Source: an uncultured Thalassolituus sp. (GTDB lineage Bacteria > Pseudomonadota > Gammaproteobacteria > Pseudomonadales > Oceanobacteraceae). Taken from it: 35,161 bases of DNA. Shown here one piece after another: positions 1 through 35,161 of this stretch. Each line of letters opens with the position of its first letter. The stretch's first letter is position 1. Where the stretch lies: positions 1 through 35,161 of the forward strand of contig CAJXIT010000002.1 in assembly GCA_913054055.1 (NCBI GenBank), given 5' to 3'. The notes below the pieces were generated by a model that had not been told where the DNA came from, did not search any database, and was given only the letters and a program-made list of their open reading frames with translations. Both the position numbers and the translations under genes were made by a program.

Positions 1-39
1 CTCATCGCAAGTTTTTTAATTAAAATTCTCTAAATATGG

Positions 40-384
40 TTAACCAGCTCTAAAGATTGGTATTACACCTGAATCAGAACAGGCACTATCTGATTTACTT
101 CCATCATCGTAACCTATATTTAAACTTTCTCCCTTCGCATATGCGGTTAATATCCGTGAGTACATACGATTTAATATCTCTGGATCCATATTTTTATCCA
201 GCTCAAAGAATGCTGGGCTACAACCTCCTGCATGTGATGCTGGTTGATTACTTAGGGTCACATATACCACTCCATTCGGATAAGTTAATACACCGGTAAT
301 CTGACCCATGATGTTATTGTTATAACCAGCAAAGGCTAGGTTCCCAGAAAAAAGTAATACTAATCCAAATAGATAGTTTTTCAT
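40..384 (-). CDS. small secreted hypothetical protein (signal peptide)
   Basis: ORF of 114 aa; N-terminus MKNYLFGLVLLFSGNLAFAG is a typical Sec signal peptide; two later Cys residues. Confidence 0.75.
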   Translation of the reverse strand: MKNYLFGLVLLFSGNLAFAGYNNNIMGQITGVLTYPNGVVYVTLSNQPASHAGGCSPAFFELDKNMDPEILNRMYSRILTAYAKGESLNIGYDDGSKSDSACSDSGVIPIFRAG

Positions 385-410
385 TTAATATACACTCTTG
401 ATTATTGAAG

Positions 411-476
411 ATCTGTAAAGTAGATCTGGATGAACTGTAAAGGACATCTGAACTGTAAGGATAAGAACTGTAAGGA
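411..476. repeat. short degenerate direct repeats GAACTGTAA(A)GGA upstream of the secreted protein gene
   Basis: gaactgtaaagga 432-444, gaactgtaagga 450-461 and 465-476, with a weaker related copy (atctgtaaag) at 411-420. Confidence 0.6.
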
Positions 477-601
477 CACCCATCATAAGTAAAATTAGTT
501 AGATCGTAAATGCCGTCTTTTAAACTTAATGCATAATCCTGATTTCTATACTCCACTGTATACGATTTAATGCATTAACTGCTATTTCTAAGTGCATTGC
601 T

Positions 602-1667
602 ATGACGAAAGCGCGTTCGCAACAAGTTTGTTTGGAAGCTACACCTTACTATCACTGCGTGTCTCGCTGTGTCCGTAAAGCCTATTTATGTGGCATTGAT
701 TTTGTAACCAAACAAAACTATGAACACCGCCGTGTTTGGCTTGAACAAGAGATTTTAAAACAAGCACAAGTGTTTTCTATTGATGTGGCGGCGTATGCGG
801 TTATGTCAAATCACTATCATGTAGTACTGCACATTAATAAAAAAACAGCTGACAGTTGGTCACTGGATGATGTGATCGAACGTTGGCATACCCTGTATAA
901 AGGCAATCCATTAAGTCAGCGCTATTTAAAAGATCCAAATTTCTCTGACGCTGAATTATTAAAACTCACAGAGTTTGTTGAGAAGTGGCGTAAACGCTTA
1001 ATGGATATTAGCTGGTTCATGCGCCGCCTAAACGAATTCATTTCTAGGCAAGCTAACTATGAAGATAATTGCACAGGCCGATTATCATCTTCGCCATCCA
1101 TGGCTACGACCCTTCGGGCAACCTAGCGGTTGTGCAAATTGATCCTTCAATTTGTGGGAGGGAAGATTTAAATCACAAGCTTTGCTAGATGAAAAGGCAT
1201 TAGCCGCTTGCTTAGCGTATGTGGATTTAAACCCAGTTCGTGCAAAAATGGCAGACACTCCTGAAGATTCAGAATACACATCTGTTAAAACCAGAGCAGA
1301 GAAAGCCAAATCAGCCCACTCCCCCAACCACCCTAATCAGCAAGAAAAATCACTCATGCCATTTATTGGTAATCCACGGCAAGATATGCCAGATGGTTTA
1401 CCCTTCAAATTAACCGATTACTTAGAATTGGTTGAGCTAACAGGCAGAGTGATTCGTGAAGATAAACGCGGCCATATTGAAAAACACCAGCCCCCTATTT
1501 TGCAAAGGCTTGACATTGAAGCGGAAAGCTGGATGAAAATGACAACCAGCTTTGAAAAAACGTTTAAAGATCTAGTTGGAAACCCTACTTTAATGGATAC
1601 CGCAATCGCTTTGCTTGATAGAAAGCGACGGCCCGGCATTCAAAACTGCAAAGCCTTACTTGGCTAA
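602..1667 (+). pseudogene. REP-associated tyrosine transposase (Y1_Tnp/RAYT family), interrupted
   Basis: ORF 602-1126 carries the HUH motif (MSNHYHVVLH). ORF 1152-1667 carries the downstream part (WEGRFKSQALLDEKALAACLAYVDLNPVRAKM). The two are in different frames, separated by an insertion at about 1082-1154. Confidence 0.85.
1082..1154. repeat. hairpin-rich insertion inside the RAYT gene (~70 nt net)
   Basis: Contains GCCAT-CC-ATGGC, CCC-TTC-GGG, CAACC-TAGC-GGTTG and the perfect CAAATTGA-TCCT-TCAATTTG; interrupts an otherwise continuous GR(x)WEGRFK reading. Confidence 0.75.
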
Positions 1668-1877
1668 AAGCACTTTATTTTTATATTCCAGCAATAATCA
1701 CTACCCGTGAGCTTCGACATGCCCACCATTCAGTGAGCATTTAATAAGTCTAATCTATTGGCTTATATTTAGAGTAAATATCCTTATTTACCACCCACAA
1801 AACATCGGCCCAACCTAACACACAACCAATAAATGAAGTGTGGCAATTTTTCACCCCTTCAATTTTTAGAGTGAGTG

Positions 1878-1942
1878 TCCTTTGTAGTTATCCTTTGTAG
1901 TTATCCTTTGTAGTTATCCTTTGTAGTTATCCTTTGTAGTTA
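1878..1942. repeat. five perfect tandem copies of a 13-bp unit (TCCTTTGTAGTTA)
   Basis: Copies at 1878-1890, 1891-1903, 1904-1916, 1917-1929 and 1930-1942; overlaps the 3' end and stop codon of the 1914-2327 ORF. Confidence 0.95.
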
Positions 1943-2327
1943 ATTCTATATCAGGCAAACAGAATTGATATGGGCCTACATCTGGGTATCTACTTTTTGG
2001 CAAACCAAATGGAGTGATCTCAATAGCATACTTCCCTTCACCCCATAAACATAATTTACAGAGTACAACGCATTCATATAAAAAAGGCCGTATACGAGAA
2101 AAGTAATCATTATTAATAATCAAATCTAACTCCTTGATGAAAGCCTTAATATCATTGGCAGAGGTATAAAATGTCGGCGAATCAGTATCAATTAATCTCA
2201 ATAACATGAGATCATCTTCAGATACAAAGTCATCCAAAAGTTTAAAGAAGTCAGGGTGAAAGCATGCGTACTCTGTTGCTCTTTTACTTTCACAGCTAAG
2301 ACCTGAAACTACTGAGAATAATACCAA
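1914..2327 (-). CDS. hypothetical protein; candidate immunity protein for the adjacent CdiA-like toxin
   Basis: 137 aa ORF immediately downstream of the toxin-like C-terminus on the same strand; TTG start preceded by TGGAGGCAGGTAAAG (good Shine-Dalgarno). Confidence 0.55.
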   Translation of the reverse strand: MVLFSVVSGLSCESKRATEYACFHPDFFKLLDDFVSEDDLMLLRLIDTDSPTFYTSANDIKAFIKELDLIINNDYFSRIRPFLYECVVLCKLCLWGEGKYAIEITPFGLPKSRYPDVGPYQFCLPDIELTTKDNYKG

Positions 2328-2348
2328 CTTTACCTGCCTCCAATTAAA

Positions 2349-2370
2349 ATGCTAGGAGCCCCCCTAGCAT
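2349..2370. terminator. 8-bp perfect hairpin between toxin-like gene and candidate immunity gene
   Basis: ATGCTAGG-AGCCCC-CCTAGCAT; on the minus strand followed by TTTTAATT. Confidence 0.55.
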
Positions 2371-2377
2371 CGCCAAA

Positions 2378-5300
2378 CTATATAGTACCAGGGAACACGT
2401 TAATAATATCTCCGCGTTCATTCGTAATGATAGTTAAAATCGATGTATTGGATAAACCGGATGGTGCAGGGGTCACACCAATAATCTCTCCAACATCCAC
2501 TTGCCTAATAAATTTACTATCAACTATTTCACCATCAAATCCATACTGATTATACACTGGGGTTGAAACTACATCAGCTCGTTGTAGCAAGTCTTTAACA
2601 GATTGATTAGAAATACTAAACTTACTTTTATTATCTCCAGATGTTGCCCCATGTCCATGCTTATTCAAAGCGTAATCTAACCCTTTGAACTCACTATCAG
2701 TTGAACTAGTTGGATCCCAAGTATCTTTAGATAAATTTATTCTAGATTGAGCAGTACCTGGGTCAAAATCTGGCAATGATAATTTTTCAGGATTTACTTC
2801 AACTCCAATAGCATTAGGAGCGGAAAGAATAATATCTTTCTGCTCTGGTGAAACATTCTCCCATTCAGGGGCATTAGGGTTGCTCACCCAATCATTCAAT
2901 TCAATTTCAGGCGGTAAACTCGAAAGTGTTTGCAGCTTTGTAACCACGCCCGCTGGAACGATCAAACTCAGAACACTGGCACCGCCGATTATTGCATTTT
3001 GCTGTTGGTCATCTAACTCATTCCAGTAGCGAGTGATTGTTTCGCCACCTTCAGTTTGCATAACAACCTGTACACCCGCCGCAACCTTCTCACCAACGGC
3101 ATTTAATACACCCGCAACACGCTGTGTTTCTTCAGGAAACTCACCAGCAACCAATTCCACTGCTGCTGCTGTAGCGTCACCCATAGCTTGCGAAAGCGGA
3201 TCGTCACCGCGGCCAATTGCTTGCAGGCCTTCATACAAACTACCTTCTTGAACACTCACATAACTTGTATATGCCGCAACGGCTACGATAGATATTAAGA
3301 ATAATGCATTATTCTCTGCTGCATTCGCTCCTGTGGTCGCCGCTATATTGACATCACCGCCAAGTGTAAAGGCCGTTAACGCAGCACCTAGCTTCGCCAT
3401 ATCAACGCCACTGGCTTTAAAAACTTGGGCTTGCTCCATTACAGCAGCTTGATCTAATACCACATCATCAGCTGTTTGCTCTGCTATCCAAGTTTCTAAG
3501 TCATCCTTTAAATTTGCTTCATAAAGTTGTCCTATTGCTTCACCAACAACTGCTCCGCCCATACCAGAAACACAACCTAGTTCAGAATCTCCACCTTGCA
3601 ATTCAGTTGTCAGAGTTCCTGTTAAGCAGCCTACACCAGCATGGGCAACATACTGAATGGCGGTATCTATATTGCCATTATGCTTCGCCATACCGATTTC
3701 ATTGGCCAACTCTTCACCTAACTTACTAATCGCAGACTGAGCCATGGCTTGCACAAAACCATCACCAAAATCATCAATATCGCCACCATTAACAATTACG
3801 CTTACTGATGATTGAATAGCAGAATTAACCGTAGCTTGTACAAGCTGTTGAGTTAAACCTTGAGTTGCAGTATTTGTAACAGCACCAACCGTAGTAGAAC
3901 CTGCCTCAACCGCTGAATTGATTGCATTAGTATCCGCTTGGAAAAACGCCGTATCGGCCATGGCCGAGTTAGCACCTGAAATGGCACCCGCGGTCACCAT
4001 AGAAACCGCAAGCGATCTCATATTGTCTTTACTGGATAAAGATTTAAGCGTGCTCTCTAAACTGTTGCCGTTAGCAAGACTAATAGAGGCAGTAGTAACA
4101 ATTGATGTGAAGCCTGCCGCAGCCGCTGCTCCTAATACGGTTGTAGTACCACCAACCGCAGTGCCAATAGCACCCGCCGCTGGCCCAGCAGCAATAGCAA
4201 CTGCAATGGTTAATACAGCAATGGCTGCTGGACTAAGCGTGGTATCCGATTCATACCAAGTGTCATTAAGATTTAATACTTCAATGAATTCTGCGCTATT
4301 TTCATCGCGCAGTTGAGCCATCCAGCCAAGGCCTTCAAAGCCGTTTAATACATCAATTTGCTGTGAAACAGTAAGTTCTGGATCACCTGTATATTCAACC
4401 GTGACCCCAGTTAACGCTTCAACCGCTAAACCACCCACAATGGTATTGGGCACGCCTGTTTCTCGATTATGACCATAGCTTTTTGTTTCTATGGTAAACA
4501 TGCCTTCTTTAACACTGCTATAGCTGTAGTGATCGGTCTCTGTGGTCATTAATAAATTAACACCACCATTTGCCGCTCTGACCTGAGTACCTTCGTTACT
4601 GGTTATATCGACGGATCTTAAATTAATATCACCGTAATCCGTGCTTAACTGAATATCTTTACCCGCATCCAACAAACTACGAATCGCAACCGTTTGATAC
4701 ACAGAGGTGTCTATTTCTTTTTTACCAAATTTAGCGCTGGCTGTTTCTTGGGATTGACCAAGGGCATCAATAATGGTGATACCAAGACCCGCCAAGATTT
4801 TGATGGCACCTTCTGAGCTGACCAGTTCGGCAGCGTCTAACGTAATTGCGCCTCTGGCAATTAGTTCAATGTTGTCTTGTGCGGACAATGACGATTGTAA
4901 AAAGGTTAGATCTGAGCGATCCACAGTCCATCGGCCTTCTCGGCCAGAAAAACTAGAACTTATAGGAATAGTACCAATTAGAATGCTGCCATCGGCATTA
5001 AAAGTAATGGCACCTTCATTAGCACCTACCAAACTGCCGAGAACACTGATATCCCCACGACTTTGAAAACTAATATCGCCGTTATCAGATTCAACCGTAG
5101 TTAGTTGGCCATATGTTGTGCCTGATTTACCACTTAAATCATAGCGATGCACAATGGTGCCTAACTCTATACTTGCAGCACCAATACTAATGTCACCCTC
5201 TGCGTTTAAATGCGTCGACAATAAAGACACATCTCCACCAGCCAGAATTTGTAAATCGCCACTGGATTCAATTTGTGAGTTTGTGGCATTAAAATCACCA

Positions 5301-6007
5301 GCTAAGTTTACAAAAGAATCACGACCAAACTTGACGCTTACGTCTTCGATATTTAGCGAGCCGAAGTTTACGTCTGCACCAAATTCAGCTGTAACACCTT
5401 CTACCACTCGGCTTAAATACGTGGCTTGTTTTAAATATAAAACGGGGACAATGACTTGCTGACCATAAACGGTTCGCAACTCTGGCCAAATCATATCGGT
5501 AGTGGCGGCTTCCCTTGATTCAGTTAACACTTGACCAAACGAATACCCACCATTTTCTTGAAAGCTTTTTGCATTGTCATACAAGGCTTGAATCTGCTCG
5601 GCTTCATCTTGATATTCAAGAGTGTCTATTAACTTCCTGCCTAATAGATTGTATATCTGCCCACGAAGCATTCGAACTTGAGCAAAAGGTGAACCCGCAT
5701 ATTTATGGGGGTCGTCTGTATTTGGATGCATATACGCATAAAAATCTTCTGCCGAAGGGTATCCAGATTGGACACTCGTATCGAGTTGAGGCACAGCGAC
5801 AAACTGATATTGCTCAACTGCTGAAGAGCTGGTCAAGTCTGGCGCGTAAATCAAACTATTTTGAATTTCACTATTTGATAATGTATTGGCTACAGCAGGC
5901 GCTGTTATCGAAAACAACATAAAAAACGTTGTAACAGCAGCCGTTATTCTGTGCCAAATTCTAAACTTGGAGGTATCCATAATTATTTTATTCACTGATT
6001 TAGCCAT
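2378..6007 (-). CDS. large filamentous-hemagglutinin/DUF637-like exoprotein with putative C-terminal toxin domain (CdiA-like, without N-terminal TPS domain)
   Basis: ORF track gives 2378-6040; ATG at 6007 (MAKSVNKIIMDTSKF) lies 2 nt past the upstream stop. Extended signal-like N-terminus (..ITAAVTTFFMLFSITAPAVA), FHA-type beta repeats (GDLQILAGGDVSL, GDISIGAASIEL), DUF637-like block (YVAHAGVGCLTGTLTTELQGGDSELGCVSGMGGAVVGE), AENN motif, and a compact C-terminus ending NERGDIINVFPGTI. Confidence 0.75.
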   Translation of the reverse strand: MAKSVNKIIMDTSKFRIWHRITAAVTTFFMLFSITAPAVANTLSNSEIQNSLIYAPDLTSSSAVEQYQFVAVPQLDTSVQSGYPSAEDFYAYMHPNTDDPHKYAGSPFAQVRMLRGQIYNLLGRKLIDTLEYQDEAEQIQALYDNAKSFQENGGYSFGQVLTESREAATTDMIWPELRTVYGQQVIVPVLYLKQATYLSRVVEGVTAEFGADVNFGSLNIEDVSVKFGRDSFVNLAGDFNATNSQIESSGDLQILAGGDVSLLSTHLNAEGDISIGAASIELGTIVHRYDLSGKSGTTYGQLTTVESDNGDISFQSRGDISVLGSLVGANEGAITFNADGSILIGTIPISSSFSGREGRWTVDRSDLTFLQSSLSAQDNIELIARGAITLDAAELVSSEGAIKILAGLGITIIDALGQSQETASAKFGKKEIDTSVYQTVAIRSLLDAGKDIQLSTDYGDINLRSVDITSNEGTQVRAANGGVNLLMTTETDHYSYSSVKEGMFTIETKSYGHNRETGVPNTIVGGLAVEALTGVTVEYTGDPELTVSQQIDVLNGFEGLGWMAQLRDENSAEFIEVLNLNDTWYESDTTLSPAAIAVLTIAVAIAAGPAAGAIGTAVGGTTTVLGAAAAAGFTSIVTTASISLANGNSLESTLKSLSSKDNMRSLAVSMVTAGAISGANSAMADTAFFQADTNAINSAVEAGSTTVGAVTNTATQGLTQQLVQATVNSAIQSSVSVIVNGGDIDDFGDGFVQAMAQSAISKLGEELANEIGMAKHNGNIDTAIQYVAHAGVGCLTGTLTTELQGGDSELGCVSGMGGAVVGEAIGQLYEANLKDDLETWIAEQTADDVVLDQAAVMEQAQVFKASGVDMAKLGAALTAFTLGGDVNIAATTGANAAENNALFLISIVAVAAYTSYVSVQEGSLYEGLQAIGRGDDPLSQAMGDATAAAVELVAGEFPEETQRVAGVLNAVGEKVAAGVQVVMQTEGGETITRYWNELDDQQQNAIIGGASVLSLIVPAGVVTKLQTLSSLPPEIELNDWVSNPNAPEWENVSPEQKDIILSAPNAIGVEVNPEKLSLPDFDPGTAQSRINLSKDTWDPTSSTDSEFKGLDYALNKHGHGATSGDNKSKFSISNQSVKDLLQRADVVSTPVYNQYGFDGEIVDSKFIRQVDVGEIIGVTPAPSGLSNTSILTIITNERGDIINVFPGTI

Positions 6008-6009
6008 CC

Positions 6010-8670
6010 TTAGTTCCACCAATCCAAGTCTTCTAACCAACTATTCATTGTTGCCACCATGCGATCAAAATAAGCACCCATTTGTTCTAGGAGGCTGTAA
6101 TCGGTCTTGATTTGCTTATCAATGAATTGACAATCTCTTACAGGAATAAAAATAGTAATCCCTCCTACATCAATAGGCACCTGTAAATCCGGAGCATTCG
6201 GGTCGCAATTTTCATCACTCTTAATATATTGAATGGTCGTTAGCTTATTACTCTGTTCATCAATAGTTTTACTTTCACTGAATCCATCGTAAGAGTCCCA
6301 AGCAAAAAGGTCTTTAACAAGATCTTCAACAAACGCGTCAAAGGCTTCAATAGTTGTCATACTTACATCGACACCGTCACCTAAAACAACATTACCACTG
6401 CTGTCGTAGGAAAATTTTTGACCCGCAGCATTACCACCAATGGAAAAAAGAGAATCAAGCTCGGTAGGGTCTGATTTAGTGATTTCTAAATGGTGAGTCG
6501 GTATGTCCCTGGTCCAGCAACGATCCCAACCAAAAGAACCACAGCTGCGAGATTCATCATGATAGGTTGTGTAATAACCTTCAGCGAAGCCTCCGCCACT
6601 TTGAACACCGTAATAGTTAACCTTATTGGCTAGAAACTGTCCGTTACCACCAATTTCAAAATGAGATGCTTTGTTCGAAAATCCATGATATGCCCTTGCC
6701 GTGAAATCGCCCACTGACATGATTAATCCAGGTGGGGAGTAAGCGACTATAGAGTCTTTATACTTCAGTAACGGTGAACCATCAGGGTGATCTTCTTCAG
6801 AATACTCTTCTAGAATAGACAGTACTCGGTATCGTTCATTAATGATAATTGGGCTATCAAATTGAACCGTGTTATCAGACACAATGCCAGCAGAGGAATT
6901 TAATAAATATTTTTGTGTTTGGATCTGTATTGAGTTAGTTGCATGCATACCAACTTGGTTGACTCGGCCCTCTTGAAACTCAAAGTCATTTGGGTCTTGA
7001 GATGGGTCTATTTGCTCCCAGTATGGGTTAATATTTTCAAAGGCCGTTGCTTTTACAAATATATTATTGCCCAGTATAAGTGAGTGCATACTGCCCTCAA
7101 ATTGTTCCTCACTTAAATCAAACTGCATTCCATCTTTATAAAATGTACCAATTTTGTACCCATCCGGCATGATCAGGTCGCTACTCTTATAATCTAATAG
7201 CGTACTAACGTCACTTTCGTCGGGAACAAATGGTGTACGAGAACCATTTCTAACTAAACCATCCTCTGCCTGTAGATGAACGGTAGAAGCCTTGAACCTT
7301 CCTCCGAATTCGTTAACGAGGTTGTTTTTAGCATAACCTTCAATTTTCATAGAGGCCGCTAATCTACCTCGGTTATATACATTCTTCCCCCCCAACCCTA
7401 GGTTGTCTGACATTATCTTGATATAAGCACCAATATATAATTCATCCGTGGCAACTAAGGAGATATGAGGCGCATCTATTAAACTAAAGTCTGTAACGCT
7501 ATACGTTACCGTATGATTCACAGATCTCCAGCAACGCTTCCAGCCAAACGCACCACAACGGTAAGACGTTCTGGACTCTACCTCGTCTGTCTGAAGTGAT
7601 ATATATTTAGACGCAAAATTTAGCCCTCCAGTTGAGCGAATCAGAACAGTATTATTTGAAAATATATTAGACCCAATGGCTGTAAATTCACTTTCGTCGC
7701 TGAATATTTGTAAAGATACCCCTTCTTGGGCTATATGGTTTTTATCCACATAACTCTCTTTTTCTGCATCCCAACTCCTATAACGAATCGAGCTTAATGC
7801 ATCTGTTCTTGTATCAATTTCAGTATTGAATATTAACGGATACGATGACCAAATTTTTGCAGACACCGCATAAATATTCCCCTCTAGTGAACTCTCTCCC
7901 TGGCTTGCTGAGCTAGATAATAAATTCTGTGTATTAAAGTCCCAAACAACATCTCCCAACGCAGCGACAAAACTGGCAGAACCTATGGTCTTATCGCCAG
8001 TGCTACTCGCCTGAAACCCACCTTCAGCAAGTTCTTCAGCCGCTTGATGTGTATTAACGTCACCCGCTAAATTAAATTGATCTACGATAACTTCTACGCC
8101 CAACGCACCCTCTGCAGTTAAACCATTAACGGTTACTGTACCGCCAATCAAGGGTTTCAAGGCGCCTACATCCGCAATGGATTCATTAAGAGGTAATACA
8201 GAATGTGTGTCGGCGTTGACGCGATTAGCAACAGCCAGTGTTACGCGAAAAGCATTATTGATGACACAAGCATTACACTCTATTGACCCTGTAGCAGATG
8301 TAGATATGAACATGATATCGGCCAAAGGTCCGACAATCTCGATATCGGAAAGGGTAATACTGTCAGATTCGATGATGATAATATCAGCCGCAGGTACTTT
8401 CACATCATCAACAAATGATGATGTATTTAATATTCTTAAACGCCTATCGCCTGTGACATCAAAACTATCAAATTTATTTACCGATATACCTGCAGCATTG
8501 GCAGGCCTAATCTCTAGAAAATCATCGACCGTATTATCCGTCAGTTGGAAGAACGAAACTTCATCATCCTGACCGGAGGAAGGAACAATGCTATTGGCTA
8601 TTGTCCCTGATGAGACAAATATAAAGAACGTAATGATTACGCCCTTAATGAAAGTGATGGTATTCTGCAT
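6010..8670 (-). CDS. TPS-domain-containing exoprotein (FHA N-terminal secretion domain-like)
   Basis: 886 aa, signal peptide, and degenerate TPS-like motifs GISVNKFDSFDV and ECNACVINNAFRVTLAVANRV (compare CNGCGFINTxRVTLTTG in classical TpsA); stop is adjacent to the downstream start. Confidence 0.65.
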   Translation of the reverse strand: MQNTITFIKGVIITFFIFVSSGTIANSIVPSSGQDDEVSFFQLTDNTVDDFLEIRPANAAGISVNKFDSFDVTGDRRLRILNTSSFVDDVKVPAADIIIIESDSITLSDIEIVGPLADIMFISTSATGSIECNACVINNAFRVTLAVANRVNADTHSVLPLNESIADVGALKPLIGGTVTVNGLTAEGALGVEVIVDQFNLAGDVNTHQAAEELAEGGFQASSTGDKTIGSASFVAALGDVVWDFNTQNLLSSSASQGESSLEGNIYAVSAKIWSSYPLIFNTEIDTRTDALSSIRYRSWDAEKESYVDKNHIAQEGVSLQIFSDESEFTAIGSNIFSNNTVLIRSTGGLNFASKYISLQTDEVESRTSYRCGAFGWKRCWRSVNHTVTYSVTDFSLIDAPHISLVATDELYIGAYIKIMSDNLGLGGKNVYNRGRLAASMKIEGYAKNNLVNEFGGRFKASTVHLQAEDGLVRNGSRTPFVPDESDVSTLLDYKSSDLIMPDGYKIGTFYKDGMQFDLSEEQFEGSMHSLILGNNIFVKATAFENINPYWEQIDPSQDPNDFEFQEGRVNQVGMHATNSIQIQTQKYLLNSSAGIVSDNTVQFDSPIIINERYRVLSILEEYSEEDHPDGSPLLKYKDSIVAYSPPGLIMSVGDFTARAYHGFSNKASHFEIGGNGQFLANKVNYYGVQSGGGFAEGYYTTYHDESRSCGSFGWDRCWTRDIPTHHLEITKSDPTELDSLFSIGGNAAGQKFSYDSSGNVVLGDGVDVSMTTIEAFDAFVEDLVKDLFAWDSYDGFSESKTIDEQSNKLTTIQYIKSDENCDPNAPDLQVPIDVGGITIFIPVRDCQFIDKQIKTDYSLLEQMGAYFDRMVATMNSWLEDLDWWN

Positions 8671-8925
8671 ACAAAGCCTATTAAACAGATTGCTATTGCA
8701 ATGTTTAAGGAATTAAAAAGGGAGGGACTCTTTGATTCCATTCAAAGGAAGATTTTTCCATAGTGGCCAGATACTACCAGAAACCATTTAGATTGAAAAT
8801 ATTAGAGACACATACTGATGTGAGCTTGTTTGTAATTTTTAAAATCGCTTATAAAACTTGACTATATTTTGCACGCAAACAACTCACACAGCCCAAAGGA
8901 AGGTATAACAGATGTACACGTAGAT

Positions 8926-9201
8926 TTAGTAGTACTTTTTAAATAACGCTGGCGTAATTCGATACGCACATTCAATTTCTAAACATTCCATATCAATTAG
9001 CAATACTGCCAAAGCCAAAAAATTCTCTTCAGCATAATAAAAAAGGTCCTTTAAACTACCACCCACTTGCTTAATATTTTCTTTTAGCAATCTACCTGCT
9101 ATAGAAAAAAAGAACTGTTCGCCATCTTCATTGGCCACTTCAAAATGAACATCCTGTTCTTGGTTCTCCAGCCACATGCTGGCCATAAACCAATCACTCA
9201 T
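8926..9201 (-). CDS. small hypothetical protein (91 aa)
   Basis: ORF with ATG start; no recognised family. Confidence 0.45.
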   Translation of the reverse strand: MSDWFMASMWLENQEQDVHFEVANEDGEQFFFSIAGRLLKENIKQVGGSLKDLFYYAEENFLALAVLLIDMECLEIECAYRITPALFKKYY

Positions 9202-9295
9202 AATATTTTACTCTTAATTCAGTTACTGCAAAAAATCTTTTATACACGCTTTATGTCGGATAGCGTGCCTTATCCGACTTACAGTCACAAAAAAA

Positions 9296-9322
9296 CCGAA
9301 TCATTTCTGATTCGGCTTTTTT
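9296..9322. terminator. intrinsic terminator (CCGAATCA-TTTC-TGATTCGG + T-tract)
   Basis: Perfect 8-bp stem flanked by A-tract and T-tract, so possibly bidirectional. Confidence 0.85.
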
Positions 9323-9325
9323 ATA

Positions 9326-9349
9326 TCGCTCACAGGGTGAGCTCCTACA
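9326..9349 (-). repeat. GTAG-type REP element
   Basis: Minus strand TGTAGGAGCTCACCCTGTGAGCGA: GTAG head, then GCTCAC-CCT-GTGAGC hairpin. Confidence 0.75.
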
Positions 9350-9363
9350 ATTTTAATCAAAGA

Positions 9364-11148
9364 TTAAAATTGATCAGCTTCCATGGCGTATAGGCAATCT
9401 GCACCGCCTTTAACGGATTCAGTTAAAGAGATGTATCTTGGCAATAGACGCTGAGTGAAGAAGCGAGCGGTTGCTAGTTTGTTCGCATAGAAAGGCTCTG
9501 AACCTTCTTTTTCAAGTGCTTTTTCAGCCATCATTGCATACATGTATGCAAACGATGTGTAACCAAATACTTGTAGGTATTCAACTGAAGATGCTCCGAT
9601 TTCGTTAGCGTTACCCTGTGCTTTTTCTACAACCCACTCTGTTAAAGAAGAAAGGTTAGCCAAAGCTGCTTTTAATGGCGTGATGAATTCAGCCATTTTA
9701 GGGTTGCCTTCTTGCGACGCAACAAATTCGTTGATCTCATCAGCGTAAACTTTGAAGAATGCGCCACCGTTAGCAACAATTTTACGACCAATCAAATCAA
9801 GAGACTGAATGCCGTTTGTGCCTTCGTAAATTTGAGTAATACGAATATCACGTACGTGTTGCTCTTGGCCCCACTCACGAATGAATCCGTGACCACCAAA
9901 TACTTGCTGACCAGCAACCGTTGATTCTAATGCTAGATCCGTTAAGAAAGACTTAACCACTGGCGTTAGCAATGAAATCATGGCTTCAGCTTTCTTTTTA
10001 GTCTCTTCGTCATCAGAGAATTTAGAAAGGTCTAACCATTTAGATGCGTATGTAGAGAACGCACGAGAACCTTCAGTGTTGGCACGCATGGTTAAAAGCA
10101 TACGGCGAACGTCAGGGTGTACAATGATCGGGTCAGCTGATTTCTCAGGTGCCACTTTACCCGTTGGTGCACGAGACTGTAGACGATCGTTGGCGTATAA
10201 CACAGCATTTTGATAAGAGTTTTCAGCAATACCCAAACCTTGAATACCTACTGCAACACGCTCGTAGTTCATCATGGTGAACATGGCTGCAAGGCCTTTA
10301 TTTTCTTCACCAATCAACCAGCCTTTCGCGCTGTCAAAGTTCATGACACAAGTAGCAGACGCTTTGATACCCATTTTGTGTTCAATAGAACCACAGCTTA
10401 ATGTGTTTTCTTCACCTAAAGAACCGTCGTCGTTAACCATCACTTTAGGTACTAAGAATAAAGAAATGCCTTTAGGACCCGCTGGTGCATCCGGCAGTTT
10501 TGCAAGTACAAGGTGGATGATGTTCTCCGCCATGTCGTGCTCGCCCCAAGTAATGAATATCTTGGTTCCAGAAATGGCAAAAGAACCGTCTGCATTTGGT
10601 TCCGCTTTAGTACGGATAATACCTAAGTCAGTACCGGCATGTGGCTCGGTCAAATCCATTGCACCAGACCATACGCCTGAGTACATGTTTGGAAGGTATT
10701 TTTCTTTAAGCTCTTGGCTACCGTGTGCGTTTAGAGACAAACATGCACCGGCTGTTAGCATTGGCGCTAGACCAAACGATACACAAGAACCTTGGATCAT
10801 TTCTTCAACTTGGCCAACCAGCATTTTAGGCATGCCCATTCCGCCAAACTCAGGGTTACCACCTAGGCCACCCCAACCGCCTTCGCTATAAGTAGCGTAA
10901 GCTTCTTTAAAGCCATCTGGCGCCGTTACTTTTCCGTCGTTCCACTGAGAGCTTTGCTCATCACCGGTACGGTTTAAAGGCGCAATCACACCTGTGGCGA
11001 TTTTACCCGCTTCTTCTAAGATTGCGTCAGCTGTATCTGGATCTACAACCTCAGCAAGACGAGCATTATCAGCCCACATTTTAGGTGCATCAAAAACTTC
11101 ATTTAACAAGAAGCGCACATCGCGCAAAGGAGCGTTATATTCAGGCAT
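9364..11148 (-). CDS. acyl-CoA dehydrogenase (C-terminal-extended, DmdC/FadE-like)
   Basis: 594 aa; MPEYNAPLRDVRFLLNEVFD, LTEPHAGTDLG, QVFGGHGFIREWGQEQHVRDIRITQIYEGTNGIQ. Confidence 0.93.
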   Translation of the reverse strand: MPEYNAPLRDVRFLLNEVFDAPKMWADNARLAEVVDPDTADAILEEAGKIATGVIAPLNRTGDEQSSQWNDGKVTAPDGFKEAYATYSEGGWGGLGGNPEFGGMGMPKMLVGQVEEMIQGSCVSFGLAPMLTAGACLSLNAHGSQELKEKYLPNMYSGVWSGAMDLTEPHAGTDLGIIRTKAEPNADGSFAISGTKIFITWGEHDMAENIIHLVLAKLPDAPAGPKGISLFLVPKVMVNDDGSLGEENTLSCGSIEHKMGIKASATCVMNFDSAKGWLIGEENKGLAAMFTMMNYERVAVGIQGLGIAENSYQNAVLYANDRLQSRAPTGKVAPEKSADPIIVHPDVRRMLLTMRANTEGSRAFSTYASKWLDLSKFSDDEETKKKAEAMISLLTPVVKSFLTDLALESTVAGQQVFGGHGFIREWGQEQHVRDIRITQIYEGTNGIQSLDLIGRKIVANGGAFFKVYADEINEFVASQEGNPKMAEFITPLKAALANLSSLTEWVVEKAQGNANEIGASSVEYLQVFGYTSFAYMYAMMAEKALEKEGSEPFYANKLATARFFTQRLLPRYISLTESVKGGADCLYAMEADQF

Positions 11149-11570
11149 TATTAATCCTCTTTAATTCCTAAATGACCGCCACCACACAACTTTGGAGGTG
11201 GTCAGCAGTCAAACCCTGTAATAATCGGTGGCATATTCTACACCAAGCAAGCAAAAATCACCCGTTTTTGGACGAATAAATCATGAATGCGGTGTAAATA
11301 TTCACCCTGAAGAGCCTTTCAATGATCCACCTGGATCAATAGTGCACCGTTATGGATCTTGATTGTCTCACTAATGTGCAAGTTAAGCGGAACCTCGCTA
11401 CCTACCCTCAACATACTCCCAGCTTCAGAGTCACAAGCTTTAAACGACATCATTCACCTATATCAACCATATTCCAGGCTGACTGATACTAAGTCCGCTT
11501 ATTCCCTTAATAATTGAACCATTTAACACACAACCAACGTATGTAAATAAAACACACACAAGGGCGTCAC

Positions 11571-11744
11571 ATGTTTTCATTTTTAAAACCGAATCCAGAA
11601 AAAAAACTTAAAAAGCAGTATGCAGAGACATTAGAAAAAGCCATGCAGGCTCAAAGATCAGGAAACATCCGACTGTACTCCCAGCTCAGTACCGATGCAG
11701 ACGCTATTTACAAAGAAATTCAGCTATTAGGCGTTAGACAATAG
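11571..11744 (+). CDS. short protein of the Lacal_2735 / DUF6435-like family (57 aa)
   Basis: Own translation, absent from ORF track: MFSFLKPNPEKKLKKQYAETLEKAMQAQRSGNIRLYSQLSTDADAIYKEIQLLGVRQ*. Confidence 0.75.
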   Translation: MFSFLKPNPEKKLKKQYAETLEKAMQAQRSGNIRLYSQLSTDADAIYKEIQLLGVRQ

Positions 11745-11810
11745 GGTGCGCTTAAAATGATTAGCGTCGCAAAGGTTAATCATAATAAACATTTTCCTTT
11801 AAACACAAAA

Positions 11811-11840
11811 AAGCCGAATCATTTCTGATTCGGCTTTTTA
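11811..11840. terminator. intrinsic terminator (AGCCGAATCA-TTTC-TGATTCGGCT + T-tract)
   Basis: Same stem-loop core as at 9296-9315, with flanking A- and T-tracts. Confidence 0.85.
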
Positions 11841-11892
11841 GATTTAAAAGGAGCAGCATGACGGCTACTCCCTTACCACTCTATGGGCTAGA

Positions 11893-13698
11893 TTAGAACG
11901 CGAAGTGTTCTTCATCTAGGTCCATAAGTGTATCTGAACCAGCAACCATAGTGGCAGCGTGTGCTTTAGTACGAGGCAAGATACGAGAGAAGTAGAAGCG
12001 AGCTGTTGTTAGCTTAGCTTTGTAGAAGTCTTCTTCTGAAGTACCGTTTGCTAGAGCAACTTGAGATGCTTTAGCCATTTTAGCCCATAGGTAAGCCAGT
12101 GTTACGTAACCAGAGTACATTAGGTAGTCAACAGAAGCAGAACCTACTTCGTTACGATCTTTCATTGCAGACATACCAATCTTCATAGTTAGGTCGCCCC
12201 ACTCTTTGTTTAGCTCAGTAAGCTGTGCAACGAAAGGCGCTAGCTCTTCGTTATCCGCTTCTTCTTTACAGAAGTTGTGAACTAATTTAGTGAACTGCTT
12301 AAGAGCTGCACCTTGAGTCATAAGAACTTTACGACCTAGTAAGTCAAGCGCTTGGATACCAGTCGTACCTTCATAAAGCATAGAGATACGAGTATCACGA
12401 ACGATTTGCTCCATGCCCCACTCAGCGATGAAACCGTGACCACCGAATACTTGCACACCGTGGTTAGCAGCTTCAAAACCCACTTCTGTTAAGAACGCTT
12501 TAGCGATTGGTGTTAAGAAACCAAGCATGTCATCAGCGGCTTTTTTCTCTTCTTCAGAAGTGCCGTAATGAACGATGTCGTTTTGTTGAGATGTTAGGTA
12601 TACCAGGGCACGACCACCTTCAGCAAACGCTTTTTGTGTAAGAAGCATCTTACGAACGTCTGGGTGAACAATGATTGGGTCAGCCGCTTTTTCAGGAGCC
12701 GCAGGACCAGTCAATGCACGCATGGCTAAACGGTCTTTCGCGTAGGCTAATGCACCTTGGAAAGAACCTTCAGCAGCCGCAACACCTTGAAGTGCAGTAC
12801 CGATACGCGCTGTGTTCATGAAAGTGAACATGGCGTTTAGACCTTTGTTTTCAGGTCCGATTAGGAAGCCTTTCGCGCCATCGAAGTTCATTACACAAGT
12901 AGAGTTACCGTGGATACCCATTTTGTGTTCGATAGAACCACACTGAACAGCGTTTTTATCGCCAGCTTCACCGTTAGCATCTAAGTTGAACTTAGGTACG
13001 ATGAATAAAGAAATACCTTTAGTACCTTCTGGAGCACCTGGTAGACGTGCTAGAACGATATGAATGATGTTGCCAGACATGTCGTGCTCACCAGCCGAGA
13101 TAAAGATCTTAGTACCAGAGATGGCGTAAGAACCGTCAGCATTTGGCTCAGCTTTTGTTTTAAGAATACCTAGGTCAGAACCACAGTGAGGTTCAGTCAG
13201 ACACATGGTACCTGTCCACTCACCGCTTACTAGTTTAGGCATGTAAGATTCGTTTTGCTCTGGTGTACCCCAACGAGAGATCGTGTTCATCGCACCGTGA
13301 GATAGACCTGGGTACATACCCCAAGACCAGTTAGATGTACCAACCATTTCAGACATAACGATGCCTAATGATTCAGGTAGGCCTTGACCACCCACTTCTT
13401 CTTTGTGAGTCATTGAAGGCCAGCCAGCTTCTACAAACTGCTCGTAAGCCGCTTTAAAGCCAGTAGGCGTCGTAACAGAACCGTCTTCGTGACGAGTACA
13501 ACCTTCTTCATCACCTACTTTGTTAAGTGGCGCAAGAACGTTTTCACAAAATTTAGCACCTTCAGTGATGATCGCATCTACCATATCCGGTGTAGCAACA
13601 TCAGCAAACTGTGGAAGGCTAGCGTAGTGAGCTGGCATATCCAGCAATTCATCTGTTACGAATTTAATTTCACGTAAGGGAGCTTTATATTCTGGCAT
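11893..13698 (-). CDS. acyl-CoA dehydrogenase, paralogue of 9364-11148
   Basis: 601 aa; MPEYKAPLREIKFVTDELLD, LTEPHCGSDLGILKTKAEPN, QVFGGHGFIAEWGMEQIVRDTRISMLYEGTTGIQALDLLGRK. Confidence 0.93.
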   Translation of the reverse strand: MPEYKAPLREIKFVTDELLDMPAHYASLPQFADVATPDMVDAIITEGAKFCENVLAPLNKVGDEEGCTRHEDGSVTTPTGFKAAYEQFVEAGWPSMTHKEEVGGQGLPESLGIVMSEMVGTSNWSWGMYPGLSHGAMNTISRWGTPEQNESYMPKLVSGEWTGTMCLTEPHCGSDLGILKTKAEPNADGSYAISGTKIFISAGEHDMSGNIIHIVLARLPGAPEGTKGISLFIVPKFNLDANGEAGDKNAVQCGSIEHKMGIHGNSTCVMNFDGAKGFLIGPENKGLNAMFTFMNTARIGTALQGVAAAEGSFQGALAYAKDRLAMRALTGPAAPEKAADPIIVHPDVRKMLLTQKAFAEGGRALVYLTSQQNDIVHYGTSEEEKKAADDMLGFLTPIAKAFLTEVGFEAANHGVQVFGGHGFIAEWGMEQIVRDTRISMLYEGTTGIQALDLLGRKVLMTQGAALKQFTKLVHNFCKEEADNEELAPFVAQLTELNKEWGDLTMKIGMSAMKDRNEVGSASVDYLMYSGYVTLAYLWAKMAKASQVALANGTSEEDFYKAKLTTARFYFSRILPRTKAHAATMVAGSDTLMDLDEEHFAF

Positions 13699-13847
13699 GG
13701 AAACCTCTGATATAGGCCTGGGTTCATTTATAAAAGAACCATTAATAGGGCCGAATAGTTGTTCAATTTAAAACCTAAAAACCTAGGTTCTCTCTCATTT
13801 GTCGGTATTCGCATCCAGTTAACCAACAGGAGCACCGACACAAACTT

Positions 13848-13874
13848 CAAACAAGTGTTTGAAACATACGTTTG
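13848..13874. promoter_or_regulatory. two adjacent PsrA-type operators
   Basis: CAAAC-AAGT-GTTTG (13848-13861) and GAAAC-ATAC-GTTTG (13861-13874) match the published (G/C)AAAC-N4-GTTT(G/C) pattern; about 150 bp upstream of the 13698 start. Confidence 0.7.
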
Positions 13875-14141
13875 CAAGTGCCGCTTGTCAAGCTTAAACC
13901 TGATCAAAATCGATCAAATAAAGAGCAAGTATAGGTCAGAATTCCCAGCATGAAAGGTTTGTTTTTAAGCAATTTAAAGCCAAACACCTTGATTTATATG
14001 GGCTGTAGAGCAGCGCGCCCGTTAAAGCCCTCCCGGTCATCACCTGGCGTAATTGACCCACACAGAATTATGGCATTAATATGAAATTTTAAGGCTCAGG
14101 CTCACAATAAGCCTTTGATAATTTGAGGGTAAAATAGAGGG

Positions 14142-14171
14142 GCTGGCCAAATAAAGCGCTATTTGGCCAGC
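14142..14171. terminator. 12-bp perfect stem-loop downstream of enoyl-CoA hydratase gene
   Basis: GCTGGCCAAATA-AAGCGC-TATTTGGCCAGC. Confidence 0.7.
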
Positions 14172-14185
14172 TAAGTGGATCTTAC

Positions 14186-15001
14186 TTATCTAAAGCTATT
14201 GCGGTCTTGAAAAGGTTTTGGGGCCTTTCCTTTCGCTAATCCATTTGCCATAGCAGTACGTTGATTTTTGCGGCCCAGAAGACGTAATTGGGTCAGCCGC
14301 TCCCATAACAATGCGCCACGGGTGTCCTTCTTCCATGTTTTCTTAAACAAGTATTTGGTGGCTGCAATGGCATCAGGGCTTTTTTCAGCGATCACCGCTG
14401 CCAAAGCTTCTGCTTCGGCCATTGGGTCGTCACTTACTTTACTGATCAAGCCATACTCAGCCCCTTCTTCCCCGCTGAAGAACCGACCTGTCATGGTCAG
14501 CTCCTGCGCGATATCGACTCGGGTAAGGCGAGACAAGGTCACCATGCCGCTCATATCTGGAATCAAGCCCCATTTCATTTCCAAAATAGACAAGTTCGCA
14601 TCGGGCGTCGCTATGCGGTAATCACAACATAAAATGATTTGCATGCCGCCACCAAAACAATTGCCATGCACCGCCGCAATCACCGGCACAGGGAGGTCAC
14701 GCCAAATATGCGCCACACGCTGAAACATGTTGTCTTTTCCCCAAGGTAGCTTGGCAAAAAACTTAGGGATCATGGTAGGGGTTTTAGATACCGCGCCAAA
14801 GTCTAACCCTGCACAAAATGACGGGCCTTCACCGGACATAATCACGGCGCGTATAGAGCGGTCTTTACGGATTTTTTTTGCAGTGGCTACCAATTCAAGA
14901 AACATTTGTTGGTCTAAGCCATTATGCTTTTCTGGTCGGTTTAAGCTGACGTAAGCAATTTTATTTTTTACTTCTAATAAGACACGTGAAGAGTCAGTCA
15001 T
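14186..15001 (-). CDS. enoyl-CoA hydratase/isomerase (crotonase) family protein
   Basis: 271 aa; SLNRPEKHNGLDQQMF, GEGPSFCAGLDF, HGNCFGGGMQIILCCDYRIATPDANLSILEMKWGLIPD. Confidence 0.92.
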   Translation of the reverse strand: MTDSSRVLLEVKNKIAYVSLNRPEKHNGLDQQMFLELVATAKKIRKDRSIRAVIMSGEGPSFCAGLDFGAVSKTPTMIPKFFAKLPWGKDNMFQRVAHIWRDLPVPVIAAVHGNCFGGGMQIILCCDYRIATPDANLSILEMKWGLIPDMSGMVTLSRLTRVDIAQELTMTGRFFSGEEGAEYGLISKVSDDPMAEAEALAAVIAEKSPDAIAATKYLFKKTWKKDTRGALLWERLTQLRLLGRKNQRTAMANGLAKGKAPKPFQDRNSFR

Positions 15002-15216
15002 GGTATTTGTCTTGTTATATTAAGTTAAGAATCAAAGATGCACTGATGATTTCATACTTTAATTTTTCAAGCTAGCGATTAGCATTTATAAAAGCTTACC
15101 GCTTTGTACAAGTTAAATACTGATTAAAACGCCTTGCCTAAACATTTTGGCTTAAGGTGTTAGATGTTAGATGCAGATGTTATGTATTTAAAAATGTATG
15201 GGCTCAGCGTGCCCCT

Positions 15217-15366
15217 TGTGGGTATGCTTGCAAGCGATAAACCTAGCTCAAAACAATACTGTGACAAGGCTAACGGATTCGCGTGCGAGCACGCTCCTAC
15301 ATTTATATTCAAACCCGCTCAGATTTTGATTTACCAAAAAACTGTACGAGCTTGCTTGCAAGCGAA
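15217..15366. repeat. REP cluster (BIME-like): three REP-like units in alternating orientation
   Basis: + TGTGGGTATGCTTGCAAGCGATAA (15217-15240); - TGTAGGAGCGTGCTCGCACGCGAA (15278-15301); + TGTACGAGCTTGCTTGCAAGCGAA (15343-15366). Confidence 0.75.
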
Positions 15367-15371
15367 ATCCC

Positions 15372-16187
15372 TTATTTCACAAAACGATCTGCCAACCCAA
15401 CCAGTTTTTGCATGGTCCAAGCAAAGGCCGTTGGAAAGTACCTTGAGTTAGCATATGAAATTTTGGCAACCAATCCGGGGATAATAATGAATTTATTTTT
15501 CTTGATGCCTTTTACCGTTGCCTTTGCAACATGTTCAGGGCTAAGCAATCCCCCAATATTTTTGATGAAACGTGTTTCGGGTAAAATATGTTCAGCCTCA
15601 TTAGTTACCATGGGTGTATCTACTTCGGGTGGACATAATACGGACACACCCACACCGGATCGATACAATTCTTGGCGCAATGCTCCCGCCATGCCAATAA
15701 CAGCATATTTAGAAGCACTATAAGCACTGTAACCATAAGTAGTCATCAACCCTCCCAATGAACTGACAAAACAAACCTGACCTTTACCTTGCTTGATCAT
15801 ATCCGGTAAAAAGGCTTTTGCCACGGCGCGACTGCCCATGACATTTATGTTCATAATGTCATTAAAGTCTTGATCTGATTGATCCATAAAACGAATGCTT
15901 TGCACAATGCCTGCACTTAAGATCAATAGATCCAACGGGCCTGTTTTTGTTTTAATTTCGGCCACGCACTTTTCTAGTTCGGTCTGGTTTGCCACGTCCA
16001 CACTGTAGGTTAATACCTGCTGGTCTGCGGTGAGACATAAAGGCGCGCACTCAGCCGCCGCTTCGTCTAATCGAGCCTGGTTGCGAGCCATTAAAATCAC
16101 ATTGGCCCCCTGCTTTACATAGGCTTTTGCTAAATCTAATCCGATACCGCTTGAACCGCCTGTTACCAACACATTTTTAAATTTCAT
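15372..16187 (-). CDS. SDR family oxidoreductase
   Basis: 271 aa; VTGGSSGIGLDLAKAYVKQG, LILSAGI, YSAYSASKYAVIGMAGALRQEL. Confidence 0.93.
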   Translation of the reverse strand: MKFKNVLVTGGSSGIGLDLAKAYVKQGANVILMARNQARLDEAAAECAPLCLTADQQVLTYSVDVANQTELEKCVAEIKTKTGPLDLLILSAGIVQSIRFMDQSDQDFNDIMNINVMGSRAVAKAFLPDMIKQGKGQVCFVSSLGGLMTTYGYSAYSASKYAVIGMAGALRQELYRSGVGVSVLCPPEVDTPMVTNEAEHILPETRFIKNIGGLLSPEHVAKATVKGIKKNKFIIIPGLVAKISYANSRYFPTAFAWTMQKLVGLADRFVK

Positions 16188-16309
16188 AAAACTGACTGCT
16201 ATCTATATTATTTTTGTAAGGCTTAAATATCATCAAGCCAAGCGTAAAGGAATACTAATGCATCTCATATCAAAAAAGATTGTTAAATCAAGACAATGCC
16301 ATAGCAAAT

Positions 16310-16349
16310 TAAGCCCCTATGCATGATGCTTAAAACACATAGGGGCTTA
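16310..16349. terminator. 12-bp perfect stem-loop downstream of amidohydrolase gene
   Basis: TAAGCCCCTATG - 16 nt loop - CATAGGGGCTTA. Confidence 0.65.
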
Positions 16350-16368
16350 ATACGGGTTTAACTAAGTG

Positions 16369-18111
16369 TTATTGAGCAGGAATAAAGGTTCCAAAGCCCA
16401 TTTCATGACCTAGCGCTGGATTAAGCTGCTCATTTTCTACGGCCAGTTTTCCGTTAATCACCACATGTTTAACCAAGCCTGGGTTACGATTGACTAAACG
16501 CTGCAAACCAAAGTTTTCCATTTCATCCCAATGTACGTCTTCTAGGTTTTGGTCAAACCCTTTAGGGTCAAGTACCACAACATCCGCTCGATCACCCACG
16601 CAGATCCGGCCCGCTTCGATGCCAAGCCAGTTAGCAGGGTCACCTGTCATTCTCCATACGGCTTCTTCCATGGTCATGACCGGTTTATTTTCTTCAATGC
16701 TTTCATTCACCAGCTTTAACATTCTTAATGGCAAGTTATAGAATGCCATGTTGCGAATATGCGCACCCGCATCGCTGAAAGTAATCAAAGATTTTTTATC
16801 TTTTACCATGCCTTTTAACACATGTTTTCTGTGATTACCCACTGTGGTTACCCAACGCAGTTTTTGGCCATGTTCAACCACTAAGTCTAAAAACAGATCC
16901 ACAACGTGTACCTTGCGTTGCTTGGCCACTTCATCAAAGTTTTTCCCAACCACAGTTTCATCTGGGCAAGCTAAAATTTGAGCATCACCAAAGTCACGTT
17001 GCCATACTCTTGGGCTCAGTTTTTCACCGTAAAACTTTCTAAAATCGCGACGATATTTTTCATCTTTTAATAAGTTATTACGCTCAACGGCATCTTTTAA
17101 ATCTAATGCCAATTCCCCTGCACCAAACTCTTCAAAAAACACCACATCAATACCATCCGCATACACTGTGAATGGTGTTGGCAATACCTGCCAACGAAAA
17201 TCCCCATTAAAGAAGTTGGTTACCTTGGCAGAGAGATTTGCTAACATGCTTAAAAAACGGCTGCCTTTTAAATCCATTCGACTTATAAGCGTGGTTTTTA
17301 AACGCTTTTTAAACAGCCCCATACATTCGCTCATGTACTGAGTAATTTGTAAAATTTCTGCAGCGTTTGGCGCCCCTTGATGAACACGATTGTATTTTCG
17401 AACCAGATTATTTAAACGAGATACTTCTTTCCAGTGGGCGTAAGTGCTGGGTAGGCTTTTAGACCATTCACGGTCGCCGTCTACCTTGTCCCATTTCAAA
17501 CACATGGTAGATAAACCTAAAAAACCCTCGTCGAGTGCTTCTTTCAAATTGGCTTCCATGTGTTGCATTTCATTTTCGGTGGGCTTGATATTGATATCGG
17601 TGGCTCGGCTTAAACCCATACTGCCCACGCGCATATCGCTATGCCCTAAAAAGCTGACAACGTTTGGGCCTAAAGGATGTTGCTGAGCAAATTCGACCCA
17701 CTGCTTAGGCGTACTCCATGTTTTATGTTGCTTTAAAATAGGCAGTACTTTTTCGCGGGGCACAGTTTCTACTCGGGTAAAAATATCAGAAGCGTCTTCG
17801 GTATCACTGCACACCATACTTAATGAACAACTGCCCACTAGAACGGTGGTCACACCATGGCGAACCGATTCACTTAAACTAGGGCTCACTATCAATTCAG
17901 AATCGTAATGGGTATGGCTATCAATAAAACCTGGGGTGACCCATTTACCTTGAGCATCAATGACTTTCATCACATCTATTTCACTGATGGCTTCCGACGT
18001 AACTGAAGCAATTTTATTGTCTTTGATGGCCACATTTTGAATAGAAGAGCCCTTGCCTGTGCCATCAAAATATCGGCCGCCCTTGATAATAATGTCGTAC
18101 TTCATACCCAC
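16369..18111 (-). CDS. amidohydrolase family protein (N-acyl-D-amino-acid deacylase-like)
   Basis: 580 aa; VDA-type amidohydrolase N-terminus with TPGFIDSHTHYD, SFLGHSDMR, SDAGAHIRNMAFYNLPLRML, GRICVGDRADVVVLDP. Confidence 0.9.
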   Translation of the reverse strand: MGMKYDIIIKGGRYFDGTGKGSSIQNVAIKDNKIASVTSEAISEIDVMKVIDAQGKWVTPGFIDSHTHYDSELIVSPSLSESVRHGVTTVLVGSCSLSMVCSDTEDASDIFTRVETVPREKVLPILKQHKTWSTPKQWVEFAQQHPLGPNVVSFLGHSDMRVGSMGLSRATDINIKPTENEMQHMEANLKEALDEGFLGLSTMCLKWDKVDGDREWSKSLPSTYAHWKEVSRLNNLVRKYNRVHQGAPNAAEILQITQYMSECMGLFKKRLKTTLISRMDLKGSRFLSMLANLSAKVTNFFNGDFRWQVLPTPFTVYADGIDVVFFEEFGAGELALDLKDAVERNNLLKDEKYRRDFRKFYGEKLSPRVWQRDFGDAQILACPDETVVGKNFDEVAKQRKVHVVDLFLDLVVEHGQKLRWVTTVGNHRKHVLKGMVKDKKSLITFSDAGAHIRNMAFYNLPLRMLKLVNESIEENKPVMTMEEAVWRMTGDPANWLGIEAGRICVGDRADVVVLDPKGFDQNLEDVHWDEMENFGLQRLVNRNPGLVKHVVINGKLAVENEQLNPALGHEMGFGTFIPAQ

Positions 18112-18171
18112 CCCTGATTTATATTTATTTTTAGTGAGCCCTCAGATTAGCGTCAACACCTAAGTAGTTCT

Positions 18172-18186
18172 TGTCATTTGACGACA
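18172..18186. promoter_or_regulatory. palindromic candidate operator in divergent promoter region
   Basis: TGTC-ATTTGAC-GACA between divergent amidohydrolase and AraC genes. Confidence 0.3.
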
Positions 18187-18234
18187 CTTAACACAAGATA
18201 TTGAACCTAATACGACAACCTTTAGCCTGCTGAC

Positions 18235-19248
18235 GTGAAACAACACTATTTAATAAGAAGCGGCGCACTGTCGGGGTTTGAGCATCAGGTAAAAGCCCTG
18301 AACGGGGACCCTGATTATTTACTCGCCCAATGCGGTTTGAGTTCCGAAAATCTGTCTCACCCTGACACCATGATTGCTTTTAGTACTTTGGTGGAGTTAC
18401 TGGAACTGGCCGCGGATCAATTGAACTGCCCTGACTTTGGCTTAAAACTGGGGATCAGCCAAAGCGCCGAGGCATTAGGTAGCCTGGGGATTTTGATATT
18501 GCATTGCCGTACCATTCGCGAAGCCTTAACAGGGGCTCAGCGATTTATGGCCGTTCACAGCCAAGCTGAATACTGGCGATTACAAGAATCTGAACACTTA
18601 GCCTTTGTAGAACGCTTTAGTGTCTCGCAAGACGTGAGCCATGCCCGACAATTTAAAGAACTGTCGTTTGCTGTCTGTCTAAAATTAGTGAAAACCCTAA
18701 TCAAAGGCAAGGTGAAACTGGAACGGTTAGAACTGGCCCATGCGCCGATTTCTGATGTGTCCAGTTATAAAAAACTATTTGGTTGCGACGTGTTATTTAA
18801 CCAAGAGCATGACCGCATAGTGGTTCAGCGGCATGTATTAGATTATGAAATTTTGACCTTAAGTACCGCTAATAAACAGCTTTTAGAAGCCCACTTATCA
18901 AACACACTGAAACAATATGACGATGACATTGAACGGCAAATCACCACAATCATTTTGCAAACCCTAGGCATTCAAGAGATGAGCTTGGACAACGTAGCCA
19001 ACCTGTTACAGCTCAATAAGCGCACTCTACAGCGCAGGCTGAAGGCACAAGATCTAAGCTTTAAGCACATACTGAGGGATGTACGCATTAAAACCGCTTG
19101 CTGGCACTTAGAGGCCAGCACCATGGACATCACCCTACTGTCAGAAACCTTGGGCTATAACGATGTAAGCGCTTTTTCAAAGGCTTTTAAAGCTGAAACG
19201 GGTGTCTCCCCTTTACAATGGCGACAGCTAAAAAAGGCAAAAACGTAA
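18235..19248 (+). CDS. AraC family transcriptional regulator (arabinose-binding-like N-terminus, OruR type)
   Basis: 337 aa, GTG start; C-terminal HTH ..LDNVANLLQLNKRTLQRRLKAQDLSFKHILRDVR..LSETLGYNDVSAFSKAFKAETGVSPLQWR. Confidence 0.92.
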   Translation: MKQHYLIRSGALSGFEHQVKALNGDPDYLLAQCGLSSENLSHPDTMIAFSTLVELLELAADQLNCPDFGLKLGISQSAEALGSLGILILHCRTIREALTGAQRFMAVHSQAEYWRLQESEHLAFVERFSVSQDVSHARQFKELSFAVCLKLVKTLIKGKVKLERLELAHAPISDVSSYKKLFGCDVLFNQEHDRIVVQRHVLDYEILTLSTANKQLLEAHLSNTLKQYDDDIERQITTIILQTLGIQEMSLDNVANLLQLNKRTLQRRLKAQDLSFKHILRDVRIKTACWHLEASTMDITLLSETLGYNDVSAFSKAFKAETGVSPLQWRQLKKAKT

Positions 19249-19318
19249 GACAAAAACCCTGTTTTTTAAGCTTACAGCTACATATGTCGCAAAATATGAC
19301 TTAAATCAACTAAACAGA

Positions 19319-19338
19319 TTGCAAATCATTCTTATTTA
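19319..19338. promoter_or_regulatory. Fur-box-like sequence upstream of bfd
   Basis: TTGCAAATCATTCTTATTTA, AT-rich partial match to the Fur 19-mer. Confidence 0.45.
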
Positions 19339-19378
19339 CACTAATATTTGTTTATTGATTAAGGGATCGGACATTCAA

Positions 19379-19567
19379 ATGTACATTTGTCTATGTAAAG
19401 GCATTACAGACAGCCAGATTCAAACCGCCATTGAAAAAGGCGCTGACTACAAAGCCCTGCGTGATGAACTGGGTATCGCAACCGATTGCGGCCAGTGTGG
19501 CAACTCGTGTAAAGACATGATTAAGTCGAATCAAGGTGTTCAGTTTTATAGTGCTTCTCGCTCTTAA
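19379..19567 (+). CDS. bfd: bacterioferritin-associated ferredoxin / (2Fe-2S)-binding protein
   Basis: MYICLCKGITDSQIQTAIEKGADYKALRDELGIATDCGQCGNSC: C-x-C and C-x2-C ligands of Bfd; ORF track start at 19319 is probably too early. Confidence 0.85.
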   Translation: MYICLCKGITDSQIQTAIEKGADYKALRDELGIATDCGQCGNSCKDMIKSNQGVQFYSASRS

Positions 19568-19592
19568 CCGGTAATCCTAAATCCGTTTCCGA

Positions 19593-19627
19593 AAGCCCAA
19601 GATATTGCTTATCTTGGGCTTTTTTAT
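19593..19627. terminator. intrinsic terminator downstream of bfd
   Basis: AAGCCCAAGATA-loop-TATCTTGGGCTT followed by TTTTATT. Confidence 0.9.
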
Positions 19628-19642
19628 TGGTGGTTGATTTAT

Positions 19643-19786
19643 GCACAAGGCCAGCCCTCTGGCCGATTCATATGCCGATTCATCGCGCACGGGGTGCACT
19701 CGTACGAGGCCAGCCCCCTGGCCGATTCAGTATGCCGTTTCATCGCGCACGGTGTGCGCTCGTACGAGGTCAGCCCCTGACCGATT
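19643..19786. repeat. tandem BIME-like REP array, 59-60 bp period
   Basis: AGG(C/T)CAG hairpins start at 19648, 19707 and 19767; each unit joined by CTCGTACGAG to an oppositely oriented GCGCAC..GTGC hairpin. Confidence 0.8.
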
Positions 19787-19837
19787 CCCCGCCATCTAAT
19801 CATTCATGTTAAACTGGCCAAAAGGAGTTCCTCACCC

Positions 19838-20572
19838 ATGGCCAAGTCCATTTTCAAAACCTACGACCAATACGGCACCATCGAGGTATTGGACAGTGGC
19901 GCTAAACGTTATTTAACCTTTGGTAACGAACACGAACAAAGCCTACAAGTTAAAGCCACCCCACATATTCCTCAGCACGAATATGGCCGCGCCATTATGC
20001 TAAGCCTATTGTTCTGCCAACCAAAATCCGTTTGTATTATGGGCCTGGGGGGCGGCACGCTGACGCAAGCATTTTTACATGCGCTGCCTGATGCAGACAT
20101 TCACACCGTTGAATTGCGAAGCATGGTGGTGAAAGTGGCTAAACGCTTCTTTCAAATAGATAAACACACTCATCTGAATATTCATAACCAAGATGCCAAT
20201 GACTTTTTAGGCGAGACTCAACAACAATTTGATATTTTAGTCGCGGATATTTATTTACAAGATGGCATTGATCACGGTCAGTTACAGGCCGATTTTATCA
20301 AAAAATCAGAACGGGTTTTATCGGATACTGGCTGGTTGGTTTTAAACTACTGGCTGGATCATGATCTCAGCCCTGCCCTTTTAGAGCAGTTGCAAGCAAG
20401 CTTTGAATGCTTGTATGTGTGTAATAGTGGCGGTGGCAATACAATTATTTTTGCAGGAAAAACTCAACCACCAGCGGATTATTTAGATAAGACCAAGGTT
20501 AAGCCTTTGGCTAAAACCTTGGGGTTTTCATTAAATTACTATTTAAAGCGATTACGAGCGTTTACTGCGTAA
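19838..20572 (+). CDS. spermidine synthase-like methyltransferase fold protein
   Basis: 244 aa; VCIMGLGGGTLTQAFLHALPDADIHTVELRSMVVKVAKRFF, DILVADIYLQDG. Confidence 0.85.
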   Translation: MAKSIFKTYDQYGTIEVLDSGAKRYLTFGNEHEQSLQVKATPHIPQHEYGRAIMLSLLFCQPKSVCIMGLGGGTLTQAFLHALPDADIHTVELRSMVVKVAKRFFQIDKHTHLNIHNQDANDFLGETQQQFDILVADIYLQDGIDHGQLQADFIKKSERVLSDTGWLVLNYWLDHDLSPALLEQLQASFECLYVCNSGGGNTIIFAGKTQPPADYLDKTKVKPLAKTLGFSLNYYLKRLRAFTA

Positions 20573-22339
20573 TCGTATGGCAAAGATCATAGCAAAGGCC
20601 ATTAAATAAAACGGATCCATTGCACCACTTTTTCCACTACGCGCTATGACTATTTCTGGAGCATTAGGGTCAACGTATTCTTCGTTATCACCTGAGCCAA
20701 CACTTCCGATTGATGTTTCTAATTTCATAGCGGAAGTATCAGAAACATTAAACGTTTCTAATTGGTTACACGATGACTCACTTGCATCATTGGCAGGCAA
20801 TTCGGTACAAACACGTAAGTTTGTTAAATAAGCCGCATCTTCACCTGTGCTAATCGAATCATCTTTAATATAGATAAACTGAATGCGATTAACGTCGTCA
20901 GGCAAGTCAATACTGGTTGTTTGCCAATCATTGGTGGTGACAAGGTAACTTTGATTTTCATTAACGGTAACCAACAAAACATCAGACCCTGTCTCGGCGT
21001 CTACTCGGCTGTCGAATTTTAAATATAAATCTCCACTATCGGGGCCTTTAACATAAGTTAATAATATTGATCGCTCTTCGTGAGTTATTACACCAGAGCG
21101 CAATACCGTGCCTTTTTCAGTGTCTTTTACTTCAAACCAAGGCTCTGCATGTTCTGTATTTTCATTGGTGCCACTGTAAAACTCCCATGCCACACCAAGT
21201 GCATCGGTTTCTAAGTCGTATAATACTTTTGAGTTTAATCGAATACCAAAATCTTCACCGCCTGCATTTAAAACAAGTTCGTCATTATGCTCACCTAAAA
21301 AGCTGCCTACGGCATTAATCTCAATGTCGGTTTGTGAGTTTGCAGGGACGGTTAAACTGGATGTTGAAACAGGGTATTCAAAAAAGTGATCTTCACCGGA
21401 TGACATGCTGGCACTGTTAATGGTTTGAGATACATTACCACTGTTAATCATTTGATAGCTTTCAGGTTTTTTGCGGCCGTAACCTAAGAAACCAATTTTA
21501 TTTGGGCCAACAAGGCTTAATCCAGTTTGGCGCTCTTCAATCCAATCTAAAAAAGCACCCACTTCTGTGTAAGCACCAAAACTTCCTGAAACGCCACAGC
21601 CTCGACCCCAGCTAACCACCCCTGTTAAGACCCAGTTTCCAGTATCATCAAGCATCATTGGGCCGCCACTGTCACCCTGACAAGAATCTTTTCCGCCGCC
21701 TACTTCTCCGGCACAAATCAGCTTGTCCCAGTAGCCCGAAAAAGGTTGCCCATAGGTACTTAAGCAAACAGAATCGGCCTGAAAACTCACATCCACTTCT
21801 AACAAGTTTATGGGGCTGCTATTAAAATTGCCGTCTTCAGTTAAACCCCAGCCAATGACTCTAACCGAGTCATTTTGCGCCAAAGCCTGATTCGCAGCAC
21901 TATCAATTAAGGATATGGGTGTCTTTGTTGAAGCCGTAGACAACTTAATAATGGCCAGGTCACTGCCTAGAGTATCTGTATTGTAATCATGATGAATCGC
22001 GAACCACTCTGCCGTGCGCTCCTCACCTGGAGTGCCATCCACCTGGTTAGTGGCTCCAATATACATTTTAAAACTGGTAAAGCTTTCATCTTCTAAACAA
22101 TGGGCAGCGGTGATGACCCATTCACTGCTAATTAAGGAGCCACCACAGAAGTGATAGCTTTGACCGTTTGATTGAATCTTTTGCAAACTCACCATCCAAG
22201 GGTAAGTTTCCGTGGTATCCGTACCACCAATAATGCGGGCATTCACACCTGTGAAATCTGATTTATCATCCTGTGCATGTGATAATCCGCTGAAAATCAC
22301 CGTCATTATGACTAAAAGTACGAAACGTAATGAGTCCAT
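20552..22339 (-). CDS. secreted trypsin-like (S1) serine protease with C-terminal anchor-like tail
   Basis: IIGGTDTTETYPWMVSLQ, ITAAHC, DLAIIKL, CQGDSGGP; tail SGKSGAMDPFYLMAFAMIFAIRLRSKRS. Confidence 0.92.
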   Translation of the reverse strand: MDSLRFVLLVIMTVIFSGLSHAQDDKSDFTGVNARIIGGTDTTETYPWMVSLQKIQSNGQSYHFCGGSLISSEWVITAAHCLEDESFTSFKMYIGATNQVDGTPGEERTAEWFAIHHDYNTDTLGSDLAIIKLSTASTKTPISLIDSAANQALAQNDSVRVIGWGLTEDGNFNSSPINLLEVDVSFQADSVCLSTYGQPFSGYWDKLICAGEVGGGKDSCQGDSGGPMMLDDTGNWVLTGVVSWGRGCGVSGSFGAYTEVGAFLDWIEERQTGLSLVGPNKIGFLGYGRKKPESYQMINSGNVSQTINSASMSSGEDHFFEYPVSTSSLTVPANSQTDIEINAVGSFLGEHNDELVLNAGGEDFGIRLNSKVLYDLETDALGVAWEFYSGTNENTEHAEPWFEVKDTEKGTVLRSGVITHEERSILLTYVKGPDSGDLYLKFDSRVDAETGSDVLLVTVNENQSYLVTTNDWQTTSIDLPDDVNRIQFIYIKDDSISTGEDAAYLTNLRVCTELPANDASESSCNQLETFNVSDTSAMKLETSIGSVGSGDNEEYVDPNAPEIVIARSGKSGAMDPFYLMAFAMIFAIRLRSKRS

Positions 22340-22590
22340 CTACTGCTGTTCCTAAAGCCCAAATGGGCATTGTCTTATTCTATTGCGCTCAGTATAAAGT
22401 AGAGCATTAGGCTTTGTCGTTAATTCATTAGGGCTAAAAGTGAAACAAAAGTTCAATATCAGAACCATTACTCACTATACGGGCGGGTCTTGAGGATGGA
22501 TCTTAGAAAGCCTCAATAGAAGAGGTGTAATAGGAGAGATTCTGTCAGCACATGCGGGCATGCCTATTCAGGCCAGCACACTTTAGGTAT

Positions 22591-24474
22591 TCATGGGTGT
22601 CTACGTCGAACCAGCCCCATCAAAGCTATTAATGATAACCAAGCTAAACTGCCTCCGCTTAACCGTGCGGCTGGAGGTCGATTATCACCATATTCCACAT
22701 CACTACTGCTTCGGCTAGCGTATTCAATTGGGTAATCACTGTAATCTTGAAGCGTACACACGGACTCCCAAGTGTCAGTGGGAAGAGGATCGTCTGCAGA
22801 TGCGATATCAGCCTCACTGGAATAGGCAGCAGCAGATGAGCAGGTTGCCTCTACAGAAGGGTCAGTACAAATTCTAAAGTTATCCAAATAAGCAGCGTCA
22901 TCTCCACTGCTTAAGCTGCTGTCCTTGTAATATAGATGCATGACATGATTAATGTCTTCAGGTAACGCCACACTATAACTTTTCCAACTATCATTCATGC
23001 CTGCATATAGAAGGCTGTCTGGATTCACACGCTCTTCATTAATGTATAAATATAATGCATCCAATGAATACGCCGTCACACTGCTGTCTACTTTCGCATC
23101 GAATTTTAAATAATGAGGATCATCACTACCTGAACCAGCTAGATAGGTTAACAACACGGATCGTTGGCCATGGCTGATTTGACCTGATTTCAAAACCGAA
23201 GCATTACGATCGTCATCGGCCACAGTAGTCGCTTGCCAAGCTTGAGCATGTTCCGAGAAGCCAAAAGTACCACTGTATACGGCCCAATCAACATCTAAAG
23301 CTTGCGCACCAATTTGATTTAAAACTTTACTATTTAACCCTTGATGCACAATTTCGCCCCCAATATTAAATTGCATATCGCCATTAAATTCACCAACAGC
23401 ATAACCCGTTGCATTGACTTTAAACGTACACGCATAACCTGCAGGGATGGCGTCTCCTAGTAACCAGTTTTCGGCATCAATGGAAAACGTATTTAAATAA
23501 GATTGCTCAATGGATTTATCCGTCACGGCTGCATTCTCAGAGCCCAAGTTCATAATGGTATAGGTTTGTGCTTTGCTTTTACCTTCACCTAAAAATCCAA
23601 TTTTTTCAGGACCCAAAATAGTGACACCATTTCTGCGTTGCGCTATCCAGCTCTCAAACGCAGGCACTTCTGTATAGGCACCGTATTTACCAGCTTGAGC
23701 ACAGCCACTTCCCCAGCTCACTAACCCTGCCAGTCCCCACTCACCATTGGCTTGAACCACAATTGGGCCACCACTGTCACCTTGGCAAGCATCTTTACCG
23801 CCAGATGGTTCGCCTGCACAAAAACTTCTTTCCCAGTATCCGTTTAATCCCAAAGAGCCGTATGTGGATTCACACACACTGTCTCGCTGATAACTGACAT
23901 CAACCTGCTGTAATTCATATGAAAAGCTTTGGCTGACACCTTCTTCTGTTAACCCCCAGCCCAACACTCGCATCTGCTCATTTTGGCTTAAGCCATTACG
24001 AGACGCTTGATCAATAATTTTAATGGGGGTTTTAGAAGAAGCACGGTCTAACTTGATAATGGCAATATCGCTGTAAAAGCGATTGGAGTCATAATCGTGA
24101 TGAGTTTGTATCCAACTGGCGCTACGAAATTCTGCCCCGCTGGCTGAGCCTAAATTTTTTGCACCAATCAATAAAGATAATTGGCTAGCTTCAGTATCTT
24201 CTAAACAATGGGCAGCGGTTAACACCCAATAGCGTCCGATCAAAACACCACCACAGAAATGCCCTCCTTTCTGAATAGATACCATCCAAGGGTAACTCTG
24301 ATCGGTATCGCCACCACCTATAATTCGAGAAACAATTCCGGTGGGCGATGAATCACTAGCCGTGAATGAAACACGGCTCTGTTCATTGTTTTGTGAAACG
24401 ATATCCGCTGAATTTGCTACCAATGAAGCAAAAAATAGAGGGAATAAAAACACAACTGCTAAATACGTTTTCAT
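22591..24474 (-). CDS. secreted trypsin-like (S1) serine protease with GlyGly-CTERM-like tail, paralogue of 20552-22339
   Basis: IIGGGDTDQSYPWMVSIQ, LTAAHC, DIAIIKL, CQGDSGGP; tail SGGSLAWLSLIALMGLVRRRHP. Confidence 0.93.
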   Translation of the reverse strand: MKTYLAVVFLFPLFFASLVANSADIVSQNNEQSRVSFTASDSSPTGIVSRIIGGGDTDQSYPWMVSIQKGGHFCGGVLIGRYWVLTAAHCLEDTEASQLSLLIGAKNLGSASGAEFRSASWIQTHHDYDSNRFYSDIAIIKLDRASSKTPIKIIDQASRNGLSQNEQMRVLGWGLTEEGVSQSFSYELQQVDVSYQRDSVCESTYGSLGLNGYWERSFCAGEPSGGKDACQGDSGGPIVVQANGEWGLAGLVSWGSGCAQAGKYGAYTEVPAFESWIAQRRNGVTILGPEKIGFLGEGKSKAQTYTIMNLGSENAAVTDKSIEQSYLNTFSIDAENWLLGDAIPAGYACTFKVNATGYAVGEFNGDMQFNIGGEIVHQGLNSKVLNQIGAQALDVDWAVYSGTFGFSEHAQAWQATTVADDDRNASVLKSGQISHGQRSVLLTYLAGSGSDDPHYLKFDAKVDSSVTAYSLDALYLYINEERVNPDSLLYAGMNDSWKSYSVALPEDINHVMHLYYKDSSLSSGDDAAYLDNFRICTDPSVEATCSSAAAYSSEADIASADDPLPTDTWESVCTLQDYSDYPIEYASRSSSDVEYGDNRPPAARLSGGSLAWLSLIALMGLVRRRHP

Positions 24475-24658
24475 TATATAAAAAGAGCCTACCTATCTTC
24501 TTTCTAATAAGAGTAAGTATAGGCACAGGCGCCGAAAGCGATTGGAATTCACTATTCGGTTTTGTCATAACAAAATTTTGCTTATAGCTCGGTAACACTG
24601 AAATGACCTGCTAAGCTAAAAGTAGGTATATATTTAATGACGCAAATTGGATGCTGTT

Positions 24659-25423
24659 ATGCCACTGCTTTTAATTCTTATGGTTTCTTTAACACTCGCT
24701 GGCTGCGGCAGTGATAGTGAAGGCGGCTCAGCTGAGTTTAACGGTTTATGGACAGGCACCATTACTGAGACGGTGGGTGCAACCGACACAGAGTTCGCGG
24801 TGTTTTTATTATTTGACGGACCCAATGTATTTGTTTTAAGAGAAGATGAAGCCCTCATTGGCGACTATGAAGACGAAGGCAATGGACACTTAACCATAGA
24901 CAGTGAAGTCTTCAGCTATGCCACCCCTGATACAGACAATAATGTTTATGTAGGTGTACGCAGTAATTCTCGCATTGAAATCGAATCCCTTTTTGCTACA
25001 GAAATCACACTTTACGGTACCTATGAAGCCACTTCTAGAACAGGCAGCATGAGCTTAGATTTAGATACAGGTTTAGTCGATGACATCAACATTGAACGGG
25101 TGACTGGCACTTGGGAAACAACGGATTCAGTTTTATACATTAATGACTTAGGCGGGTTTATCGGCAATGGCAATGATTGCCGTTGGGAAGGTGATATTAC
25201 GGGTTTAAGTAATACTTTTTTGAAATTAAACATTGAGCGTCAAGGGGCTGGATGCGATACCTTTTTACAGCCAGAAAACAGTTTAGTAGAAGGCTTAGCC
25301 TTTATTGATGGCGAAGGTTCTTTACACTTTTTAGTTCACGACAATAACAATCTGCTTTGGCAACAATTTGATGCGGCTGCCGCTACGGCCGTGGTTGTCG
25401 AAGAGGAAGGCGCTGCCGAATAA
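24659..25423 (+). CDS. hypothetical lipoprotein
   Basis: Lipobox LTLAGC after hydrophobic N-terminus; ORF track start is a TTG at 24647, the ATG at 24659 gives a better signal peptide. Confidence 0.7.
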   Translation: MPLLLILMVSLTLAGCGSDSEGGSAEFNGLWTGTITETVGATDTEFAVFLLFDGPNVFVLREDEALIGDYEDEGNGHLTIDSEVFSYATPDTDNNVYVGVRSNSRIEIESLFATEITLYGTYEATSRTGSMSLDLDTGLVDDINIERVTGTWETTDSVLYINDLGGFIGNGNDCRWEGDITGLSNTFLKLNIERQGAGCDTFLQPENSLVEGLAFIDGEGSLHFLVHDNNNLLWQQFDAAAATAVVVEEEGAAE

Positions 25424-25456
25424 TACTATCCGGCTGTTTCACTTGCGTTAACAATG

Positions 25457-26113
25457 TCACTCTACATTTGGAAAGTAAGTGGGCTCATCCCCCTCTTTCC
25501 AAGCGGGGTATTTTTTCATAATCCCCACAAACAGCTCACCTTCTAATAAACCATTCAGCCATTGCCTCAAATTATGGTATTGCTTTTGTTGATCAAACCA
25601 CTTCTTATCTACATGGGCAAACTGCCGCACGAAAGGAAAAACTGCAATATCCGCCAGAGTCATCTGATTACCCATTAAAAACGTATGATCAGATAACTTG
25701 TCTTCAAGTTGAGCTAAGAAGCCTTTAGCTTTTTCTCGGTAATACTCTTCATCCTGTTCAAATCGATCAGAATATTTATAGCGATCCAATGCCCACTTAA
25801 AGTCCCCGTCATTTTCAGAAATTAATGCATCGGATTCAGCTTGAATACTTTCAGCATACATGGTTTCAGATAATTCAGTATTGAGTGAAAATGCCCAGCG
25901 AGCAATATCAATACTCTCATCAATGATCTGACCGCTATTAAGTTGCAGTACAGGCACGGTTGCTTTTGGACTTATTTTTATCATGGATTGAGGTTTATCT
26001 TTTAAAACCACCTCACGCAATTCTAATTCACCATTAGGTAAACATAATTGAATGGCCAAGCGTGCACGCATGGCATAAGGGCAACGACGAAAGGAATACA
26101 GAGTGCCTAACAA
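25457..26113 (-). CDS. glutathione S-transferase family protein
   Basis: 218 aa; LYSFRRCPYAMRARLAIQL, SPKATVPVLQL, C-terminal MGNQMTLADIAVFPFVRQF. Confidence 0.92.
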   Translation of the reverse strand: MLGTLYSFRRCPYAMRARLAIQLCLPNGELELREVVLKDKPQSMIKISPKATVPVLQLNSGQIIDESIDIARWAFSLNTELSETMYAESIQAESDALISENDGDFKWALDRYKYSDRFEQDEEYYREKAKGFLAQLEDKLSDHTFLMGNQMTLADIAVFPFVRQFAHVDKKWFDQQKQYHNLRQWLNGLLEGELFVGIMKKYPAWKEGDEPTYFPNVE

Positions 26114-26222
26114 GATAGAAATCCAAAGAAATAGTTTAACACTTTGGATTTTAACATAAGTTTACGGGATAGATGAGGTACTTCGTGAATGCAGTACTCC
26201 TTAATTTGAATAAAGTATTGCT

Positions 26223-26546
26223 CTAACGCACTAGCTTATCCAGCTTGCCTTCAACACCATCCCACTCATCGGCATCATTTAGCTTATCTTTCATCTCTGT
26301 GATGTTTGGCCAAACTTCAGCCAGCTCTGCATTTAATTCAATGAATGCTTCTTGCCCTGCTGGTAATTCATCATCTGCAAAAATCGCTTCAGCCGGACAT
26401 TCAGGTTCACACAATGCGCAATCAATGCATTCGTCGGGGTGAATCACCAGAAAGTTTGTGCCTTCGTAAAAACAATCCACTGGGCAGACTTCGACGCAGT
26501 CGGTGTATTTACACTTAATACAATTTTCGGTTACAACAAAAGTCAT
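26223..26546 (-). CDS. fdxA: ferredoxin FdxA ([3Fe-4S][4Fe-4S] type)
   Basis: 107 aa; [55 protein letters not shown]. Confidence 0.95.
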
Positions 26547-26612
26547 GTTTCAATCTCTTATTAAAATAAGGGCCCTGCAAAACATGACCCTTTACCTCTT
26601 ATTTGCTTAAAC

Positions 26613-28289
26613 TTAAGCTGCCTCTGTTTTTGTGCCGTCTTCTGGCTTGGCTTCTTGTTTTGGTTCTTGGTAGTTTTTAAACAACGCCATAACCTGCTTA
26701 CCGTTCTTCAAACCTAGCAAGCACATGGTGCTCATTACACCGCCCATCAATGCACCACCCACACCAGCGGTCATGGCATCCGACCCAGTTAAATATAGGT
26801 TTTTAATAGGCATTTGTGGATGCAAGCACGATTCTTTAAAACGCTCAACAAAGTGATCAAGGGCCAACATTTCACCACCACTGTTCTTTTGATACCAGTT
26901 GGTAGAAAGTGGCGTAGACAATTCTGAATAAACCAGTTTGTCACGTAACTGCGGGTGGCGTTCGAATAATTTTTCCATTAAACGGTCTGATAAATCTTTT
27001 TTAAATGCTTCGTAATCTTCTCCACGCTGCTGCCATTCAGTGCCATCCCATTTTTCAAACCACTCCATTTGTGCAGGGGTAACAATTTCAACCGTTGATT
27101 TACCCGGAAAGCGATTTTCCCAGTCAGGATCTTTCGATGATGGGAATGAAATATAAACCAAAGGAAATTCTGCATTGGGATCTTTACGGTAAGCATCAAG
27201 ATTCTTCTCGTGATCCCCATCAGGGTAAATCCAAAGGTTGGCATTGCTTAACCCTAATTCTTCAGATGTGCCATTAAATCCAGCGTAGATACCTAAATGC
27301 GCGCTTGAACGGTATAAGTTCTTTTTCCAGCTTTCTACATTGTGTTTCTTTTTAGACGCTTCAGGCAATAACTTTTCAATGGTATTCATAAAGCCGGCGT
27401 TAGTGAAAACCGTGTCAGCAAAAATTTCACTGCCGTCGGCCATGCGCACCCCTTTTGCCACATTGTTCTCTACAATGATTTCTTCCACATCGGCATAGGT
27501 GAACACTTCACCACCGGATTTTTGAATCGTTGGAATAATGGTACGTGCAATATCCGCCGCGCCGCCCACTGGGTATGCGCCACCGGCTAAGTAATGCTTG
27601 GCTATTAATGCGTGCATTAAAAAAGAAGCGTCACGGGGCGTTTGACCATAGTTACCCCACTGCCCTGTTAATACTGAAATTAACTCTTGGTTTTGTGTCA
27701 TGCCCTCAAGTACTTCACGGGTATTTTTGAAAAATTCCTTAGATACTAAAAACGGGCGAATCAAGTTGTAGCACTTGCTCATCCATTTAGGCATGGCCTG
27801 GCCGGCAAAAAACTTAGGGGTTTCAGAACTGATTTTGCGGATCAACTGAACGTAGTCCGTGATCATTTGGCGATCTTCAGGAAAATGTTTGCTGAGCTCA
27901 TTTATGAAATTTTCGCGGCCTGCAACAAAGTGAAACTCTTTATCTTTAAGGATAATTTTGTCATACACCTCATCCATAGGAGCCCACTTTAAGCGCCCTT
28001 CACTGATCACATCAAACATGCGCTTCATGGTAGATGGCTTATGCACTTCACCTATGTAGTGCACACCCACATCCCATTCAAAGCCTTCTCGCTCATAGGC
28101 ATGGGTGTATCCGCCGGCCGTATAGTGCTGTTCTAACACACAAACTTTTTTACCCAATAACGACAACAAAGCAGCATTGGTCAATCCACCGATACCAGAA
28201 CCCACGACGATGGCGTCATAATGATCATCAGCACGACCTGGGCGATAACGCTTACCTGTGCGGACTTTTACCTTTTTAGCTTTAGCCAT
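26613..28289 (-). CDS. FAD/NAD(P)-dependent oxidoreductase (phytoene desaturase / retinol saturase-like)
   Basis: 558 aa; DAIVVGSGIGGLTNAALLSLLGKKVCVLEQHYTAGGYTHAYEREGFEWDVGVHY; C-term NLYLTGSDAMTAGVGGALMGGV. Confidence 0.9.
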   Translation of the reverse strand: MAKAKKVKVRTGKRYRPGRADDHYDAIVVGSGIGGLTNAALLSLLGKKVCVLEQHYTAGGYTHAYEREGFEWDVGVHYIGEVHKPSTMKRMFDVISEGRLKWAPMDEVYDKIILKDKEFHFVAGRENFINELSKHFPEDRQMITDYVQLIRKISSETPKFFAGQAMPKWMSKCYNLIRPFLVSKEFFKNTREVLEGMTQNQELISVLTGQWGNYGQTPRDASFLMHALIAKHYLAGGAYPVGGAADIARTIIPTIQKSGGEVFTYADVEEIIVENNVAKGVRMADGSEIFADTVFTNAGFMNTIEKLLPEASKKKHNVESWKKNLYRSSAHLGIYAGFNGTSEELGLSNANLWIYPDGDHEKNLDAYRKDPNAEFPLVYISFPSSKDPDWENRFPGKSTVEIVTPAQMEWFEKWDGTEWQQRGEDYEAFKKDLSDRLMEKLFERHPQLRDKLVYSELSTPLSTNWYQKNSGGEMLALDHFVERFKESCLHPQMPIKNLYLTGSDAMTAGVGGALMGGVMSTMCLLGLKNGKQVMALFKNYQEPKQEAKPEDGTKTEAA

Positions 28290-28328
28290 GTTGCCTTCCT
28301 TTAAATAGTGATTTGCTGCTCAATCCTC

Positions 28329-28348
28329 ATATGCAACAAATTGCATAA
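28329..28348. promoter_or_regulatory. palindromic candidate PadR operator, site 1
   Basis: ATATGCA-ACAAAT-TGCATAA in the divergent oxidoreductase/padR promoter region. Confidence 0.6.
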
Positions 28349-28375
28349 TTCCGTCAGAATACCACTGAATTTCAG

Positions 28376-28395
28376 ATATGCAACTTTATGCATAT
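28376..28395. promoter_or_regulatory. palindromic candidate PadR operator, site 2
   Basis: ATATGCA-ACTTTA-TGCATAT, perfect 7-bp arms; 47 bp from site 1. Confidence 0.65.
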
Positions 28396-28434
28396 AGATT
28401 ATACTCAACCTCAAGCCATATGACCGGATAGAAC

Positions 28435-28971
28435 ATGTCCCTTAAACACGCCATTTTAACCCTACTAGAAACGGAAGAAGGGTCAGGTTACGATCTGCTG
28501 AAGCGCTTTAAAGATCGCTTAGGGTTCTTTTGGAATGCTAGCCATCAGCAAATTTACCTTCAGTTAAAGAAGATGAGTGAAGAAGGCCTAATTGAGTTTG
28601 AACATGAAACCCAAAAAGGCAAACCTAATCGCAAGGTTTATCACGTGACAGATCAAGGGAAGCAAACCCTAATGGACTGGATTCATGGCTCAGTAAAAGT
28701 GGACAAAGTAAATGATGCGATGCTGGTGAAACTCTATGCAGGACACTTAGTCAATCCAGAGGTGCTTTTAGCTGAAATTCAAAAACACACTGACATTCAC
28801 CAGCGCATGCTAAATACGTTTTTAGCCTTAGAGCAAGACTACCTGTCATTAGATGATCAAGAAAAACCTCAGTACGCACTGCCCTACCTAACATTGCGTA
28901 AAGGCATACTTGGAGAGCAAGCTTGGTTAACTTGGGCGCAAGAAGTGAATGCCTATTTGAAACAGCTTTAA
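28435..28971 (+). CDS. PadR family transcriptional regulator
   Basis: 178 aa; MSLKHAILTLLETEEGSGYDLLKRFKDRLGFFWNASHQQIYLQLKKMSEEGLIEFE. Confidence 0.95.
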   Translation: MSLKHAILTLLETEEGSGYDLLKRFKDRLGFFWNASHQQIYLQLKKMSEEGLIEFEHETQKGKPNRKVYHVTDQGKQTLMDWIHGSVKVDKVNDAMLVKLYAGHLVNPEVLLAEIQKHTDIHQRMLNTFLALEQDYLSLDDQEKPQYALPYLTLRKGILGEQAWLTWAQEVNAYLKQL

Positions 28972-29256
28972 GATCCCCCCCTCCCTATCATGATCTGGGG
29001 CGAAATATCTTAGGGGCATATCAAGCATGACAAATGACTGAATCAAAATACGTTAAGCAAAAAAAGCCACACCTACTCTCTGATTAAGCCAACAAAAGTA
29101 TCTGAAAAAGACACCCTGTATTTGTAAAAATTATGTTTTTATAAATTGTTTTCATGATCGTTAATAAACGTTATTCAGAAATGCTTCTACAAGCCCCATT
29201 TCTTATATCCATCCCGCTATAAATGGCAAAAAATACGACAAAATAATGAAAAAAAG

Positions 29257-29273
29257 ATGTTCATTTTGAACAT
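29257..29273. promoter_or_regulatory. 17-bp perfect palindrome upstream of AraC-type regulator
   Basis: ATGTTCA-TTT-TGAACAT, about 75 bp upstream of the 29347 start. Confidence 0.35.
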
Positions 29274-29346
29274 AAACCGATAGCCTTACCGAAATATAAA
29301 AAGCCATATAAAAATAAAAAACAGTCTTTGTATTAGGTTCCGCCAC

Positions 29347-30408
29347 ATGACAGCAGATGCTCCATTACACATGGGAATGGCTACCACTAAATTCATTAAT
29401 TCGGCAAATAAAGAACTTGGTGTACCTGTTTCAAATATCAAACCCTTGGTTAAGTTACTGGTCTCCGATGGTGTTGAGCTTGAAGATTTGCTACAAGGCA
29501 CGGATATCCACTTAAAAGATTTCCTGGATATCAATCATCACATTAGTTTTCAACAGCACATGCAGTTGATTCTAAATGCACGACGCTTTACCAAAGACCC
29601 AACCTACGCCTTAAAATTAGGGCAACAGTTCTTTATTAATCATGATGGCATATTAGCGTGTCGCGTGATGAGCAGTAAAAATACGCAGCAAGCCATGGAG
29701 CTGCTATCCCAATATCAAGCACTGCTCACTGGGTTACTTAATTTAAATTTTGAAATCAGTGGCAATTATGGGGTGCTATCGTTAACTGAAGTATTCCCAT
29801 TAGGCGAAGCTCAGTTTCATTTTATTGAGTATGCTTTATCAGCCATTTTCTCAATTGGAAAGTTCTGCCTAGGTGATAAAAACCTCCATGTGATTTTTGA
29901 ATTTGAATGCAAAGATCAAGGCCATACAAAAGAATTTGAAGCATTTTTAGGCAACCCTGTTCGCTTTAATTGTGACGCAAACAGAGTATTGATTCCCAAA
30001 GAGACATTAACAAAGTCCATTATATTTTCGGATGAAGCGTCCGCTGAAAATATTGAAAAAATGTGTCACCTGCATTTAAAGCAATTGGCTAACGACACAG
30101 AAATTATTCAAAAAGTAAAATCCAATATGCGTGGCATGCCCTTCAATCAAATTAGCTTAGAAGCCCTAGCTGATCGCATTCATATGAGCCCAAGAACACT
30201 CCGTCGTCATCTACAAGGCCAAGGGGTTTCTTTCAAAGCATTACTCGAAAACGAACGCAAAAACATTGCAGTGAAGCGCATCAACAAACAAGATATTTCA
30301 ATCGAAAAATTAGCCGACTTACTGGGCTACAACAGTGCCTCTAGTTTTAGTCGAGCCTTTAAACGTTGGTATGGGGTTTCACCCAACCACTACAAACAAG
30401 ATCAATAA
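29347..30408 (+). CDS. AraC family transcriptional regulator
   Basis: 353 aa; C-terminal HTH ISLEALADRIHMSPRTLRRHLQGQGVSFKALLENER..IEKLADLLGYNSASSFSRAFKRWYGVSPNHYK. Confidence 0.93.
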   Translation: MTADAPLHMGMATTKFINSANKELGVPVSNIKPLVKLLVSDGVELEDLLQGTDIHLKDFLDINHHISFQQHMQLILNARRFTKDPTYALKLGQQFFINHDGILACRVMSSKNTQQAMELLSQYQALLTGLLNLNFEISGNYGVLSLTEVFPLGEAQFHFIEYALSAIFSIGKFCLGDKNLHVIFEFECKDQGHTKEFEAFLGNPVRFNCDANRVLIPKETLTKSIIFSDEASAENIEKMCHLHLKQLANDTEIIQKVKSNMRGMPFNQISLEALADRIHMSPRTLRRHLQGQGVSFKALLENERKNIAVKRINKQDISIEKLADLLGYNSASSFSRAFKRWYGVSPNHYKQDQ

Positions 30409-30441
30409 CGACAACTTAATCAATTTGGCCATTAAAGCATC

Positions 30442-30461
30442 AACACTTGTCCTAAAGTGTT
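30442..30461. terminator. stem-loop downstream of AraC gene
   Basis: AACACTT-GTCCTA-AAGTGTT; no clear T-tract. Confidence 0.4.
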
Positions 30462-30580
30462 ATGGCGAGATTCTTTATGGCCACTAATATTATCAGAGCC
30501 TGATGCGCTGGAAGCGTATCACTCCGGTGTTTTAGGCTGCAGGATGCAAAAATAAAAATAACGCATTAAAAAGGCCCCTA

Positions 30581-31687
30581 ATGAAAAAACTGACTCGTTC
30601 GATCTTATCTGCCTGTGCAATTGCCACTAGCCTATTTATGGCCAGTTCAGCAATGGCCGATAACTGCTACATCATGGTCCACGGCCATGGAACCCAAGGT
30701 AATGTTAAAAGTGGTTCTAACCAACCTGCTTTAGATTACTGGCGCGACTCCCATTTTGATGAATACAAAAACAGTGACTTTTTAGCTTACTTACTTGGCC
30801 CTAACGATAACTATGGCATTGTGGGTTACGATTCAACGGATGAGAGCGGCTACCCTTACTGGCGCGATGAAACCGCTGGTGAAATTGCCCGTCAAATCAC
30901 AGCCATTAAACAAGGTAACGGTGACGGTTACACCCATGATCAAGCCGGTACTCAATGTGCTGCCAGCGATGATTTTTGGGTAGTAAGCCACAGCCAAGGT
31001 GCTCAGCAAATGACATTCATTTCTGGCAACGCCGCTTCTGGTTCACCTTATTACAACACAGCGTTTAACAGTGCTGGCTCAGCTGTGGCAACCCCATACA
31101 GTACAGCCATGCAAAACATTTTAGGCGTGTTCACTTTAGGTGGTGCCATCGGCGGAACAGAGGGTGCTGACCGAGTATGTAATGGCAATTGGTTAGATTC
31201 ATTAATCAACGTGGCTTTCTTAGGTAAAGACTGCAACGACAGTGTTAAATGGATGCAAACCAACGATTCATACTTAGCACGTAATCTAATTGGTTCTAAC
31301 TTGGCTGCACCTATGTATGTGATGGGTGGCTACAAAAGCTTTCCAGGCATTGAAGGCGCATCAGCTGGATTCCTTAACGGCGAAGACGATGGCTACATTA
31401 ACCTAGCTTCTCAACTTAGCTGTGCAGGTTCGCCTAAACGTTCTTTGTGGGATGATGCTAACCAATACAAAACCTTCTTTGGTATTGCATACGGTAGCCC
31501 TAAATTCCGCTGCAACAACAGCAATAAAGGCACACCGCGTACTTACAGCATGGCCAGTGTTTACACTGACCACGATGCTGAACGTAACGGTGGTATTTCA
31601 TCACCTAGCTATACCAGCATTGAAAATGGTTTAAGCTGTGGTAATGGGAAAAACATGGCAGGCCGCATCGCGTCTTGCACACAGTAA
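30581..31687 (+). CDS. secreted alpha/beta-hydrolase-like protein (lipase/esterase candidate)
   Basis: 368 aa; signal peptide MKKLTRSILSACAIATSLFMASSAMA; CYIMVHGHGTQG and nucleophile-elbow-like VVSHSQGAQQM. Confidence 0.7.
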   Translation: MKKLTRSILSACAIATSLFMASSAMADNCYIMVHGHGTQGNVKSGSNQPALDYWRDSHFDEYKNSDFLAYLLGPNDNYGIVGYDSTDESGYPYWRDETAGEIARQITAIKQGNGDGYTHDQAGTQCAASDDFWVVSHSQGAQQMTFISGNAASGSPYYNTAFNSAGSAVATPYSTAMQNILGVFTLGGAIGGTEGADRVCNGNWLDSLINVAFLGKDCNDSVKWMQTNDSYLARNLIGSNLAAPMYVMGGYKSFPGIEGASAGFLNGEDDGYINLASQLSCAGSPKRSLWDDANQYKTFFGIAYGSPKFRCNNSNKGTPRTYSMASVYTDHDAERNGGISSPSYTSIENGLSCGNGKNMAGRIASCTQ

Positions 31688-31719
31688 AAGAAACCGTTAG
31701 ACGTTTCTCGCTGCAATAC

Positions 31720-31743
31720 CCGGTGGCTAGTTAGCCACCGGGT
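31720..31743. terminator. 11-bp perfect stem-loop downstream of hydrolase gene
   Basis: CCCGGTGGCTA-GT-TAGCCACCGGG followed by TCTCTTA. Confidence 0.7.
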
Positions 31744-31776
31744 CTCTTACAAAATAACAATAAAAAGTAGTCCAGT

Positions 31777-32841
31777 ATGAATGTCAAAATTCTGTTGAGT
31801 GTCGGTGTTGTTTCAATCATCTCTTTGGGGTTATTTGCTCTTAATAAGCCTGTAAGTGTCATTGCATCAAACAGCTTTGATCAGAAGGCTCCTGCTGCAA
31901 ACGAATTGGCAACTTTTAAAGTACCCGTTTTAGAAACATCACAAACGGCCACAATCATATCGCCAAAACTACCTTTAAATATAGATACACCCAGTATTAG
32001 CCCAATTGAGCGCTTTAGAAATCAAGCGGTAAAAACCGAATTAAAAACACGATTAGTTGAAGAACACGATCAATTCACCCGCTACCCTTCTGAAAATCGA
32101 GCATTCGAAAATGAACAACAAGACCCAGTCAAGCAACGCTATGATGTGGATGAGCGCACCACCATGAGCGACGATCATTCTATGGGACTCACCATTTGGA
32201 GTGATGAAAAGTTTTATTTGCTTAACGACACGGTAAACGTATTCGCCCATATACAAGATGCGGAAGGAAAAAAACTTGCCACCACGTTTAACAGCACACT
32301 GATTTATGATGAAAAAGATATTCTAGGGGAGATTCAACTTAAAGATGAGAATGGCGATGGTACATACCATGGCGCCATCACCCTGACACAGCAGAACACC
32401 TTTTCTAAAGGCCCTGGCATATACAAGGTAAGAATTCAGGATATTAAAAATCAATTAACCGATTCATTAACGTTCACTTTCTCGCAACCAGATATTTATT
32501 TAACCGGCGAATACAAAGAGAAAATTGATAACAACGGAAACCTGTTAATTGACGCAGAAGTGAATGTGAGTGCCAATAGCAATTTTTATATTCAGGCCTC
32601 GCTTTACAGTTCAACTAACGTGGCCATTGGGATAACTCAATTTAGCCAACAACTCACAACGGGCTCCCATTGGGTGCCACTTAGCTTTTCTGGCTTAATG
32701 ATTCAAGACGCCAATGAGGCTGGCCCTTATGTTTTAAAAAATGTATCTGTCGCCAAGGTCACCATGCCTATGCAGCGCGGCCCATTAGTTGAGCCAGACT
32801 TTCAAACGGATTCCTATGCTTTGGATGAGTTTGGTAATTAA
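31777..32841 (+). CDS. membrane-anchored/secreted hypothetical protein, beta-rich (possibly choice-of-anchor X-like)
   Basis: 354 aa; N-terminal hydrophobic segment MNVKILLSVGVVSIISLGLFAL; DENGDGTYHGAITL and C-terminal QTDSYALDEFGN. Confidence 0.6.
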   Translation: MNVKILLSVGVVSIISLGLFALNKPVSVIASNSFDQKAPAANELATFKVPVLETSQTATIISPKLPLNIDTPSISPIERFRNQAVKTELKTRLVEEHDQFTRYPSENRAFENEQQDPVKQRYDVDERTTMSDDHSMGLTIWSDEKFYLLNDTVNVFAHIQDAEGKKLATTFNSTLIYDEKDILGEIQLKDENGDGTYHGAITLTQQNTFSKGPGIYKVRIQDIKNQLTDSLTFTFSQPDIYLTGEYKEKIDNNGNLLIDAEVNVSANSNFYIQASLYSSTNVAIGITQFSQQLTTGSHWVPLSFSGLMIQDANEAGPYVLKNVSVAKVTMPMQRGPLVEPDFQTDSYALDEFGN

Positions 32842-32849
32842 CCCCTATC

Positions 32850-32901
32850 GGCCAGAGGATACCCAAAACATTTGCTACGCAAACGGCGCATGCTACTGGC
32901 C
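32850..32901. repeat. inverted repeat between convergent genes
   Basis: GGCCAG ... CTGGCC outer arms with internal TTTGC-TAC-GCAAA. Confidence 0.4.
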
Positions 32902-32944
32902 TCCTAAGAGTACACCATACTAAATAAATGCTTCGGCTAATGTC

Positions 32945-33670
32945 TCAGGTATAAGCCTTTCTAAGAAATGATGTTTTATACGCAAATATTTTCATTAGCA
33001 ACCACATCAAAGTGAAACTGGCCAATAATATGTAGAGCCAATTAATATCCGATGAGAAGGTATAGCGAACCAAGGCCAACATACCAAAATAATTAATCAC
33101 CGAATATTGCACCCAGCGACTAATATCCAACAACCTTGGGTTCAAGCTGTCATTCGCCATGTTCGATAAAGCACATAGCTTTCTTGCTAAATACAAACTG
33201 CTTAGACAAAACGCCATCACCACTATGCCCACCAGTAAAAATGACAGCCAAATCATCCACTCTGACCAGCCTTCCACTTGCGCGGACTTTGCTGGACCAG
33301 ACCATAATGCATCCCAACTCACAGCTAATACCAAAGCAACGCTGATATAAGTATGGCCTGATTCATGATCAGATTCTGACAACCCTTTAAACTCATCCAC
33401 CAAAAACCATACAATTAATACAAACGCCAAAATTCCCACCAATGGTGTGATTACAGGCAAAGCTTGCAAACTAAAATAGGTAAATAAGTAACCAATCATA
33501 GGAAACAAAGTGTGAGTCGCCGAAACCCCTACCACCCACTTTGCTGCTACTTTTTTATCTACCATAGCCGGTGCTCGCATAAACGTAGCAATGGCCACGT
33601 CAATGCCTATTCCTAGTCCCATGATCAGGCAGGCGAATAAAAAATGTATAAACCAAGATTGCTCAATCAT
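32945..33670 (-). CDS. integral membrane protein, multiple TM segments, function unknown
   Basis: 241 aa highly hydrophobic; follows the cytochrome gene after 4 nt, likely co-transcribed. Confidence 0.75.
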   Translation of the reverse strand: MIEQSWFIHFLFACLIMGLGIGIDVAIATFMRAPAMVDKKVAAKWVVGVSATHTLFPMIGYLFTYFSLQALPVITPLVGILAFVLIVWFLVDEFKGLSESDHESGHTYISVALVLAVSWDALWSGPAKSAQVEGWSEWMIWLSFLLVGIVVMAFCLSSLYLARKLCALSNMANDSLNPRLLDISRWVQYSVINYFGMLALVRYTFSSDINWLYILLASFTLMWLLMKIFAYKTSFLRKAYT

Positions 33671-33674
33671 ATGA

Positions 33675-35127
33675 TCACATTTTATTCTCTGACCAGTTCA
33701 GACGAATATCCCAAACATGTCGGTGGGCTTCTTTTAGGGGCGGAACTTCATTATCAATGCTTCTAAACACATTACTGTTGGGTTTAATAATCGCATCACG
33801 TCCATACAAAAAACTTTGTTCTTTCACTATGCTGTAATACGCTTTGTTTAAATCCAATGCTCTTTCTTTAGATGGCGTAATTAACGGGTAAATCGATTCT
33901 AAACTTGAGATTTCATTTGTTTTGATTGAACCATCTTCATTAAACCAACGATCAATCATTTCTTGGTTCTGCCTAAATTCATCACCACCATTTACTCGCT
34001 GCATGTAGGTTAGATATTCACCTACTTGCTCATCTTGATATTTTTCATTACTAGAGAGATTAGGCACATCCATAATTTTGGTTAAATCTAAGTAACCCCA
34101 TCCTTCTGCACCGGCTACTTTACGAGGAAATGAAAATGTTTGGTCAATTGTGGTTCCAATTGTTTTATGGCAACCAGCACAGAAAAACTGCTCTTCTTTT
34201 GATTGCTGCCTTAATGCCCCATGCTCATCTTCGATGAATCCCCATATCATCCAACCAAAACCATTTGCGAACCCTCTATCACCAAAATCAGATACGGCGG
34301 GCAGGTTTTCAAAATGTTTTTCCTTGGCTTCTCCGTAATAGGCTTGACGAATCCGTCCCATAGAAAAGAATGTATGCTTTTTCATATAACGTAATTCTTT
34401 CATACGCTTAGATGGCTTAACCGAACCATCTTCATTAAGCCCTACGTAACGTACACTATGTAAAAACTCCGTACCTTGCGGATACAGCATATGAGCAACA
34501 TTTACGTCTTTTGCATCACCTACATAATAATCTAAACGCCTTACAGTCTTGACTGAATGCTCAATCACTCCGTTACCATTTACATCTAAATTTAATTTCT
34601 TTTCGTTAATTTCAGGGGTTGTGGTTTCTTGCAGATCCAGCATGGCCATTTCAACTAAAGCTAGATTCACGTAATAAGTATCTAAACTAGTTTCACCTTT
34701 TTCTTGATAAAATGCATTTGGCAAACGAATCATTACATCATCTGTTGAGCCATTGGTGGGCCAGAATGTACTTGGCATGGGTTTATAGTTAAATGCTACC
34801 CACATGCTGCCATCTAATGCTAAGCCCTTTTCATCAAACGCAGCAGCACCGTCTGCTAAGTTTTTAATTTCAGGCACAACACCAGACCATTGGTCCGATT
34901 TCATCCATTGAACAAGCGGCGAATAATTGTCTTCATCAATGTATTGCAAGATGGTGTTATCAGAAATGTCTTTTATATCTTCTGTGCGATCTATAAATAA
35001 ATTTTTCCAACTATTACTCAAACCTACATCAGAAAATTCATAACTCCCTTGTAAGCCACCGTCACCCATTTGGTTGGATCGTTTTTTATCATCATAAGAT
35101 TGATGACACACATAACAAGGGTTGTGC
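33675..35127 (-). CDS. c-type cytochrome with at least two CxxCH motifs, N-terminus truncated by contig end
   Basis: CAGCH at 34167-34181; reading frame continues upstream of the called GTG as N-P-C-Y-V-C-H, giving CYVCH at 35103-35117. Confidence 0.8.
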
Positions 35128-35161
35128 AGATCGGAAGAGCGTCGTGTAGGGAAAGAGTGTA
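35128..35161. other. Illumina TruSeq adapter sequence (contamination/read-through)
   Basis: AGATCGGAAGAGCGTCGTGTAGGGAAAGAGTGTA is the exact reverse complement of the 3' part of the TruSeq universal adapter. Confidence 0.98.

What the first reader, a model, noticed from the sequence alone, without database searches (positions are those of the whole stretch)
2378..2720. Candidate polymorphic toxin domain at the C-terminus of the FHA-like protein
Seen: after an AENN motif and linker, the last ~110 residues read LDYALNKHGHGATSGDNKSKFSISNQSVKDLLQRADVV...RQVDVGEIIGVTP...TSILTIITNERGDIINVFPGTI. The compact KHG..(R)xVDxGxxIG..T.ILTIIT..GdIiNvFPG layout resembles BECR-fold (barnase/EndoU/colicin E5-D/RelE) RNase toxins. 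Family assignment is inference; His in KHGHG would be a candidate catalytic residue.
Basis: partly seen in the sequence, partly recalled or inferred. Interest (0 to 1): 0.7.

Follow-up and report, generated by a model that had tools for sequence, protein, structure and literature searches.

The report
BECR-like RNase toxin tip on CdiA-like protein
The end of this large secreted protein is a real, widely shared toxin module that bacteria attach to many different delivery proteins, most likely an RNA-cutting enzyme used against competing bacteria; it belongs to a known kind of weapon, but to a family that has no entry in the main protein databases.

Summary
The 1220-aa ORF (window 2378-6040, minus) ends in the quoted sequence. 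The module is slightly longer than marked: it starts at P1094 (nt 2761). Homology to other proteins begins exactly there, at a PG..QSRIN motif.

More than 50 loci in Pseudomonadota, Bacillota, Bacteroidota and Myxococcota, plus a Listeria phage contig, carry this domain at the C-terminus. The carriers are unrelated: FHA/DUF637, RHS or LXG proteins. At most loci a small ORF follows at once, often with a 4-nt overlap, and these ORFs fall into at least four unrelated families. That is the hallmark of a polymorphic toxin with cognate immunity.

The His of "KH" (H1128), R1179 and T1199 are invariant; T1206 is T or S. AlphaFold gives helix plus antiparallel sheet (pLDDT 82 for the window, 93 for a relative). 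The best solved match is the BECR tRNase YxiD (probability 0.99, but E 0.03), and some members weakly match Pfam PBECR3. A metal-independent RNase of BECR type, probably hitting tRNA or rRNA, is the best reading.

No Pfam, NCBIfam or PDB sequence match exists. The motif fits "Ntox41" of a 2012 census, which could not be checked by sequence. In the window, Asn replaces the family's C-terminal Ser/Thr. The downstream 137-aa ORF is a plausible but unproven immunity gene.

The parts
2378..6040 (-). 1220-aa CdiA/FHA-like carrier protein (in-frame ATG at aa 12 begins a signal-peptide-like stretch); DUF637 at aa 639-824; ends in the toxin module
   Evidence: weak Fil_haemagg_2 match; aa ~94-600 align with internal parts of longer CdiA-like proteins
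3569..4126 (-). DUF637 (PF04830), a CdiA-type pre-toxin region
   Evidence: E 4.5e-21, 2.9e-23
3308..3319 (-). AENN motif (VENN-like), probable start of the deliverable C-terminal region
   Evidence: sequence; position; role inferred from CdiA literature
2381..2761 (-). Toxin module P1094-I1220, predicted BECR-fold RNase
   Evidence: homology boundary at aa 1094, alignment of 44, models, fold match YxiD
2735..2749 (-). QSRIN motif: Q1098, R1100, N1102 invariant in the family
2657..2659 (-). H1128, invariant His at the end of the first helix, candidate catalytic residue
   Evidence: 30 of 30 non-redundant members; helix 32-39 of the model
2504..2506 (-). R1179, invariant Arg on a strand, candidate catalytic or phosphate-binding residue
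   Evidence: 30 of 30
2444..2446 (-). T1199, invariant Thr, candidate active-site residue
   Evidence: 30 of 30
2423..2425 (-). T1206, Thr in 29 of 30 (Ser in 1)
2399..2401 (-). N1214, where 28 of 30 members have Thr or Ser (the [ST]xxP position)
   Evidence: shared with the Teredinibacter homologue L047 and seen in the fragment L009
1914..2327 (-). 137-aa ORF, TTG start with GGAGG 9 nt upstream: candidate immunity gene
   Evidence: position; marginal similarity to the L047 immunity candidate (shuffle p 0.047; hhalign P 0.18); no family match
2348..2371 (-). Short hairpin between toxin stop and downstream ORF; not scored as a terminator, not more stable than shuffles
6010..8670 (-). 886-aa secreted protein of unknown kind directly upstream (overlaps by about 30 nt); possible partner half of the carrier
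   Evidence: no family match

Best explanation
The last ~127 residues are the C-terminal toxin module of a CdiA/FHA-like polymorphic toxin. Shown here: the module is a discrete homologous family that is swapped between unrelated delivery proteins and is followed by immunity-like genes. [quoted passage not shown] The helix His H1128 would act as general acid or base, R1179 would stabilise the phosphate, and conserved Thr residues (T1199/T1206) would complete the site. The downstream 137-aa protein would protect the producer by covering the active site.
For: Same domain at the C-terminus of DUF637/FHA proteins (window, L016, L031, L051), FHA-repeat proteins (L003, L036, L042), RHS proteins (L024, L026, L027, L041, L049, L059) and an LXG protein (L012). 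52 of 53 loci have an ORF of at least 70 aa right behind it, 24 with the exact 4-nt overlap, in at least four unrelated sequence clusters. Cronobacter plasmids carry it in arrays of toxin/immunity cassettes next to VENN and other toxin genes. Confident models with His-helix plus antiparallel sheet (pLDDT 81.8 and 93.4). Best PDB match to the window model is 9v8i YxiD, probability 0.99, TM 0.45/0.54, a BECR tRNase whose conserved His residues are needed for toxicity (PMC12700104). CDI-system chains 7m5f and 6cp9 are among the top matches of the second model, though not significant. PBECR3 hits at 8e-4 and 1.3e-3 in two members shown, four in all. His in the N-terminal helix with a C-terminal-strand Ser/Thr is the published BECR configuration (PMC5512222), and His, Arg and Thr occur in the sites of CdiA-CT EC3006 and Kp342 (PMC9086364).
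Against: No fold match reached E 0.001. PBECR3 scores stay below the Pfam cut-off (19.7 of 30 bits), the window itself has no Pfam hit, and 44 members were scanned. Profile comparison with PBECR3 and Ntox50 is weak (probability 3% and 8%; single-comparison P 0.016 and 0.004). The window has Asn at the conserved C-terminal Ser/Thr and Tyr at a near-invariant His. No activity data.
Confidence: 0.8

Rival explanations
1. A polymorphic toxin with an RNase A-like fold, as in CdiA-CT of Yersinia kristensenii, rather than a BECR fold.
For: 5e3e is the second fold match of the window model (probability 0.75); its site also uses His, Arg and Thr (PMC9086364).
Against: The alignment has rmsd 9.9 and TM 0.33; a T-x-Y arrangement like T276/Y278 of that toxin is absent; PBECR3 rather than RNase A models are hit.
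Confidence: 0.07
2. A polymorphic toxin with a different target (DNA, nucleotides or protein) using a BECR-like scaffold.
For: Some RelE-fold relatives (ParE) are not RNases (PMC9086364); no activity was tested.
Against: Invariant helix His with Arg/Thr fits metal-free RNA transesterification; characterised BECR CdiA-CT proteins are all nucleases, mostly tRNases.
Confidence: 0.08
3. A degenerate toxin module: the window copy has lost catalytic power (N1214, Y1123) or immunity, in a carrier lacking a TPS domain.
For: Departures at two conserved positions; no TPS domain in either ORF and no adjacent CdiB; the genome's TpsB genes lie on other contigs; a putative split transposase and repeats abut the downstream ORF.
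Against: The ORF is intact; H1128, R1179, T1199, T1206 and the invariant glycines and prolines are kept; the same two substitutions occur in Teredinibacter (L047), so they look inherited rather than random decay.
Confidence: 0.15
4. A structural adhesin tail of an FHA protein, not a toxin.
For: The carrier is FHA-like.
Against: The same module sits on RHS and LXG proteins and as orphan cassettes, with immunity-like genes.
Confidence: 0.02

Closest known systems
Ntox41 (BECR toxin clade of Zhang et al. 2012, PMC3482391)
   Same: Listed signature [RK]H, [KR], [ST]xxP matches the family's RH/KH, invariant R and TxxP; similar carriers (T5SS, RHS, FilH, LXG) and phyla.
   Different: Window has N-x-x-P instead of [ST]xxP; sequence identity with Ntox41 could not be tested (alignment only in a supplement that was not available).
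Ntox50 / YxiD of Bacillus subtilis 6633 (PF15542, PDB 9v8i)
   Same: Best fold match; His in the first helix region, VDxGxxIG segment and final hairpin line up.
   Different: Lacks the second and third catalytic His and the HxVP motif; no Pfam match to PF15542.
PBECR3 (PF18812), phage BECR nucleases
   Same: KHG-type helix His and following strands align; four members hit the model.
   Different: All scores below the curated cut-off; typical carriers are phage polyvalent proteins.
CdiA-CT EC3006 / Kp342 tRNases
   Same: CDI delivery, BECR fold, His/Arg/Thr among the active-site residues.
   Different: No sequence similarity detected; fold match not significant.

Membership tests
Polymorphic toxin C-terminal domain | Same toxin domain on unrelated delivery proteins | tested here: met
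   FHA/DUF637, RHS and LXG carriers
Polymorphic toxin C-terminal domain | Cognate immunity gene directly downstream | tested here: inconclusive
   Family: met. Window: 137-aa ORF 50 nt downstream, only marginally similar to the L047 candidate
BECR-fold RNase | N-terminal helix with conserved His followed by a 4-5-stranded antiparallel sheet | tested here: met
   (predicted structure)
BECR-fold RNase | Ser/Thr on the C-terminal strand | tested here: inconclusive
   28 of 30 members have T/S at the last-strand position, the window has N1214; T1206 and T1199 are kept
BECR-fold RNase | Significant structural match to a solved member | tested here: inconclusive
   YxiD probability 0.99 but E 0.034
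BECR-fold RNase | RNA cleavage activity | not testable with these tools
   needs biochemistry
Ntox50 (PF15542) | Three catalytic His including the HxVP motif, and a Pfam match | tested here: not met
   only the first His has a counterpart; no Pfam hit
PBECR3 (PF18812) | Score above the curated cut-off of 30 bits | tested here: not met
   best member 19.7 bits, window none
Ntox41 | Motif [RK]H, [KR], [ST]xxP | tested here: inconclusive
   family fits; window deviates at [ST]
Ntox41 | Sequence homology to the published Ntox41 alignment | not testable with these tools
   alignment only in a supplement; no supplement look-ups available
CDI (CdiA/CdiB/CdiI) | FHA-type repeats, DUF637 and a VENN-like motif before the toxin | tested here: met
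   DUF637 E 4.5e-21, AENN at aa 908; FHA repeats weak
CDI (CdiA/CdiB/CdiI) | N-terminal TPS domain and adjacent CdiB | tested here: not met
   no TPS hit in either ORF; TPS and ShlB genes above cut-off occur only on contigs C36 and C304

The most novel reading that the evidence does not exclude
The window, the Teredinibacter homologue and a P. aeruginosa plasmid fragment form a subclade in which the C-terminal catalytic Ser/Thr has become Asn (and, in the first two, a near-invariant helix His has become Tyr). They would be paired with their own immunity families, giving an RNase with a rebuilt active site and perhaps a new RNA target.
Probability: 0.25. Interest if true: 0.5.

Novelty: new member of a known kind. 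Interest (0 to 1): 0.38.

Why it matters
It defines a coherent, cross-phylum toxin family that the searched copies of Pfam, NCBIfam and PDB do not name, with its likely catalytic residues and at least four immunity families. Many 'hypothetical protein' tails of CdiA, RHS and LXG proteins could be annotated from it. The His, Arg and Thr positions make the RNase prediction directly testable.

Tried and rejected
The window domain alone against Pfam, NCBIfam, PDB sequences, phages, viral contigs and 392 genomes of the order gave nothing useful; the L002 hit (E 0.0044) is a chance match. S100, HLA, arabinofuranosidase and nitrogenase hits were treated as chance. The viral hit L013 matched a rearranged phage-like contig and was not used. 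PADLOC: no match; PHROGs: scattered weak matches only. Homology of the 137-aa ORF with the major immunity clusters: none by BLAST. The Ntox50 query used was a consensus typed as bait from general knowledge and is not evidence. A literature search for the VQSRIN motif found nothing relevant.

Full report
What is there. The minus-strand ORF 2378-6040 encodes 1220 aa and ends exactly as quoted. It carries DUF637 (aa 639-824, E 4.5e-21) and a weak hemagglutinin-repeat match, then AENN at aa 908. A signal-peptide-like stretch follows the in-frame ATG at aa 12. Searched alone, the tail matched nothing in Pfam, NCBIfam or PDB sequences.

Relatives. tblastn with the last 100 residues found a hemagglutinin-repeat protein on two Rhizobium rhizogenes plasmids (35% identity, E 2e-5). 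That sequence led to Paraburkholderia, Cronobacter, Janthinobacterium, Pseudomonas and Phyllobacterium plasmids and a Listeria phage contig. A pattern-plus-tblastn scan of 85,462 species genomes gave 48 loci in Pseudomonadota, Bacillota, Bacteroidota and Myxococcota. The family is sparse: 2 of 399 genomes of the phylum, one of them the window's own. Within the order it occurs only in the window's own genome among 392, although two congeners and 14 other family members were searched. This fits horizontal spread.

Modularity. Nearly all tblastn matches to the tail start at or within a few residues of 1094 (PG..QSRIN), although the rest of the carriers differ. The module sits behind DUF637/FHA regions, FHA repeats, RHS repeats or an LXG domain. 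On Cronobacter plasmids it occurs in arrays of CDI cassettes. Of 53 loci, 52 have an ORF of at least 70 aa directly downstream, 24 of them starting in a 4-nt overlap with the toxin stop; the ORFs form clusters of 32, 13, 4 and 2 members plus singletons. An ORF of that length can occur by chance; the exact overlaps and the clustering are the real evidence.

Conserved residues. In 30 non-redundant members P1094, Q1098, R1100, N1102, G1120, H1128, F1141, R1179, G1188, T1199, G1210 and P1217 are invariant; T1206 is T or S. The first His of KHGHG is the invariant one; the second is not conserved. The window departs at Y1123 (H in 28 of 30) and N1214 (T or S in 28 of 30); both departures are shared with the Teredinibacter homologue L047.

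Fold. AlphaFold on 44 sequences gives pLDDT 81.8 for the window domain and 93.4 for a relative: helix ending in the invariant His, a second helix, then antiparallel strands. The window model's best PDB match is YxiD (9v8i; probability 0.99, E 0.034, TM 0.45/0.54), a BECR tRNase whose His residues are needed for toxicity (PMC12700104). The better model's top matches include CDI-system chains but are not significant. Four members hit Pfam PBECR3 below its cut-off, best 8e-4. Profile comparisons with PBECR3 and Ntox50 line up the expected segments but are weak. The BECR assignment therefore rests on several modest, agreeing lines rather than one decisive match.

Mechanism. BECR RNases typically use a helix His and a C-terminal-strand Ser/Thr without metal (PMC5512222; PMC3482391), and CdiA-CT EC3006 and Kp342 list His, Arg and Thr in their sites (PMC9086364). 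The family's H1128, R1179 and T1199/T1206 fit that plan. The same review states that characterised BECR CdiA-CT toxins are tRNases except one rRNase, so tRNA is the likeliest target here. This step is inference.

Immunity and delivery. The 137-aa ORF (1914-2327) has a TTG start with a GGAGG 9 nt upstream, 50 nt after the toxin stop. It aligns end to end with the L047 immunity candidate only marginally (shuffle p 0.047; hhalign P 0.18), so its role rests mainly on position. Its last codons run into five perfect 13-bp repeats (1878-1942), so its C-terminus may be altered. Neither the 1220-aa nor the upstream 886-aa protein has a detectable TPS domain; the genome's two TpsB/TPS pairs are on other contigs. 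How this carrier is exported is open.

Placement. It works like a CDI tRNase toxin of BECR type. It is not Ntox50 (two of three catalytic His and HxVP missing) and not PBECR3 by the curated cut-off. Its motif fits Ntox41 of the 2012 census, which appears in no other paper of the library; membership could not be tested by sequence. I file it as a new member of a known kind.

Noticed in passing
window 602-1667 (+): Two ORFs (174 and 171 aa) look like one IS200/REP-type Y1 transposase split by a frameshift or insertion near 1085-1150; the first half has a weak Y1_Tnp match (E 0.021).
   Followed up: partly
window 1878-1942 and 421-479: Five perfect tandem copies of TCCTTTGTAGTTA, and related GTGTCCTTACAGTT copies on the other side of the transposase; possibly REP-like repeats linked to it. 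The first array forms the 3' end of the candidate immunity ORF.
   Followed up: partly
window 6010-8670 (-): 886-aa secreted protein of no known family directly upstream of the toxin carrier, overlapping it by about 30 nt; with the carrier it could be a split two-gene CdiA.
   Followed up: no
window 35127-35159 (-): The reading frame at the contig end begins HSFPTRRSSDL, which I recognise from general knowledge as translated sequencing-adapter read-through, so the last bases are probably artefact.
   Followed up: no
L034:6-275 and L040:2129-2485: P. aeruginosa PA7 and Herbaspirillum loci carry a second copy of the same toxin module within a few kb, suggesting orphan toxin cassettes.
   Followed up: no
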